A stretch of DNA of 64,000 nucleotides from Rosistilla ulvae. GTDB lineage: Bacteria; Planctomycetota; Planctomycetia; Pirellulales; Pirellulaceae. The stretch is from NCBI RefSeq assembly GCF_007741475.1, contig NZ_CP036261.1, positions 6,263,798 to 6,327,797 on the forward strand, written 5' to 3'. Positions 1 through 64,000 of this stretch are shown here, in pieces (position 1 is the first letter of the stretch; each line of letters opens with the position of its first letter). Both the position numbers and the translations under genes were made by a program. Under the pieces are notes generated by a model. It saw only the letters and a program-made list of their open reading frames with translations. It ran no database searches and was not told the origin of the DNA.

Positions 1-237
1 CGATCGCGTGTCCGCTCCCGTCAGAAGAAGCAAGATCCACTGTTCGTCGATGGCACTCGGCCACGTCCGATGTACGTCGATTACAAGGATGTGGAACTTC
101 TGCGTCGGTTGGTCAATCGTCACGGAAAGATTGTTGGACGCCGCAAGAGCGGATGTTCGGCGACCAGCCAACACGCTGTAACGCAAGCTGTCAAACGCGC
201 TCGCTTCATGGCCCTGTTGCCATTCGTAGGCGAATAA
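1..237 (+). CDS. rpsR: 30S ribosomal protein S18 (5' end outside window)
   Basis: The frame is open from base 1 to a TAA at 235-237 and gives 78 residues. They include a basic stretch, the segment [15 protein letters not shown], then [19 protein letters not shown] and the C-terminal [12 protein letters not shown] typical of bacterial S18. S18 sits on the platform of the small subunit and binds S6 and 16S rRNA. The start codon lies before the window, so the gene is partial. A hairpin with a T-run follows 42 bp downstream, so this is the last gene of its transcription unit. Confidence 0.96.
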
Positions 238-279
238 GCTCCCGATCATTGGGCGCCCGCTAATAGACAAGACAACGAA

Positions 280-310
280 GAGTCGTATGCATTCGATACG
301 GCTCTTTTTT
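280..310 (+). terminator. Rho-independent terminator after rpsR
   Basis: A 9-bp stem (280-288 with 296-304, one G-T pair) encloses a 7-nt loop and is followed at once by six T residues. It lies between rpsR and the next gene and should end the ribosomal-protein transcript. Confidence 0.85.
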
Positions 311-360
311 CGTGCGCCGACCACCCGCGACCGTGAACCAACCCACCGGCAGGATCGACG

Positions 361-780
361 ATGAGCAGCCCCTACCAGACCCGACGCCGCATCGAGTTTC
401 GCGACACCGACGCCGCCGGCATCATGCACTTCTCAGCCTTTTTCACCTACATGGAACAGGCCGAGCACGAGATGCTGCGTTCCGTTGGGTTGAGCGTGAT
501 GCAGCCCGATGGCGAAACGACGATCGGCTGGCCGCGCGTCTCGGCGACCTGCGATTACAAGGGAGCGGTGCGGTTCGAAGACATCATCGATATCTCGGTC
601 GCTGTCGTTCATCTGGGCAGCAAAAGCGTTCGCTATCGGCATGAGTTTCGGATCGCCGATCGCGTCGTTGCAGTTGGCGAAATCGTCGCCGTCTGCTGCC
701 GAATCGACGACCGCCATCAACTCGCCTCGATCGAAATACCCGCTCCGATCCGTGAACGATTGACCCGGCACGCGGTTTAG
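361..780 (+). CDS. Acyl-CoA thioesterase, 4-hydroxybenzoyl-CoA thioesterase (hotdog) family
   Basis: This 139-residue protein has the length of a single-hotdog YbgC/FadM-type thioesterase. The N-terminal signature RIEFRDTDAAGIMHF, followed by the helix FFTYMEQAEHEML, matches the family motif in which the second Asp of the DTD region is catalytic. The middle (residues about 60-90) carries the beta-strands expected for the fold. It should hydrolyse an acyl- or aryl-CoA in the cytoplasm; the substrate cannot be told from the sequence. A UbiD-family decarboxylase starts 91 bp downstream on the same strand, so the two may act on related aromatic or acyl substrates. That link is inference. Confidence 0.85.
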   Translation: MSSPYQTRRRIEFRDTDAAGIMHFSAFFTYMEQAEHEMLRSVGLSVMQPDGETTIGWPRVSATCDYKGAVRFEDIIDISVAVVHLGSKSVRYRHEFRIADRVVAVGEIVAVCCRIDDRHQLASIEIPAPIRERLTRHAV

Positions 781-871
781 TTTTTCAGCGCGCTCTCTGC
801 GCGGAATCCAGTCCCGGGGCACGCTCTGGAACCTCGCCTGCCCCTCTCTCCAGCCTTCCCCCTCCAGGCAA

Positions 872-2704
872 ATGAAACATCGCAGCACCCGACACGCCGT
901 CGACGACCTCGCCGCTGGCGGGCGTTTGATCCGTTACGAGCATCCGGTCGACGCCAACCTCGAACTGGCGGAGATCCAGCGTCGCGTCTACCTCAGCGGC
1001 GGGCCGGCGGTTCTGTTTACCAACGTGACCGGTTGCCGGTTTCCGATGGTCAGCAACCTGTTTGGATCGCTGGACCAGGCTCGTTATCTGTTTCGTCACA
1101 CGATCGACCGCGTTCGCAAATTGATCGAATTGAAGATCGATCCCTCGTTGGCGGCGAAGCAGTTCTGGCGTTACCCCAGCGTCCCGCTGGCCGCGCTGAC
1201 GATGTTGCCTCGCCGTTGCCGAAGCGGTGCGGTGATGCAGAATTCGATCGCTCTGCCCGAACTGCCGCAGTTGAAATCGTGGCCCGACGACGGCGGTGCG
1301 TTTGTCACGCTGCCACAGGTGCTCAGCCAACCGGCCGAAGGTGCCAGCCTGCAAGAGACAAACCTGGGGATGTACCGGGTCCAGTTGTCGGGGAACGATT
1401 ACGATCCGCAGACCGAAGTCGGAATGCACTACCAGATCCATCGTGGGATCGGAGTCCATCATCGCGCAGCGCTGGAGAACGGTCGCCCGTTTCGCGTCGT
1501 CGTCACCGTGGGCGGTGCTCCTTCGATGACCCTTTCCGCCGTGATGCCGTTGCCCGAGGGTTTGTCCGAACTAACCTTTGCCGGCGCTTTGGCGGGGCAC
1601 CGGATTCCGATGGTCACCGGTCCGGGGCATGCGCCGATCTACGCCGACGCCGACTTTGCCATCGTCGGCACGATCGATCCGACGCGTCAAAAGCCGGAGG
1701 GTCCGTTTGGCGATCACCTGGGCTATTACAGCCTGCGGCACGATTTCCCGGTCCTTAATGTGGAGCGTGTCTACCACCGCAACGATGCCGTCTGGCCACT
1801 GACCGTCGTCGGGCGGCCTCCGCAAGAGGATACGACCTTCGGCGAACTGATCCACGATCTGACCGGCCCCGTGATCCCGACGGTCTTGCCGGGGATCAAG
1901 GCGGTTCACGCGGTCGATGCTTCCGGCGTCCATCCGCTGCTGCTGGCGATCGGTAGCGAGCGGTATATGCCGATGAGTGGAGCCAACGAGCCGCAGGAAT
2001 TGCTGACGCAGGCCAACGCTGTTCTCGGTAACGGTCAGCTGTCGCTTGCCAAATACCTCTGGATCGCAAACCACTACGACAACACGGAACTCGACATCCA
2101 CGACGTCTCCGGTTTCTTGCAGCATATGTTGCAGCGCGTCGATTGGCGTCGCGATCTGCATTTCCAAACACAAACGACCATCGACACGTTGGACTACTCT
2201 GGATCGGGACTCAATCGCGGATCGAAAGTTGTGATCGCGGCGGTTGGCCCCGTCGTTCGCCAGTTGCCGACATCGATCGAGGGCGACCTGCATCTGCCCG
2301 AAGGCTTTGGCCAGCCGAAAGTTGCGGCTCCAGGAATCCTGATCATCCAAGGTCCGGCCGCGTCGGCGTCGAGTCCGCGGTTGGATGCGCTGTTGACCGA
2401 TCGCATGGACGTCCACTCGCCGATCAATCGCTTCCCATTGGTGATCGTTGCCGACGACAGCGAGTTCAGCGCGCGGACGATCAACAACTTTGTCTGGACG
2501 ACGTTCACTCGCAGTAATCCCGCCGCGGATATCTACGGAATCGGAGCGTTTGTGGCCGACAAGCACTGGGGCTGCGAGGGATCGCTGGTGATCGACGCAC
2601 GCGTCAAACCGCACCACGCGCCGCCGTTGATCGAAGATCCCGAGATCGTCAAACGAGTCGATGCGATCGCCGCACGCGGTGGAGCGTTGGCGAAGTATCT
2701 GTAG
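872..2704 (+). CDS. UbiD family (prenylated-FMN-dependent) decarboxylase
   Basis: The product has 610 residues. It carries the motif NDYDPQTEVGMHYQIHRGIG near residue 190 and the signature KPEGPFGDHLGYYS near residue 280, where UbiD enzymes place the Glu-Asp residues that act with prenyl-FMN. It also has the segment GRPPQEDTTFGELI. Members reversibly decarboxylate aromatic or alpha,beta-unsaturated acids and need prFMN made by UbiX; no ubiX is visible in the window. E. coli UbiD is about 497 residues, so this protein is somewhat long. The start chosen is the ATG at 872. The SDR gene follows 104 bp downstream. Confidence 0.88.
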   Translation: MKHRSTRHAVDDLAAGGRLIRYEHPVDANLELAEIQRRVYLSGGPAVLFTNVTGCRFPMVSNLFGSLDQARYLFRHTIDRVRKLIELKIDPSLAAKQFWRYPSVPLAALTMLPRRCRSGAVMQNSIALPELPQLKSWPDDGGAFVTLPQVLSQPAEGASLQETNLGMYRVQLSGNDYDPQTEVGMHYQIHRGIGVHHRAALENGRPFRVVVTVGGAPSMTLSAVMPLPEGLSELTFAGALAGHRIPMVTGPGHAPIYADADFAIVGTIDPTRQKPEGPFGDHLGYYSLRHDFPVLNVERVYHRNDAVWPLTVVGRPPQEDTTFGELIHDLTGPVIPTVLPGIKAVHAVDASGVHPLLLAIGSERYMPMSGANEPQELLTQANAVLGNGQLSLAKYLWIANHYDNTELDIHDVSGFLQHMLQRVDWRRDLHFQTQTTIDTLDYSGSGLNRGSKVVIAAVGPVVRQLPTSIEGDLHLPEGFGQPKVAAPGILIIQGPAASASSPRLDALLTDRMDVHSPINRFPLVIVADDSEFSARTINNFVWTTFTRSNPAADIYGIGAFVADKHWGCEGSLVIDARVKPHHAPPLIEDPEIVKRVDAIAARGGALAKYL

Positions 2705-2808
2705 AAGATCCGGGGCTGTCCCGCGTCGCCACGATCTGCCGCGGGTTGCCAATTGCGATCCGTTGTCTACAACGGGAAAGTAAGTTTGTCGACTCGGGGA
2801 GCAATGCG

Positions 2809-3612
2809 ATGAAATCGATCCAAGAACTATTTGATGTCCAACGGCCTGTGGCGCTTGTGACCGGCAGCGGTTCACCGCGGGTGGGCAATGCGATCGCCTG
2901 GCGGCTGGCTCGCCGCGGTTTTCGAATCGTCTTGCACTGCAACACCAGCATCGATCACGCGCGGCAGACCGCGGCGGAGATGACCGCTGAGGGGACGGAG
3001 GTCTTGGTCGTGCAGGGAGCGATGGACGACGCGGATGATGTCGCGCGGATGTTCCAGGAGATCGATGACCGGTTCGCGCGGATCGATGTGCTGGTCAACA
3101 GCGCGGCGATCTGGAGCCCGAAGCGGTTGGAAGATGTCACCGCCGACGATGTCCGCAAGAATTTGGAAGTGAACACGCTGGGAACGTTTATCGCCGCGCA
3201 GGCCGCTGGGCTGCGGATGGTCAAGCAAAGTCGGGGCGGTGCGATCGTCAACATCGGCGATTGGGCGGTTGTCCGCCCCTACGTCGACTACGCCGCCTAC
3301 TTCCCCAGCAAAGGCGCTATCCCCGCGATGACTCGCAGCTTGGCCCTCGAGCTGGCTCAGCGGAATCGCTTCGTCCGCGTCAACGCGATCCTCCCCGGCC
3401 CGGTCCTGTTGGGGAGCGAGGTGTCGGACGAAGTCGAAGCGGCCAACCGCGAATCGACGCTCCTCAAACGTGTTGGCACCGCCGAACACGTGGCGCATGC
3501 CGTCGAGTTCCTTATCGAAAACGACTTCGTCACCGGCACCTGTTTGAACGTCGACGGCGGCCGCGCGATCTATGCGGGCGACCCGATGCAGGTCGACCAT
3601 CGCACCGACTGA
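2809..3612 (+). CDS. SDR family oxidoreductase, pteridine-reductase-like
   Basis: This short-chain dehydrogenase/reductase has 267 residues. The nucleotide-binding turn is TGSGSPRVGNAIA, resembling the TGxxxRxG form of pteridine reductases rather than the common TGxxxGxG. It is followed by NSAAIW (NNAG equivalent), NIGDWA, the catalytic YFPSK and a C-terminal LNVDGG. The ATG at 2809 was preferred to earlier in-frame starts because a GGGGAG ribosome-binding site lies 7 bases upstream and the sequence before it is not SDR-like. Substrate unknown; a pterin or a keto-acyl compound are both possible. It follows UbiD on the same strand. Confidence 0.86.
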   Translation: MKSIQELFDVQRPVALVTGSGSPRVGNAIAWRLARRGFRIVLHCNTSIDHARQTAAEMTAEGTEVLVVQGAMDDADDVARMFQEIDDRFARIDVLVNSAAIWSPKRLEDVTADDVRKNLEVNTLGTFIAAQAAGLRMVKQSRGGAIVNIGDWAVVRPYVDYAAYFPSKGAIPAMTRSLALELAQRNRFVRVNAILPGPVLLGSEVSDEVEAANRESTLLKRVGTAEHVAHAVEFLIENDFVTGTCLNVDGGRAIYAGDPMQVDHRTD

Positions 3613-3669
3613 TCCCGCGACCCTTGCTCTGGCCTCGGCATCGTGGGCTGCTGCGATACCGCAACGCAA

Positions 3670-4596
3670 TCAATCGCGTTGCTCTTGGATGATTGCCGCG
3701 GCGCCTTGCTGCAGTAGTTCCTCGGCCAGTTGCCGCGCGAGCGTCATCGCTTCTTCGGGTGGCGCGACGCCGTGGGTGTAGAGCCGTTGCTTGCCATCGC
3801 GCGAGACGACGACGGCGTCCAGATGCAGTTGCCCCGAGACGATCCGGCCGTAGGTGCCGATCGGTGCCAGGCAGCCTCCTTCGAGCGTCAGCATCAGCGT
3901 CCGTTCGGCGGTCACCGAGGCGTGGGTGTCGGGGTCGTTCAGAGCCGACAGAGCGGTGCAGCAGAATCCGTCGTCGGTGCGGATTTCGATTCCCAGCGAA
4001 CCCTGCCCAGGTGCCGGCAGCATCTTTTCCGGCGACAACGCTTCGGTGATCCGCGTGTGCATCTCCAGTCGCTGCAAGCCAGCTTCGGCCAGGATGATCG
4101 CGTCGTATTCGCCCGAATCAAGCTTTTCCAGTCGCGTTTCGACGTTGCCGCGGATCGAGCGGACTTCGAGATCGGGACGCAGGTGGCGCAGTTGCGCTTC
4201 GCGGCGGCGGCTGCCCGTGCCGACGATCGCTCCCGCTGCAAGTTCATCCAGCTTCTTGTCGCCACGGCTGATCAAGCAGTCGCGAACCGGAGCCCGCGGC
4301 GGTGTGGCGATTAGAGTCAATCCGGGCGTTGGCGCGGTTGGAAGGTCTTTCAAACTGTGGATCGCCACATCGGATTCTTCCGCCAACACCGACCGTTGGA
4401 TTCCTTTAGTGAACATTCCGACAGCCGATGCGCCATCGATCGGGCGTTGATCCACATCACCCCGCGTCGTCAATAGAATCAACTCGACCTGATGTCCGGC
4501 TTCGGTCAGGCGATCGGAGACCCAATTCGCCTGCCACAAAGCCAATGGACTTTGTCGAGTTGCTAATCGGATGGTGCGCGGAGTTTCGGATGTCAT
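3670..4596 (-). CDS. hemC: Porphobilinogen deaminase (hydroxymethylbilane synthase)
   Basis: The product has 308 residues, the usual length. It begins with TIRLATRQSPLALWQAN and contains HSLKDLPT, GTGSRRREAQL and RGNVETRLEKL. The Cys of EGGCLAPIG near the C-terminal third anchors the dipyrromethane cofactor. The enzyme polymerises four porphobilinogens to hydroxymethylbilane in cytoplasmic haem synthesis. The ATG at 4596 is used; the codon before it is TTG. It lies 11 bp downstream of the RidA-like gene and is probably cotranscribed with it. No other haem gene is adjacent. Confidence 0.95.
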   Translation of the reverse strand: MTSETPRTIRLATRQSPLALWQANWVSDRLTEAGHQVELILLTTRGDVDQRPIDGASAVGMFTKGIQRSVLAEESDVAIHSLKDLPTAPTPGLTLIATPPRAPVRDCLISRGDKKLDELAAGAIVGTGSRRREAQLRHLRPDLEVRSIRGNVETRLEKLDSGEYDAIILAEAGLQRLEMHTRITEALSPEKMLPAPGQGSLGIEIRTDDGFCCTALSALNDPDTHASVTAERTLMLTLEGGCLAPIGTYGRIVSGQLHLDAVVVSRDGKQRLYTHGVAPPEEAMTLARQLAEELLQQGAAAIIQEQRD

Positions 4597-4607
4597 CAAA
4601 TATCGCC

Positions 4608-5072
4608 TTAGGCTTCGATTTCGAGGATCACTTCGATTTCAACCGCGATGCCGCCAGGCAACGCATTGGTTCCCATCGCACTGCGAGCTCCAACGCCACA
4701 CTCTTCGCCAAAGACCTCGCGGAACAGTTCGCTGAATCCGTTGACGACAGCCGGTTGTTGGTCGAACGCATCGGTGCAGCGAACCAGCGCCAGCGCTTTG
4801 ACCACGCGTTTCACGCGATCCAAGCTGCCCAGATTGGCTTTGATCGATGCGAGCAGAGTCAGCCCGACTTGGCGTGCTGCGGCATACCCCGCTTCGAGAT
4901 CCATGTCTTCGCCCAGTCGACCGACAATTAGGTTGCCATCGGGTTTCAAAGGACCGTGTCCCGACAGGTAGGCCAAGTTGCCAACGATGACACAAGGCTT
5001 GTAGACGCCAGCTGGTTTAGGGGCTGGGGGAAGTTCCAGGTTCAGTTTTTCCAAATTCGCTTCGGCACTCAT
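4608..5072 (-). CDS. RidA/YjgF family protein
   Basis: The 154-residue protein belongs to the longer UK114-like branch of the RidA family. It has LSGHGPLKPDG, VRCTDAFDQQ, and near the C-terminus GARSAMGTNALPGGIAVEIE, containing the conserved Arg that binds the substrate carboxylate in active imine deaminases. RidA proteins hydrolyse reactive enamine/imine intermediates made by PLP enzymes; activity of this branch is less certain. It is followed closely by hemC. Confidence 0.88.
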   Translation of the reverse strand: MSAEANLEKLNLELPPAPKPAGVYKPCVIVGNLAYLSGHGPLKPDGNLIVGRLGEDMDLEAGYAAARQVGLTLLASIKANLGSLDRVKRVVKALALVRCTDAFDQQPAVVNGFSELFREVFGEECGVGARSAMGTNALPGGIAVEIEVILEIEA

Positions 5073-5211
5073 CGGTGATTCCTAGATCGTCGTGAATTTT
5101 TTGGGTCGGATAAACAGGTGGGATGTTCGTCGGAACGATTCCATGGTCCAGCGACGGCCATGGTTGGAGCTTTCACTGGCGGAAGGGAATCCCGTTCGAA
5201 CGACGAACAGC

Positions 5212-5688
5212 TTAACGACTTTGCCGTCGTTTGCGAACTGCCGCGCGCCAAACCCATCCCGCTTCGCAGACCACCAGCAGCGGTAACAGAGCGAAAACCA
5301 AGGTCAAACCGTAGTAGAACGCCCAATCGGCGCGAGCTGCCGATGCGCCGGTCATTGCGATCCGAACGACGCCCATCGGCAGGGCGCAGATCGCTGTCAG
5401 GATCATCAGGGCGGAAACGCCAAACCGCAACTGGCGGACTCCGTGTTGGCGGTACAGCAATTTCGCCAGCTGGATTATCAAGATGGCCTGTAAGGCGAGA
5501 TGTCCCAGGAACAGCAGGCAGGCCGTTGTCGCCGACGCATCGCCATTGAACGCGACCATTGCCGTGAAGCTGAGGTTTAACAAGCCGATCGCCGCCACGG
5601 CGACGACAAACCGCACGCGTCGCGCGGCGGGGCTGTCGTTGCTGGTGCGATCACGCGGAGGGTGCGTCGCTGCCTTTTCCGTAAACAT
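5212..5688 (-). CDS. Small integral membrane protein of unknown function
   Basis: The 158-residue product has four hydrophobic segments: about residues 24-47, 53-80, 86-112 and 118-145. Short charged ends flank them and the C-terminus is Arg/Lys-rich (RKRRQSR). No catalytic motif or known family is recognisable. The ATG at 5688 lies inside the end of hisI, a 38-bp overlap, which suggests translational coupling. Longer in-frame starts exist but would run further into hisI. Confidence 0.6.
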
Positions 5689-6064
5689 CGTTGGGGTCCA
5701 CCAATCGGGAATCGGCCACGGTCGCCGAGCCATCGGACTGGATCGTCCGATAGAAACAGCTGGCATAGCCATCGTGGCAGGCGGCTCCCGTCTGCTCGAC
5801 GCTCAATAGAATCGTATCGGCATCGCAGTCGACGCGGATCTCGGTCACGCGTTGCCGATGGCCGCTGGTCTCTCCTTTGCGCCACAACTTGCCGCGGCTG
5901 CGACTCCAGTAGGTCGCTTGCCCCGTTTCCAGCGTCTCTTGCCACGCCTGGGGATTCATCCAGGCGAGCATCAGGACGCGGCCGCTGCCAGCATCCTGAG
6001 CAATCGCTGGCAACAGACCATCGACGCCGCGCGAAAAGTCGGGGATGGCAGGGGCGTCGGTCAT
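5651..6064 (-). CDS. hisI: Phosphoribosyl-AMP cyclohydrolase
   Basis: The 137-residue protein carries the HisI core: [31 protein letters not shown], then VDCDADT and [11 protein letters not shown], which supply the metal ligands (three Asp/Cys positions and the CH pair). It opens the adenine ring of PR-AMP in histidine biosynthesis and is the stand-alone form without the HisE domain. The ATG at 6064 ([10 protein letters not shown]) is preferred to the in-frame start at 6094. It follows the FAD protein gene after 36 bp. Confidence 0.94.
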
Positions 6065-6100
6065 TGGAGTTCCTCGAACAGGGATCGCAAGCAAGTCATT

Positions 6101-9100
6101 CTATTGAAGCACGGCGCTGGCATGCTTGGCGAACAGGCCCCGCAGATCCTTTTTGTACGTGTTGAGGATCTGTTGGCCAAGCCCTTCGTGATCGCCACAG
6201 CGGTACAAAGCTCGCGCGAGGATGATTTCGCGGAGCGGTTGGCTGCGCGTTTCGTTCCCCGAACTGCTGGCCGTTGCGTTGATATCGGTGATCGCGTGCC
6301 CCATCATGCCCGGCTTTCGCAACAGCTGCGCCAGCGACTCGGCCGCTTTTGGATCGCCCATCGTTTCCAACGCCATCGCGACGGCGCGGTGATGCGAGAA
6401 CTCCTTCGACGCATCCAATTGGTTCACCTTTTTCAGGATCGTCGCAAGCGCCGCGTCGTCTCCCGATTTGCCCAACGCGATGATGTGCGAATCGAGTCGC
6501 GAGATGCTGCCGCCGTATTGGCCCATGCCGCGGAAGTTCCAGCCTTCATCCCATTCCGATTTCTGAATCAGATCGGCCAGCACGCCGCTGCCCGTTGAAT
6601 CGCCGAGCATTCCCAGCAGGTTTGCATAAACCACTTTGTGCTCATCGTTGTCCGCTGCCGCAAACGCGGTTCGCAGTTGCGGCAGGGCAGCTTCGTTTTG
6701 ATCCAGGATCACCGAGAGGCCACGGTAATCGTGCACGACCGATTTGACAGCGGCCGCGAGCACGTCCGCGGCGGCGGGTTGCGAGTCCTCGTGATTCAAG
6801 ATTTCCGATTCCAGCGAACCGATTTCGACCAGGTGCTTTTGCAAAGCGCTGAGGTCGATCGATCGAGTTGATGAGTTTGCTTCGGCGGCCATCGAGGCAG
6901 CGATTCCGGCCGCGTAACCTTGGTTCTGCACGCAGGGCTGCATCCGCAGGATCGGCATCGCGTCGCGATGGGCACTGATTCCCAGCCCCGTGACCAAGAT
7001 GCCGTCGAGATCTTTCGGCAACAATGCTCGGTAGGGGACCGGCACGGTCATCTGTTTCTTGTCGGGGAAGTCGATCAAGAAGACGGGATGGACGGTGTAG
7101 CCGTGGGTGTCGAAGTCGCTCTGGTGCATCGCGATCGTATCGGAATACTTTCGCTGGTTCATCAGATCCAATGGCGTGATGAAGACTTCGCCCGCGATCC
7201 GCCGCCGTTCGCGCGAATCGATGAACGGCGAGATGTCGTAGCTGTTCTTAAACTTGCGTCGCGCCGAGACGATCATCCGCCATTGATCGACAGGATCGGA
7301 ATCGTCCGAGAACGAGTAGTCGGTGTTGGTGTAGCCGGTCCCGAGGGCTCGCGGCGAGAGTCCGGTCCCCTGCATCGCCACATGATCCGACGACGTCGTG
7401 ATCGTTTCGGCGCCGGCTGCTGCGGCAACGTCGGCGTTACCCGTCGAATCGACGACCGTTTTGGCCAGCACGACGCCGCGGCCGGTTGGCGTTGCGACTA
7501 CAACGCCTTTGACGAATTCGCCGCTCACCAGCGTGCCGACGCCAAGGGTCGAGAACCAGATGTCGCACCCGGCGGCGCGGACTTCGCGACGCCAGTACTC
7601 CCGTTTGGTCACGGGATTCCAGCCGCCATGCCGCTTCGGTCCGCCCAATGCGGCGACTCCCTTATCGACTTCGGCTGTAAATCCCTTGCGATATCCGTGG
7701 TAATAGCTGCTGATCAAGCCCAGCGTTCCCACGCCCCCCAGATGATCTTGATATTCGATGACAAGCGTTTTCGAACCGCGCCGCCCCGCGCCGATCCCGG
7801 CGGGCGCTCCGCCAGTGCCGCCGCCAACGACCACGACGTCGTAGGTTCCCAGGATGGGCAAGCTGCGTTCGGGAGAGTTGACCGTTGGCAGATCTTCATC
7901 GGTTGGCCGGGCACCTTGCAGGAATTCGCGCACGTCGACCAATCGGATCGCGTCCGCGTCGATGCTGCTGGCGACAACGATCTCGCCGCGCGTCGGGTTT
8001 GCCTTCGCTGCTGAGTAGGCAGCTTGACCGACGCGTTGTCCCAGACGGATCAGATTTAAAGGGCGCATTAGATCGTGAGCCGCAGCTCGCGAGACGTCCG
8101 CAGCGCCGCCGAGAACATAGATGCGGTTCAAGTCGCGGGGCTGACACGCTTTCAAATCGAGCGTGGCTGGGTCGAACGAAGCATCATCCACAGCGATGCG
8201 GGAGACGATCGGATCGGGAGGGATTTGGAAGGCGAAGTCGGATTCATCGACCAGCTGTGCCGAGAAGGTCGCGTCGCGGAGCTGTTGTTCCGCGTTGGCG
8301 AACGCGGCGAAGCTGCCATCGGGCATGTCGACTTCCATCGTGCAGACCTGCAGTTCATGCAGCCCGTCGCGGGTGCCAAATTCAACGCCGGGAGAGGTCA
8401 GCGTCATGCCAGCCCGCGGCTCAAGCTCACCTCCGACGACGACGCGTTGAAAGGTTTGCCGACCACTGGGATAGGGAAGGCACTTGGCACCGGCAATACG
8501 AGCTGTTGTGCCTCGCATTGTGGCGTCGATGATCACTGGGGCTTTGACAGCTTGGCGGCCAGCGCGATTGGCCATCACGATCCCGGCCAATTGGCCCTGC
8601 TCATCTCGCAAGACATCGGTAACGGGGGAACCGTACAGGAATTTGACGCCGGCATCGATCAAGGCTTGGTCCAACGCATATTTCACCTGCATCGGCGTGG
8701 GAGCTTGTCGCTTGGTCGTTTGTTTGGTCTCGGGTTGATCTTCAAGGATCACCAATTCGCCCAACAGCATCCGTTCGGACTGCTCCGTCTTTTGGATGGT
8801 CACCTTGATGAAACGGCAGGGCTGTTTGATCGGCAGCGCGAGGTCGACGCCATTGTTTTCGTTGACGCCGCCATCGAGTTGATTGTTGGGGACGACGCCG
8901 AGGTCTCGCCACAGTTTGCCGTTGGGCGAGGTCCAAACCTGCATCTGAGCGACTTCGAAGACGCCGCTGCGTTGGTAGGCCAGCAGATGGAGTTCCTTGA
9001 CTCGCTTGAGCCCTTCGAGCTCGGCGACGATCGTCACCGTGTCGCTGAATTGAAGCGAATCGTTGACGGCGTTGCCCATCCGGCCGTCGGTCAGTCGCGA

Positions 9101-9499
9101 TGCGGGTTTGGTTTCGGCGTGCGCGCGATCGGCTTCACGATCGGCTTCATATTTAAAAGGCAATCGGCCAGCCCACAGGCTCGGCCTTGGTGCCACATCG
9201 AACAGCTTGTGTTCCAGCGGCAACGCGGGCTCTTCGCCCGGTTCCAACCACAACCTCAGCGTTCCGGTGACGTCTTCGCCAAGATACGGTCGCGGTGCGG
9301 CGAGGAAGACCGAAGCTCCTTGTTCGGCTGCGGCGATCGCAGCCGAGACGGCTCCGGTCGTTCCGCCCACGACAACGACGTCCGCCTGGTAGGCGATCGG
9401 CAATTGACGCTGCGATTCGATGATCGATGTTTCCGCGAAAACGGACCGCGCGCAAGCAATCCAACAAAGCAAGGCGATCGAGGTGCGATAGTGCAGCAT
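6101..9499 (-). CDS. Secreted tandem FAD-dependent oxidoreductase with discoidin-like insert and HEAT-like tail
   Basis: From the ATG at 9499 the protein has 1132 residues and opens with a signal peptide ending near CARSVFA. Two Rossmann FAD-binding sites are visible. The first, ADVVVVGGTTGAVSAAIAA, lies about residue 38. The second, YDVVVVGGGTGGAPAGIGA, lies about residue 560 and continues as HLGGVGTLGLIS, as in FAD-dependent proteins of the PF12831 type. Between the first FAD turn and the rest of its domain lies a segment of roughly 130 residues (LTDGRMGNAV... SPNGKLWRDLG...) that resembles a discoidin/F5-8C sugar-binding fold. The last 230 residues are helical and HEAT-like. Substrate unknown. 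Divergent from the FMN membrane protein. Confidence 0.78.
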   Translation of the reverse strand: MLHYRTSIALLCWIACARSVFAETSIIESQRQLPIAYQADVVVVGGTTGAVSAAIAAAEQGASVFLAAPRPYLGEDVTGTLRLWLEPGEEPALPLEHKLFDVAPRPSLWAGRLPFKYEADREADRAHAETKPASRLTDGRMGNAVNDSLQFSDTVTIVAELEGLKRVKELHLLAYQRSGVFEVAQMQVWTSPNGKLWRDLGVVPNNQLDGGVNENNGVDLALPIKQPCRFIKVTIQKTEQSERMLLGELVILEDQPETKQTTKRQAPTPMQVKYALDQALIDAGVKFLYGSPVTDVLRDEQGQLAGIVMANRAGRQAVKAPVIIDATMRGTTARIAGAKCLPYPSGRQTFQRVVVGGELEPRAGMTLTSPGVEFGTRDGLHELQVCTMEVDMPDGSFAAFANAEQQLRDATFSAQLVDESDFAFQIPPDPIVSRIAVDDASFDPATLDLKACQPRDLNRIYVLGGAADVSRAAAHDLMRPLNLIRLGQRVGQAAYSAAKANPTRGEIVVASSIDADAIRLVDVREFLQGARPTDEDLPTVNSPERSLPILGTYDVVVVGGGTGGAPAGIGAGRRGSKTLVIEYQDHLGGVGTLGLISSYYHGYRKGFTAEVDKGVAALGGPKRHGGWNPVTKREYWRREVRAAGCDIWFSTLGVGTLVSGEFVKGVVVATPTGRGVVLAKTVVDSTGNADVAAAAGAETITTSSDHVAMQGTGLSPRALGTGYTNTDYSFSDDSDPVDQWRMIVSARRKFKNSYDISPFIDSRERRRIAGEVFITPLDLMNQRKYSDTIAMHQSDFDTHGYTVHPVFLIDFPDKKQMTVPVPYRALLPKDLDGILVTGLGISAHRDAMPILRMQPCVQNQGYAAGIAASMAAEANSSTRSIDLSALQKHLVEIGSLESEILNHEDSQPAAADVLAAAVKSVVHDYRGLSVILDQNEAALPQLRTAFAAADNDEHKVVYANLLGMLGDSTGSGVLADLIQKSEWDEGWNFRGMGQYGGSISRLDSHIIALGKSGDDAALATILKKVNQLDASKEFSHHRAVAMALETMGDPKAAESLAQLLRKPGMMGHAITDINATASSSGNETRSQPLREIILARALYRCGDHEGLGQQILNTYKKDLRGLFAKHASAVLQ

Positions 9500-9748
9500 G
9501 ATGGAAGATCTGTCGATTGGGGGAAGGGAGCGCCGCAAAGGGACGCTGTGCCTGGCCAGATTTTGAGCGAGGAGCGGGGACGGAAGGTGCGGGCCGCGAG
9601 AGTGGCGGTATCACGCCTCAAGTCTCCCAGACGATTTATGGTAGACTGCGGGCCCGCAGCGGCCTCGTGTTGGCCTTCTATTGCCCGCCATTATGCCGTA
9701 TGGCATTCCTCAAAACAAGCAATTCCTGGCGACGAGCTTCGATTACGC

Positions 9749-11473
9749 ATGACCGAACTACCGATTGTTGAACGCCCGCGGCGAGAGCGTCCGGGACGAT
9801 TTCAAACCCTCGCCCTGCATTCCTACCGCGTGATTTTGTTCCTGGTGATTATCGCGGCGATCCATCATCAGCATCGTTGGTATGTCGCGCAACAACGCGG
9901 CGATCGAGTGCAGGCGTTGGTCGTCGATCAGGTGGCGGAATTGTTCCCCGACGCCAAATCGCTGGGGCCGTGGGATCCCGATCATGGCGGCCAGACGGTG
10001 TTGGATGCCGACGAAAAAGAGTTGGGCTTTGTGGTCCAGACGTTTCCCGAAGCGGACAGGGTGATCGGATTCTCGGGACCCACCAACACGCTGCTCGGCT
10101 TTGGCCCGGACAAGCGAATTCTGGGGATGTCGGTTTTGCACAGCGGCGACACGCGCGAGCACACGCGCGACGTGATCGAAAACGAAACGTTTATGACCAG
10201 TCTGAATGGACTGAATTGGCAAGCGGCCAGCCAGCCGCAGATCGACGCGGTTTCCGGAGCGACGTTGACGAGCCTGGCGATCATCGACGGGATCGCGCGG
10301 CGGCTGGGTGGCGCGAATCCTTCCTCGCGGTTCCCCGAGGCGATCACGCTCGAAGAGGCGAAGGCCTTCTTTCCCGAAGCGGCAAGTTTGACCGACGATC
10401 CGCAGAAACCAAGCTTGCAGATCGTGTGCGACGCCGAAGGGGCTGAGTTGGGAAAAGTGCTGCGGACTTCACCCCATGCCGATAACATGATCGGATACCA
10501 GGGCCCCACCGATACCTTGGTCGCATTGGACCCCGAGCACCGGATCGTCGGGGCGGCGATCCGACACAGTTTCGACAACGAACCGTACGTGCGTTATGTC
10601 AAAGAAGACGAGTACTTCTTCAACATCTTCAAAGGGTTTTCGCTAGCCGATATCGCGGAGCTGGATGTTGTCGACGCGGGGATCGAAGGGGTTTCGGGAG
10701 CTACCAAAACGAGCACTCGAGTCGCCGAAGCGTTAATCCACACGGCGTCGGAAGTGCAGGCGGAACATCCGATCGTGGTGGCTGAACCGCCGCGTTGGTA
10801 CGATTTTTCGCCGCGCGATTACGGTACGGCGATCGTTGTCGTGCTGGCTCTGCTGTTGGCGTTGACTCATCTGCGAGGCAAGCGTTGGTTGCGGATAGGA
10901 TTTCAGATCGTGCTGATCGTCTATTTGGGATTTATCAACGCCGACATGGTCTCGCAAGCTTTGTTGGTCGGCTGGGCACAGAACGGCGTCGCCTGGCAGG
11001 TCGCCCCCGGCTTGGTTCTGCTGACCGCAGCGGCATTGGCCTGTCCGATCTTCACCGGTCGCCAAGTTTATTGCACGCATCTGTGTCCCTTCGGAGCGGC
11101 CCAAGATTGGCTGCGCCGCGTTCCGTTGCGAGCGAAGTTTCCGCGATGGATCGACCGCTCGCTGCGTCTGCTCCCCGCGATCCTGTTGGTCTTTGTCGTG
11201 GTGGTGGCGATGTTGCATCTGCCGGTTAGCCTGGTCGGGATCGAGCCGTTTGATGCGTTTGTAATCCGGATCGCCGGCTGGGCGACGCTGAGTGTCGCGG
11301 CGGTTGGCCTTGTCGTATCGGCTTTCGTTCCTATGGCTTATTGCCATTACGGTTGCCCGACCGGAGCGATGCTTCGCTTTTTGAGATGGCACGGCGGCAG
11401 CGGACGTTTTACACGCGGCGATCTGTTTGTCACCGCGCTGGCTGCCGCAGCGATCGGGATCTATCTGAGTTGA
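9749..11473 (+). CDS. NosR-like membrane flavoprotein with two FMN-binding domains
   Basis: The 574-residue product starts at the ATG at 9749; the longer open frame upstream is antisense to the neighbour. One membrane helix lies about residues 26-40. Two FMN-binding domains follow, each with a covalent-FMN motif: DAVSGATLTS (Thr172) and EGVSGATKTS (Thr319). After that come five or so membrane helices with CTHLCPFGA (Cys442, Cys446) and CHYGCPTGA (Cys532, Cys536). This CxxxCP pair is the hallmark of NosR/NapH-type membrane electron-transfer proteins. The cytoplasmic 4Fe-4S ferredoxin tail of true NosR is absent. It should pass electrons between the quinone pool and an extracytoplasmic partner. 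No ApbE flavin transferase is in view. Confidence 0.82.
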   Translation: MTELPIVERPRRERPGRFQTLALHSYRVILFLVIIAAIHHQHRWYVAQQRGDRVQALVVDQVAELFPDAKSLGPWDPDHGGQTVLDADEKELGFVVQTFPEADRVIGFSGPTNTLLGFGPDKRILGMSVLHSGDTREHTRDVIENETFMTSLNGLNWQAASQPQIDAVSGATLTSLAIIDGIARRLGGANPSSRFPEAITLEEAKAFFPEAASLTDDPQKPSLQIVCDAEGAELGKVLRTSPHADNMIGYQGPTDTLVALDPEHRIVGAAIRHSFDNEPYVRYVKEDEYFFNIFKGFSLADIAELDVVDAGIEGVSGATKTSTRVAEALIHTASEVQAEHPIVVAEPPRWYDFSPRDYGTAIVVVLALLLALTHLRGKRWLRIGFQIVLIVYLGFINADMVSQALLVGWAQNGVAWQVAPGLVLLTAAALACPIFTGRQVYCTHLCPFGAAQDWLRRVPLRAKFPRWIDRSLRLLPAILLVFVVVVAMLHLPVSLVGIEPFDAFVIRIAGWATLSVAAVGLVVSAFVPMAYCHYGCPTGAMLRFLRWHGGSGRFTRGDLFVTALAAAAIGIYLS

Positions 11474-11491
11474 TCGCCGTTGGAGGCCGAT

Positions 11492-11570
11492 CGTTTAACC
11501 GCGCGGGCAACGCCCCGCGCGTCGGGGCTTCAACTCGGCACACGCGGCCCGCTGGGCACGCGGTTAAACG
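11492..11570. repeat. Palindromic intergenic element, copy 1
   Basis: The 79-bp unit is bounded by the inverted ends CGTTTAACCGCG and CGCGTGCC...CGGTTAAACG-type sequence. Its left half reads CGGGCAACGCCCCGCG, itself an inner palindrome. The second copy lies 21 bp away. It sits in the gap between two convergent genes and resembles REP/MITE-like repeats. Confidence 0.8.
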
Positions 11571-11591
11571 CGCGCGGATTGCTAAGTTCTT

Positions 11592-11671
11592 CGTTTAACC
11601 GCGCGGGCAACGCCCCGCGCGCTCTGTGTTGCAACCGGTTGAGCGCGGCCCGTTGGGCACGCGGTTAAACG
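11592..11671. repeat. Palindromic intergenic element, copy 2
   Basis: The 80-bp unit has the same first 30 bases as copy 1 and the same CGGCCCGTTGGGCACGCGG-type right half; the middle 20 bases differ. The ends GTTTAACCGCG and CGCGGTTAAAC pair. No transposase gene is nearby. Confidence 0.8.
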
Positions 11672-11684
11672 ATCGTGATGGCGA

Positions 11685-12224
11685 TTAGCTGGCGGCTTGG
11701 TCGGAGAGGAACTTGGTTATTTGTTCGACGATCTGGTCGGGTGTTTGGTCGCTGACATCGATCCGTAGATTGCCGACTTCGCGATAAAGCGGTTCGCGCG
11801 CCGCCATCAACTGACGCACCTCTTGCAGCATCGGATGTTCGGTCAAGCTAGGCCGGCGGCTGGCGCTGGTTGCATCGGCTTCGATCCGCTCGACCAGCAC
11901 TTCGGGTCGCCCGTCGAGCCAGATCGCTTGGCCGGTCTGGGCGATCATGTTGCGGTTCTCCGGTCGCAGGATCGCTCCGCCGCCTAACGCGATCACTTGC
12001 CGCGGCGTCTTGCTGAGCGCTTCGATCGCTGCGGTTTCGAGATCGCGGAATCCCGGCTCGCCGTGGGCTGCAAAGATCTTGGCGATCGAGACTCCCGCGC
12101 GGCGTTCGATCTCATCGTCCGAATCGATCCAAGTACAACCAATTCGCGCGGCGAGAACCCGTGCGACCGACGACTTTCCCGACCCGCGATAACCTATCAA
12201 ATAGAGATGTTTCGAATTCAACAA
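11685..12224 (-). CDS. aroK: Shikimate kinase
   Basis: The 179-residue protein has the family length and motifs: Walker A GYRGSGKSS, the shikimate-binding DSDDEIERRAG with the following GEPGFRDLE, and the GGGA loop (VIALGGGAILR). The lid contains SRRPSL. It phosphorylates shikimate in aromatic amino-acid synthesis. The start is a TTG at 12224 (or the TTG at 12221); no ATG lies early enough to keep the P-loop strand. It begins 10 bp after the TMEM43-TerB gene, so it is the last gene of locus A. Confidence 0.92.
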   Translation of the reverse strand: MLNSKHLYLIGYRGSGKSSVARVLAARIGCTWIDSDDEIERRAGVSIAKIFAAHGEPGFRDLETAAIEALSKTPRQVIALGGGAILRPENRNMIAQTGQAIWLDGRPEVLVERIEADATSASRRPSLTEHPMLQEVRQLMAAREPLYREVGNLRIDVSDQTPDQIVEQITKFLSDQAAS

Positions 12225-12234
12225 GCGTGTGCTT

Positions 12235-13695
12235 TCAGGCAGGTGTTGGTGTGGCGATCCCGCGTCGGACGCGGTCGATCATTTCGCGAATCGTCTGATC
12301 GTCGTAACCGATCTGTTTGCTGACCTTCCGGATCGTGCGAATTTCATAGTTGGAGAGCGAGCCGTCGGCCATTGCCAAGCGAATCAGGTTTTGCAAGTGA
12401 TCGTCGTTCGATTCGGCCGCCGCTTCGGTCGCTCGATTCTCCTTGGCACGCTTAATCATCGCATCGCATTTCGCTTTGTCCCAGCCCTGTTTGCGAGCCC
12501 ACTGCGATAGCACTTTTGCTTCGCCGGCGTCGAGCTTGGCGTCCGAAAATGCCAGCTGCGCCAGTTCCAAAAACTCCAGATCTTTCATCTCTTCATACCC
12601 AAGCTGATGGCCGTATTGTTGGTCCAGGTCCTGCTTGAGGATTTGTTGTGAGGCTTGGCCTCGTTGGCGAATCCAATAGATGATCGCCACGATTCCGATC
12701 GCGATCGCTGCCAATATGAAAGGATGAGATGCAAGGTAACCGCTGGCGATCGTAAGCAGTGCCAGCGGAAGGCCGATCAGCAGGGAGATCAGGAACGTTC
12801 CCGTTTCGGCGATCGAACCGATCACCGGAATGTGGAACAGGAAGCCGACGAAAGTCGAGCAGAGGATCATCATCCCGATCACGACCGCAGCGGTACCGAT
12901 CCCGCGGACGATCCATTTCAACCGTTGGATATGGGACTTCATCGACGCCAAGGCCGTCGGGCGGTCCCCCGCCACGATGTAATGGAGGTTGCCCGAATCT
13001 TGGATGATTTGATTGATAAATCCCGTGCGTTGGTGTGATTGGTCGGCGACGCCCCGCCCCGATGCGGACTTTCCAAAATAGGTCGCCAATGCGGGGACTG
13101 GAATTCCCGTGTAGCGGACGCGTTCATCGCCGAGGTTGCCCGACCGATTCTTCGACAGGTAGAAGTATTCGCCTTGTGGCTGCAGACGCAAAGCGGTGCC
13201 GGCCGGGGAAAGGGTAAGGGCGTTGGGGCGAATCGGATCGTAGCCGTCGACGAATTCGATCAATTGGCTGTCGACTGGCAACTCACCAACTCGATATTCC
13301 GGCGGGTGCAGTGAAGTCGAAGAGCATTGCTGATGAACGCCGCTGTTTCGCGAATTGCTCTCGACGCTACTCTTCCATTTCATCGACCAGCGGTCGTGAT
13401 CATCGTCTTTGTCGTGGTCCCAGCAATAGATTTCAGCGCTTCGCGCGACGGTCAGGTAGCCGGTGAACGAATCGACGTATTTTCCGGGGTACGTTAATCC
13501 AGCATCCATCGATCCCGTCAGCGAGAAGTTTGCTCCCGGTTTCGCATCGTCGGGAACTGCAACTTCGGTGGTCTTCGCGGCTGCTTTGTAGTAGTCGTAT
13601 CTTGTCTCGTTGCACCAGAGTGCCGCCATTGCAGCGAGCATCACGACGGGACCAATCACAATCCCGCCCCAGCGGCTTTTTTCTTTTCGAGCCAT
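12235..13695 (-). CDS. TMEM43-like membrane protein fused to a TerB-like domain
   Basis: The 486-residue product has an N-terminal membrane helix (about residues 10-26), then a roughly 230-residue extracytoplasmic region with PPEYRVGELPVDS and RVRYTGIPVP. Three or four helices follow (about 265-345). This order matches the TMEM43/LUMA family (PF07787). The C-terminal 110 residues form a helical TerB-like domain with two repeats of the type LAQLAFSDAKLDAGEAKVL and LIRLAMADGSLSNYEIRTI, where acidic residues bind metal in TerB. The ATG at 13695 has AGGTG upstream; an upstream in-frame start at 13710 is less likely. Role unknown; probably a membrane stress or quality-control component acting with the two genes before it. 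Confidence 0.68.
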   Translation of the reverse strand: MARKEKSRWGGIVIGPVVMLAAMAALWCNETRYDYYKAAAKTTEVAVPDDAKPGANFSLTGSMDAGLTYPGKYVDSFTGYLTVARSAEIYCWDHDKDDDHDRWSMKWKSSVESNSRNSGVHQQCSSTSLHPPEYRVGELPVDSQLIEFVDGYDPIRPNALTLSPAGTALRLQPQGEYFYLSKNRSGNLGDERVRYTGIPVPALATYFGKSASGRGVADQSHQRTGFINQIIQDSGNLHYIVAGDRPTALASMKSHIQRLKWIVRGIGTAAVVIGMMILCSTFVGFLFHIPVIGSIAETGTFLISLLIGLPLALLTIASGYLASHPFILAAIAIGIVAIIYWIRQRGQASQQILKQDLDQQYGHQLGYEEMKDLEFLELAQLAFSDAKLDAGEAKVLSQWARKQGWDKAKCDAMIKRAKENRATEAAAESNDDHLQNLIRLAMADGSLSNYEIRTIRKVSKQIGYDDQTIREMIDRVRRGIATPTPA

Positions 13696-13760
13696 CGAGG
13701 CACCTGTCAAATCAATCGGGAAGTTGACGCCGGCGAGCGGCTATTGGACGCAACGCGTCA

Positions 13761-15143
13761 CTAGGGTTCAATACGCAATTGCAAGCGGTTTTGCCGATGA
13801 TCGTATCCGACAATACTTCCTTCCCCGCTCCACGGGCGATCGGTCGCTTGGTCGAATTCATCCGCCAAGGAACGCGGGATGAACATCGTGACCGGCATCA
13901 CGGGGTCGATCGTTTGCCCGATCACAACGTGTCCATCGGAGTAGGCGTGATCTTTGCTGCTACTGCTGTAGAGTTCCCGACGTTGCGGAATCAGGTTCAA
14001 CTGCATCGGCAATTCGCGAACGGCATCGACGATTCGGTCGACTTGCCTATCGTCGCCGATCACCGATTGAATCATCTCCAGCGTTGCTGCGAAGGTCACG
14101 TCGGGTTCTTCGCCAGCCGCCGGGGTCGGCGGTTTCGAGACGCCCCGGCCGCTAGCGATCGTTTCGACGGTAGCTGCTTCAACAATTTCTTTCGACGGCG
14201 CCAGTTGCATCGCCAGCGAATGGTTCCAGTCGGGCCAACGCGGGATATCGATGCGAATCTTCGTTTCCCAAAGAATCTGATTCGAGCCGAGACTCATCGT
14301 AAAACAAGGCTTATCGGGCAGTTGAAGCTCCAGCGGGATCAGCGTTTCCTTGTTCCCGGGCAGGATGCGAAGCTCGTCGACAAACTTTCCGCCGCGGAAT
14401 AGTTCGTGGCGATGCGTCCGCCGATTGCTTCCCGAGCCCGAGACGCAGACCTCGGTACCGGTCACCGACCAGATCACCGAATTGATCGCGATGTCTTTCG
14501 TGGGATGAACGCGAAGCGTCGCTCGAAGCGTTTCCCCAGGCTGAAAGCTTTCCTGATTGAGCGTGTATTCGACTTGTCCCAATAGTTTTTTTGGCAGGTA
14601 CTTTTTAAGGAACCACCAGATGCCGTAGCCGATTGCAATGGGGATTCCAAAGATCCAGAGCATTGGGTTGAGCAGCATGAACAACGCGACGCCGATGAAA
14701 ACGAATTTCACGACCCCCCCAACGAGCGGGCTGGCTGTCGCCTTTTCCGCAACTCCCGCCTCGGGGGCTTTGGAGCTGACGACTTGATACGGCCGCGATT
14801 CCTTTGGGTCGAATGCCCAAGGGATATCGGCGGTTGCGTGGACGTAGTGGTCGACGCTCAGAAACCTGCCGTGATAGGTTGGTGGCCATGCCGAGACGGG
14901 CAGGTCGAAGCGGTAGCGATGTTCTTCGCCGCTGCGCCATTGCCCTTGGAACAGCACCTCGGAGTGTAGATCGTGCGAATCGATGTTGCCTCGGCCGTGG
15001 GTCGCCCAGCCGCTGCGAACCTGGAGCGCTTTGCATTGGACATCGTCATCGGCGCGAACGACGACGCTGCCGCGAATTCGGTCGTTAGATGTGTAGAGGC
15101 GGTCGGGTTCGTCGAGTTCGATTGCCAAGCTGCATTTTGCCAT
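13761..15143 (-). CDS. Arrestin-like membrane protein of locus A
   Basis: The 460-residue protein begins with a beta-rich domain (about 1-125) with the arrestin/Spo0M-like segment PPTYHGRFLSVDHYVHATAD. A hydrophobic hairpin of two helices (about 155-195, VKFVFIGVALFMLLNPMLW...) follows, then a second beta domain (about 200-310) with SFQPGETLRATLRVH, and a soluble tail. The start ATG at 15143 overlaps the ATPase stop codon as TGATG, so translation is coupled. The family assignment is by pattern only. The single-domain protein of locus B shares the P-x-TY-x-G-x-x-L pattern. Confidence 0.55.
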   Translation of the reverse strand: MAKCSLAIELDEPDRLYTSNDRIRGSVVVRADDDVQCKALQVRSGWATHGRGNIDSHDLHSEVLFQGQWRSGEEHRYRFDLPVSAWPPTYHGRFLSVDHYVHATADIPWAFDPKESRPYQVVSSKAPEAGVAEKATASPLVGGVVKFVFIGVALFMLLNPMLWIFGIPIAIGYGIWWFLKKYLPKKLLGQVEYTLNQESFQPGETLRATLRVHPTKDIAINSVIWSVTGTEVCVSGSGSNRRTHRHELFRGGKFVDELRILPGNKETLIPLELQLPDKPCFTMSLGSNQILWETKIRIDIPRWPDWNHSLAMQLAPSKEIVEAATVETIASGRGVSKPPTPAAGEEPDVTFAATLEMIQSVIGDDRQVDRIVDAVRELPMQLNLIPQRRELYSSSSKDHAYSDGHVVIGQTIDPVMPVTMFIPRSLADEFDQATDRPWSGEGSIVGYDHRQNRLQLRIEP

Positions 15144-15748
15144 CAGCCGACTCCAATCTGCTGTTGAAAGCGTTCGTATAAATCGAATTCGATCGCGCGG
15201 ATATCGCTGCCATGGCGTGCCATCCAATCGGCTGCCTCGGCTTCGCTGATTTGCGGAATCGTTCCGCTGCGAAGTTGGGCCAGCTGAATTCGTCGGTTGA
15301 GCATTTGGGCTAGTCGTTCTGCCGTGAGATCTTGCCCCACATGATACGTCCAGACGCGGTAGCCTGCACGCCGTAGTGGGCCGGTTAAATCGACATGCGT
15401 CCCCAGCACCAAAGCGCCGCCGCGGGCGAACGCTCGCCGTCGTACGAGCCAAGGCAAACGCTGCGCTTCGTCGATCAGCAGCGGTTGGCCGTGCGGAATC
15501 GGCGGACATCGCTCGTCTTCGGGCAGATAGACGTATGCTGCCTCGGGGGCCTGAGCCGCGATCGACAATAGATGCGTTGTCTTGCCGCGACCACAGTCGG
15601 CGATGAACTGCAATGCGGTTTGCGGTTGCTGCAGGCGATCGATGCAGTGGGCGACATCGACCACGGCAGCTCGCACACGGTCGTCCCGCGTCAGTTCGCC
15701 AAACGGATTGCGGAGCAGGTTCATCGCCGCAAAGGGTTGCCAGTCCAT
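15143..15748 (-). CDS. Short P-loop ATPase of locus A
   Basis: The 201-residue protein opens with LLRNPFGELTRDDRV, has a Walker A-like ADCGRGKTT (residues 50-58) and a Walker B PLLIDEAQRL (89-98), as in small AAA/ExeA-like ATPases. The Walker A lacks the usual Gly before Lys-Thr spacing of GxxGxGKT in its first part (it reads DCGRGKTT). The C-terminus GSDIRAIEFDLYERFQQ aligns with DGNLRELWFAMYDWYQ of the locus B ATPase. No sensor-2 or DNA-binding domain is seen. The ATG at 15748 lies 5 bp after surE; an in-frame ATG at 15766 would overlap surE. Confidence 0.66.
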   Translation of the reverse strand: MDWQPFAAMNLLRNPFGELTRDDRVRAAVVDVAHCIDRLQQPQTALQFIADCGRGKTTHLLSIAAQAPEAAYVYLPEDERCPPIPHGQPLLIDEAQRLPWLVRRRAFARGGALVLGTHVDLTGPLRRAGYRVWTYHVGQDLTAERLAQMLNRRIQLAQLRSGTIPQISEAEAADWMARHGSDIRAIEFDLYERFQQQIGVG

Positions 15749-15753
15749 CCGCC

Positions 15754-16506
15754 CTACAGTTCCCATGTCTTCATTGGCGACAGCAGTTCCTGACGCGTCA
15801 GGTCGAACTTTAGCGGAGAGACCGTAACAAAACCTTCCGCCAACGCGTTGAGGTCGGTGTTGTGGTCGGTCGGCGCGGGAGCTGGATCGACAGTCGCCCA
15901 GTAGTAGTCTCGGTTGTTGGGATCCTGGCGTTTGATGTACTGGCTGCCGTAGTGTCCGATGCCCATCGGGACGACACGCACTTCCGCCGGCTGACGCGTC
16001 GCGGCGGTCGGGATGTTGATGTTGAACAGGCCCGCTTTCGCTTCGTCGCGGGCGATGATCTTCATCACGATCTCGCGAGCGATCTCGGCGGCTCGGCGAT
16101 AATCGGCGTGGGGATCGTATTCGAGCGAAACGGCGAAGCTGGTGACGCCAAAAAAAGCAGCTTCGATCGCGGCGGCAACCGTTCCCGAATAGAGGACGTT
16201 GATGCCAGCGTTCAGCCCGCTGTTGATGCCGCTGATCACCACGTCGGGGCGATGTTCGCAGAGTTCGGAAATACCCAGTTTGACGCAATCCGCTGGCGAT
16301 CCGTCGACAGCAAATGCCAGTCGATCGTTTTCGCGGAAGACTTCTTTATAGGTCAGCGGAGTCAGGTAGGTGATCGAATGCCCGACGCCGCTCTGCTCGG
16401 TTGTCGGGGCGCAGGTTTGGACATCGCCCAGCGGCGTGAACTCTCGTTCCATCGCCTCCAGCCCCGGCGCGAAGATTCCATCATCGTTTGTTAACATAAT
16501 ACGCAT
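15754..16506 (-). CDS. surE: 5'/3'-nucleotidase SurE
   Basis: The 250-residue protein starts MRIMLTNDDGIFAPGL, the SurE signature with the metal-binding Asp pair. It continues with APTTEQSGVGHSIT, GSPADCVKLG and SGINSGLNAGINVLYSGTV, all family hallmarks. SurE removes phosphate from nucleoside monophosphates and other phosphoesters and is linked to stationary-phase survival. The ATG at 16506 fits the family N-terminus. It is the first gene of locus A, with the ATPase start 5 bp downstream, though its role may be unrelated to the rest. Confidence 0.95.
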   Translation of the reverse strand: MRIMLTNDDGIFAPGLEAMEREFTPLGDVQTCAPTTEQSGVGHSITYLTPLTYKEVFRENDRLAFAVDGSPADCVKLGISELCEHRPDVVISGINSGLNAGINVLYSGTVAAAIEAAFFGVTSFAVSLEYDPHADYRRAAEIAREIVMKIIARDEAKAGLFNINIPTAATRQPAEVRVVPMGIGHYGSQYIKRQDPNNRDYYWATVDPAPAPTDHNTDLNALAEGFVTVSPLKFDLTRQELLSPMKTWEL

Positions 16507-16765
16507 CGTTGATCAGCTCCTTGTGTTATGCAGAGCAACGTAGCATCAATGTTCTCGATTTTGAACAGGGCGCCGCGAGCGAGCTGCGTCTCCTGGTCCC
16601 TTACCGCTTTGCTTGTCATGATCCCGGGCAATCGGTAATCTTTAATACGATTCGTGGCTGCTGGCTGCGACGACGCTCGCCGATCCAAAACTACCTTGGC
16701 TCCGGGCCTTTTGCGACCCGTCGGTTGGCGGCGTCCGACATTTCATCGCCCCAAGGTTTCTCGTC

Positions 16766-18136
16766 GTGAGCACACCCAATTTTTCGTCGCGCAATTGGCT
16801 GGTAGGGATCTGGATCGCGCTGGCGGGATGTTTGGTCGTGGCGTTGCAGGTCACTGGTCGCTTGCACCCGCAGCAGGTTCCCGACTCGCCGAGTTATCTC
16901 GAGTTCCCTTTTGATTCGTTTGCGGCTGCATTGAAGAGCATTCGCACGCCGGTCTACCCCGCGATTCTTGAGCTGTTTGAGTTGACGGGGGCGATGTCGT
17001 TGCTTCCTCACTTTCAGTTGCTGGTGCATCTGATCGCTTGCGCGATGTTGGCCCTTGGGTTCTCCAAAATCGGGATCCCTCGTTGGCAGACGTTTCTGAT
17101 GGCCGTAGCGTCGCTGTTGAGTATCACCCTATGGTTTAATGTCAACCTGATCTCGACCGATTCGCTGGCTGTTTCGATGAGTCTGATCACCTGCAGTCTA
17201 CTGCTGATGTACTGCAACACGCGATCGCGTTGGCTGCTGCTTGCGATCAGCCTGATGTCGATCCTAACCATCCTGTGCCGTCCGGCGTATCTATTCCTGG
17301 TCGGCTTTTTGCCAGCTGCGGCGGCGTTGATCTGGCGGGACGAGGGGCTCGCTTGGATGCCAACGATGCGTCGGTGCGGCGTGTTGATTGTTGCGAGTCT
17401 GGCCCCAGTGGTCCTCTATTCGTTGATCCGGTTAGTCGTCGTGGGGCAGTTTGGTGTTGTCGCGTTTGGCAGCCAGAACCTCGCTGGCGTCACGGTCCAG
17501 TTCCTGGATCAAGAGGTCGTCAAGCAGCTGCCAGCGGATCAGCAGGCGTTCGCACAACATGTGCTCGATTCTCGCATCGATTGGTATGCGGAGCATCCCG
17601 CGTTGTCCGAAGGGATGGGGTACCAAACGATGGAGGATCGTTGGAATGCGATGATCTACGAAGTGGTCGTCCCAACGGCCAGCCGCGAATTCGGTGACAG
17701 CGTACTGCGACAACACGCGGAGATCTCGAGCTTGAATCGCGAGATCATGCTCCGAAAGCCACTGGCCTATGCGATCTGGATTGCCAAAGCGATCAGGCAG
17801 ACAGTTCGGATCACGCTGGCCGACATCGGCATGCATCCTCCCTTTTTTCTCTTGATGTTGTGCGCGGTGGCGGCATTGATCTTGTTGCCCTTGTGGCCTA
17901 TCAGTGACAGGCTATCGAGTTCGGGAGAATCCGTGTTGCCCAATGGCACGCGGGCAAACGTGTTGTTGACATCACTGGCATTGCTCTACGCGGTTTTGGC
18001 AATGCTTCCAGTGATCCTCACCTCCGCTCCGTTGGGCCGATTTGTCGACGCAGCGACGGTTTTTGTTCCGGGAGCGATCATTGTTTTGCTATCGCAACAC
18101 TTGCAAAACACGTTGCATGCGCGGCAACGTCGCTAA
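16766..18136 (+). CDS. Polytopic membrane protein, GT-C glycosyltransferase-like
   Basis: The 456-residue protein has about ten hydrophobic segments. The first loop carries PDSPSYLEFPF and then IRTPVYPAILELF, resembling the Asp-containing loop and the RPPGYP-type motif of dolichyl-phosphate-mannose/ArnT-like GT-C transferases. A large loop (about 235-335) precedes the last helices and is periplasmic in this topology. It would transfer a sugar from a lipid-linked donor outside the membrane. The start is a GTG at 16766 with AAGG upstream. Divergent from surE across a 259-bp gap. Family assignment is moderate. Confidence 0.6.
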   Translation: MSTPNFSSRNWLVGIWIALAGCLVVALQVTGRLHPQQVPDSPSYLEFPFDSFAAALKSIRTPVYPAILELFELTGAMSLLPHFQLLVHLIACAMLALGFSKIGIPRWQTFLMAVASLLSITLWFNVNLISTDSLAVSMSLITCSLLLMYCNTRSRWLLLAISLMSILTILCRPAYLFLVGFLPAAAALIWRDEGLAWMPTMRRCGVLIVASLAPVVLYSLIRLVVVGQFGVVAFGSQNLAGVTVQFLDQEVVKQLPADQQAFAQHVLDSRIDWYAEHPALSEGMGYQTMEDRWNAMIYEVVVPTASREFGDSVLRQHAEISSLNREIMLRKPLAYAIWIAKAIRQTVRITLADIGMHPPFFLLMLCAVAALILLPLWPISDRLSSSGESVLPNGTRANVLLTSLALLYAVLAMLPVILTSAPLGRFVDAATVFVPGAIIVLLSQHLQNTLHARQRR

Positions 18137-18406
18137 TCCACAGGACGCGTGGGTCTTCGACGTGGGGTTGCTTCTCGCGAAGTGTCCCTGCCGGAGCGGT
18201 GATTCGCTAGATCTTCATCGACGGTCCAACGCCATCGAAAGTTGGGACACACTGCCTCGCGGGACTCGTGTTAACTGAATCATTTGGCGGGCAGGAACGC
18301 TCCGTTTCCGATTCGCCTATACTGATGTGTGCTTTGGTCGCATCTGGCGTTTGTCCGATGCGAACCGCGAATCAACCGTCGGCCCAACTTTACGGAGGAC
18401 GCTCGG

Positions 18407-20098
18407 ATGAGTATTCGTTGTGCAGAGAGAGTGCCGGTCGCGAAACAGATCGCGTTGATCTCGGAGTCCGCTGTTTTGTGCGATAGCTTGGTCGATCGGG
18501 CCAGGCAGCGATCGGTCGGTCTGTCGCACGTCGTGTCGGTCGACAAAGTGTTGGGGGCGACGCTTGCCGATTTTCTCCTCCGCATCGCAGCGGATCCAGA
18601 GACCGATGCGATTGGGATCTGCGTCGATTCGATCGACGATGTCGAGGCGTTGATCGAAGCGGCCGGTGAATGTTGTGGTCGCAAGCCGATCGTGATCTAC
18701 ACGCCGAGAACCTTTGAATCGTCGGCACGCAACATTCTGCGTGAAGGCGGCTGGTTGGATCGCGACCGCATGGATGACGCTCTCTTCCGCAAGTGTGGCA
18801 TGGTACGAGTTGCGGCGCCGGACGATGTTGTTGATGCCGCTGCCTTTCTATCGCGAAAGCCACGCGTGTCAGGGGCTCGCGTTGCGATCATTGCCAATGC
18901 CAGCGGGATCGGTCGGGTTGCTGTCGAAGCGATGCAAGATCGCCGCAGCGTGTTGGCGGAATTGGAGCCGTGCACCATCGAATCGCTAAAACGTTTGCTG
19001 CCCGAGCACGGCGAGATCGCAAGCCCGTTCGATGGCACTGGCTGTTCCGCCTCGCAACGGTTTGCCGATGCCGTCGGTTGCGTCTTGGAAGACGGCAACG
19101 CGGATGTGGTGCTTGTGCTCTGGAGTCCGCCGGCGTCAACTGAACTTCGCGAAGCGGCGACGCTTTGGATCGATCGTTGCCGCGATTCGACGAAGCTGGT
19201 GTTGGCGGTGGTGATGGGAGAGGCTGGGGCGACGGCGGTTGAGCCGTTGTTGCAAGCTGCGGGCATCGCAAGCTTTCGATCGCCGCAACAAGCGATCATG
19301 GCACTCGATTATCTATTGCAACAGCGAGGCCACCGCGAGTATTTGGATCAACCGGCCCGCAGCTATCAGCTGCGTAGCGATTGCAGTCCGTTGATCGTGC
19401 AACAAACGCTATCCGACGCGGTCCGAGATTCGATCGAAACGATGGCCGAAGATGCATCGAAGCGGGTGCTGAGCGCTTACGGCATTCCGGTCGCTGAATC
19501 GCTGCGGGCGGGGAGTATCGATGAAGCAGTCGCTTGTGCCGAAGTGCTCCGTTATCCGGTGGTGTTGAAGATCGTCTCGCAGCAGATCGCACACAAGACC
19601 GATGTCGGTGGCGTGGCATTGCATCTGCATGACGCATCGGAAGTCCGAGCTGCGTTTTGCGGATTAATGCGTTCGGCGCGGCAACACGCTCCCGATGCGA
19701 TCGTGCCGGGCGTGACGGTCCAGCCGATGATCGATTCACGCGATGCGTTTGAATTGATTGTGGGCGGCTTCCGCGATCCGGCAATGGGACCGATGTTGAT
19801 GTTGGCGACCGGCGGGATCGCTGGCGAAGCATTGCACGATACGGTCTTTGAGTTGCCGCCGTGGAACACTCCGGTCGCCCGCGGGATGATTCGCTCGTTG
19901 AAGATCTGGCCGTTGATGCAAGGCGTTCGCAATCGCGCGGCGATCGATGTCGATTCGCTTGTCGACGTGATGTTGCGGACGGCGCAGATGCTCACCGATT
20001 GCCCGGAAATTCGACAGCTGACGATGAACCCTTTGCTCGTCTCGCCACACGGCGCCGTCGCGTTGGACGCGCGGATTCATGTCCGCCGCGTTGCCTAA
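18407..20098 (+). CDS. ADP-forming acyl-CoA synthetase-like protein lacking the CoA-binding domain
   Basis: The 563-residue protein starts at the ATG at 18407 behind a GGAGGA site. Residues about 10-105 resemble the first succinyl-CoA-ligase-like domain (QIALISESAVLCDSLV). Residues about 155-310 (GARVAIIANASGIGRVAVEA) match the second. The C-terminal 220 residues form an ATP-grasp domain (LSAYGIPVAESLRAG, VVLKIVSQQIAHKTDVGGVAL). Normal family members add an N-terminal CoA-binding domain and carry SHTG with a phosphohistidine at the end of the first ligase domain; here both are missing (the site reads ARNILREGGWLD). Catalysis by the usual route is doubtful. Confidence 0.72.
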   Translation: MSIRCAERVPVAKQIALISESAVLCDSLVDRARQRSVGLSHVVSVDKVLGATLADFLLRIAADPETDAIGICVDSIDDVEALIEAAGECCGRKPIVIYTPRTFESSARNILREGGWLDRDRMDDALFRKCGMVRVAAPDDVVDAAAFLSRKPRVSGARVAIIANASGIGRVAVEAMQDRRSVLAELEPCTIESLKRLLPEHGEIASPFDGTGCSASQRFADAVGCVLEDGNADVVLVLWSPPASTELREAATLWIDRCRDSTKLVLAVVMGEAGATAVEPLLQAAGIASFRSPQQAIMALDYLLQQRGHREYLDQPARSYQLRSDCSPLIVQQTLSDAVRDSIETMAEDASKRVLSAYGIPVAESLRAGSIDEAVACAEVLRYPVVLKIVSQQIAHKTDVGGVALHLHDASEVRAAFCGLMRSARQHAPDAIVPGVTVQPMIDSRDAFELIVGGFRDPAMGPMLMLATGGIAGEALHDTVFELPPWNTPVARGMIRSLKIWPLMQGVRNRAAIDVDSLVDVMLRTAQMLTDCPEIRQLTMNPLLVSPHGAVALDARIHVRRVA

Positions 20099-20119
20099 GA
20101 TGCACCGCAAATCAAACGA

Positions 20120-20746
20120 TCAAAGATCCATCTGGTCCAGTTCATCGATCAGCGATTCCATCGCATCGTCCACTGCGTCGTGCGGTTCGTCGCGATGATC
20201 GTTCCAACCGAGAGCGACATATCGCTCGGCGGTCGATGGACTCTCCGCAGCAGGCGGAGCGGGCTGGGATGTCGGCGGTGGCGAAGAGGGTGTCACCGGC
20301 GAAGCCGTCTTTTTGGGACTGGGTGCCGACAAGCCAATCTGGATCGTTTTGTTCGCTCGGTTCGCCGAGCAGGCTTTGATCTGCGCGATCGCGTCGTCGA
20401 TCGATTTCAGTTTCGTGAGGTCGATAAAGTAGACGCCGCGGCAGGATCTCAAAGGCGGGTTCCGGTCGCCGGCATGGGCGGCGCGACGAGCGGCGATGCC
20501 GAGCGCCTGCAAATTTCGCAAGCTCTCCTCGGGGGCGTGCCAGCCGAGCAGGATGAAATCGCTGGTTATGCGTTCGAGCATGACTTGGTCGGTCGAATTG
20601 CCTTGCAGCTGCTGCATTGGTCCGATCAGCCGCACGTCGGCTGCTTCGTCGAGCATTAGCCGCGTGACGAGTTTCTCTTCCAAATCGCGATGAGCTTGGT
20701 TTGCGCCAGCGGCTTGGCTGACGACGACGGGCATAACAATAGGCAT
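20120..20746 (-). CDS. Unknown alpha/beta protein with Pro-rich tail, locus B
   Basis: From the ATG at 20746 the protein has 208 residues. An alpha/beta region (about 1-125) contains RLIGPMQQLQGNSTDQVML, FILLGWHAPEESLRN and GVYFIDLTKLKSIDDAI. A Pro/Ser-rich linker (about 137-160) leads to an acidic C-terminus ending in DELDQMDL. No signal peptide or membrane segment is seen. An alternative ATG at 20818 would add 24 residues and start 11 bp after the ATPase stop. I do not recognise the family. Its position last in locus B suggests it works with the ATPase. Confidence 0.5.
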   Translation of the reverse strand: MPIVMPVVVSQAAGANQAHRDLEEKLVTRLMLDEAADVRLIGPMQQLQGNSTDQVMLERITSDFILLGWHAPEESLRNLQALGIAARRAAHAGDRNPPLRSCRGVYFIDLTKLKSIDDAIAQIKACSANRANKTIQIGLSAPSPKKTASPVTPSSPPPTSQPAPPAAESPSTAERYVALGWNDHRDEPHDAVDDAMESLIDELDQMDL

Positions 20747-20829
20747 TACTGTACTATTCGCGGGGCGAGAAAACTCGAGGGGTCTGTGCACGAAAGGTCG
20801 CGCGGCAACCGTAGGCATTGCGCGGCAGG

Positions 20830-21480
20830 CTAGCGAGACGCGAGCGCCTCGGCTTGATACCAATCATACATGGCGAACCACAGCTCGCGGAGGTTGCCGT
20901 CGAGATCATCCCAGATTTGGTCGATGAAATCATGGGCCGCAGCGATTCGGAGTTTATCTTGGCTCAGTAGTTCGCTGGCCAGTTGTTTGGCCAAGTCGAT
21001 CGTTGCGGCGGTCCGATGCAATTCGCAAAACCCGGGAAGCGGGGCGTGTGCGGTCGCCAGGCAACGGATGCGGCGCAGGCGGCAGACGAACAGTAACGCC
21101 CGGCGGCGGAAGCTGTCCAATTGTTCCAGCCCGTCGACGATCAGCAGCGATCCGGCCGGCTGGCGAATCGCCCAGCGGATGAAGCCTCGCGTCGGATCAC
21201 CGATGCGAAGAGTCTTGGTTTGGACCGAGCTGAAGTCGTCCTGAAGTTTGCCGCTCAGATGCGCTACAAGAGTCGATTTGCCCGAGCCGTGAGGGCCGAC
21301 GATCACCGATCCGACGGCTGATTGAGAACGCAGTTTGCCGGCGAGCGATTCGATGTCGACGCTGGTTTGATCGAAGCGAAAGCGAAGCGCGGCGGGGCGT
21401 ACGCAGCGGGTGGCAAACGGATTGGTCGGTTGACGCCAAGCGGCTTGCCGATCGTGCGGACTAGGCGTCGCTGTCGGCAT
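20830..21480 (-). CDS. Short P-loop ATPase of locus B
   Basis: The 216-residue protein has a Walker A GPHGSGKST (62-70) and a Walker B SLLIVDGLEQL (111-121). Near the start it has RQPTNPFATR, like NPF in the locus A ATPase. The region CLATAHAPLPGFCELHRTA aligns with LVLGTHVDLTGPLRRAGYR of locus A. The C-terminal DGNLRELWFAMYDWYQ matches that of locus A. The two are therefore paralogues. The ATG at 21480 overlaps the upstream stop by 20 bp; the ATG at 21522 is an alternative. The second acidic Walker B residue is Gly-Leu-Glu here, not DE. Confidence 0.66.
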   Translation of the reverse strand: MPTATPSPHDRQAAWRQPTNPFATRCVRPAALRFRFDQTSVDIESLAGKLRSQSAVGSVIVGPHGSGKSTLVAHLSGKLQDDFSSVQTKTLRIGDPTRGFIRWAIRQPAGSLLIVDGLEQLDSFRRRALLFVCRLRRIRCLATAHAPLPGFCELHRTAATIDLAKQLASELLSQDKLRIAAAHDFIDQIWDDLDGNLRELWFAMYDWYQAEALASR

Positions 21481-21838
21481 AACCAAGGAAAAACGGCTGT
21501 TGCCAAACCGTATCGTTTTCATTGGGTAGGAAGATTCGCAGTCGGACGCACCAACGGATTCGCAGCAGTTGCCCGTCGTAGGTCAGCGGGCTCATCGGCA
21601 AAGCGGTGACTAGCGAGTGTTGGTAGCTGTCGCCCAATTTACGCAATTGTTCGCCCGAGACGCGGACAAAGTGGTGGACGGAAAAGTCTTCGTCACCCTT
21701 GCCTTCGGTGTACCATAACACGGACGCTTCGACGCTCTGAATGCCATCGAGACCAATCCGACCGATTCGCCAGTTGCATTCGAGCAGATCGCCAGGTGAG
21801 TAAACACCTTCCTCGCGATCCAGCTGGATGCTGATCAT
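21461..21838 (-). CDS. Single-domain arrestin-like protein, locus B
   Basis: The 125-residue protein is all-beta in pattern: ISIQLDREEGVYSPGDLLE followed by alternating hydrophobic strands and PLTYDGQLLRIRWCVRLRI. This resembles the PPTYHGRFLSVDHYVHATA segment of the locus A membrane protein. There is no signal peptide. The start overlaps the preceding stop as ATGA, and its own stop lies inside the ATPase start. Such overlaps indicate a coupled operon. Family assignment rests on pattern alone. Confidence 0.58.
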   Translation of the reverse strand: MISIQLDREEGVYSPGDLLECNWRIGRIGLDGIQSVEASVLWYTEGKGDEDFSVHHFVRVSGEQLRKLGDSYQHSLVTALPMSPLTYDGQLLRIRWCVRLRIFLPNENDTVWQQPFFLGYADSDA

Positions 21839-22878
21839 AGGTTGGTTGCGGTTGTTGCGCCGTGTGGTAGCACTACGACCGGGAATCTTCGGAAGTACGA
21901 TGGCCAAGGGGAACCCTCTCCGTGGATTACAATCCACCAACTAATTGAATTGTGCGGGCTTTGAAACGAATGCATCGCACTTGGTGGAACTGCTAACGTA
22001 AATTTTCGCTCCCAAGGCTGGTTGGGGTCAATGGTTATTCCGCTGATAGCAAGCACTATTTCTTCAAAAACAGCATGTTTTTCAGTCCTGACGTCGGTTC
22101 CTTGGCGGAATGTGGATAGCTCCTCACAGACTAGCTTAGCCTGGAAAGATTTGAGGGCAGCACGACCGTACTGCGCCACATAGACTTCGCAGGTCTGTCC
22201 GGGTTGTAGCGGATGGTTGCTGATCTCGACGATCGACAGCCCGATCCCAGCCGACTTTTTCAGTTGGATGATGAAGCGGCGGAAGGTCCAGATCCCCGCC
22301 GCACTGATCGGCACGATCAGTATGGTCAGCAGCACCCGCGGCTGGCCTTCGACGATCGACACGATCGATACGCCCAGCAACGACAGCGCACATCCGGTCC
22401 ACATGAAGGCTAACGCGGCGGACGCGGCGAGATTCCAGATCGGCGACGCGATCGTCGGCAAGCGGAACGCGAGCTGCGTGCCGGGGCTTTCGGTAATTCG
22501 CTTCAGCTGAGGGACGTTGGGGAGGTCGTTTTTGCCCAGTTTGCCACGCGGCACCAGTTCGATTTCTGCGGCGCGTTTGGCTAGCGCACTGCGGCGCTCA
22601 TGGCTGGCTCCCACGCCCAAAATTCGATAGGTCACGCCGCTGGTTCCTAGAAAAATCAGCGAGATCGAGGCGATCAGGAGGGTCCAAAATCCGAAGCCGG
22701 GCGTGACGGGAGCTTGGTCGGTGGCGAAGGTGACGATCGCGATGATCAGTCCAAACCCAAAGGATCCCAGCAGGAATAGGGCGGCAAAAAAGAGCGTTTC
22801 GCCAACGGTTCCCCAGATTTGCCATCCCGAACGTCGGCTGCCACGTTTTTTATTAAGAAGGCGAGGCCTGCGGATCAT
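21835..22878 (-). CDS. Membrane protein with C-terminal arrestin-like domain, locus B
   Basis: From the ATG at 22878 the protein has 347 residues. Two helices lie about residues 25-72 (WGTVGETLFFAALFLLG...), and two more about 145-190. The C-terminal 150 residues are beta-rich (HPLQPGQTCEVYVAQYGR, KFTLAVPPSAMHSFQSPH) and end SPWPSYFRRFPVVVLPHG. An ATG at 22926 could extend it by 16 residues. It is the first gene of locus B and faces the PQQ-propeller gene across a divergent gap of 129 bp. Confidence 0.58.
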   Translation of the reverse strand: MIRRPRLLNKKRGSRRSGWQIWGTVGETLFFAALFLLGSFGFGLIIAIVTFATDQAPVTPGFGFWTLLIASISLIFLGTSGVTYRILGVGASHERRSALAKRAAEIELVPRGKLGKNDLPNVPQLKRITESPGTQLAFRLPTIASPIWNLAASAALAFMWTGCALSLLGVSIVSIVEGQPRVLLTILIVPISAAGIWTFRRFIIQLKKSAGIGLSIVEISNHPLQPGQTCEVYVAQYGRAALKSFQAKLVCEELSTFRQGTDVRTEKHAVFEEIVLAISGITIDPNQPWERKFTLAVPPSAMHSFQSPHNSISWWIVIHGEGSPWPSYFRRFPVVVLPHGATTATNL

Positions 22879-23007
22879 CGGTGTGTCGTCGGGGTGATGG
22901 AGAGGGAGTGCGGCAGGGCGGAACATCGGTCGCTGGCCGCCTCGAATGGTTCGGTCTGCTGTATCATATCAATACTTTCCCCACCGTCTCGAACCCCTCG
23001 ACACAAA

Positions 23008-24318
23008 ATGTGCATTCAACAATCCCTTTCGATCGAAGCCGCCAGTCCTCGGCCGCCGCGAGGTATCAAAACTTGGCCGGCCTCGGCGTGGATGGCTATC
23101 GTCTTGGTCCTCGCCTTCACACCGTCGCTTCGCGCCGGCGATTGGCCGCAGATTCTTGGTCCCGAACGCAATGGGATCGCCAGCGATGCGGGGGAGGGAT
23201 TGTGGCAACAGACGCCTCGGGTCGCCTGGCAGATTCCGTGTGGATCGGGATATTCCGGAGTGGCGGTTGTCGATGGGAAGGTTTATTTGTGGCACCGAGT
23301 CGATGACCAAGAGCGACTCGATTGTTGTCGATTGAGCGACGGCCAGCAGCTGTGGCAGGCGGAGTTTCCGGCAACCTACGGCGGTGGATTTAACAACGAT
23401 CGCGGCCCGCGATGCGTGCCGGTGGTCGATCGCGGAACTGTGTATGTCTACGGTGCAGCGGGAGATCTGCACGCCGTCGCCGCATCGGATGGCAAGCCGA
23501 TCTGGTCGCGAGCGCTGCGACACGACTATGCCGCCGAAGACGGCTACTTTGGCGCCGGCAGCACGCCGATTGTCAGCGGCGATACGGTTGTCGTGGCGGT
23601 TGGTGGCGATGATGGCCATGGAATTGTGGGCTTGAATCGCAATTCGGGCAAAACCGTTTGGGCGGCAACCGATCTGACAGCCGACTACGCCTCGCCGATC
23701 GCTTTCGACGCAACGACAGTGATCGTGCCGATGCGTTTCCAAACCGTGGTGCTGAACGCGGCCGATGGCGAGATCGTTTTTGAGATTCCGTTTGGTCAGC
23801 GCGGTCTGAACGTGATTGGTGCGACGCCAACTCGGGTGGGGGAGCGGTTGCTGTTGAGTGCCAGTTATCGGATCGGAGCGGAATTGGTCGATCTGTCGAA
23901 ACGGCCGCCGGAGATCGTGTGGAGCGGCGATGATATTCTCAGCAGCCAATACAATTCGGGAATCGTCCGCGACGGCTACGTCTACGGAATCCATGGACGC
24001 GAGGATATGGGGGCGGCGACGTTGCGGTGCATCGAACTGGCGACCGGCAAGGTCCAGTGGTCCGAGGAGGATTATGGCGTGGCGCATTTGATCGGCGTTG
24101 GCGATCGGTTGATCGCGCAGCGGACCGACGGGACGCTGGAGTTGTTTGCCGCGGATCGGTCGAAGTTCCAATCGCTCGGAAAGATGGAACTGCCGCCGGG
24201 AACCTACCGTGCCTTGCCGGCACTGTCGGGCGGCAAGTTGGTCTGCCGGATGAGCGATGGCGAGCAGAGCAAGTTACTTGCTGTCGATCTGACTGCCGCA
24301 GGGGCCGATCAGAAATAA
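23008..24318 (+). CDS. Secreted PQQ-binding-like beta-propeller protein
   Basis: The 436-residue product has a signal-like hydrophobic segment (about 24-37) ending near SLRA. Then it repeats propeller blades such as GDWPQILGPERNGIA, VVDGKVYLW, RQLLW-type strands and VVDRGTVYVYG, seven or eight in all, as in PQQ-like (YncE/BamB-type) propellers. No conserved quinoprotein disulfide or cytochrome domain is seen, so it is probably a binding or scaffold propeller outside the cytoplasm. The ATG at 23008 was chosen because the upstream frame lacks a signal sequence and overlaps the neighbour's promoter. Confidence 0.8.
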   Translation: MCIQQSLSIEAASPRPPRGIKTWPASAWMAIVLVLAFTPSLRAGDWPQILGPERNGIASDAGEGLWQQTPRVAWQIPCGSGYSGVAVVDGKVYLWHRVDDQERLDCCRLSDGQQLWQAEFPATYGGGFNNDRGPRCVPVVDRGTVYVYGAAGDLHAVAASDGKPIWSRALRHDYAAEDGYFGAGSTPIVSGDTVVVAVGGDDGHGIVGLNRNSGKTVWAATDLTADYASPIAFDATTVIVPMRFQTVVLNAADGEIVFEIPFGQRGLNVIGATPTRVGERLLLSASYRIGAELVDLSKRPPEIVWSGDDILSSQYNSGIVRDGYVYGIHGREDMGAATLRCIELATGKVQWSEEDYGVAHLIGVGDRLIAQRTDGTLELFAADRSKFQSLGKMELPPGTYRALPALSGGKLVCRMSDGEQSKLLAVDLTAAGADQK

Positions 24319-24720
24319 AAGCGGGCGTGCCGTCGTTATCGTCGGCGAAGCGTCGGGCTCACAGAGTGCGTTCGAGACGTTTGCGGCGGTCCCTCGGCAG
24401 ACGTTCTTTTCGGCTTGTCGGTTTAGTCACAACGAGTTTCCTTGAATTAGCCGTTTGGGCGTTAGCCCCGGTTTAGCGGTGCTTGAACCGGGGCTAACGC
24501 CCAAACGGCTGATTAAATCGACAGGCCGTTTTGCGGTTCTGCTATCTATAATTATGAGGAAGTCCCGGAAACGCATCTCGCACAACGGCGACCCTTGATG
24601 GTATTGTCAGCAGGATCGAACGCCTGCCGCCGCTCCACTGGAGGGGCGTGTTACTCCCCCTGCCGCCTCTCGGGCAACCGTCCTGTGGCGGGACGATTCC
24701 CTTAGCTTTTACTTTCATTT
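24319..24720. other. 402-bp gap before lgt
   Basis: No gene is visible. The gap holds one long palindrome (24449-24510, listed separately). The rest shows no clear hairpin or ORF. Upstream of lgt there is no evident Shine-Dalgarno sequence. Confidence 0.6.
24449..24510. repeat. Perfect 25-bp inverted repeat, GCC...GGC intergenic palindrome
   Basis: The arms 24449-24473 (AGCCGTTTGGGCGTTAGCC...) and 24486-24510 are perfectly complementary and flank a 12-nt spacer. The structure could act as a transcript end for the propeller gene or be a REP-like repeat. No T-run follows, so an intrinsic terminator is not supported. Confidence 0.8.
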
Positions 24721-26022
24721 ATGTATCGTACGCTCTTTTTCATCCCTCACGAATTTGCTGGCATTCCACTGTTTGGCTTTGGCTGGTTGTTGGGAGCGAT
24801 CGTGTTGTATGCGATCGCAATCACCATCTTTTCCAGCCGCGATCCGAACCGTCGTTCGGAACTGTTCAGCACGTTGGGGATGTGCGCGATCGCGGCGGTT
24901 GTCGTCGCGGTGGTCTTTCCCAATGTCGAGATCCGCAACCAGGCGGGCGAACCGATGGGGATGGCGATCCGCGGATATGGGGTGATGATGCTGTTGGGCG
25001 TTAGTGCGGCGGTCGGTTTGGCGATCGTTCGCGCCCGCAAATACGGTTTAGGATCCGAGACGATTATGGCGGCCGCGCCGTGGTTGTTTGTGTTGGGAAT
25101 CTTGGGAGCACGTGCGTTTTATGTCATCGAGTATCGCGACCGGTTCGAGCACGAGAGCGTGCTGCAGATGTTGCGATCGATCGTCGATTTCACGCGCGGT
25201 GGGATCGTGGTTTACGGTTCCTTGATCGGCGGGTTTGTTGGGCTGGTCCTGTTTTGTCGTCGCCATAGTCTGCCGTTCTTTCGGATGGCCGACATCATCA
25301 TTCCGTGCGTCTTTATCGGTCTGTTCTTCGGCCGCATGGGATGTGTCATGAATGGGTGTTGTTATGGCGGACGCTGCGAACCAAGTGCTTATTCGATGCA
25401 GTTCCCCAAGGGGAGTCCTGTCTACGAGGATCAGGCGCGCTCGGGCGATCTGTTGGGGCTGGTCGTCGATTGGGGAGATAGCGACAAATCGGATTCCGCG
25501 CGGCTCGGGAAGATCGTCGAAGTTGTGCCGGCGTCGCTGGCTGCGGAAGCGGGAGTGGAACCGGGCGGTGAGGTGCGGATTCAATTGGAACGCCCCGCTC
25601 CCGAGGATACCGATCTGACACTGCCGATCGACGATACAAGCGGCCTTGGGATCGCGATGTTTGTCGATGGCAAAACCTATCGATGGAAGGCTGACCAATT
25701 GCCGCAGCGTGCGAACAGCGTCGCTCCGGCTCAGCTGTACAGCAGTGTGCTTGGGCTGGCGATGGCGGTGATGTTGATGGTGATCTCACCTTGGATTCGG
25801 CGCGAAGGGGCGTTGATGGGGATCGGTTTCGCCGGGTATGCCGTCGTCCGCTTTGGGCTCGAATCGATCCGGTCGGATGAACCGGGCCAGTTTGGAACGG
25901 GGCTGACGATCTCGCAGTGGGTCAGCATCTTCGTTTTCGTGGGGTCGATCGGGCTGTTGATTTATCTATACCGACGACCGCTGAAAACGGCTGACCCCGC
26001 GACGGTCACCGCTTCGCCGTAA
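24721..26022 (+). CDS. lgt: Prolipoprotein diacylglyceryl transferase with PDZ-like insert
   Basis: The 433-residue protein carries the Lgt core: RGGIVVYGSLIGG, the signature GRMGCVMNGCCYGG, and VVRFGLESIRSDEP with the conserved R...E..R at the end. E. coli Lgt has 291 residues; the excess comes from an N-terminal extension of two helices (about 1-70) and an insertion at about 240-330 (GKIVEVVPASLAAEAGVEPGGEV) that reads as a PDZ-like domain. It would transfer diacylglycerol to lipobox cysteines in the cytoplasmic membrane. The start is the ATG at 24721. Confidence 0.9.
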   Translation: MYRTLFFIPHEFAGIPLFGFGWLLGAIVLYAIAITIFSSRDPNRRSELFSTLGMCAIAAVVVAVVFPNVEIRNQAGEPMGMAIRGYGVMMLLGVSAAVGLAIVRARKYGLGSETIMAAAPWLFVLGILGARAFYVIEYRDRFEHESVLQMLRSIVDFTRGGIVVYGSLIGGFVGLVLFCRRHSLPFFRMADIIIPCVFIGLFFGRMGCVMNGCCYGGRCEPSAYSMQFPKGSPVYEDQARSGDLLGLVVDWGDSDKSDSARLGKIVEVVPASLAAEAGVEPGGEVRIQLERPAPEDTDLTLPIDDTSGLGIAMFVDGKTYRWKADQLPQRANSVAPAQLYSSVLGLAMAVMLMVISPWIRREGALMGIGFAGYAVVRFGLESIRSDEPGQFGTGLTISQWVSIFVFVGSIGLLIYLYRRPLKTADPATVTASP

Positions 26023-26128
26023 AGTTGGTCTTTGTGCCTCGAAAGGTAGCGTTAACGCTTGAATCTGCGGCCGGCTTGTGCCATTCTCTTGCTTTTCCAT
26101 AAGCACTATATCCGCAAGATTTTGAGAT

Positions 26129-27712
26129 ATGATTCATCCGTTGATTGTGATGGCGATCGGCATTGCGCTGGTCATTGGTTTGATCATGTGGCTGCGCGTC
26201 AATGCGTTTATCGCGTTGTTGATCGCTGCGATCAGTGTCAGTTTGTTGACGCTGGAACCGGTGCCGCAGCCCACCGGGGCTGGTGATTCGACATCGCAGA
26301 GCGTCGGATATCGATTGGCTGGCGATGCGATGTCGCGGGTGACAGCTGCCTTTGGTGAAACATGTGGCAACATCGCGATCGTGATCGCATTGGCGGCGGT
26401 GATCGGAACCTGCATGATGGACAGCGGTGCGGCGGACAGGATTGTTCGCGCGTTCATGTCGATGCTTGGGGAAAAGCGAGCTCCGTGGGCGTTGATGGGC
26501 AGCGGTTATGTGTTGGCGATACCGGTCTTCTTCGATACGGTTTTCTATCTGCTGGTGCCACTGGCGCGATCGTTTTATCGACGAACTGGCGGAGCCTATC
26601 TGAAGTGCATTTTGGCGATCAGTGCCGGCGGAGCGATCACGCATACGTTGGTCCCGCCGACTCCCGGTCCGTTGACGATGGCTGCGAATCTGGGCATCGA
26701 TATGGGGACGATGATTTTGATCGGTGCGATGGTTGCCTTGCCCGCAGCGATTGCAGGCATCTTGGTCGCGGGGCTGTTGGACCGCATGTTCGATATCCCA
26801 ATGCGGGAGGTCGCTGGTCATGAAGAGCCCGAGCCGCTGGCCGACGACCAATTGCCAAGCTTGTTCGCGTCGCTGTTGCCCGTGCTGTTGCCGGTGGTGA
26901 TGATCGCGCTGCATACCGTTGCCAGCACCCTTTCATCGCGAGAATTGCTCACCAAAGCCGAGGTCGAAGCTGTTGCTCAAGGGACTACCTTGGATGCTCA
27001 GGTCGCAGCGATCCAGGCGGAAGCGGAACTGGCCGGAAAGAATGTATCGAAGGATGAGGTTCTGAAGCAGGTCAAAGCCGAAACCTTGGCCGAGTACGGA
27101 GCGCCCGGGTTCTTCACCAACGCAAGTCGTGTGACCAACGTGGTTGGTAATCCAGCCTTCGCGCTGCTGATTTCTACGATCATCGCGATGGGAGTTTATA
27201 TCCGGCAGCGGACGCCCAGCAGGCAGGATGTTGCCAAGATGGTGGAGCTGTCGTTGATGAGCGGCGGGGTGATCATCTTGATCACGGCGGCAGGCTCTGC
27301 GTTTGGAGCGATGTTGAAGCAGGGAGGTGTTGGCGATTCGATTCGACAGATCGCCGAAAACACCTTTGGCGACACGAGCCCCGGCACGGTGATGCTGTTC
27401 CTGGGCTTCGGTTTGGCGTCGCTGCTGAAGATCGCTCAAGGTTCCAGCACCGCGGCGATGATCATCGTCTCGGGGATGATGGCGGGGATCATCGATGGGA
27501 CCGAGCTGCCTTATGGTACCGTTTATATCGCAACCGCGATCGGTGCGGGTTCGCTGGTCGGATCTTGGATGAACGACAGCGGTTTTTGGATCTTTGCCAA
27601 GATGGGCGGCTTGACCGAAGGGGAAGCCCTGAAAACCTGGACTCCGTTGTTGGCGGTGCTGGGAATCGTCGGCATGGCTGCGACGCTGGTCCTTTCGCGA
27701 ATCATGCCGTAG
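26129..27712 (+). CDS. GntP family gluconate:H+ symporter-like permease
   Basis: The 527-residue protein has about twelve hydrophobic segments and GntP-type motifs: GEKRAPWALMGSGYVLAIPV, VPPTPGPLTMAANLG, QGSSTAAMIIVSG and LVGSWMNDSGFW. It would import a sugar acid such as gluconate with protons, though the substrate is not fixed by the sequence. E. coli GntP proteins have about 440 residues; the excess is mainly a charged, helical loop (about 265-330, AEVEAVAQGTTLDAQ...). The start is the ATG at 26129. Confidence 0.88.
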   Translation: MIHPLIVMAIGIALVIGLIMWLRVNAFIALLIAAISVSLLTLEPVPQPTGAGDSTSQSVGYRLAGDAMSRVTAAFGETCGNIAIVIALAAVIGTCMMDSGAADRIVRAFMSMLGEKRAPWALMGSGYVLAIPVFFDTVFYLLVPLARSFYRRTGGAYLKCILAISAGGAITHTLVPPTPGPLTMAANLGIDMGTMILIGAMVALPAAIAGILVAGLLDRMFDIPMREVAGHEEPEPLADDQLPSLFASLLPVLLPVVMIALHTVASTLSSRELLTKAEVEAVAQGTTLDAQVAAIQAEAELAGKNVSKDEVLKQVKAETLAEYGAPGFFTNASRVTNVVGNPAFALLISTIIAMGVYIRQRTPSRQDVAKMVELSLMSGGVIILITAAGSAFGAMLKQGGVGDSIRQIAENTFGDTSPGTVMLFLGFGLASLLKIAQGSSTAAMIIVSGMMAGIIDGTELPYGTVYIATAIGAGSLVGSWMNDSGFWIFAKMGGLTEGEALKTWTPLLAVLGIVGMAATLVLSRIMP

Positions 27713-27723
27713 CGTGGTGGGAT

Positions 27724-28567
27724 GTCGCGTCGCGGGCAGGCTTATGCTTGGCCGCGTGCGCGGGCGATTCGCTGTAGGTCGGCTTCGATCTCGATCAATT
27801 GTTCGGTCGTCGCGTCGCGCAACGCTGCTTCGCTGGAAACCGTCATCGACAGAATGCTCTGCAAAATCTGAATCCGGCCCAAAACCACACCACGAGCTTC
27901 GCCTTTTGCCTCTCCTCTCGCTTCGCCGATTTTCTCGCCTTCCTCACGCGCGGCGGCTAGTCGCCATTCGTGATCGCGGAGCGCTTTTTCACGTTGATCG
28001 TACATCGATCGGTCCTCGGTCTTTTCAGAGATAGTTGCCACGGTAGCGATCGCTTGCTGGAACTCGGTCGCTAGTAACAGTTCGCGCAAACGTTTTTCGT
28101 CGAACTCGTGAGCCCTCAGTAAAAAGAAAACCCATTGCTCGCTGCAGACTTGTCATGGCAGGTCGCGTCGCGGGCAGGCTTATGCTTGGCCGCGTGCGCG
28201 GGCGATTCGCTGCAGGTCGGCTTCGATCTCGATCAATTCTTCGGTCATCGCGTCGCGCAACGCTGCTTCGCTGGAAACCGTCATCGACAGGATGCCTTGC
28301 AAAATCTGAATCCGGCCCAAAACCACGCCGCGGGCCTCTCCTCTCGCTTCGCCGATTTTCTCGCCTTCCTCACGCGCGGCGGCTAGTCGCCATTCGTGAT
28401 CGCGGAGCGCTTTTTCACGTTGATCGTACATCGATCGGTCCTCGGTCTTTTCAGAGATAGTTGCCACGGTTGCGATCGCCTGCTGGAACTCGATCGCTGG
28501 TAACAGTTCACGCAAACGTTTTTCGTCGAACTCGTGAGCCCTCAGCAAAAAGAAAACCCATTGCTCG
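27724..28567. repeat. Tandem direct repeat, about 0.4 kb, copies 27724-28141 and 28162-28567
   Basis: The two copies align nearly base for base over about 410 bp, starting GTCGCGTCGCGGGCAGGCTT and ending AAGAAAACCCATTGCTCG. Copy 1 is 12 bp longer, from one in-frame insertion in the GEA(R/K) coding repeat. The copies cover the 3' end of the Rpn gene. A spacer of 20 bp separates them. Confidence 0.92.
27742..28141 (-). pseudogene. Truncated copy of the Rpn-family nuclease gene
   Basis: The C-terminal 115-odd residues of the neighbouring Rpn protein are repeated here (FQQAIATVATISEKTEDRSM, DHEWRLAAAREEGEKIG, VLGRIQILQSILSMTVSSE) and the frame stays open to a proper stop at 27742. The coding sequence starts in mid-protein at 28141, where the duplication ends, so the nuclease domain is missing. 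A TTG/ATG inside could give a short protein at most. Confidence 0.85.
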
Positions 28568-29085
28568 ATGCGGCTCGCCGTCGCTATCGAAGCTTCCTCT
28601 AAATTGTACTTCAGAAGTTCAACAGTGTGTACTTCGATCGCATCGGTCAGCTGGCGACCGCTGGAGCGATCGAGCATCTGAAACCGATGGTGTGGCTGAG
28701 GCGAATCGGTAAACAGGTTCTTGTTCAGCAAACAGATGGAGATCGCTGGGTTCAGATTTGAATAATTGTCGCCGGATTGCAATTGATCGACGTACATCGA
28801 ACAGGCGTAATAAGTCAAGCGTTTCAGCAGACCGCTTGCGATGGAAACTTGCATCTCGATGTTCAGCCAGCGGTCGCTCTGATCGCGGGCGCGGACGTCC
28901 AGCACGATCTGCTTGGCGTCTTCAAACTCTTGGTAGCTGAACGGATTCAGGATCGTGACTTCCCGAATCGGCGACTGCAGCTTCAACACTGCATTCAACA
29001 GACCGATCAACGCCGAAGTGTTCTCGGGACTCCCGAAAATCTTCTTGAAGGCGAAATCGACGAGCGGACGGATGCCCAGCGGCAT
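28180..29085 (-). CDS. Rpn family nuclease/putative transposase (PD-(D/E)XK)
   Basis: The 301-residue protein opens PLGIRPLVDFAFKKIFG and continues with NPFSYQEFEDAKQIVLDVRA and the catalytic-type WLNIEMQV (ExQ strand), as in Rpn/PD-(D/E)XK transposase-like proteins. The C-terminus has a charged repeat (EKIGEARGEARG), typical for the family. Rpn proteins are DNA nucleases that raise recombination. The ATG at 29085 is chosen because GGAG lies 6 bases before it; ATG 29097 and TTG 29115 are alternatives. Its last 115 residues are duplicated downstream. Confidence 0.84.
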   Translation of the reverse strand: MPLGIRPLVDFAFKKIFGSPENTSALIGLLNAVLKLQSPIREVTILNPFSYQEFEDAKQIVLDVRARDQSDRWLNIEMQVSIASGLLKRLTYYACSMYVDQLQSGDNYSNLNPAISICLLNKNLFTDSPQPHHRFQMLDRSSGRQLTDAIEVHTVELLKYNLEEASIATASRIEQWVFFLLRAHEFDEKRLRELLPAIEFQQAIATVATISEKTEDRSMYDQREKALRDHEWRLAAAREEGEKIGEARGEARGVVLGRIQILQGILSMTVSSEAALRDAMTEELIEIEADLQRIARARGQA

Positions 29086-29195
29086 AGCAAGCTCCATCAA
29101 ATCGACAGACTGCAATGAGACCTACTTAAGCATAGCATAGGCCGGTGTGTCTGGCGAGAAATGGAGAACGCGATTGCTAGCTCAGCTTGCGGAGT

Positions 29196-30410
29196 CTAGC
29201 GTTGCATCGCCGGAGCCGCTTCGGCGACGCGAGCTTGGTGTGGGGCTTCCCAGATTTGAAACTCCGCCCACACTGGCAGATGATCGGAGACATCCAGTGC
29301 CTGTTCACGCGACAAACCAAAGGCACGTTCGAGATCGAACACGCCCCATCGCCCGGTAAACTCCTGCGTCGCTTGGGCATGGAACAGGATGTTGTCGTAA
29401 GCTTTGTTCTGTCGCGTGTTGGTCATCGCATTGCGAACGACCCAAGTGATTCCCGGAATCTGTCCCAGTGAACCGAGTTGCTTCTCGCTGGCATTTAGAT
29501 CTCCCAGCAAGATCACGTCGTCTTCATCGGCTCTCGCCGTTTGCATCACGCGAAACACGTCGGCCAAGGCTGCGACCTCTTCGGGAACTTCGTCGGGGTC
29601 GGTGTGCGTATCGACTAACCAAAACGTAAACGCATGCTGCGGCGACGCCGTGCGGGCGCGGAACCGTGCAACAAAAGGTTCTCGGTGCAGCAGGTCGTTG
29701 GGATCTTGCATCGTGCCGACGGCTTGAGGGTCGTGCTCGATGCGGTTGGTATCAAAGATGTAGGCGTATTGTTCTTTGCTGTTGGAACGTCCCAAGCGAG
29801 GACCAATCAAGAAGCTGTATCGGCTGCCATCGGCGTTGATCGCACTGACAAAGTCGGGCAGGATGTTGTCCGCTTTGGCGCGGACTTCTTGAATCGCGAC
29901 GATATCAAACTGGCGAACGACCGCCGCCAAAACCTCGACGACCTCCGGTTTGCCAAGCTTGCTCTCTCCGAAAACCTGGATGTTAAAAGTTGCGATCAGC
30001 AGTCGATCGCTCGGCTTCCGCGAGGCAGCCTGCTGCACCGGGGCAGGTCGCATCGCCGCCGATGTGGGCTGCACGTAGTTCGTCCCCGCCTGCGGATTGG
30101 CTGGCGGGTATCGGCGTGCTGGATTTGCGGAGGTTGGAATCGCTCGAGGATCGATTCCCGGCGGAGGATATCCCTGGGCGTAGCCGGGATTGTTTGTTGC
30201 AGTCGCCGCCGGGTAGCCGTTCGCGCTGGGAGCTGGGAACGCGCCAGCAAGTTTTTCCTCCTCATCACTGATGAACCGCTGCACGAGCGGTCCAAGGACG
30301 GGCAGGTCCGACTTCAAATAGCCGCCGATCCCGCCGCTGGAAACGGTGGCGACCAACGTCCAGATGACCGTTGTTAATCGAGGGCTTTTACGCGACTTTC
30401 TGCGTGCCAC
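29196..30410 (-). CDS. Endonuclease/exonuclease/phosphatase (DNase I-like) family protein
   Basis: The 404-residue protein has an N-terminal basic stretch and one hydrophobic segment (about 11-30), a Pro-rich linker (about 60-130), then the DNase I-like domain. The motifs are LLIATFNIQVFGE, VAIQEVRA (metal-binding Glu), WLVDTHTDPDE, ILLGDLNAS (GDxN) and DVSDHLPVWAEF (SDH). It may be tethered to the membrane or exported, and could act on DNA or a phosphoester; substrate unknown. The GTG at 30410 has a strong AGGGAGG site 7 bases upstream. Confidence 0.82.
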   Translation of the reverse strand: MARRKSRKSPRLTTVIWTLVATVSSGGIGGYLKSDLPVLGPLVQRFISDEEEKLAGAFPAPSANGYPAATATNNPGYAQGYPPPGIDPRAIPTSANPARRYPPANPQAGTNYVQPTSAAMRPAPVQQAASRKPSDRLLIATFNIQVFGESKLGKPEVVEVLAAVVRQFDIVAIQEVRAKADNILPDFVSAINADGSRYSFLIGPRLGRSNSKEQYAYIFDTNRIEHDPQAVGTMQDPNDLLHREPFVARFRARTASPQHAFTFWLVDTHTDPDEVPEEVAALADVFRVMQTARADEDDVILLGDLNASEKQLGSLGQIPGITWVVRNAMTNTRQNKAYDNILFHAQATQEFTGRWGVFDLERAFGLSREQALDVSDHLPVWAEFQIWEAPHQARVAEAAPAMQR

Positions 30411-30718
30411 GTCAGGCCTCCCTGCCTGCGTTGTGCTGAGACGTTTCGAGAGCCGAAACCGGTCGTCGGACCCACTTCGCGTTGCGCAATCGAATTCACC
30501 ACTCTCTATAGTGGCTGACCGCTTGCCAAGGCAATATCAGTGCGGGGGCGATTTCCAACTCGCAAGAAACGCGAACCAGTTTAGAGACTCAGTTCGCTAC
30601 GGCGAGGAGCGATGCCGCAGCAAATGCGGCCAGAAATTGGTGGACCTTGCGGGCCCGCGACGGCTTGAGCGGAATAGTGCATCGCCCAAGCCGTGCTTTG
30701 CGTTTACCAATACTCGGA
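30411..30718. other. 308-bp gap upstream of the EEP gene
   Basis: No gene, RNA or clear hairpin is seen. The gap holds the ribosome-binding site for the minus-strand gene (near 30411-30420), but no -10/-35 pair can be assigned with confidence. Confidence 0.5.
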
Positions 30719-32041
30719 CTATTTGCCGATGCAATACAGCTTGTGGTTCACGCGGATGAACAGATTACCGCCGGAGACGACAACGCTCGACCGGACGTTA
30801 TTTTCGCTTGGATCATCCATCGAGACGTTGTTGATGATCTCGCCCGTCTCGGCATCGAAGATGACAACATCGCCAGCAAAGTTGACAACGTAGATCTTGC
30901 CATCGGCAACGGTTGGCGAAGCTTCATATTTCTTCAGTCCAGGCGTTTTGACTTCCCATTTAACCTTTCCGGTCTTCGGTTCGACTCGCATCAGCATCTT
31001 CCGTAGATCGCTGAGGACAAAGAAGTCGCCATCGTAGAACGCGGGGGTCGGAACGTCCGATGTCAGGTTGCGATCGTCGGTGCTGATCCAACGAATCGAC
31101 GAATCGTCCAATACTCCCTTGCCGCCGACGGCAACCGCGTAGATCGGATCCTTCTTCGGAGCGCAGATCAGGATCGTTTCATCGCCAACAACGGGAGAGG
31201 GAACGTGACGCCAGTGCCCGATCCGTTGGGGATTCCAAGTCCCCCAACGCCACAGTTCATTCCCGGTCGCTGGATCGTGGCCTGTGATTGCGTCGCCGCC
31301 GATCACTAACAGTTCTTCCCGGCCGTCGTGCTGGTAGGGGATCGGAGTTGTAAAGGCTTCTCGCGATTCCGCCTGGGCCTTGCTGGGGCGAATGATCCGC
31401 CAAAGGTTTTCGCCCGTCTGAGGATCGATCGCCATCAAATATGATTCGTTTACCTTGTCCGCCAAGCCGCGTCCGTTGACGGGCGTGTCGCGCTGCAAGA
31501 CTTGCATGATCAAGCGGTTCTGATAGATCAGCGGGCTTGTCGAGAAGGTCCACTGAAAAGCAAAAGATCCGTATTCGCTTTGCAGGTTGCGCTTCCACTG
31601 TTGTTTGCCATCGAAGTCGTAGGCGACCAGTTCGCCGTTGCCGAAGAAGAAGATCGCCACCTTTCCGTCGGTCACAGGCGATGGCGCGGCAAAGGTGCTT
31701 CGCGTGTCTTGCCGTGTTCCCTTGGCGATCTCATGTTTCCACAACTGCTTGCCCGTCTTGCGGTCGAAGCAGAGTGCCAGCAGTTCATCGTTTCCGGGCG
31801 AGGTGCTGGAGACGAAGATATGATCGCCCCAGATCGCTGGCGTCGCAGCGCTTGGCCCAGGCAGATCGGCTGACCAGCGGACGTTTTCAGTGCGCGAAAA
31901 CTCGGTCGGCAGATTCGTCTCGGTCGACGAGCCATTAAAATGCGGACCACGGAACTGAGGCCAGTTTTCCGCTGTGGCAAAGCTTCCGCACAGGATCAGT
32001 CCTGCGCATCCAAGGAATCGAGCGATAGAAGCGGAACGCAT
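30719..32041 (-). CDS. Secreted PQQ-binding-like beta-propeller protein
   Basis: From the ATG at 32041 the protein has 440 residues with a signal peptide (SIARFLGCAGLILCGSFATA, cleavage near AEN). It has seven or eight propeller blades with ENWPQFRGPHFNGSS, LCFDRKTGKQLWKHE, AIDPQTGENLWR and FDAETGEIINN. It is a distant paralogue of the propeller protein at 23008-24318. No known catalytic domain is attached. The earlier in-frame start at 32203 would bury the signal peptide and was rejected. Confidence 0.84.
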   Translation of the reverse strand: MRSASIARFLGCAGLILCGSFATAENWPQFRGPHFNGSSTETNLPTEFSRTENVRWSADLPGPSAATPAIWGDHIFVSSTSPGNDELLALCFDRKTGKQLWKHEIAKGTRQDTRSTFAAPSPVTDGKVAIFFFGNGELVAYDFDGKQQWKRNLQSEYGSFAFQWTFSTSPLIYQNRLIMQVLQRDTPVNGRGLADKVNESYLMAIDPQTGENLWRIIRPSKAQAESREAFTTPIPYQHDGREELLVIGGDAITGHDPATGNELWRWGTWNPQRIGHWRHVPSPVVGDETILICAPKKDPIYAVAVGGKGVLDDSSIRWISTDDRNLTSDVPTPAFYDGDFFVLSDLRKMLMRVEPKTGKVKWEVKTPGLKKYEASPTVADGKIYVVNFAGDVVIFDAETGEIINNVSMDDPSENNVRSSVVVSGGNLFIRVNHKLYCIGK

Positions 32042-32341
32042 GGGGATCGTCTTTCGGTTTTGGTAGGAAGCAAACTCTAGGAAGGCAACGATCATCATAG
32101 GATAATCCCCCGCCATCGCGAGAATCAAGTCGGACGTCGATTCGGCAAACGGGAACCGGCACCGCGATCGCGACGGCGTCGACTTCTCAGCCGGTTTCTG
32201 CATCGGCGAACATCCACCGCGTTGCCGCGTTGGATTGCAGACAACACCTAGTCAGCCCATTGCGCAAGCGGTTCAATAGGGCACCCGCGATGCCGTCGCC
32301 GGTTTCCGAGCCACTGCGTTACCGATCACCCCAGCAAAACG
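32042..32341. other. 300-bp gap between divergent genes
   Basis: Divergent promoters for the propeller gene and the methyltransferase gene must lie here, but no clear promoter motifs, hairpin or ORF could be supported. Confidence 0.5.
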
Positions 32342-33202
32342 ATGACCAAGACGAAAACCAAGGCCGCTCCAAAAACAGCTCGCAAATCCAAGACGCCGAC
32401 GATGGCCGAAACCGCCGACAAGTTCCTCTGCTACCAGAAGTCGGTGCAATCGCCCAGCCATGAGGTCGAGTTTTTTGAGCAAGCGTTTCGCGATGCCTTT
32501 CGCCGCAAACCCTATACGCTTCGCGAGGACTTTTGCGGCACCTTTGCCGTCTGTTGCGATTGGGTCGTTTCGAACAAGCGGCGGACGGCGATCGGTGTCG
32601 ATCTGTGCGATCAGACGCTGCAGTGGGGCCGCGATCACAACCTGTCCAAGCTGACCGAAAAGCAACAGTCGCGCGTGACGCTGCTGCAGGAAGACGTTCG
32701 AATTCCCAGCGTTCCCACGGTCGACGTCTTGGCGGCGCAGAACTTTTCGTTCTGGATCTTCAAGACGCGTCCCGAAGTGCTCGAATACTTCAAGGCCGCG
32801 CGAGCGAACTTGAACAGCGAAGGGATCATGGTGATCGATATGATGGGAGGCGGAGCGTGTTACGAGGAACAGAACGTCGACAAGCGGACGATCAAAAAGG
32901 GGAAGCACGGCTTCGAATACCATTGGCAACAAGTCAGCTTCAACCCGGTCAACGCGGACGCTCACTTCCGCATCGATTTCAAGTTTGCCGATGGCAGCAA
33001 AATGAAAAACGCCTTTGAGTATCACTGGCGTTTCTGGACGATCCCCGAGGTCCGCGAGCTGTTAGCCGAGGCGGGCTTCCGCGAGAGTCACGTCTATTGG
33101 GAACAGGAAGAGGATGCGGGCAAAGACGCCGGGGAGTGGCGTCGCGGCATCAACGCGCCGAGTCACCCTAGTTGGATCAGCTACATCGTTGGCGTCGCAT
33201 AG
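32342..33202 (+). CDS. Class I SAM-dependent methyltransferase
   Basis: The 286-residue protein has a basic N-terminal tail (about 1-20), then a Rossmann-type methyltransferase core: LREDFCGTFAVCCDWV (glycine-rich motif I region), AIGVDLCDQTLQWG (acidic residue after strand 2), LLQEDVRIPS and DVLAAQNFSFW. A later segment AHFRIDFKFADGSKM precedes a C-terminal PEVRELLAEAGF. The substrate is unknown. The stop lies 22 bp inside the 3' end of the convergent kinase gene. The ATG at 32342 is used; a second ATG after the basic tail (MAETADK) is possible. Confidence 0.82.
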   Translation: MTKTKTKAAPKTARKSKTPTMAETADKFLCYQKSVQSPSHEVEFFEQAFRDAFRRKPYTLREDFCGTFAVCCDWVVSNKRRTAIGVDLCDQTLQWGRDHNLSKLTEKQQSRVTLLQEDVRIPSVPTVDVLAAQNFSFWIFKTRPEVLEYFKAARANLNSEGIMVIDMMGGGACYEEQNVDKRTIKKGKHGFEYHWQQVSFNPVNADAHFRIDFKFADGSKMKNAFEYHWRFWTIPEVRELLAEAGFRESHVYWEQEEDAGKDAGEWRRGINAPSHPSWISYIVGVA

Positions 33203-36200
33203 CCGGCAGGCCACAAGATGATCGTGCCATCGCGGCTGGCGGTCATCATCAGGCTGCCATCGCGCGTGGCGTCGACGGCAGTCAGCCCCAGGGAGTGCTT
33301 GCGGAGAGCGAGGATCTCGCGTCCCTTCCCCGACCGATCGGACAGCCGTGGGTCCCACAGCCGCGCCGATTTATCGCGGCTGGCGGTCATGATGCGACGC
33401 TGTCGCGGATCGCTCCCCAGAAATCCGATCGCTTCGATCTGATCGGCGTGTCCCTGCAAGACGCTTCGCGGTGTGTCGGCCCCTTCGCCGTCGTCGGTCA
33501 ATTGCCAGACGCGCGCCTGCCGGTCTTCAGACCCTACGGCGATCCATTGCCCATCGTCGGAGAACGCTCCGCACAAGAAAGGTGCATCGGATTCCTTGTC
33601 TTTGAACAGGCGTGGCGGTTGATCTTGGTCGACGCTCCAGACGCGAGCGACCGCATCGTCCCCAACGCTCAACAAATAGTTCCCGTCGGGGGAAAACCGG
33701 ACTTGATGAATCGTCGCTTTCTCGGTTCCCGCGACCTGCAATTCTTTGATCAACGTGATCGCTTGCTGCTGCGGATCCCAACGCCACAGACGGCAGACAC
33801 CGTCCTCGCCACCGCTGGCAAACGTGTAGTCGGATTCGATGGGCGAAAATTGTACGGTGCGGACTGCTCCATCGTGCGGGACCTCCATCTTCTGCAGCGA
33901 CCGCCCCGAGGCGACGTCCCAGATTCGGATCGATCGACTTCCCGTGACGACATACTTTCCGTCGAACGAGAAATCGGCTTCGGTCACGCCTCCATGCGAT
34001 CGATAGCTGCGGATGTGATTCAGGCTTTTTAAGTCCCACAAGAAGGCGGCGTCGCCGGCCAGCGAGAGCAGACGGTCGGATCCCATCGGCACCGCATCGG
34101 CTAACGTCGCCAGTTTCTTCGGCATTTGCAAGACTTGGTCAACGGCGGCCTTTGCGTCGCCGAGTCTCCAGATTTTGACAAAGTCGCCGGAGGTTTGATC
34201 ATGCGACGTGACAAGCGTTTCCGAATCGCCAAATCGAACGCTCACGATGCGTTGTTTTTTAGCAGCGTCGCCCTCAGCCGCTTCGCCGCGGCGGACAGCG
34301 CGATCGATCACGCGGTCCTTTCCATTGCTGAGGTCCCACAGCGTGACGGTGCTGGTGAGCGTCCCTTCGAGCGACGATTCCGCCAACGTCGCGGCGCTGC
34401 GACCATCGGGGGCGATACTCAACCGAGTGACAAAACCTGGGTGCGGAAGGACATCCAACAATTGCAGCGTCTTCAAATCGACTCGCGAGACCTTTTGGTC
34501 GTCGGCGGCAATCAACAACTGCTGGCTGTCGGGCGTGAACTGTGCCGCATTGATCCGGAATCCGAGGTGTTGATTCAACGCTGCCCCGACGGTTTTGCCC
34601 GTCGCACGATCCCACAGCAGGCCCAACCCGTTGCGATCGCCGGTGAAGATCAATCGGTTGTCGGGTGAGATCGCAATCGCGGTGACGGTGGTTTGATGTT
34701 GTTTTAGTCGAAACTTCGGCTTTTCCGCGATCATACCCTGCGCGTCGATTTCCCAAACAAGAAACCTCGCATCTTCGTCGCTGCTGCCGGTGACCAACAA
34801 GCTGCCATCGGATGAGACGGCAAGCGTTGTGTTGAGTCCAGTTCCCGCGGCGCTCGACAACTGGCTGCCGCTTCCCATGTCCCAGACGCGGACGGTGGAA
34901 TCGGCGCTGCCGACAAACAACCGGTTGTGGCTGGGATCGACCGCCAGCGAAAGGGCAACAAACGGCGAGCCCTCTTGCAAGCGTCCGTTCTCGTCGACCA
35001 AGTCGACAGTATTTTTGAAGCCCAGCGTCTTCGGGTCGATCTCCAAAACGCGAGCCGTGTGATCTCGGCTGGCCGTGACGATCTTCGTTCCGTCGGCGTT
35101 AAACGACGCCGACCAGATCTCATCGTCATGGGGACGCGTCTGCAGCGACGGCGCGTCCGATTCGGTCGACTGGAACGCAACGGTCTCTTGCAGAGTCGCC
35201 GGTTGCCAAACGCGAACCGCCGCATCGTTTCCTGTCGACAAGATCCGGCCATCGTTTCCTGGAAAGAAGACCGCGTCGCGAACCCAGCCGCCGTGCCCGC
35301 GAAGCGTCTTGGTCAATCGAGTTGATGCGACATCCCAGAGCTTGATCGTGTAGTCGTCGGAGGTCGTCAACAATTGCGTCCCGTCGTCGTTGAACTCGAT
35401 CGATTCGATCGCATCGGTGTGCGCCACTGCGGGGGAAGCCTGCGAATCGGCGGGCGTCAGCTTGAGCGTATTGTCGTTTTGTGAGTCGATCAGTTCGCTA
35501 AACGGCGTCGCTTGCGGCGATCGCAACTCCGATTCGGCAGCTGGTTTATTCGGGGCATCGGTTCCCGAGATCGCTTTAACCGCCATCGTGATCCGCGAAG
35601 CATAATCGACAGGGCGTACCGCGTTGGTTTTCCAGACGAGCACGCGACCGCTGCGGTCTCCCGAGGCGGCGCGAAGTCCATCGGCGGAGAGAGCGACGGC
35701 CATCAGTGGCGCGTCGTGTTCCAGGAAATCGCCGACGCGTTGAAACTGCCCCGCCACCAGGTCCCAGACCACGGCGCGGCCGGAGCGTTCATCGGCGACC
35801 GCCGCCAAAACGCGGACTCTGCCGTTGGCGAGCGACAGCGACAGGTCGTTGACCGCGGCGATGTGCCAACACTGGGCCAGTTCTCGCTGTTGATTCAGAT
35901 CCCACAATCGCAGCGTCCGATCGCGGCTGCCGCTGATCAAACGCTGCTCGTCGACAAAGCCAAGCGATGTGATCTCGTCGCTGTGACCGCGCAACACGCT
36001 TTGCAACTCGAGCGTCTTGGCATCGTACAACCGCACGATTCCATCGGCACCCGCCGTGGCGATCGCCTGTTGATCGGGAGAGATCGCCGTCACCTCAACC
36101 GATCCCAGTTTGGGCAATTGGCCGACCTCAGCTGTCGTGATCTCCCCAGCGTCGTCGATCTCGATGCGCTGCGTCGTGCCGTCGTCGAGCGTCACAATCG

Positions 36201-38766
36201 CTTGAGTCGCGGTGCGGTTGATCGCCAGATTGCGTCCGGCGGCCGCCAACGGTTTGTCATCTTGTGCTTGGTTGGCTTGCTGCCACAGCCATTGCCATTC
36301 CCATCCGGGCGATTCCCCATCGCTCTTTTGCGCCTTCAATTCCAGCAGGATCCGGCGGGCATCATCGAATTCATTTTGATCGATCCTCGCTTTGGCTAAA
36401 CCGATCTGCGCAACGTAAGCTTCGTAGACCGCGTTCTCGCGTTGGCGGATCGCTTCTTCGGCATTTTTCATCGCGATCGAGCGTTGCTGCAACGCGATCT
36501 GTTCTTGGCGAGCTGCCTCCTCTGCATTTTTGATCGCTTTGCGTTCGTTGGCCGCGGCCAATTGGAAATTGCTCTCCGCTTCGATCGCTTTTTGCGTGGC
36601 GATCGCCCGCTGTCGATCGGCTTCGTCCGCCTCTTCTTGCGCGATCCCCTTCTGGTACTCCGCTTCGACTTGGCTGCGTCGAGCCAGTTCCATGTTCTCA
36701 AGCGCTTCGGCTCGCTTGGCTTCCGCCAGCCGAGCGTTGGTGCGAGCTTGGCGTTCAGCGTCGACCGCGCGGTTCTTTTCGGTGCTGATCTTGTAGAGCG
36801 CGCCGCTGCCCCCCAGCAGGATAAACGCGACTAGGCCGACGGCGACTTGCTTGGCGAGACGCAGTCGACCGCGGCGCGAATCGCGGTCGTGTTGTCCGTG
36901 TTGAAGCTTCTCGATCAGCGGACGATGGTTCTCGTGCTGATCGTCCAACAGCGACAGCCCAAGCTCGAAGTCTTCTTTTTCCAACGCGGTGGTGGCATAG
37001 GCGACGCGGGCTTTGTCGAGCCCCAGTTCGGCGATCTCGTTGCCTGGCCAAAGCGTCAACGCCTCTTCGAATCCAAACGTGGCCCGCGCGAAATCGGTGT
37101 ATTCGTTCGATTCTTCCGCCTGCAGCAGATCGGTATCCGCTCGCACCGTCATCATGATGCTCTCGGCATGCGAACGGTACTGGCGAATCGCTTTCTGCAG
37201 ATCGGCGGCGCTGGCGTAGCGCCGCGACGGTTTGGTCGCCATTGCGGTCCGGGCGATCTGCATCAGTTCGCCATCGTGCCGGCTGGAGACATCGACGATC
37301 TGGTTGGTGACCGCAGCTTTGAGACACTGGGTTAAGTTGTTGCCGATGTGTGGCGGTCGGCCCGTGATGATCTCGAACAGCACAGCTCCCAACAAATAGA
37401 TGTCGCTGGCCGGTCCGATACTCTCGACCGGTCCGGCTGCCATTTCGGGAGCCATGTAGGCTGGCGATCCGCCCAAGCTGGCGGCTTTTTGAATCGAGGA
37501 TTTCTTTTTGCACTTGGAGGTCGGGATCGCCAGTCCCCAGTCCATCAGCATCACGACCCCAAACTCGCCAAGCATCACGTTTTCGGGCTTGATGTCGCGA
37601 TGGACGACGCCGCGGGCATGCGCGAATCCGATCGCATCGCAGACTTTCAGCAAGATCTCGAGATTCTCGTCCTGCGACTTGTCCATGATCGCTTTGGACC
37701 ACGGGATCCCGTCGACCTTTTTCATCGCATAGAACAAAGCCTTGTCGTCGGCCAAGGCCAGGTCGTGGATCGGCACGATGTTGGGATGGTCGAGGTCGCC
37801 CGTGACGATCGCTTCGGATAAAAACTGATTTCGCCGATTGTTTTCCGCGGCATCCAGCCGGCCGGTCTCGCGGAGCTGTTGCGCCTTGGCATCGGCCAAC
37901 GGGCGGACCATCTTGAGAGCGACCAGCCGGTCCAGCGATGTCTGACGGGCCAGATAGACCGTTCCCATTCCCCCTTCGCCCAAGACCTCGATCAATTCGT
38001 AGTCCGATCCGATGCTCAGATCGGTACCGATACCAGCCAGCTGACGTCCAGGAACCAAGACCTTGCTCTCGGTGATGTCGTCGCGATCGACCGCTCCGTG
38101 GGGCACCGCTGGCGGAGCTTGATTGTCGGTGGAGAGACTGAAGTCGCTGGTCAGCCCCCAAATCTGCTTGTCCGCGTCGCTAAGCGACCGCGCATCGATC
38201 GTCTGGGTGATGTTGTTTCCGTTGAGCACCGAATCCGGATCGATCGTCTCCTTTAGATCGGGAACGTCCGATAGCATCCCACTTTCGAGTTCCATCGTGG
38301 GGAAATCGCCCAAGCCTTGCGGGTTGCCCAGATCGACAGTTGGGGTTTCAAACGTTTTGCCGAGGCCTTCGTCGACCGTCTGTCTGGGATCGATCCGCCC
38401 CGCGTCGTCTTCTTGCAACGCCTGCAGATCGTCGGCGTCGAGAGTCGGAGAGTCGTCGGATTCCTGATCGTTCAGATCAACCGTCTTATCACCCACCAGG
38501 AACGTTTGTTGAGGATCCAGGAAATGTTCCCCTTCGATGATCGTTCCCGTCGGGCCAAACGCCTTGCTTAGTGGGGAATCGTCGACATCTTTGTCGACAA
38601 CAGGTTCATCGAACTCCACGGTTTGATCACCGACAGGATCGGTCGACTGCTTCGCATCGGACAGCGGCAGGGGGCTATCCTCATCGTCCTCGAAGAATTC
38701 GAACGTCTGTTCCAATTCATCTGATACGGTGCGTTTGCCGGGGTCTTTAGGATCGTTGTTTGTCAT
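33181..38766 (-). CDS. Membrane Ser/Thr protein kinase with WD40 repeats
   Basis: From the ATG at 38766 the protein has 1861 residues. An acidic N-terminus (about 1-250) carries repeated short Thr motifs. The kinase domain follows (about 255-530): GEGGMGTVYL, catalytic HRDIKPENV, DWG in place of DFG, and PAYMAPEM. A membrane helix lies at about 642-658 (VAVGLVAFILLGG), then a long coiled coil rich in Glu/Ala/Arg (about 665-800). WD40 blades occupy the last thousand residues (for example VTGSRDRTLRLWDL, TSDDYTIKLWDV). The kinase faces the cytoplasm and the propellers the outside, if topology follows the helix. It follows the giant surface protein by 85 bp. DWG is common in planctomycete kinases. 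Confidence 0.9.
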   Translation of the reverse strand: MTNNDPKDPGKRTVSDELEQTFEFFEDDEDSPLPLSDAKQSTDPVGDQTVEFDEPVVDKDVDDSPLSKAFGPTGTIIEGEHFLDPQQTFLVGDKTVDLNDQESDDSPTLDADDLQALQEDDAGRIDPRQTVDEGLGKTFETPTVDLGNPQGLGDFPTMELESGMLSDVPDLKETIDPDSVLNGNNITQTIDARSLSDADKQIWGLTSDFSLSTDNQAPPAVPHGAVDRDDITESKVLVPGRQLAGIGTDLSIGSDYELIEVLGEGGMGTVYLARQTSLDRLVALKMVRPLADAKAQQLRETGRLDAAENNRRNQFLSEAIVTGDLDHPNIVPIHDLALADDKALFYAMKKVDGIPWSKAIMDKSQDENLEILLKVCDAIGFAHARGVVHRDIKPENVMLGEFGVVMLMDWGLAIPTSKCKKKSSIQKAASLGGSPAYMAPEMAAGPVESIGPASDIYLLGAVLFEIITGRPPHIGNNLTQCLKAAVTNQIVDVSSRHDGELMQIARTAMATKPSRRYASAADLQKAIRQYRSHAESIMMTVRADTDLLQAEESNEYTDFARATFGFEEALTLWPGNEIAELGLDKARVAYATTALEKEDFELGLSLLDDQHENHRPLIEKLQHGQHDRDSRRGRLRLAKQVAVGLVAFILLGGSGALYKISTEKNRAVDAERQARTNARLAEAKRAEALENMELARRSQVEAEYQKGIAQEEADEADRQRAIATQKAIEAESNFQLAAANERKAIKNAEEAARQEQIALQQRSIAMKNAEEAIRQRENAVYEAYVAQIGLAKARIDQNEFDDARRILLELKAQKSDGESPGWEWQWLWQQANQAQDDKPLAAAGRNLAINRTATQAIVTLDDGTTQRIEIDDAGEITTAEVGQLPKLGSVEVTAISPDQQAIATAGADGIVRLYDAKTLELQSVLRGHSDEITSLGFVDEQRLISGSRDRTLRLWDLNQQRELAQCWHIAAVNDLSLSLANGRVRVLAAVADERSGRAVVWDLVAGQFQRVGDFLEHDAPLMAVALSADGLRAASGDRSGRVLVWKTNAVRPVDYASRITMAVKAISGTDAPNKPAAESELRSPQATPFSELIDSQNDNTLKLTPADSQASPAVAHTDAIESIEFNDDGTQLLTTSDDYTIKLWDVASTRLTKTLRGHGGWVRDAVFFPGNDGRILSTGNDAAVRVWQPATLQETVAFQSTESDAPSLQTRPHDDEIWSASFNADGTKIVTASRDHTARVLEIDPKTLGFKNTVDLVDENGRLQEGSPFVALSLAVDPSHNRLFVGSADSTVRVWDMGSGSQLSSAAGTGLNTTLAVSSDGSLLVTGSSDEDARFLVWEIDAQGMIAEKPKFRLKQHQTTVTAIAISPDNRLIFTGDRNGLGLLWDRATGKTVGAALNQHLGFRINAAQFTPDSQQLLIAADDQKVSRVDLKTLQLLDVLPHPGFVTRLSIAPDGRSAATLAESSLEGTLTSTVTLWDLSNGKDRVIDRAVRRGEAAEGDAAKKQRIVSVRFGDSETLVTSHDQTSGDFVKIWRLGDAKAAVDQVLQMPKKLATLADAVPMGSDRLLSLAGDAAFLWDLKSLNHIRSYRSHGGVTEADFSFDGKYVVTGSRSIRIWDVASGRSLQKMEVPHDGAVRTVQFSPIESDYTFASGGEDGVCRLWRWDPQQQAITLIKELQVAGTEKATIHQVRFSPDGNYLLSVGDDAVARVWSVDQDQPPRLFKDKESDAPFLCGAFSDDGQWIAVGSEDRQARVWQLTDDGEGADTPRSVLQGHADQIEAIGFLGSDPRQRRIMTASRDKSARLWDPRLSDRSGKGREILALRKHSLGLTAVDATRDGSLMMTASRDGTIILWPAGYATPTM

Positions 38767-38851
38767 CGTCAAACTGTCCGAACTAAACAATACTTCTGAG
38801 TGCGGTGGTTGTCGGTGGGAAACCGGTGCGGCCCCCAGAGACGTTCATCCT

Positions 38852-41800
38852 TTATTTCGCAAATCGGCGTGCAATCCGACGTGTCAGCGAAAACTCGCCG
38901 CCAGTATGTCGATTCCGCTTCTTGGCCATCCATCCTATCAACGATGTTCCTGCCGCCGTCGCAATTAATTCGTTGGGGCGTTCCGTCGTTGCATCCGCCA
39001 GGCCGTCGTCGCGGGATGTGGGCGGTTCCGGTTGCCAGGCATGCGGCGTTTGTCGATCGTCCAATGGAGTCGGTTCTGCAGAGATGACACTTGCTCCCGC
39101 TAGCTCCCCTGCCGAAAAGTCCGACTCCACTGCCGTTGGTGTCACTTGAGTCGTTTCTAAATCGCTTGGCGTTGCCGCTGGCTCCGAGGGCGTCGACTTC
39201 AAAGAATCCAAGTCGAGTTCCTTCAGCTTCAGTAGGCCTCCTTCCAGATCCTCACCCGGAATGATCGGCTTGCCTTGGCGAATCTCTACTCGCAGAATCG
39301 ACCGCGCGTTTCCTTCCCCCAACACGTATTCGACCTCGTAGGTGCCATCGGGCAGGTTTGCGAATAACGTCTGCAATTTGTCGCCCGAGAGGATGTCGTC
39401 GGGCAAGCGTTCCGGTGGGACTTCCGATTCAACGTTCGGATCGGGCGAGATCACACGGATTTGAAAGTACTCGTCGCGGGCCGTCGTTGTCGTGACCGTC
39501 GTGGTTTCCGTCGAATGCGTTGTTGTTGTCAGAAGCGTCGACGTCTCGATGTAGGATTCGCTGACGCGACGCACCAATTCGGGATACTCCGGTGGTGGAA
39601 AGAACAGCCGTGTCGGAATCGATAGGTTGGGAACCATAAACGACGTCTCGCCATTCTCCAGCAGTGGCGTGGTGATCGGATTGTCGGTCGACGAAATCAA
39701 TCCGCCATCGACGATCTGGGTTCCCGAGAGTCCCTGTTGGATCGATGCCCCTTCCATCACGATCGATTCGTGTTGTCGAACCGCAAAGCGAACTTCGATC
39801 GGACTGGTAGAGGAAACGCGACCGTTGAGCGTGGAGGTTAAGACTTCCGCTTCGGTGTACATGTGATGGACCGTTGTCATTGAGTCGCCATCGATACCGT
39901 CGACGACCTCAAACCGCCCACTTTCGGCACCCCAGTCGATTTCGATCGCCAGCCCACGTTCTCCAGTTGTTCCCACGTCGATCGTCAGGTCGCCGCCGAA
40001 ACCTCCCGGTTCCGATGCGAGAATTGTGGTCGAGACAGTGTCGTAATCGTAGAACGCCGTGTCAGTCACGCCCTCCTCCGGGCGCGGTGCAAAGACGCGG
40101 GCGACGCCGGTGCTGGCGCCGGTGTTGATTTCGATCTGATCGCCTAGAACGATCTCGCCGACAGCGCTGATCCTGACCGCGCCAACTGTCGATTGTGCCG
40201 CGTGGATTTGAACTCCTTCGTCGATCGTCAGGTCGCCGTCGGTCTGCAACAGGATTCGTCCATTGTCACCACCGGCGACGATTTCGGGATCGGCAGTCCG
40301 GTCGCCGCCGTCGTTGCTGAGGTCGGGATCTGCCAGCACGATCGATCCGCCAGCGGACACGCGAATTTCACCGTTGCTGGTTCGCAATACATCGGCGTCG
40401 GTTGCTTCATCGCTGGTGACCAAGTTCAATGCGTCGGTCTCGAGGATCTCTAGATCGCCGCGGCCGCTGCCACTGACTTCGGCTTGCAGGTCGTTGATCG
40501 TTGTTGTCAGTTGAACCGCGTTGTCGCCATCATCGCTCTGATTCCCCGCGATCAAATGCAGGTCGTCGGCGAAGATCAAATTGTCATCATCGATGTCGGT
40601 ATCTAGGATGTCATTGTCGGCGGTCAGGTGCACATCGGCGCCCGCCGCTGCGGTAATCTTCGTCACCAAAATGCTGCTCGCCGCACCATTGGCGACCAAC
40701 GCGATGTCGCGACTGTCGGCCTGGCCAATCGCTGCATCGGAGGAGCTTGCGTTGGTCGACTGCACCTCGGTCGCTGTGATCGTTCCACCCGCGGTGACCG
40801 CGATGCGACCGTCTCCTGTGATCACCCGACGCAATTCAATTGCATCGGATTCCACGATTGCGATCGTCCCGGATGTCGTCGCTTCGGCCTCCAAGACGTC
40901 GACCGAGGTTTCGATCGCGTTTCCGACGCCGATGCCTAGCGGAGCCGTTAGGATCGCTTCGACCGCCGCGATGTCTTGGTCGGAATCGCCCGCCGGATCG
41001 GCGTCGATGATTTGCGATGATTGTGAAGTCAGGATCACATTGGCCATCGTCGATGTGATGTCGCCGATCGTGACGTCTTGTGCCGCTGTCCCGGTGATGT
41101 TTCCGGCCACCGATTGCAGCGTTGCTGTTGGAGCCATCGTCAGGTTGCCCGTGGTCGCTGTCAGGGCGATCGTTCCGGCACCGGCTGTTGTCACGTCGAC
41201 GCCGGCGTTCAGCAGAATGTTGCGGGACGCATCGAGCACGATGGCTCCGCTGCCACTGGCGACGTCGGCGCCAGCGATCAGATCGCTGTCGACGCCGCTT
41301 GCGTTGATTTGAACGTTGCCCGATCCGTTGGCCGAGATCGCGCCGTCGCCGGTCGCTGCGGTTCCTTCGTTGAGCGTGATGCTGCCATCGAGCGTTTGTA
41401 ACGCGATCGAACCGCTGCCGCCCGTCGTGCGCAGATCGCTCTGCAACGCATCGGTCAGATTCGTCGAGGTTGCGTCGTTGGCGATCCGTTGGACCGTCAC
41501 CTCGACATCGTCGATCGCGATGTTATCGGTCTCGAGCAACTGGTTCCCGCCAGAGGTCGCGCGGCCGCTGAGCGTATCGACATCGGTCTCGATCGCATTG
41601 GTTGCCGTTCCAACGCCAATGGCCGCAGCCAAACGCAAGCGGATGGCTGTTACATCGACATTCGCATCGTCGGGATCCGCGTCCAGAATCGAGCCGCCGG
41701 TGCTGATCAGCGAGACGTCGGCGTCGGTCGCGACGATATCGCCAATCGTCAGATCGGCTCCCGCCGCCGCGCGGATATCGCCTGCATCGGTTTGCAGTGT

Positions 41801-44800
41801 GGCAGTTGCCGCCATCGTCAACGCCCCGGTCGTCGCTTCGAGATCGATCGTGCCGTTGGCCGCTGTGGTAACGTTCACGCCAGCGGCGACTGCAATCGAA
41901 TCGGCGGCGATCAGACTGATATTGCCAACGCCGCTGACAATATTTGCGTTGGCGTTGATCTGCGAACCGAGGCCTTCGGCCGCGATCAGAACGTTCCCGA
42001 TCCCATCGGCTTGGATCGCGCCATCCCCCGCAGATGCCGTTCCTTCGTTGAGCGTGATCTCTCCGGCGAGCGACCGCAGCACGATACTGCCGTCATCGGT
42101 CGTGCGGAGGTCGCTTTGCGCGAGGTCGTTGACCGTCGTTAGCGTCGACCGGAACTCGGGACGCTGCACCTGGACCGCGACATCATCGATACGCAGGCCA
42201 TCGGCTTCGATCACGTGGACGCCACCGCTTCCCGCACGCGCACTCAGCGTCGCAACTTGGGTCTCCAGTCCGTTGGCCGTCGCTCCGAGGACGCCTACGC
42301 CGTCGAAGGCGTTCATTCGCAAGCCCGCTGCCGTGACGTCGATTGCCGCGTCATCCATGTCGGTGTCGACGATCGATCCGGCGATGCTGGTGATACTCAC
42401 GTTGGCAAGCGTCTCGATGCGGCCGACTGAAATCGTTTGGTCGGCAGCGATATGGATATCGCCGTTTTCCGTTTGCACGCGGGCTTCGGCAGCCATCGCG
42501 ATGGCGCCGCTGGTTCCCGCCGAAAGGCTCGCGTCGATCACAATCGTCCCGTCGCCGCCGGTCTGCACTGTGACATCGTTTGCCAGTTCGATGGACTCTT
42601 GAGCTTGCAAGCCGATCTGGCCGCTTCCGCTGAAGACCGATCCATTGATGTTCAGGTTGCCCGACCCGCGTGCGTCCAACAGGACGTCGCCGCCCCCCGC
42701 TGCACTCACTGCGCCCCCGTCGTCGTCACCATCGTCGAGTGTTAGATCGCCATCGGACGCGACAACTTTGATCGAACCGGAATCGGTTGTCTCCAGATCG
42801 GCGAGCGTTTGCGAATCTTCGGATGTGGTCGAATTGAAATGCACGCGATTCACATCGACGGTGACCGCGTCGACGATCAGATCGCCCGCGGTCTGATGCA
42901 GGTAGATTCCATCGGCGCTGCGTGCGGCAACGCGTTGGGCCGCGATGTCGATCGCTTTCAGATTGTCGCTTGGCAGGCTCGATGGATCGGGCGATCCGAT
43001 ACTTCCCTCGCCATCGGAGTTCGCGTCGGCGATCAACATGACCGCGCCCGCGGTGATGTTGAGTGCGGCTCCGTTGCCATCGACGATGTTCCCGGCCGCC
43101 GACAAACGGACCGCGTCGGTTCCCGCGTCGATCGCTTGGACGACAAGATCGCTCTCGCCCAGCGATTCGATGGCGATATCGCCACCGCTGGTTATCGTTG
43201 AACCCGCTAGCATGTGGAAGCCATCGACGGCTGGCGTTTCGGCGAACGCATTGCCCGCTTGGATCCACACCGTCCCCTCGCCACCCGCGGAAAGATCGGC
43301 AGCTAACGCAATGTCGTCCCCAGCGGAAATGCTCACGTTGCCCAAATCGCTCGATACGCCTGCGTTGATCACGACATCGGAAGCGTTTCCACCGGCGGCG
43401 ATCAACACGTCGCCCAAGCCGGCGGCGCGGACACCGTTGTCGTCGACATCCCCTTCGTTAATCGTGATCGTTCCGGCCAACGTCTTCAATTTGATGGGGC
43501 CGGCATCGGTCGTCTCAAGATCCGAAAGGCTGGTATCGGTGATCGTGGTCACCGTCGCGTCGGCGCCCACCTGTTGGACCGAAATGTCGGTCGTGTGATC
43601 GATCGCGATAGCGTCGGATTCAAGGATGTAGATCCCGTCGCCAGCGACAGCCGCTAGCGTAGTCACGGCGGTTTGAATCGCGTGGTCGTTGCTTTCAATG
43701 GAGTTGCCGGTATCGGAGGTTCCGATCGTCCCCGTTTGGTTCCCGTTTGCATCGGCAACGATTCGCAATGCATCGCCGCGAACATTGACTAACGTCGCCC
43801 CATTGTTATCCAGAACGTCGCGTTCGGCGAGCAACGAAACGTCTCCGGTTCCGGCATCGATTAGGCCCAGGAACAGGTCGCTTTCACCAGCGGCTTGCAA
43901 GCGGATGTTTCCACCTCCGGAAACTGTTTGCGCGTCCGAACGCATCACGATTCCATCGTTGCCGACACCATCATCGTTTGAATTGGAGGCCGTTAGGGAG
44001 ATGGTCCCTTCGCCGCCGGTCATCAGATCGGCATTCTGATGGATGTCGTCCGCTGCGTTGATGCTCACGTGGCCGCTTTGGCTGCGGACATCGCCGTCGA
44101 TGATAATGTCTGCCGTCGTTGCAATCGTCTGCAGCAAGACGTTGCCGCTGCCATGGGCGACGACCGCATTGCCGTCTGCCGCGGCGGTACCGTCGGTTAG
44201 CGTGACGTCGCCAGCGAGCGACCGCAGGACGATGCTGCCGTTATCGGATGTCGTCACCAAGTCGCTTTGTGCCCCGTCGATAACTTCGACAACCGACGCG
44301 TCGGAGGTGACGCGGTTGACTGTGATAGCGACGTCGCCGACGGTAATTCCGTTGGATTCCAACAAGTTGATACCGCCAGCGGCCGCGCGAGCCGTGACGA
44401 CGTCGACGCTTGTTTCGATCGCGTTGCTGCTGGCGCCCAAGGTTCCGATTCCTTCGGCCGCGTTTAGGCGAAGCCCTTGTGCCGTGACGTCGATGTCGGC
44501 GTCATCGGGATCGGCGTCGAGGATCGATCCGGTGCGAGCGGTCAGCGAAACGTTGGCATCGGTGGCGACGATGTCGCCGATCGTCAAATCGTTGTTGGCA
44601 ACTCCTCGGATATCGCCAGCGACCGATTGCAACGTTGCGGTTGCGTCCATCGCCAGCGATCCGGTCGATGCTTCGACGTCGATGGTGCCATCGGTTCCTG
44701 TTTGAACATCGACATCTGCGTTCAGCTTTAGGTCGCCGGCGGCAATTAAACTGAGGTTGCCAGAGGTCGAACGAATGTCTGCGTCGACAACGATATCGGC

Positions 44801-47800
44801 GTCGATGCCTTCAGCTGCAATCAAGACGTTGCCGCTGCCATCGGCGACGACCGCATTGCCGTCTGTCGCGGCGTGACCGTCGGTTAGCGTGACGTCGCCA
44901 GCGAGCGACCGCAGGACGATGCTGCCGTTATCGGCTGTCGTCCCCAAGTCGCTTTGTGCCGCGTCTTCGACCACGACGACCGACGCGTCGGAGGCAACGC
45001 GGTTGACGGTGATCGCGACATCGCCGACGGTAACTGCGTCGGATTCCAATAGGTTGATTCCGCCAACGGCCGCGCGCGCTGTGACGACGCCAATGCTTGT
45101 TTCGATCGCGTTGCTGCTGGCGCCCAAGGTTCCGATTCCTTCGGCCGCGTTTAGGCGAAGCCCTTGTGCCGTGACGTCGATGTCATCGCCATCGGCGTCG
45201 AGGATCGATCCGGTGCGAGCGGTCAGTGAAACGTTGGCATTGGTGGCGAAGATGTCGCCGATCGTAAGGTCGTTGTTTGCCACTCCTCGGATATCGCCAG
45301 CAACCGACTGCAGCGTCGCGGTTGCGTCCATCGTCAGCAATCCCGCCGAAGCTTCGACGTCGATGGTGCCATCGGTTCCTGTTTGAACATCGACATCTGC
45401 GTTCAGCTTTAGGTCGCCGGCGGCAATTAAACTGAGGTTGCCAGAGGTCGAACGAATGTCTGCGTCGACAACGGTATCGGCGTCGATGCCTTCAGCTGCA
45501 ATCAAGACATTGCCGCTGCCATGGGCAACGACAGCATTGCCGTCCGCGGTTGCGGTCCCATCGGTCAGCGTGATATCGCCGGCGAGCGACCGCAGGACGA
45601 CGCTGCCGTTTCCGCCAATTGTCACCAGGTCGCTTTGCGAGCCATCGACGATTGCGGTGGGGACTGTCGTTGCCGAAACGCGGTAGACGGTCGCGTCGAC
45701 ATCGCCCACCGTCACGCCATCGCTCTCAACCAGATGAATGCCGCCGCTGGCGGATCGGCCGCTGACGACGTCGACACTTGTTTCGATGGCATTGGAGGAT
45801 GCGCCCAGTTCCCCAAAGCCGACAGCGGCATCGAATCGCAGACGTTGCGCGACGACATCGAGATCCGAGTCGTTGGCGTCGGCATCGAGGATCGATCCTG
45901 TGGCGCTTGTCAGTGAAACGGTGGCAGCCGAGGCAACGATATCGCCGATCGTGAAGTCGTCGTGGGCGGAAACTCGAATGTCGCCATCAGTTGATTGCAG
46001 AATCGCGGTCGTATCCATCGCGATCGCGCCGCCGGTCGAATAGAGATCGATCGTTCCCGAGCCGGATGTCTGTACCTGAACGTCGCTTCCCAAACCGATC
46101 GAATCGGCGGAGAGCAGAGAGATGTGTCCGGCATCGGACTGAACGCGAGCGGCGCTGGTCAAAGCGATCTGCCCCGCAGCGCTGCCGATCCGCGGGCTGC
46201 CGTTATTGAAATCGGTCCCCGAACTCAACAGGATCGCGCCGGCCTGAGTCGCTGTAACCGCAACGGCCGCCACCGCGATCGAATCGCCAGCCAGCAGGTG
46301 AATGTTTCCCGAACCGCCCGACGCGGTAACCGCGGCAGCGATAGAGAGGTCGCTGTCGACCGTATTTCCTTCGGCGGCCAGAGTGATATCGCCGCCATCG
46401 CTGTTGAGGATCCCATTGCCCACCGCGACTTGAAATGCCCCAGCGGTGCGGATTGTGATGATTCCCAACGCGTTGTTGTTCAAGGGATCGATAATCGCAA
46501 TCCCCGACAATCCGTCGACCGTCGTGACGGATAGCTCTTTGGCATTTTGAAGATGAATATCGCCCGCGTTGGTAACCGCGGCGAGGTTGGAAACATCGAG
46601 ATCGAGATCCGCGTCGTCGGCAGCGGTTCCCGAGCCGATTCCCGTTGCGGATCGCAGCGCGGCCGATGTCGCTGTAATGTTGGCAGATTCGTCGGAGCTG
46701 CGATTGTCGACGATCCGCCCGTCGGTGGTGGTGATCGCGACGGTTTCCGCCGACACGATTCGGCTGATCCCAATGTCTCCTTGGGCGCTCATGCGAACAT
46801 CAGCAGTTCCCGCAGCGAGCGTCGACGTATCGTGCATCGTGATGCCCGCGATAGCGTCGAATGTGACATCGCCATCGGTGTCGCCACCGCTGGTGTCGAT
46901 GCTGACACCGTCGTGGATGGCGATCGTTTCGGCGGTAACCGTCAGGGTGCCGGTGACGCTTCCCGATCCCAGCAACAACGCGCCCAGCGAGCTATTGAAA
47001 TTGACGACGTCCGCGACGCCATCGTCGCCGTTGATCGAGAGTGCCGCGTGGTAATCGGCATCCAGCGAATCAATGTTGATTGTTTGGTCGCCGTCGCCAC
47101 CGTTGATCGTCAACGAGACGTTGGGGTTGTTGAAATGGACAACTTCGCTGAGCGGAACGCCACCGAATTCGGAACCGATCTTATTGTCTAGCGGCGGCAG
47201 CATCGGATCTGCCGAATCGCCGGGGCTGGACAACGTGATCGTTTCGATGGCTGCAGTGGAGTTGAAAGTGAAGCTGCGATCGTCGACGTTCAGACTGTCG
47301 TAGATCGGTTCCAGCCCGTCGTAGTGGATCGTGGTCGTACCACCGAGTCCGCCGTTGTGGCTGGCGTCGGTGATCGCGATCGAACCGACATGCCCTGCGA
47401 TTCCTTCGTCTGCGAAGAAGTAGTGCACGCTGTCGATCGTCGTCTGTGCCAGTCCGGATTCGAGAATCAGAGCGTCGCCGTCGAGCGTTTGCGAACCCGC
47501 GTTAAAGAAGATCCCACCGCCGACGTCGATGCTGCCGCCGTCGGGCTGGACGATCTTCATGACATCGTCACCGCCGTAGCTGTCGAAGGTCAGCGAGGTG
47601 ATGTCGCTGAAGACGACGGGGCCAAGCGTGGTTTCGCTGGCCGTGCCGACTCCCGTTGTCAAGACAAACGTTCCCGATCCGCCGCCGTCGAACGTGACCA
47701 CTAATAAGTCGTTCAGGTCGGTCCCCGCGATCACGATGTCTTCGGTGCCAACCGGCGTGGGATCGCCTTGATTGGCTCCGATGTGTGGCGTCGCGGTTGC

Positions 47801-50224
47801 GATATCAGCTTGGAACGAAATCGATTGGTAAGCCGCGGCGGAACCGTACCGCAGGGCGAAGAAGTCGGGCAGCGTCGATCCGGCAAATCCGACCTGTTCT
47901 CCGTCGAAGAACGGATCGGCATCCGCGCCCGTCCGATTTGATGCGTCCAGCGGTTGGTTCGAATCGATGTCGTTGCCGAAGAATACGTTGTTGGTCACAA
48001 CCGCATTGACCGGCGTGATCACGCCGCTGCTTTGGACCGCCGCCGCATCGCCCGATGCAAAGCCGTCGAAGATGTTGTCTTGGATCGAAATCCGGTCGGC
48101 GCCAGGGATCGCCGGATCGATCGAGACGCCAACGCTTTCGGCGGGCAGGCTGGCGTCGTGCCAGTGGAATGTGTTGTTGTGGATCGTCAAGCCATCGGTG
48201 CCGACGACGCGATCGGCGATCGCGACGGTGATGTACTGGTCGCCCGCGCTGGGAGTGTCGGTGGGATCGATGCCGTTGGCGAAATAGTTGAACGCGATCG
48301 TGCCGCTGACGGTCGCGCCGGGTGCTCCCGGCGAAGAGCCGATCGAAATCGGGCCTTCGCCGTGGAGATGGTCTTCGCTGAATTGGTTCCCCGTGATCAG
48401 CAGTCGTTCGCCGCTGCCGCCACTTCCGTCGCGGATCGCTGCGGATGCCCAACGCCCTGCAAAGTTGGAATCGGAGACGACCAGATCGTCTGCGTTTTCG
48501 AAGACGATCGCGCTGCGGTAGCCTTCGTCATTTGAAGGATCGCCACCCAACGTTTCGCCAAACTGAACTCGATCGATCGTCGTCTGGTCAGCGTGCGTCA
48601 CAACCACGTTGCCTTGACCGTCGTTGGATAGAAAGTCGACCCATCCCAACTGCATGCCGCGAAGCGTGACGTTATCGGCGGTGAGCCGGATCGCTTCGTC
48701 ATCGATGCCGACCGGAGCAACCGCTTTGCGGATCTCCGTTTGGTTCATGCCTTGGCCTTCGATCGTCACCGATCGATCGATCAGCAGTGTTCCGGAATGG
48801 GCAAACGTCCCTGCGTCGACGTAAACCGTTCCGCCCGAATCGACATTTGCGATCGCTTCGGCAAGCGTTCCGAAGGCATCGATTCCGTACAGCCCCGGTT
48901 GGTTGCCGTCGGTATTGAAGTCGACGTCGGCGATCAACGTTCCCGGCGTCTGAGTGAAGCTGTTGGAAACAAACACCTCGGACCGCGACGCTGGAATTCC
49001 GGTCAGCACGACATCGTTGCCGTCGCCACCGTTGTAGTCGATGCGGTACCGAAGGCCTCCCGCAGCGGTCACCGTATCGCCGTTTTCCAACACGACGTTC
49101 GACGTGTCGACAAACCGACCGACGATGGCATCGGAGCCATCGTTGTCGATGATCGTATAGACGTCGCGAGGATTCGCTTCGGTCGATCCCAGGTCTTCGA
49201 GATCCAGCACAACACCGGTGCCAATCGTCACTGAACCTTGAACCTGCATCTGATCGTAATCGATCCCCGCGACGCCGCCGGTCGGTGTGATCAGCGGATC
49301 GGCGGAATCGTGGTCGTCGATCTCGACGTCGAACGTTGTGTTGTCGGCGAAGTTCAAATCGGCAACCGCCATGATCCCCGGGCTGTTGCCTGGCGACAGG
49401 GTGCTGCCCGATTGAAGGTTCACGTTGGCGGTCAGGTCGCCCGCTTGAACGGTTCCGGTTCCCGAGAGGACTGCGCCGTCGTGAACGTTCAGGTCTGCAT
49501 CGCTTCCGCCGCCAACAAGGTCAAACTCACCCGAGATCTCGATTGTCGATGAGCCGCCCGAGGCGTCGTTGGTCTGCAGCAGCGTCGAAGCCATGCCGGT
49601 GATTTCGATCGGTTGCAGGCCATCGAAAGCGATCGTTGTCGATGCTAGCGACGGATCGCCGACTTGCAGCGAACCATCGGCTGGCAGCAGGGTGTCGAGA
49701 GCGTAGATCGCCGACTGAGTTCCGCTGCCGATCACGCTCAAGCGATCCAGTGGAGCTCCGCTGGGATCGCTCGCCGCCCCGCCGTGATAGCTGATGTTTG
49801 GGATCGATGAGGGGAGCGGGGCGGCGCTGAAATCGACGACCAACAGGTCTTGTCCCTCCCCCAAGGAGACATCGATCGAAGTGACACCCGCGAGCGACGC
49901 AACCGGTGCTCCCAGTTCGTCGACAATCTCCAGCGGGGAGCCCAACTCGGTAATCTGCAGTTCGCCGTCGGTGTTGGTATCGATCGTCACCGTTTCGTTG
50001 GCGGCGGCAGCATCGCTGGTGATGACCAATTCCCCCATCGCCGACAGCACGCCGCTGGCGTCCAAGACGATTCGTTTTTCGAGGCGTCCCACCGTTAAAG
50101 GGGCTGCGCGACGCAACCGCACCGGCAGCGGCGGCCGCGCGGCCCGAGGGCTTTGCGCTCGCATCAGCTGGCGTGCCCAAGCGTTCGCTTGGGACAACCT
50201 TCGGAGGACGTGTAGCAATCGCAT
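38852..50224 (-). CDS. Giant repetitive surface protein with LEPR-XLL-like N-terminus
   Basis: The 3790-residue product is an acidic, Gly/Ala/Asp/Thr-rich, mostly beta protein. The N-terminus has the basic stretch MRLLHVLRRL and the motif GRLEKRIVLDASG (48-58), close to the LEPR-XLL sorting motif of planctomycete surface proteins. Residues about 450-760 read as a right-handed beta-helix (DSGGTVYVDAGTF...). Most of the rest consists of about 227-residue repeats with SIVLRSLAGDVTLTDG; seven carry a (S/A)DL-x-T-T marker. A Thr-rich stretch (about 3560-3580) and a short C-terminal hydrophobic segment with basic tail (MAKKRNRH) follow. The frame is unbroken. It is probably cotranscribed with the kinase. 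Confidence 0.85.
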   Translation of the reverse strand: MRLLHVLRRLSQANAWARQLMRAQSPRAARPPLPVRLRRAAPLTVGRLEKRIVLDASGVLSAMGELVITSDAAAANETVTIDTNTDGELQITELGSPLEIVDELGAPVASLAGVTSIDVSLGEGQDLLVVDFSAAPLPSSIPNISYHGGAASDPSGAPLDRLSVIGSGTQSAIYALDTLLPADGSLQVGDPSLASTTIAFDGLQPIEITGMASTLLQTNDASGGSSTIEISGEFDLVGGGSDADLNVHDGAVLSGTGTVQAGDLTANVNLQSGSTLSPGNSPGIMAVADLNFADNTTFDVEIDDHDSADPLITPTGGVAGIDYDQMQVQGSVTIGTGVVLDLEDLGSTEANPRDVYTIIDNDGSDAIVGRFVDTSNVVLENGDTVTAAGGLRYRIDYNGGDGNDVVLTGIPASRSEVFVSNSFTQTPGTLIADVDFNTDGNQPGLYGIDAFGTLAEAIANVDSGGTVYVDAGTFAHSGTLLIDRSVTIEGQGMNQTEIRKAVAPVGIDDEAIRLTADNVTLRGMQLGWVDFLSNDGQGNVVVTHADQTTIDRVQFGETLGGDPSNDEGYRSAIVFENADDLVVSDSNFAGRWASAAIRDGSGGSGERLLITGNQFSEDHLHGEGPISIGSSPGAPGATVSGTIAFNYFANGIDPTDTPSAGDQYITVAIADRVVGTDGLTIHNNTFHWHDASLPAESVGVSIDPAIPGADRISIQDNIFDGFASGDAAAVQSSGVITPVNAVVTNNVFFGNDIDSNQPLDASNRTGADADPFFDGEQVGFAGSTLPDFFALRYGSAAAYQSISFQADIATATPHIGANQGDPTPVGTEDIVIAGTDLNDLLVVTFDGGGSGTFVLTTGVGTASETTLGPVVFSDITSLTFDSYGGDDVMKIVQPDGGSIDVGGGIFFNAGSQTLDGDALILESGLAQTTIDSVHYFFADEGIAGHVGSIAITDASHNGGLGGTTTIHYDGLEPIYDSLNVDDRSFTFNSTAAIETITLSSPGDSADPMLPPLDNKIGSEFGGVPLSEVVHFNNPNVSLTINGGDGDQTINIDSLDADYHAALSINGDDGVADVVNFNSSLGALLLGSGSVTGTLTVTAETIAIHDGVSIDTSGGDTDGDVTFDAIAGITMHDTSTLAAGTADVRMSAQGDIGISRIVSAETVAITTTDGRIVDNRSSDESANITATSAALRSATGIGSGTAADDADLDLDVSNLAAVTNAGDIHLQNAKELSVTTVDGLSGIAIIDPLNNNALGIITIRTAGAFQVAVGNGILNSDGGDITLAAEGNTVDSDLSIAAAVTASGGSGNIHLLAGDSIAVAAVAVTATQAGAILLSSGTDFNNGSPRIGSAAGQIALTSAARVQSDAGHISLLSADSIGLGSDVQVQTSGSGTIDLYSTGGAIAMDTTAILQSTDGDIRVSAHDDFTIGDIVASAATVSLTSATGSILDADANDSDLDVVAQRLRFDAAVGFGELGASSNAIETSVDVVSGRSASGGIHLVESDGVTVGDVDATVYRVSATTVPTAIVDGSQSDLVTIGGNGSVVLRSLAGDITLTDGTATADGNAVVAHGSGNVLIAAEGIDADTVVDADIRSTSGNLSLIAAGDLKLNADVDVQTGTDGTIDVEASAGLLTMDATATLQSVAGDIRGVANNDLTIGDIFATNANVSLTARTGSILDADGDDIDVTAQGLRLNAAEGIGTLGASSNAIETSIGVVTARAAVGGINLLESDAVTVGDVAITVNRVASDASVVVVEDAAQSDLGTTADNGSIVLRSLAGDVTLTDGHAATDGNAVVADGSGNVLIAAEGIDADIVVDADIRSTSGNLSLIAAGDLKLNADVDVQTGTDGTIDVEASTGSLAMDATATLQSVAGDIRGVANNDLTIGDIVATDANVSLTARTGSILDADPDDADIDVTAQGLRLNAAEGIGTLGASSNAIETSVDVVTARAAAGGINLLESNGITVGDVAITVNRVTSDASVVEVIDGAQSDLVTTSDNGSIVLRSLAGDVTLTDGTAAADGNAVVAHGSGNVLLQTIATTADIIIDGDVRSQSGHVSINAADDIHQNADLMTGGEGTISLTASNSNDDGVGNDGIVMRSDAQTVSGGGNIRLQAAGESDLFLGLIDAGTGDVSLLAERDVLDNNGATLVNVRGDALRIVADANGNQTGTIGTSDTGNSIESNDHAIQTAVTTLAAVAGDGIYILESDAIAIDHTTDISVQQVGADATVTTITDTSLSDLETTDAGPIKLKTLAGTITINEGDVDDNGVRAAGLGDVLIAAGGNASDVVINAGVSSDLGNVSISAGDDIALAADLSAGGEGTVWIQAGNAFAETPAVDGFHMLAGSTITSGGDIAIESLGESDLVVQAIDAGTDAVRLSAAGNIVDGNGAALNITAGAVMLIADANSDGEGSIGSPDPSSLPSDNLKAIDIAAQRVAARSADGIYLHQTAGDLIVDAVTVDVNRVHFNSTTSEDSQTLADLETTDSGSIKVVASDGDLTLDDGDDDGGAVSAAGGGDVLLDARGSGNLNINGSVFSGSGQIGLQAQESIELANDVTVQTGGDGTIVIDASLSAGTSGAIAMAAEARVQTENGDIHIAADQTISVGRIETLANVSITSIAGSIVDTDMDDAAIDVTAAGLRMNAFDGVGVLGATANGLETQVATLSARAGSGGVHVIEADGLRIDDVAVQVQRPEFRSTLTTVNDLAQSDLRTTDDGSIVLRSLAGEITLNEGTASAGDGAIQADGIGNVLIAAEGLGSQINANANIVSGVGNISLIAADSIAVAAGVNVTTAANGTIDLEATTGALTMAATATLQTDAGDIRAAAGADLTIGDIVATDADVSLISTGGSILDADPDDANVDVTAIRLRLAAAIGVGTATNAIETDVDTLSGRATSGGNQLLETDNIAIDDVEVTVQRIANDATSTNLTDALQSDLRTTGGSGSIALQTLDGSITLNEGTAATGDGAISANGSGNVQINASGVDSDLIAGADVASGSGAIVLDASRNILLNAGVDVTTAGAGTIALTATTGNLTMAPTATLQSVAGNITGTAAQDVTIGDITSTMANVILTSQSSQIIDADPAGDSDQDIAAVEAILTAPLGIGVGNAIETSVDVLEAEATTSGTIAIVESDAIELRRVITGDGRIAVTAGGTITATEVQSTNASSSDAAIGQADSRDIALVANGAASSILVTKITAAAGADVHLTADNDILDTDIDDDNLIFADDLHLIAGNQSDDGDNAVQLTTTINDLQAEVSGSGRGDLEILETDALNLVTSDEATDADVLRTSNGEIRVSAGGSIVLADPDLSNDGGDRTADPEIVAGGDNGRILLQTDGDLTIDEGVQIHAAQSTVGAVRISAVGEIVLGDQIEINTGASTGVARVFAPRPEEGVTDTAFYDYDTVSTTILASEPGGFGGDLTIDVGTTGERGLAIEIDWGAESGRFEVVDGIDGDSMTTVHHMYTEAEVLTSTLNGRVSSTSPIEVRFAVRQHESIVMEGASIQQGLSGTQIVDGGLISSTDNPITTPLLENGETSFMVPNLSIPTRLFFPPPEYPELVRRVSESYIETSTLLTTTTHSTETTTVTTTTARDEYFQIRVISPDPNVESEVPPERLPDDILSGDKLQTLFANLPDGTYEVEYVLGEGNARSILRVEIRQGKPIIPGEDLEGGLLKLKELDLDSLKSTPSEPAATPSDLETTQVTPTAVESDFSAGELAGASVISAEPTPLDDRQTPHAWQPEPPTSRDDGLADATTERPNELIATAAGTSLIGWMAKKRNRHTGGEFSLTRRIARRFAK
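44135..46150 (-). repeat. Three near-identical DNA units of about 0.68 kb within the giant gene
   Basis: Unit boundaries are set by a landmark (CAAGACGTTGCCGCTGCCAT) at 44135, 44822 and 45503 (slightly changed in the third), giving spacings of 687 and 681 bp, or 229 and 227 codons. The units share long identical stretches. The remaining repeats of the gene, on both sides, diverge more. Encoded residues are about 1360-2030. Confidence 0.85.
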
Positions 50225-50538
50225 CGACGAGATCTACCTGGTCAGCGGCCATTGGGATTAACGAACGCACGGGTATCCGGACCGTTCAGAATAACCGCTT
50301 ATCGTAGTTGCCGCACGCTAACCGCAGATCGTTTTCCGCAGACAAACAGGCAACTTTCCCCACGTGTGAGGAGACCCGCAATCCGTTTCGACTTGGCTTT
50401 GCCGGTTGTATCAAACCTGTCGACGGTAACAGTAACGCTGGTGGCAAGGCGTGGGGATGTCGATGATCATCTAAAGCTGGTCCACCGATCCCTCGTTTTG
50501 TGGACCGTTTTCGTGGCATTCTCCAGCCTAGAGTAACG
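50225..50538. other. 314-bp divergent gap
   Basis: This gap lies between the giant gene (minus) and the Cys-rich secreted protein gene (plus). It should hold both promoters. I see no clear promoter motifs or RNA gene. Confidence 0.5.
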
Positions 50539-51225
50539 ATGATGCGACCGCAGATTCCCACAATCGCAGCTTTGCTAGCAGTGTCTGTGACTCCTTTTTT
50601 CTGCCAGCACCAGGCCGTTGCGGCCGATCTTGACAGGGAGGATAGAGTCGCCCGCGTTTTCCAAGTTGAGATGATCCAACCGCCATCGTCGGAAAGCGAC
50701 AGTGAGTCGGCGGCACCCGATCAGGGGAAGCCGTCGGCGAAGGGGAAATCCAAGTCGCCCAAGCGAGATCCGATTGCCGAGCGTTTAGCGAGCTTGATGA
50801 AGCCGTTGGACCGAATCAAGTTGGAACCGGTCAGCGACGGTTCAAAGGCCCCCAAAGACAAAGCGGCCGCACTGCTGTCGGGTGAAGTGACAGTGATTGA
50901 GGCGGACTTCCATCCATTTTCGCCTCTGAATCGGTATCCCATCTGCTCGTGCCACAATCCATTGTACTTTGAAGAACCCGATCTAGAACGCTGCGGCAAT
51001 GGTTGTGGTATCGCGACCACCGCCGTTTCGGCGGTCCATTTCTTGGCCAACACGCTGACGCTGCCATATCAAATCGCAGCCGATCCGCCCTGCACGACAG
51101 AGTGTGCCGCCGGCGATTGCCGTTGCTGCCAAGAGATGTCGCGAATGCGTCCGTTTGAATGCAAGCTGCACGCGGCGACACTGCAGGGACTCGCCACAGC
51201 CGGTTTTGTTTTCCTGCTGCTCTAA
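50539..51225 (+). CDS. Cys-rich secreted protein of planctomycete type, function unknown
   Basis: The 228-residue protein starts at the ATG at 50539 (a second ATG is at 50542) with a signal peptide (IAALLAVSVTPFFCQHQAVA). A charged, Ser/Lys-rich stretch (about 40-80) follows. The core is NRYPICSCHNPLYFEEPDLE, then RCGNGCGIATTAV, then CTTECAAGDCRCCQEM, with about ten Cys. The CHNPLYFE-type pattern recurs in planctomycete secreted proteins. The C-terminus ends in a hydrophobic stretch (GLATAGFVFLLL). Cys pairs could bind metal or form disulfides. Function not recognisable. Confidence 0.72.
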   Translation: MMRPQIPTIAALLAVSVTPFFCQHQAVAADLDREDRVARVFQVEMIQPPSSESDSESAAPDQGKPSAKGKSKSPKRDPIAERLASLMKPLDRIKLEPVSDGSKAPKDKAAALLSGEVTVIEADFHPFSPLNRYPICSCHNPLYFEEPDLERCGNGCGIATTAVSAVHFLANTLTLPYQIAADPPCTTECAAGDCRCCQEMSRMRPFECKLHAATLQGLATAGFVFLLL

Positions 51226-51476
51226 TCTGTGCGACCAAAACTTATCCGAGGGCCGATTCGCTGTTCGCGCCATCGGCAGTCGTCATGAGACGAAATCGAT
51301 CTACCGGCACGGATCTCGGATCGTTTCGGGACATTCCAAGCCCCGAGTGGAGCGTCTAGAGGACATCATCGGGCAACGGTCGTAGCACCGAACCGTGGTA
51401 GAAAAACTGAAGAGCGATCGGCCGGCCAACGGCTGCTGCTGAGAACAGCCGCTGGATTGGGGGGACGGACCAATCG

Positions 51477-51520
51477 CGACCTGCAAGCTGCAGGTCGGCG
51501 GTCGCAGAAAGGGCTGCGAC
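51477..51520 (-). terminator. Two hairpins after the sigma-factor stop
   Basis: A 9-bp stem with 3-nt loop (51477-51497) and a 7-bp stem with 6-nt loop (51501-51520) lie just beyond the stop of the sigma-factor gene. No T-run follows on the minus strand, so their role as terminator is only possible. Confidence 0.45.
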
Positions 51521-53182
51521 TTAGATATCGATCTCGATCTTTTCCGCGTTGGCTGCTTCCCGCAGCTTCGACAACGCGCGGGCTTCGATTTGACGAATCC
51601 GCTCCTTCGTCACGCCCAACTCCTCGCCGACCTCTTTCAAAGTCTGCGGTTCGTTGCGACGTCCCAGACCGAAGCGAGCGCTGATGATCCGTTGTTCGCG
51701 GTCGTCCAAGCGATTCAGGATTCGATTGACCTGACGTTGGCGACGTTGATGCGCCGATTCCTCGGCGATCGGATCTTTGCGTTCATCTTGAGCGGCCAGG
51801 AACGGTTCCTCACCGGTGGTGCGGAAGCGATCGCGGTGCTTGAATTCGTCCGGAATCGTGCGGGCGAAGTTCTTCATGATCGACCAACTGGCATAAGTAC
51901 TGAACTTGTTGCCGCGGGCGTAATCGAACTTCTCGACCGCGCGGATCAATGACATGTTGCCATCGCTGACCAGACCAAAGAAGTCGTCGGTCGATCCAAC
52001 GTGTCGTTTCGCGATCGAAACGACCAACCGCAAGTTCGATTGAACGATCTTATTTTTCGTCTGCACCGCTTGTTCGTAAAGGGCTTCGATTTCGTCCATC
52101 AGCGACGTTTTCGCGTTGCCAGGAGTCAGTTGCTCGCGGAGCTTGTTCGCTTTGTGCTTGAGGTAGTTCATCTTGCGGAACAGGTAATATTCCTGTTCGC
52201 GATCCAGTAGCGGCACGTCGTACAGGCTGGCCAAGTAAGGTGGCAGGCCTGCGGGTACGCGTAGCTTGCGCGGCGCCTTCTCCGGTTCGGGCATCGCGCC
52301 CAAGATCGCCGGTTCCAGGGCGGCGTTTTCGAAGTCCTCGTTGAACATATAGTCCAGCGGCAGTTCCATGATCCGAGCGGCACGCATGTCGACAAGGATT
52401 CGTTGGATGCTGCTGCGCGTGCGACCGTAGCGTTTGCACAACTGAGGGACCGTGGTGCCGCGACGGGCCAATTGGAAGATCGCCCGTTTGTCATCTTCGG
52501 TCAATGCACCGCGATGGTTCGGGAAGATCGCCAATTGGGGATTTTCGGCATCGTAGTTCTTCAGGGTGTAGCGGATCGTTTCAGCACTGCGGCTCATCCG
52601 CGCCGACAGGCGGCGAGTGACTTCCGACAGACTGGTGCCGCGAGTCGCCATCTGGCGAGCGCGTTCGATCATCTCGCCCTTCTCGTCTTCGCTCAGCTGG
52701 CTGAACCGCTCGCCGCGTTTGACGCGGTCCTTATTGCGAGCCACGAAGTGCTCGACACTGCTGTGCAGAAAGCCAACGCGTTTGCGACCCTCGAAGACAA
52801 ATCGACGACTGACCAGACCCTGATCGCGCCAGCGGCTGATCGTCTTGGTCGAGACGTTAAACATCTTGCTCAGATCGTCGACGGTATGAACCGGTTCGGC
52901 TGCTTCATCGGCATTGATATCGGCGGCGTCGGAGACATCTTCGACGAACAGACGCAGGTCGTGCCGGATATCTTTGCCGTGGACCAAACGACGCGAGGGT
53001 TGCTCGGGGCGATAATCGGTGATGCGGAAACAGACGAGATCAAAGGGGTAATCCTTAGTTGTCTCGATTTCTGAAAGCAGTTTCTCTGCTCGCGCGGCTT
53101 GCTCCAGCTTTTTGCTGCGAGGAGCAAAACGCAGGTGGTCGCGCAGTTCTTTGACGGCTTGATCGCGATAGTCTTCGTGCAT
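51521..53182 (-). CDS. Sigma-70 family RNA polymerase sigma factor with HTH-rich N-terminus
   Basis: From the ATG at 53182 the protein has 553 residues. Three HTH-like segments lie in the N-terminal half: HTVDDLSKMFNVSTKTISRW (about 98-120), TRGTSLSEVTRRLSARMSRS (about 180-199) and RRGTTVPQLCKRYGRTRSSI (about 240-259). Sigma region 2 follows (about 375-450; NLRLVVSIAKRHVG, DGNMSLIRAVEKFDYARG, KFSTYASWSIMKNFAR). Region 4 lies at about 485-545 (LKEVGEELGVTKERIRQIEA). Between them is only a short linker, so region 3 is missing or very short. An 816-bp gene-free region precedes it. It is an alternative sigma factor of the RpoD-related type; targets unknown. Confidence 0.9.
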   Translation of the reverse strand: MHEDYRDQAVKELRDHLRFAPRSKKLEQAARAEKLLSEIETTKDYPFDLVCFRITDYRPEQPSRRLVHGKDIRHDLRLFVEDVSDAADINADEAAEPVHTVDDLSKMFNVSTKTISRWRDQGLVSRRFVFEGRKRVGFLHSSVEHFVARNKDRVKRGERFSQLSEDEKGEMIERARQMATRGTSLSEVTRRLSARMSRSAETIRYTLKNYDAENPQLAIFPNHRGALTEDDKRAIFQLARRGTTVPQLCKRYGRTRSSIQRILVDMRAARIMELPLDYMFNEDFENAALEPAILGAMPEPEKAPRKLRVPAGLPPYLASLYDVPLLDREQEYYLFRKMNYLKHKANKLREQLTPGNAKTSLMDEIEALYEQAVQTKNKIVQSNLRLVVSIAKRHVGSTDDFFGLVSDGNMSLIRAVEKFDYARGNKFSTYASWSIMKNFARTIPDEFKHRDRFRTTGEEPFLAAQDERKDPIAEESAHQRRQRQVNRILNRLDDREQRIISARFGLGRRNEPQTLKEVGEELGVTKERIRQIEARALSKLREAANAEKIEIDI

Positions 53183-53998
53183 CACACTTATTCCCCGTAT
53201 ACCGACAGCGACGGCATCCCTACGACCCCGGCGGGTCGCTCCGTCATTGCTGCCTAAAATTAGGCCCGGGATTCGCCTCTTCCCGAGGCGGGTTAACGTG
53301 GACAACGACTTCCGGACTCCTTGTCCTTCCGTCGAGTCGTGTTACGAAAAGCAAAGCGTCTGAGTTCTGTTCAGATTCTGCTTTTAAAACAACGACTTCG
53401 TTGTCAACGTACATCGTTCAAACTCGATCAATCTTGGGCAATCGCCTGACAGATTGAATCCTATCATTAGTACGCGTGTTTCGCTGTGAAGCTCGTCACA
53501 CATTACAAGACGCTTCGAGTTAAAGGTCCTTACTAGGAAATTAGAGGCCAAACCGTGCAAAAGCGTTCACAAATTACTGTCCAAATTCGACTAAGTGTCT
53601 GAAAACAAAGGACTTAAATTTTTCAGCTCGCTTCGGCTACCCACCTTTGGGGCTTTGTAACTTGTTCTTTTTCTGCTCGGGAGCTATGTAAAAACTGTCC
53701 AGTGGTATCAATTTGACACCAGTTTGTCGCAATTTGCACCAACGTTCTGCCAGTTTGGCCGCCTACGCTTCCTTTCGTCTCAATATTGTATCGAAGGGGC
53801 AACCGTCGCAATTGACGCGCCGGGGCCATTGAGTGTTTCAGATTGAGGTATCAGCCGGGACGTCCTAGCGTCCGGTTCTCTTGGACCACGCCGCGCTCGC
53901 GCGTGTCGGCTAATTTGCCTAAACACAAACACGGATGAGCCGTGATTCACGAGCCGATCGCCGTAAGGATCTTTAAGTAGGCAGGTTGGAGGAGCAGT
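53183..53998. other. 816-bp gene-free region upstream of the sigma factor
   Basis: No supported ORF. The middle (about 53340-53760) looks AT-richer than its surroundings. Around 53711-53760, TTTG-containing motifs recur (ATTTGACACC, AGTTTGTCGC, AATTTGCACC, CAGTTTGGCC) at about 10-bp spacing, reminiscent of a regulator-binding array. A leader RNA or regulatory region is possible but not shown. Confidence 0.45.
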
Positions 53999-55342
53999 TT
54001 ATTCGTGGCGCAACGCTTCGATCGGATTCATCCGAGCGGCGCGGATCGCCGGATAGAGGCCGCTGAGGATGCCGACACCCATCGCGATCACGACGGCGAT
54101 CGGAATCGAAAGCTCGACAATTTGTGGCCTCGCCTCGCGGATCGCCTCGGGAAGCGCTGCGAGCTTCTCGGGGATAAATTCGGTCGCCAACAGCCGCATG
54201 CCGTCGTACATCCACGGACTCAGCAGCCCCAGGACGATCCCAAGCAGCGAGCCGACGAAGCTGAGCACGATCGTTTCGACGAGAAATTGCCAAACGATAT
54301 CGGCCCGTTTGGCCCCTAGAGCGCGGCGAATCCCGATCTCTCGAGTCCGCTCGGTAACGCTGGCCAACATGATGTTCATGATGCCGATGCCGCCGACGAA
54401 CAGCGAGATGAAAGCGATCAGAACGCCGATGCCGATAAACATCAGCCGCATGTTCTCGGCTTGTTCCAACAACTCCAGGGGGAAGACGACCGAGATGTCG
54501 TTCAGCGCGGTATGGCGCGGCCCCAGCAGATCCTCGATAAATGCGGCGGTCGTCCGGACGTTGCTAACCTTGTCGATCTTCAGCGTGATCTGGTTGAGTT
54601 CGACGATGTCCATCGAGAAGCTGCCGCTGCCGCGGGTCACGATCGTATCACCGATCCGTTGTTCGAGCGTCTTCAGCGGGATGTAGACGTCGCTGGAAAA
54701 GTCTTGCGAATCGAGCGAGCCGCCGATCGCCGCCGACGCGGTGCGATGCTTCAGCACGCCGACGACGCGATAGAAATCGGTGTGCTCGGGGAGATAGATC
54801 CGCTTGCCGATCGGGTTTTCAAACGGGAACAGCTTTTCCGCCACCTTGGCCGCCAGCACACAGACGCTATCGCGTTTAAGGTTGTTCAGATCGGTGATGA
54901 ATTGCCCCGAAGCTCCCTCGGGCCCCGGCTGCAGTTCCAGTTTTGTGACGTCGGCATATTCGGGGGTGCAGCCGACCAGGCGGCCATCGATCGACCGGTC
55001 CTGATACATGAACTGGCGTTTGATTTCGCGAATTGGCAGGGCGCTGCGAATCGTCGGCACGGTGGCGATCAACAGATCCAGTTCATCGCGCGACAGACCG
55101 TAGGGGACCGCGCTGCGGCCGGCGAAGACGTCGCTTGGTGGTTTGACCGTGCGGACGATGATCGTGTCGGCACCAAGGCTCTCGATCTGCTCCTGGACCA
55201 CGCGACTGGCACCGTTGCTGATCGCCGTCAGCGCGATCACCACCGCCACGCCGATCAAGATGCCAAGCATCGTTAGACCGCTGCGGAGCGGATGCAGCAT
55301 CAAACTTTTGACGCCCAATCGGAAGGTTCTCAGAAGCAACAT
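53999..55342 (-). CDS. ABC transporter permease, MacB/FtsX type
   Basis: The 447-residue protein opens LRTFRLGVKSLMLHPLRSGLTMLGILIGVAVVIALTAI, the first FtsX-type helix. A large extracytoplasmic domain (about 45-310) with VRTVKPPSDVFAGRSAVPYG follows, then three C-terminal helices (about 320-430, GVLIAFISLFVGGIGIMNIM, RTREIGIRRALGAKRADI). This is the split form of MacB, with the ATPase encoded separately 74 bp upstream. The complex exports peptides, lipids or toxic compounds from the periplasm, powered in the cytoplasm. The ATG at 55342 is used. Confidence 0.92.
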   Translation of the reverse strand: MLLLRTFRLGVKSLMLHPLRSGLTMLGILIGVAVVIALTAISNGASRVVQEQIESLGADTIIVRTVKPPSDVFAGRSAVPYGLSRDELDLLIATVPTIRSALPIREIKRQFMYQDRSIDGRLVGCTPEYADVTKLELQPGPEGASGQFITDLNNLKRDSVCVLAAKVAEKLFPFENPIGKRIYLPEHTDFYRVVGVLKHRTASAAIGGSLDSQDFSSDVYIPLKTLEQRIGDTIVTRGSGSFSMDIVELNQITLKIDKVSNVRTTAAFIEDLLGPRHTALNDISVVFPLELLEQAENMRLMFIGIGVLIAFISLFVGGIGIMNIMLASVTERTREIGIRRALGAKRADIVWQFLVETIVLSFVGSLLGIVLGLLSPWMYDGMRLLATEFIPEKLAALPEAIREARPQIVELSIPIAVVIAMGVGILSGLYPAIRAARMNPIEALRHE

Positions 55343-55416
55343 AGATGTTCAGGTTTCGTCGGTGTTGGCAATGCTTCGTGTTGTGATTCGGCAGGGACAG
55401 TCGCCGCCGGGGGCAC

Positions 55417-56169
55417 TTATTCGTCGCGGACCGCTTCGGCGGCAGCCAGCGAAGCTTGGCGAGCTTTCTCGCGGTTCTCTTCGCTGTTCTGGACGTCGCT
55501 GCACAGCAGACCATCCTTCAAGCGGACGACGCGGCGAGCTCGTTCGGCCACTTCGTCTTCGTGCGTGACCAGGATGATCGTCCGCCCCTCGTTGTTCAAT
55601 TGATCGAACATCGCCAGGATCTCGGCGGTCGTTCGCGAATCAAGGTTTCCCGTCGGTTCATCAGCCAGGATGAAATAGGGATCATTGACAAGCGAGCGAG
55701 CGATCGCCACGCGTTGCTGTTGACCGCCGGACAGCTGTGTAGGGCGGTGGTCCAATCGATCGTGCAGACCAACAAGACCGGCCAGTTCGACGCACCGTTG
55801 ACGCTCCTTGGGCCCCAGTCGCCCCTGGTAATAGAGCGGCACTTGGATGTTTTCGACGACTGTTAATTGTTGGATCAGGTTGTACGATTGGAAGACAAAT
55901 CCGATCCGTCGGCTGCGAACCTCGGCAAGTTTGTCGTCGGTCATTCGCGAGATGTCGTCGTCGCCCAACAGCAGTTGTCCGCTGGAGGGTTTGTCGAGGC
56001 AGCCGAGCATGTTCAGGAGCGTGCTTTTGCCGCTGCCCGAAGGGCCCATGATGGCGACGTAGTCACCCTCGGGCACGTCGAACGAAACGCCGCGGAGCGC
56101 GCGGACGGTTTCGCTTTTGAGCACGTATTCCTTTTTCAGCTCGCGAATGGAAGTCGCCAGTCGGACCAT
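55417..56169 (-). CDS. ABC transporter ATP-binding protein, MacB/LolD type
   Basis: The 250-residue protein has the ABC motifs: Walker A MGPSGSGKST, Q-loop VFQSYNL, signature LSGGQQQRVAIARSL, Walker B YFILADEPTGNLDS and the H-loop VTHEDEV. It pairs with the permease downstream and the adaptor upstream (4-bp gap), forming a MacAB-type export operon. The ATG at 56169 fits the family N-terminus. Confidence 0.95.
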   Translation of the reverse strand: MVRLATSIRELKKEYVLKSETVRALRGVSFDVPEGDYVAIMGPSGSGKSTLLNMLGCLDKPSSGQLLLGDDDISRMTDDKLAEVRSRRIGFVFQSYNLIQQLTVVENIQVPLYYQGRLGPKERQRCVELAGLVGLHDRLDHRPTQLSGGQQQRVAIARSLVNDPYFILADEPTGNLDSRTTAEILAMFDQLNNEGRTIILVTHEDEVAERARRVVRLKDGLLCSDVQNSEENREKARQASLAAAEAVRDE

Positions 56170-56173
56170 CGGA

Positions 56174-57997
56174 TTATCGCCCCGCGCCGTTGTTGGAGTC
56201 GGCGAAGCGGGCAGCCATCGCGCTGGTCAATTCGGCCCGGGTGACTTTGCCGTCGCTGTCGGCGTCGGCCGCTTTGGCCATCGATTGACGGCGGTCTTCC
56301 ATCTTTCCGATCTCCGCTTCCGAAAGCGAGCCGTCTTTGTCGGTGTCCGATTCGTCGAAGATTCGTTTGACGATCGCCGCTGGCGACGGTGGGCCTCCCG
56401 CACCCGGCCCCCTAGGGCCGCCGGGACCACGAGGACCCTCGCCGCCTGACGGAGCCGAGGCTCGCGCGGCGCTGGGACCATCGACAGGTTGGGGCGTGCT
56501 GGGCGGAGCGCCATTGGTGACCGAGACGCCGGTCTTACCTTCGATCAAGCCAGCCAATCCGGTGTTGGTATCGGTCGATCCCGATGGCAGATCGTCTAAC
56601 AAATGCAAATGCTGACGCAGGTTCAGGACGATCTCATCTCCTTCTTCCAATCCCGATGCGATCGCAGCGAGTTTATCGTTGGTCGCGTCGACATCGATCT
56701 TCCGGGTTTCGAATTGGCCCTCGGGGGTGCGCACCAACGCAAACGTTTGTTGGCTGTGCTCGTAAACGCCTTGGATCGGGATCTGCAAAGCGTCGGGTTT
56801 CTGTTGGACAAAGATCTGCACCTCGGCGGTCATCCCGGTGCGAATGCTTTCGGGCGGATCGATGATCGCGATCGAACAGGCGTATTCCTTGATCGACGAC
56901 GTGAAGAAGCTGCTCGGTTCGGCGTAGCGATTGACCTTGGTCACCTGCCCCAACAGCTCCACGCCATTGAGCGACGAGACGCTGATCTTGCACGGCATGC
57001 CTTCGGAAACCAAGGCGATCCGAGATTCATTGATCTTGGCTTTGACCTGCATTTGCGTCGGATCGGGCAAGCGGATGATCGCTTGCCGCTCGCGAACTGT
57101 CGCGCCGGCTTCGACGACAAACTCCGCGTTCCCACCGCGACTGCTGAAGCGGTTGGCGTGAACGACAACGCCGTCGCTGGGGGCATAGATCACACAGGCT
57201 TTGATCTGGCCTTCCATCTCGGCGTATTTGTCCTGCTCTTCGCTGAGCGTGCTCTTGTTGGCTTCGAGGACCGCGCGAGCCGATTCGATGTCGCTGTCAT
57301 ATTGAACCAAGAACTTCTGTTTGGTCAGTTCCTGCAAAACTTTCAGTCGTCCCTGGGCAGCTTCCAGTTGGTTTTGCGTATTGGCGACGGCAAACTGATC
57401 GGCTTCCATTTGCAGCGATTTGACCAGCCCTTTGGCAACCAGTCGCTGGGTGCTGGCGAGCGCCAGTTGCGCTTTGCGAAGCTCCTGCTCGGCGACCGCC
57501 AATTCGCTGAGGATCGCTTTCTCTTCGGTCTTGAAGGTTCCCTCGAGGTACTCTTGCCGCGAGATCTCTGCCTGTTTCAACAATGCCGCTGCATTGGTCA
57601 CATTCGCCTCGGCACCCAGCAGCACGATCCGCTGTGTCTTGAGGTCCTGTTCTAGCTGCGACGAATCGAGTTCGACCAGCTTGTCTCCCGCTTTCACGCG
57701 GGCTCCTTCGTCGATCACCCACAGGATCGCCGTCCCACCGCTACCGCGGCTCTCGACTTCGCATTCGAGTTCGATGTTTTTGCTGCTCTCGATCTCCCCC
57801 TGCTCGAGCACGATGTGGTCAAACGCACCGCGGCGAACGACATCGGTGATCAATTCGCCGGTGTTTTTCGTTTTGGCGGGACGAATTTTGACGTACCAAT
57901 ACGCGCCCCCCCCGACAGCGGAAATCACGATCAATATCAATAGGTAGGTGAGGATCCCGCCGCGGCGGTTTTTGGCAGGTTGTACGAGGGGCTTCAT
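56174..57997 (-). CDS. MacA-type periplasmic adaptor with C-terminal EF-hands
   Basis: From the ATG at 57997 the protein has 607 residues. One membrane helix lies at about 16-35 (YLLILIVISAVGGGAYWYV). A HlyD/MacA barrel-sandwich with a long coiled coil follows (about 60-260: EIESSKNIELECEVES, then QKFLVQYDSDIESARAVLEA). Beta-barrel motifs include GMPCKISVSSLNG and RTGMTAEVQIFVQQKPDAL. The C-terminal 110 residues are Pro/Gly-rich and then carry two EF-hand loops, DTDKDGSLSEAE and DADSDGKVTRAE. The first gene of the MacAB operon; the other two follow with short gaps. Confidence 0.9.
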   Translation of the reverse strand: MKPLVQPAKNRRGGILTYLLILIVISAVGGGAYWYVKIRPAKTKNTGELITDVVRRGAFDHIVLEQGEIESSKNIELECEVESRGSGGTAILWVIDEGARVKAGDKLVELDSSQLEQDLKTQRIVLLGAEANVTNAAALLKQAEISRQEYLEGTFKTEEKAILSELAVAEQELRKAQLALASTQRLVAKGLVKSLQMEADQFAVANTQNQLEAAQGRLKVLQELTKQKFLVQYDSDIESARAVLEANKSTLSEEQDKYAEMEGQIKACVIYAPSDGVVVHANRFSSRGGNAEFVVEAGATVRERQAIIRLPDPTQMQVKAKINESRIALVSEGMPCKISVSSLNGVELLGQVTKVNRYAEPSSFFTSSIKEYACSIAIIDPPESIRTGMTAEVQIFVQQKPDALQIPIQGVYEHSQQTFALVRTPEGQFETRKIDVDATNDKLAAIASGLEEGDEIVLNLRQHLHLLDDLPSGSTDTNTGLAGLIEGKTGVSVTNGAPPSTPQPVDGPSAARASAPSGGEGPRGPGGPRGPGAGGPPSPAAIVKRIFDESDTDKDGSLSEAEIGKMEDRRQSMAKAADADSDGKVTRAELTSAMAARFADSNNGAGR

Positions 57998-58260
57998 GGG
58001 GAAAAGTCTCCGCTGACAAAGGTCGCCAGCCAAACGGAAAGGTGGGATCGATTCAAGAGGCGGCGCGAGCTGCAATGTTGTCGCGTCCTTCAAGAGTAAG
58101 TATAAACCGCTGAGTTTCCGGCGGTAGCAACGAACTTGAAACATTGCCGCACGCGACGCATCAAGAGGCTGCAACTTTTAGGGAAACCGCGAAGATTACC
58201 AGTGAAACCCCGGCCGCTTGAATTGAGACCGCAAAAAGCTGCGTTTTCTCGGTGCGGACT

Positions 58261-58974
58261 CTAGCGAACCCCTTCGAACAGCCGCGATCCGATCCGCACG
58301 CAAGTCGATCCCTCGGCGATCGCCGCCTGGAAATCGCCGCTCATCCCCATCGAAAGTTCTGGTAGCGGAAGTCCGGTTGTGACGGTCAGGCGGTCTCGCA
58401 ACGCACGGAGCGATGCAAAATCGATGGCGGGATCGTGATTGGGTTGGTCGAAAGAGGCCATGCCCATCAGGCCGAGAATCTTCAGGTTCGGGAGAGCGAT
58501 CAAGTCGGCGATGATCTTTTCGATCTCCGCCGGACGAAAACCGTGCTTTTGCTCATCTCCCGAGACGTTGACCTCCAGCAGACAGGATGTCGTTTGGCCA
58601 GCTTCGCCACTCTGCTGTGCGACCGTCTGGGCCAAGCGAAGCGTGTCGATCGAATGCAGCCGATAGACCAACGGTAACGTCCGCCGCGATTTGTTCCGCT
58701 GCAAGTGTCCGATCAGATGCCAGCGGATCGAACGATCGGCCATCGCTTCGGCTTTTTGCCACAGGACTTGCGGGCGATTTTCTCCCAGGTCGCGGCATCC
58801 GGCGCGCAGCAGAGCCTGGGTCAGCGGCACGTCGACGTATTTCGTGACTCCAACGATCGTCACTTCGTCGGGGCTGCGGCCAGCGGCGCGGCAGGCGTTG
58901 GCAACCTGATCGCAAACCGATCGCCAGTTGGCGTCGACTCTCGCTTGAACGCTATCGCTTACCTGATCTGTCAC
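58261..58974 (-). CDS. yggS: YggS/PROSC family PLP-binding protein
   Basis: The 237-residue protein has the family length. The PLP lysine is in IVGVTKYVDV. Further motifs are DLGENRPQVLWQKAE, RWHLIGHLQRNKSRR, LLEVNVSGDEQKHGF and GLPLPELSMGMSGDFQAAI (phosphate-binding). Members maintain PLP homeostasis and are cytoplasmic. The start is a GTG at 58974 (no ATG close by). It lies 18 bp downstream of the TerB-like gene. Confidence 0.93.
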   Translation of the reverse strand: MTDQVSDSVQARVDANWRSVCDQVANACRAAGRSPDEVTIVGVTKYVDVPLTQALLRAGCRDLGENRPQVLWQKAEAMADRSIRWHLIGHLQRNKSRRTLPLVYRLHSIDTLRLAQTVAQQSGEAGQTTSCLLEVNVSGDEQKHGFRPAEIEKIIADLIALPNLKILGLMGMASFDQPNHDPAIDFASLRALRDRLTVTTGLPLPELSMGMSGDFQAAIAEGSTCVRIGSRLFEGVR

Positions 58975-58992
58975 GTTGATTGGGATCCGGCT

Positions 58993-59349
58993 TCAGGCGG
59001 AGTGGTTGGTGCGGACGACACGGTCGATCAGGCGTTCGAGCTTCTCACCAGAAAAGTCCATCCTTGCCGCGGCCAACGCAAACAAACGCTTCTCGGATTC
59101 GGACATCTGCCCGTCGGCGGCCATCATCCGGATCAAATCGCTCAAGACAGCTTCCTGTTCCGCCGCGTCGGTCGGCAGTTCCAGTTGGGCGTCATCCCCC
59201 AATGCGTACGAAACCGCAGCGCACAATTCCTGCTCTTCGAATCCGAGTTCCGCACAGCGTTGGCTCAGCAGCGACAGCTCGTGTTCAGCCAATGCGCCAT
59301 CGGCGATCGCCATCACGACAAGGTTTTTCAAATAAGCGATGCGATCCAT
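58993..59349 (-). CDS. TerB-like tellurite-resistance-domain protein
   Basis: The 118-residue product (ATG 59349, GGGA about 12 bases before) is helical with two repeats of the TerB/DjlA-N type: YLKNLVVMAIADGALAEHEL and VLSDLIRMMAADGQMSESEK, each with acidic residues that bind metal in TerB. The upstream reading frame to 59643 is not TerB-like and was rejected. It is followed by yggS, forming a two-gene unit. The TMEM43 fusion at 12235 carries the same domain. Confidence 0.8.
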   Translation of the reverse strand: MDRIAYLKNLVVMAIADGALAEHELSLLSQRCAELGFEEQELCAAVSYALGDDAQLELPTDAAEQEAVLSDLIRMMAADGQMSESEKRLFALAAARMDFSGEKLERLIDRVVRTNHSA

Positions 59350-59662
59350 CGATAGGGTTCCCAAATCATCCGCGAAATATGTCCGCAAGCCGACTTGGCA
59401 TCCACCAGGCTCCGGGAGGGCTAGCGAATCAGCGAGCCTTATCAAACGCGAGCGAAAAACAAGGCACGCCGCAGCAACGATTGCCGGGGGAAAGGTGGTT
59501 GCCACTTGCCAGTCCATTATCTTCGGCATCTTCGGCATTCGCAACCTGCCCAGAATCGCTTCGCGTGGGCTGACTAGAGTTCCTGTATAGGATATCAGCC
59601 GTCGCGCGAATGCGTGCCGGCTGAACCCTAAAACTTCAAGCACCGTTTGGCCCTGGGCCGCT
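59350..59662. other. 313-bp gap between the TerB-like gene and the lipoprotein gene
   Basis: No gene or RNA is seen. The gap holds the downstream region of the duplicated pseudopilin-lipoprotein pair. It includes no convincing terminator. Confidence 0.5.
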
Positions 59663-60094
59663 CTACTTCGCGATGTCCAGCGTGAACGTGTTCTCGGTTC
59701 CTTCCGCGACAGTGATGCTCAGCGGCGTCGTCGATTCGCTGCCAAGCTCTTTTGGGAACGAGACCTCTGCCGCGGCGGAAGCTGCCGCGGTACCAAGTTC
59801 CGGCGGAACGGGATCGGGCTCGGGAGCAAGCAGGATAATCTTGTAGGTCCCGTACGGAACATGCTCAAGATTTGCTAGCCCCTGGGCGTCCAGCGACGCG
59901 CCACCTCCTTGTCCCGACAGGTTGAGCTGTCCACCAGCGACCGGAGTGCCGGACGATAGGATCGTGATCGAAACCGGGGCTCCAGGATGCAGGTAGTCCG
60001 GTTCGTGATCGCAACCGATCGAAACGACAAGGCTGAATGTCGTGAGAAGGGAGAGTATGAAATGACGCGTGTCGGTTCTGCGAAGTGTTGACAT
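59663..60094 (-). CDS. Small lipoprotein with carboxypeptidase-regulatory/transthyretin-like domain, copy 1
   Basis: The 143-residue protein has a signal with a lipobox-like end (VVSIGC, Cys28) and continues DHEPDYLHPGAPVSITILSS. The core GTPVAGGQLNLSGQGGG, then HVPYGTYKIILLAPEP, is the pattern of a carboxypeptidase-regulatory-like beta-sandwich. It follows a DUF1559 pseudopilin gene 125 bp upstream, as such lipoproteins often do in planctomycetes. Nearly identical to the copy at 61831. The ATG at 60094 is used. Confidence 0.8.
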   Translation of the reverse strand: MSTLRRTDTRHFILSLLTTFSLVVSIGCDHEPDYLHPGAPVSITILSSGTPVAGGQLNLSGQGGGASLDAQGLANLEHVPYGTYKIILLAPEPDPVPPELGTAAASAAAEVSFPKELGSESTTPLSITVAEGTENTFTLDIAK

Positions 60095-60219
60095 TGAATG
60101 CACTGGTGGGGCGGAAGAGGTTAAAGGCAATGGAGAAAAGGTCCGCTCGCATTGTGGGAATGCGAGCGGCATCGCAGAACACTTTGGTTCGGTGATAAGG
60201 CAATCGAAGCAGCGAAGGT

Positions 60220-61224
60220 TTAGAACTCGCCCATCACCTGGCCGTCGTCGCGAATGCTCAGCTTGATCATCGTGTCGAGCTCGACCGTCTCCGCAACAAA
60301 TCGAACCGCACCATCGGTCAACAGACCGTGGATCCCGCCCGGGTGGAACGAGTTGAGAATGGTGTTTACTTCGTAGGCGCTGCTGGCACTCGACGGAGCC
60401 CCCGATTTGAAGAACGCATTTGGGGAATAGCGGACTGTGGTGATTCCGCCGGCATAAGCGTTCAGTTTCGTGAACGACGATAGGCTGGACGTCTCCAGCA
60501 TCTGTTCGCCCGAGTTGTTGACCCAACCATGCCATCCGCCCAATGGATTCGCACTGGCTTCTTTGCCGTTAACGTTCCCCGATTGTTCGGCGATGATCAG
60601 CGTGTTCGATGTGCCGTCGGTGCAATCGCGGAACCGCTTATTGAAGTAGACCATCATCATTCCGTTGTTGCAGTAGGTGCCGCCGCTGACGATATTGTCG
60701 GCCGTGCAGGAAGTCGTTCGGCCATTCAGGTCGGGGGTCGCCCCCGAGACGCCAACGTAGTCCATCACCATGCTAATACTGCCGTTCGACGTGAAATGGG
60801 TGTAGGGCAGGTCGGCGATATTGGTCGGTCCGTGAGGACTCGAAGGGCAGACGTATCCAGCGATTCGTAGCGTCCTCAAAATGGTATTGTTGGAGAACGG
60901 TCCGCTGTGCGCCCAAAAGCCGCCGGTTTCAAAGTCGATCAGGTCGTGCGCTGCGGTTTCCTCGATGAACGGCAGAATCAGAGCCCGCCAATTGGTGCCT
61001 CGGCTGTTGTAAAACGCGCCCACTGGAAACGTCTTGTGAACGTCGTGGTAGTTGTGCAGCGCAAGGCCGATCTGTTTCATATTGTTCGAGCACGACATCC
61101 GCCGTGCGGCTTCGCGAGCTGCTTGCACTGCGGGGAGCAGCAGGCCAACAAGAATGCCGATAATGGCAATGACAACTAACAATTCAACCAAGGTGAATCC
61201 GGTTCTTTGAATCTTGGGCTTCAT
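60220..61224 (-). CDS. DUF1559 pseudopilin, copy 1
   Basis: The 334-residue protein has a type IV prepilin-like N-terminus (RTGFTLVELLVVIAIIG), then LLLPAVQAAREAARRMSC and NNMKQIGLALHNYHDVH, the DUF1559 core. The C-terminus has SFHPGGIHGLLTDGAVRFV. Such proteins are exported and assembled by type II secretion/type IV pilus-like machinery; none of that machinery is in the window. The ATG at 61224 gives the usual short leader. A lipoprotein gene follows. Confidence 0.94.
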   Translation of the reverse strand: MKPKIQRTGFTLVELLVVIAIIGILVGLLLPAVQAAREAARRMSCSNNMKQIGLALHNYHDVHKTFPVGAFYNSRGTNWRALILPFIEETAAHDLIDFETGGFWAHSGPFSNNTILRTLRIAGYVCPSSPHGPTNIADLPYTHFTSNGSISMVMDYVGVSGATPDLNGRTTSCTADNIVSGGTYCNNGMMMVYFNKRFRDCTDGTSNTLIIAEQSGNVNGKEASANPLGGWHGWVNNSGEQMLETSSLSSFTKLNAYAGGITTVRYSPNAFFKSGAPSSASSAYEVNTILNSFHPGGIHGLLTDGAVRFVAETVELDTMIKLSIRDDGQVMGEF

Positions 61225-61830
61225 ATAGATATTCCCTGAAAATCTCGGAAAGGTACAGTAGCGCGGACGAAGCATCCGCGATGGGTAAGAAACGTGGCGG
61301 GCAGACTGCCACCAGCACCTCAAGCAACCAGGGTGCCAATCAGGGGGCAAGGTTTTAGGATTTCACCCGCGTGGTAAACGTAGGCTCGCTGCAATCAGCT
61401 CCTTTGGCGTAGGCTGTGCCTGAACTGGGGGCCACTGTCCGATTCGCCGCCGTAATGGATTGGCGAGCTTCCGCAAATTTCTCGAAAACGGAATCGCAAC
61501 CAGGCTTATATGGCTGAAACGTTCTCGCCCCGCCGCGATAGCGTGCTTGAAGAATAGGCACGTGCGTTAAGAACGTGCGGCAGCGGAGGCAAACGGCGAA
61601 GTTGGGCTGGCGGTCGAACGTCGGTCTGGCAACGGCTACCGTCATGCAAACGGATCGACAATTTTATCGATCCGTTTCTGAACGGCTGCGGAAACCTGGT
61701 TTATCACAATCGATCGAGTCCAGATTACCCGAGCTTGGTGGGGCGCGGGGTAATGAGTGTTAACACTTTGGCGAATCAGTGTGTGCCGACTGGTGCCTCG
61801 TATTGAAACACTGCTTGGCCCTGGGCCGTT
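61225..61830. other. 606-bp gap between the two duplicated pairs
   Basis: No gene is supported. It holds an 11-bp perfect hairpin (61648-61658 with 61667-61677, AAACGGATCGA), downstream of the copy 2 lipoprotein gene on the minus strand. It is not followed by a T-run. Part of the gap resembles the region upstream of copy 2 (GATTCGCCxCCGTAA near 61440 and 63617). Confidence 0.6.
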
Positions 61831-62271
61831 CTATTTCGCGATGTCCAGCGTGAACGTGTTCTCGGTTCCTTCCGCGACAGTGATACTCAGCGGCGTCGTC
61901 GATTCGCTGCCAAGCTCTTTCGGAAACGAGACCTCTGCTGCGGCGGAAGCTGCCGCGGTACCAGGTTCCGGCGGAACGGGATCGGGCTCGGGAGCAAGCA
62001 GGATAATCTTGTAGGTCCCGTACGGAACATGCTCAAGATTTGCTAGCCCCTGGGCGTCCAGCGACGCGCCACCTCCTTGTCCCGACAGGTTGAGCTGTCC
62101 ACCAGCGACCGGAGTGCCGGACGATAGGATCGTGATCGAAACCGGGGCTCCAGGATGCAGGTAGTCCGGTTCGTGATCGCAACCGATCGAAGCGACAAGG
62201 CTCAATGTCGTGAGAAGGGAGAATGTGAAATGACGCGTGTCGGTCCTGCAAGATGTGAAAGTTGAATACAT
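61831..62271 (-). CDS. Small lipoprotein with carboxypeptidase-regulatory/transthyretin-like domain, copy 2
   Basis: The 146-residue protein has the same mature part as copy 1 with one visible change (PEPGTAAAS versus PELGTAAAS). The signal region differs (MYSTFTSCRTD...LVASIGC, Cys31). The divergence is confined to the first 30 residues, so the 3' part has been kept similar or copied recently. It follows copy 2 of the pseudopilin by 115 bp. The ATG at 62271 is used. Confidence 0.8.
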   Translation of the reverse strand: MYSTFTSCRTDTRHFTFSLLTTLSLVASIGCDHEPDYLHPGAPVSITILSSGTPVAGGQLNLSGQGGGASLDAQGLANLEHVPYGTYKIILLAPEPDPVPPEPGTAAASAAAEVSFPKELGSESTTPLSITVAEGTENTFTLDIAK

Positions 62272-62386
62272 TGGGGGCGAAGGGATTTTGAAGGCAATGG
62301 AGGGAAGGTCCGCTCGCATTGTGGGAATGCGAGCGGCATCGCAGAACACTTTGGTTCGGTGGTAAGGCAATCGAAGCAGCGAGGGT

Positions 62387-63394
62387 TTAGAACTCGCCCA
62401 TCACCTGGCCGTCGTCGCGAATGCTCAGCTTGATCATCGTGTCGAGCTCGACCGTCTCCGCAACAAATCGAACCGCGCCATCGGTCAACAGACCGTGGAT
62501 CCCGCCCGGGTGGAACGAGTTGAGGATCGTGTTCACTTCGTACTGACTGCTGGCACTCGACGGCGCCCCCGATTTCCAGAACGCGTTGGGCGAATAACGA
62601 ACTGTGGTGATTCCGCCGGCATAAGCGGACAAGCTAGAGAACGATGAAAGGCTCATGTTTTCCAACATCTGTTCGCCGGAGTTGTTCACCCATCCGTGCC
62701 AGCCGCCCAATGGATTCGCACTGGCCTCTTTACCATTTACGTTCCCCGATTGTTCACCGATGATCAGCGTGTTCGATGTGCCATCGGTGCAATCGCGGAA
62801 CCGCTTGTTGAAGTAGACCGTCATCATTCCGTTGTTGCAGTACGTTCCTCCGCTGACGATATTGTCGGCGGTACAGGCGGAGGTCCGACCGTTCAGGTCG
62901 GGAGTCGCTCCCGAGACGCCAACGTAGTCCATGACCATGCTGGTATTTCCCGTCGAAGCATGTTGGGAAAGCGGGATGTCGCCAACATTCGTCACCCCAT
63001 GGGGACTCGATGGACAGACATAGCCAGCGATCCGCAACGAACTGAAAATGGGGTTGTTGGATTGCGTCGCCACGTCGTGGGCCCAGAAGCCTCCGGTTTC
63101 GAAGTTGATCTGATCGTGAGCTGCAGTTTCTTCGATGAACGGCAGGATCAAGGCCCGCCAATTGCTGCCTTGTTTGTTGTAAAACGCGCCGACAGGAAAC
63201 GTCCTGTGAACGTCATGGTAATTGTGTAGCGCCAGACCGATCTGTTTCATGTTGTTTGAACATGACATCCGTCGCGCCGCTTCGCGAGCTGCTTGCACTG
63301 CGGGAAGCAACAGACCGACCAAGATACCGATGATAGCGATGACGACTAACAATTCGACCAGGGTGAATCCCGACCGGAGGGACTTAGACTTCAT
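62387..63394 (-). CDS. DUF1559 pseudopilin, copy 2
   Basis: The 335-residue protein shares the N-terminal prepilin motif (SGFTLVELLVVIAIIG) and the last 140 residues with copy 1. The middle segment (about 85-130) differs more (WAHDVATQSNNPIFSSLR versus WAHSGPFSNNTILRTLR). The ATG at 63394 is used. It is the upstream gene of the second pair and may be the original. Confidence 0.94.
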   Translation of the reverse strand: MKSKSLRSGFTLVELLVVIAIIGILVGLLLPAVQAAREAARRMSCSNNMKQIGLALHNYHDVHRTFPVGAFYNKQGSNWRALILPFIEETAAHDQINFETGGFWAHDVATQSNNPIFSSLRIAGYVCPSSPHGVTNVGDIPLSQHASTGNTSMVMDYVGVSGATPDLNGRTSACTADNIVSGGTYCNNGMMTVYFNKRFRDCTDGTSNTLIIGEQSGNVNGKEASANPLGGWHGWVNNSGEQMLENMSLSSFSSLSAYAGGITTVRYSPNAFWKSGAPSSASSQYEVNTILNSFHPGGIHGLLTDGAVRFVAETVELDTMIKLSIRDDGQVMGEF

Positions 63395-63757
63395 AGGGAA
63401 AGGGTCCAAAAAGGATGGCAGAAGGAGGGGGGGATGCCTGGAAGAAAATCCAAGGCGGGTAGGTAGGCTTGGTAGAACCTCGCAAGGCTCCCCCCTTGCA
63501 ACCTGAGTGCCAATCGTTCTTGGAATCAAGAAAATAGTTTGCCGTGAGACAAGCCGAGTCGGCTTGGATGGCGTTGCACTGGGGCGGATTGAATCCACCC
63601 TGCCAATCGTTGTTCGATTCGCCACCGTAAGGATTCGACGACCGGAAGCCAATTTTTTTGGCGGCGGTGCAGTGGCAAAATGCGAAAGCCCGGTAAGTGT
63701 TCGCTGACCAGCGACCGGGTGCTTTAGAAATGGGCACTATTGCCGAGAAGGCGAAAG
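63395..63757. other. 363-bp gap between copy 2 and the tRNA gene
   Basis: No gene is supported. The promoter of the duplicated pair should lie here. The gap shares short stretches with the 61225-61830 gap, which fits the duplication. Confidence 0.5.
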
Positions 63758-63831
63758 TAGGGCGGGCAGGACTTGAACCCGCGACCAAGGCATTATGAGT
63801 GCCCTGCTCTAACCGACTGAGCTACCGCCCC
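63758..63831 (-). tRNA. tRNA with CAT anticodon (elongator Met or Ile2 type)
   Basis: The 74-nt minus-strand sequence folds as a cloverleaf: acceptor GGGGCGG with CCGCCCT, D stem GCTC/GAGC, anticodon stem GGGCA/TGCCT with loop CTCATAA (anticodon CAT), and T arm with GGTTCAAGT. It lacks the three consecutive G-C pairs of initiator tRNA-Met. The T loop fits an elongator. Whether it reads AUG or, after lysidine modification, AUA cannot be told. The 3' CCA is not encoded. Confidence 0.95.
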
Positions 63832-64000
63832 TTAAGTTCGCCAATCTGCAGTGCGGCGAAGACCACCCCAACAGGGCCGGAGTCATCGGCTGCAACAACC
63901 GATGCCGCACTTGCGAAACCATAGTATCTTCGCCAGTGCGGATGGGTTCAAGCCGGGAATCTGCTCGGTCTCCGGTTGTTTATCGCGTGGTGCGTCGGCT
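63832..64000. other. 169-bp end of window
   Basis: No gene is seen. A weak 6-bp hairpin (CATCGG/CCGATG near 63886-63907) is present. Confidence 0.4.

Follow-up and report, generated by a model that had tools for sequence, protein, structure and literature searches.

A conserved module in which a small AAA+ ATPase is coupled to a membrane arrestin, occurring in two paralogous forms, is well supported by computational analysis of a 64,000-nucleotide stretch of DNA from Rosistilla ulvae (the window). Cluster A, whose genes all lie on the minus strand as a preliminary description had stated, comprises a small single-domain AAA+ ATPase of 201 aa (ATPA, 15143-15748), a membrane arrestin of 460 aa (arrA, 13761-15143), a neighbouring TMEM43-TerB gene (12235-13695) and, as an ordinary gene inside the span originally noted, shikimate kinase (11685-12224). 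Cluster B, likewise entirely on the minus strand, comprises a membrane protein of 347 aa with 3-4 hydrophobic segments by hydropathy and an arrestin C-lobe (arrB2, 21835-22878), a free-standing arrestin N-lobe of 125 aa (arrB1, 21461-21838), a small AAA+ ATPase of 216 aa (ATPB, 20830-21480) and an accessory alpha/beta protein with a Pro-rich tail (20120-20746, possible upstream start at 20818), which carries an acidic C-terminal motif (LDxLVDELDxLD) and was assigned to no family in a Pfam search. The gene overlaps are those originally claimed: the TGA of ATPA and the start of arrA share one base (TGATG at 15145-15141), arrB2 and arrB1 overlap by ATGA, and arrB1 and ATPB overlap by 20 bp. Scans for promoters and terminators found no more signals than in shuffled sequence.

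The proposal that the partner proteins are arrestin-like was borne out directly for arrA, which matches Pfam Arrestin_N (E 1.6e-11; 44.9 bits against a curated cut-off of 24.9), as do 21/21 of its relatives. An AF2 model of arrA (pLDDT 86.5) places two beta-sandwich lobes in the arrestin arrangement, with their orientation relative to each other being less certain (pTM 0.62), and its best Foldseek matches are Vps26, ARRD-6, TXNIP and arrestins (E down to 3e-16). The chain consists of an N-lobe (residues 1-121), a membrane hairpin (~140-188), a C-lobe (190-314), a disordered linker and a C-terminal alpha/beta domain (~350-458). For cluster B, the assignment rests solely on a profile-profile link to the arrA lobes, in which hhalign aligned arrB1 with arrA residues 6-121 (the N-lobe; E 3e-9) and arrB2 with residues 160-322 (hairpin and C-lobe; E 3e-13); neither arrB protein reached a Pfam cut-off (E 0.002 at best), and arrA and arrB2 are too distant for direct BLASTP. 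Judged from these alignments, arrA corresponds to arrB1 plus arrB2, that is, one chain in cluster A and lobes split over two genes in cluster B. A second fusion of the arrB2 and arrB1 lobes, in the opposite order to arrA, was found in L281, where two domains of the DUF3592 membrane protein family are also joined to the arrB2-arrB1 unit; among the loci examined, the DUF3592 fusion is limited to this lineage.

The AF2 model and hydropathy both indicate two hydrophobic helices in arrA (~140-179), and the hydropathy analysis further shows that their connecting turn is uncharged and only 2-6 aa long, with positive flanks; both lobes should therefore lie on one side of the membrane, probably the cytosolic side. 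The most conserved arrA residues sit in hairpin-tip loops at corresponding places in the N-lobe (T48, G50, G52 and N53) and the C-lobe (S235, G236, G238 and T243), which are likely to form a partner site.

Both ATPases show the Walker A motif, the Walker B Asp and the AAA+ fold, the last having been modelled for ATPB alone. In ATPA, Walker A (GxxGxGKT) and Walker B (D93-E94) are kept in 56-58/58 relatives, including the catalytic Glu94 in 56/58, and further signatures are an NPFGE N-terminus, Thr-His 117-118, Arg184 and Tyr191; Pfam AAA_22 is matched by 7/21 members of the family, and a PDB sequence search with ATPA returned no match. The ATPB model (AF2, pLDDT 92.9) matches RFC/ORC/Hda-type AAA+ proteins in Foldseek. 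In most relatives its Walker B is D116-G117-x-E119 (Gly117 in 48/51, Glu119 in 46/51), and hydrolysis by ATPB is uncertain because the usual Glu next to the Asp is mostly missing. The two enzymes had been proposed to be paralogous, and this holds at the profile level (E 1.3e-14 over the full length, and 2e-20 in a further profile-profile comparison), whereas direct BLASTP between them finds no match. The NPF, T-H and R-x6-Y signatures are common to both, and, with the ATPB profile, ATPA ranks first among 30 control ATPase hits, while ATPB ranks third with the ATPA profile, after RarA-like and RuvB. Homology was judged from separately built alignments, since the iterated profile search also pulled in ABC ATPases and its scores were used solely for locating genes. 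By these comparisons ATPA and ATPB are homologous, and profile searches did not separate them into different families. The AAA+ core and Walker motifs are common with ExeA/AAA_22-type and RuvB/RarA/ORC-type proteins, and NPF-like N-termini are known from the AAA_22/ExeA type; unlike all of these, ATPA and ATPB are single small domains with a C-terminal Arg-x6-Tyr, are coupled to an arrestin, and have no DNA-binding, pilus or secretion partner.

The coupling extends far beyond close relatives, being kept across families, classes and phyla. ATPA lies directly upstream of arrA in 53/59 loci from six phyla, with overlapping reading frames in 44 of the 53, and these loci include Acidobacteriota, Gemmatimonadota, Myxococcota, Pseudomonadota and Schekmanbacteria MAGs; the other 6/59 arrA loci have no adjoining ATPA, some of them at contig ends. 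Among 149 genomes of the window's family, ATPB was detected in 136 and arrB2 in 140, whereas cluster A is patchy (41-43 genomes). In this set ATPB and arrB2 are missing together (Fisher p 2e-9), and ATPA and arrA present together (p 8e-29), more often than chance would explain; the genomes are related and hence not independent samples. The order arrB2-arrB1-ATPB is kept in 14/14 loci of other planctomycete families and in 27/36 ATPB loci within the window's family, and arrB1 adjoins arrB2 in every locus examined. In the other 9/36 family loci the genome carries its arrestin genes at another site, and ATPB also stands apart from them in one other planctomycete family; the ATPase-arrestin link is thus not absolute. 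The preliminary description had viewed the clusters as a duplication, but A and B lie megabases apart in other genomes and both forms are found across planctomycete classes. Their 5-kb spacing is peculiar to the window's genus, and they are paralogues of ancient origin that did not arise by local duplication. Cluster A is also carried by Rhodopirellula baltica.

Other neighbours fared less well as parts of the system. TMEM43-TerB, formerly taken as the partner in cluster A, adjoins arrA in the window's genus only, has further copies elsewhere in the genome, and was absent from all other A loci examined; the stress-response role suggested earlier therefore loses its basis, and the evidence speaks neither for nor against membrane remodelling. 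The alpha/beta protein proposed as the cluster B partner is present as an accessory, but it sits beside ATPB in only 12/37 family ATPB loci, 3 of which have no nearby arrestin genes. TMEM43-TerB, SurE, shikimate kinase, PQQ-propeller, STAS and bacterial PH genes were all rejected as local or genus-level neighbours, and no conserved third gene pointing to a cargo was detected in the neighbourhoods.

The best reading of these data, to which we would give about an even chance, is an ATP-switched, cytosol-facing membrane arrestin that serves as an adaptor or scaffold. Its first part would be an arrestin-superfamily protein anchored in the inner membrane by its hairpin and exposing its two beta-sandwich lobes to the cytosol, made as one chain in A and as two assembling chains in B; its second part would be a minimal AAA+ ATPase produced in step with the arrestin. 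Computation shows that the parts are homologous, how they fold, and that their genes are coupled and co-occur. We infer that the ATPase physically binds the arrestin lobes and that its ATP state switches them between a resting and a binding conformation. More conjecturally, the arrestin might act as an adaptor for membrane proteins or lipids, capturing, clustering or releasing these partners as eukaryotic alpha-arrestins and Vps26 do. An extended version, in which integral-membrane arrestin/Vps26-type adaptors are loaded or released by a dedicated AAA+ ATPase and sort or cluster membrane proteins as a widespread bacterial trafficking-like system, is less probable.

Eukaryotic relatives offer partial parallels. 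Vps26 of retromer and Retriever has two arrestin lobes like arrA and provides its best PDB fold matches (6h7w, 5f0m and 2fau; E down to 3e-16), but Vps26 is peripheral and bound to Vps35, whereas arrA is a predicted integral membrane protein whose partner is an AAA+ ATPase. The Vps26 profile gave no match for the window's arrA and weak matches in 2/21 relatives, and Vps35 or Vps29 genes were absent from the neighbourhoods of the clusters. By sequence, the closest PDB matches to arrA are alpha-arrestins (TXNIP, 2.8e-6; ARRDC3, 7e-6), which are soluble and recruit ubiquitin ligases, and nothing comparable to that recruitment was seen at clusters A and B.

Among the alternatives, a signalling switch appears rather unlikely: here the hairpin or lobes would receive a membrane signal, a STAND/ORC-like ATPase would report it, and the arrestin would scaffold downstream signalling instead of serving as a trafficking or cargo adaptor. 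AAA_22-type ATPases, which 7/21 ATPA relatives resemble, include switch proteins, the degenerate Walker B of ATPB suits slow hydrolysis, and some B loci have STAS and histidine-kinase genes nearby; yet no signalling gene is conserved as a neighbour beyond local synteny, and the 2-6-residue turn of the arrA hairpin leaves no periplasmic sensor.

Less probable still is a role in the envelope or in division like that of Spo0M (PF07070), with the module scaffolding envelope or cytoskeletal proteins. Spo0M, found in bacteria and archaea, has an arrestin-clan fold like arrA and was the only prokaryotic member of the clan in a 2008 survey (PMC2515105); in Bacillus subtilis it is soluble and interacts with cytoskeletal division proteins (PMC5325327). 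Its profile is weakly similar to the arrA C-lobe, the window's arrA scoring 20.9 bits, under the cut-off of 23, and some relatives reaching E 2.6e-10, and the near-universal presence of B in the window's family suggests a housekeeping role. On the other hand, the conserved neighbours include no division or cell-wall gene, and arrA has a membrane hairpin between its lobes and a conserved ATPase neighbour, whereas neither a membrane anchor nor an ATPase partner is described for Spo0M in PMC2515105 or PMC5325327.

It is very unlikely that the ATPase and arrestin genes simply share a transcript while their products work separately. The separated ATPB loci mentioned above would fit, but the genes stay coupled across six phyla, their reading frames overlap, both are missing together in several genera, and the pairing is seen in parallel in two paralogous lines. 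Anti-phage defence, with an ATPase sensor controlling a membrane effector, is highly improbable: its frequent layout of ATPase plus membrane protein and the patchiness of cluster A are outweighed by housekeeping neighbours, by cluster B occurring in >90% of family genomes, unlike defence genes, and by the PADLOC search, which gave weak P-loop and TerB-domain scores and nothing specific for the core proteins.

No account of such a system turned up in the open papers searched for arrestins in planctomycetes or prokaryotes, the arrestin fold with an ATPase, bacterial Vps26, and TerB together with TMEM43. At least six bacterial phyla contain two-lobe arrestins that carry their own membrane anchor and have a dedicated AAA+ ATPase; the split (B) version is present in >90% of the genomes of one planctomycete family. 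The role of the arrestin fold in bacteria can now be tested directly, in Rhodopirellula baltica or in other planctomycetes in culture, and the module bears on the origin of eukaryotic arrestin and Vps26 adaptors. If the trafficking-like reading is true, the module would represent the first bacterial arrestin machinery driven by ATP, relevant to how eukaryotic arrestin-fold adaptors arose.

In the window, two minus-strand clusters couple a small AAA+ ATPase to arrestin-like proteins, and both this module and its gene coupling were shown by computation. In cluster A, the ATPase gene ATPA (15143-15748) shares one base of its stop codon with the start of the arrestin gene arrA (13761-15143). Downstream of arrA come a TMEM43-TerB gene (12235-13695) and a shikimate kinase gene (11685-12224); SurE (15754-16506) lies immediately upstream of ATPA. 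Cluster B comprises the arrestin genes arrB2 (21835-22878) and arrB1 (21461-21838) and the ATPase gene ATPB (20830-21480), followed by a gene for an alpha/beta protein (20120-20746), also on the minus strand. The gene overlaps noted in the preliminary description (TGATG in cluster A; ATGA and 20 bp in cluster B) were all borne out. A PQQ-type beta-propeller gene (22819-24318, plus strand) has a divergent start adjoining cluster B, and similar genes occur in nine other B regions. Pfam identified arrA as an arrestin (Arrestin_N, 1.6e-11) and also named the TMEM43-TerB, SurE and shikimate kinase genes; it gave only general P-loop scores for ATPB and no family for ATPA, arrB1, arrB2 or the alpha/beta protein, and PADLOC returned no specific match for the cluster proteins.

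Relatives of each protein were drawn from 149 Pirellulaceae genomes, every set being aligned separately. Profile-profile comparison matched ATPA and ATPB over their full length (E 1.3e-14; 2e-20 with wider alignments), and they have in common an NPF N-terminus, a Walker A motif (GxxGxGK), a Thr-His motif following strand four and, in the last helix, an invariant Arg seven residues ahead of a Tyr (R184/Y191 and R198/Y205). In a control comparison of each ATPase profile with 30 further AAA_22 or RuvB-like hits from the window's genome, ATPA ranked first, at full length, for the ATPB profile, but RarA-like and RuvB proteins ranked above ATPB for the ATPA profile. The two ATPases are therefore securely homologous within AAA+, and they are probably, though not demonstrably, exclusive sisters. 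The 5-kb spacing of the clusters does not reflect a recent local duplication, since in other complete genomes (e.g., G028 and G083) megabases separate A from B.

The arrA N-lobe was matched by arrB1 (E 3e-9) and its hairpin and C-lobe by arrB2 (E 3e-13), with no mutual match between arrB1 and arrB2 in the same type of comparison; by these profiles, arrA is a fusion of the halves that cluster B holds as two genes. In another locus (L281, 5728-7908), a single protein carries two DUF3592 domains followed by arrB2 and arrB1 fused in the reverse of the arrA order; that the same halves have been joined twice, in different orders, suggests that they work together as one arrestin. Tandem arrA-like genes were observed in L342, L350, L290/L355 and L289; in L350, two arrestin genes come after the ATPase.

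In the AF2 model of arrA (pLDDT 86.5), a helical hairpin separates two beta-sandwich lobes, and a disordered linker leads to a C-terminal alpha/beta domain; the model's best PDB matches by Foldseek were Vps26, ARRD-6, TXNIP and arrestins, and the nearest PDB chains by sequence were TXNIP and ARRDC3, then Spo0M. Simple hydropathy analysis gave a hairpin turn of a few uncharged residues with positive flanks, so that both lobes would face the cytosol by the positive-inside rule, and three to four hydrophobic segments of similar pattern in arrB2. Conservation of arrA is strongest in matching hairpin-tip loops of both lobes (THGRGN; VSGSGSNR-TH), where the ATPase or cargo could plausibly dock. The arrA N-terminus reads M-x-K-C, with Cys at residue 4 nearly invariant.

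ATPB was modelled by AF2 as a compact AAA+ core (pLDDT 92.9), whose closest folds, RFC and ORC subunits, have TM-scores of about 0.4-0.5, indicating the superfamily only. Nucleotide-binding motifs are kept in both ATPases and the Walker-B glutamate in ATPA; the corresponding position 117 of ATPB is Gly in 48 of 51 relatives, a Glu two positions on, at 119, is conserved, and ATPB may therefore bind ATP and hydrolyse it slowly or differently. In a few genomes, Walker B of ATPB reads DEFEQ instead.

Every one of the 20 A regions read from Pirellulaceae places ATPA next to arrA (with a gap of about 0.8 kb in one), and a scan of GTDB genomes detected 59 arrA loci, 53 with ATPA directly upstream. 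Besides Rhodopirellula baltica, the 59 loci include metagenome-assembled genomes (MAGs) labelled Acidobacteriota, Gemmatimonadota, Myxococcota, Pseudomonadota and Schekmanbacteria, and at least one ATPA-arrA pair occurs in each of these phyla. Although all non-planctomycete cases are MAGs, a tree places them on deep branches intermingled with planctomycete lines and not as near-copies, which speaks against simple contamination. TMEM43-TerB was rejected as an arrA partner, adjoining it only in the window's genus and having other copies in the genome, two of them about 270 kb from cluster A. A second TerB-domain protein is encoded at 58993-59643 (minus strand; Pfam TerB 1.3e-8). A bacterial PH-domain membrane protein is encoded close to cluster A at 10 of the 20 family loci (e.g., L128, 6410-7024), which probably reflects local synteny.

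The order arrB2-arrB1-ATPB was found in 27 of the 36 family B regions with ATPB and in all 14 loci from outside the family, many of which belong to other classes. In the remaining nine family regions, the arrestin genes map to other parts of the genome and were still paired wherever they were read. Across a phylum sample, arrB2 was present in 20/20 genomes with a strong ATPB match; within the family, eight of the nine genomes without arrB2 also had no ATPB (p 2e-9, kinship ignored). The alpha/beta protein is encoded beside ATPB in 12 loci and belongs with the ATPase, since three of these have no arrestin genes.

The ATPase and arrestin of each cluster quite probably form a physical complex, and each cluster could encode a membrane arrestin that is switched by ATP and serves as adaptor or scaffold; the adaptor role is a guess by analogy of fold. 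Prokaryotic arrestin-clan proteins have been described as Spo0M (PMC2515105), which has been tied to sporulation and, in the case of B. subtilis, to proteins of cell division (PMC5325327), whereas the window's arrA falls below the Spo0M Pfam cut-off and has a membrane anchor. Its mode is perhaps similar to that of Vps26 and alpha-arrestins, but it was a member of neither by the tests made. No description of an ATPase-arrestin operon was found in open-licence papers; as the component folds are known, what is new relative to that literature is the system built from them, not its parts.
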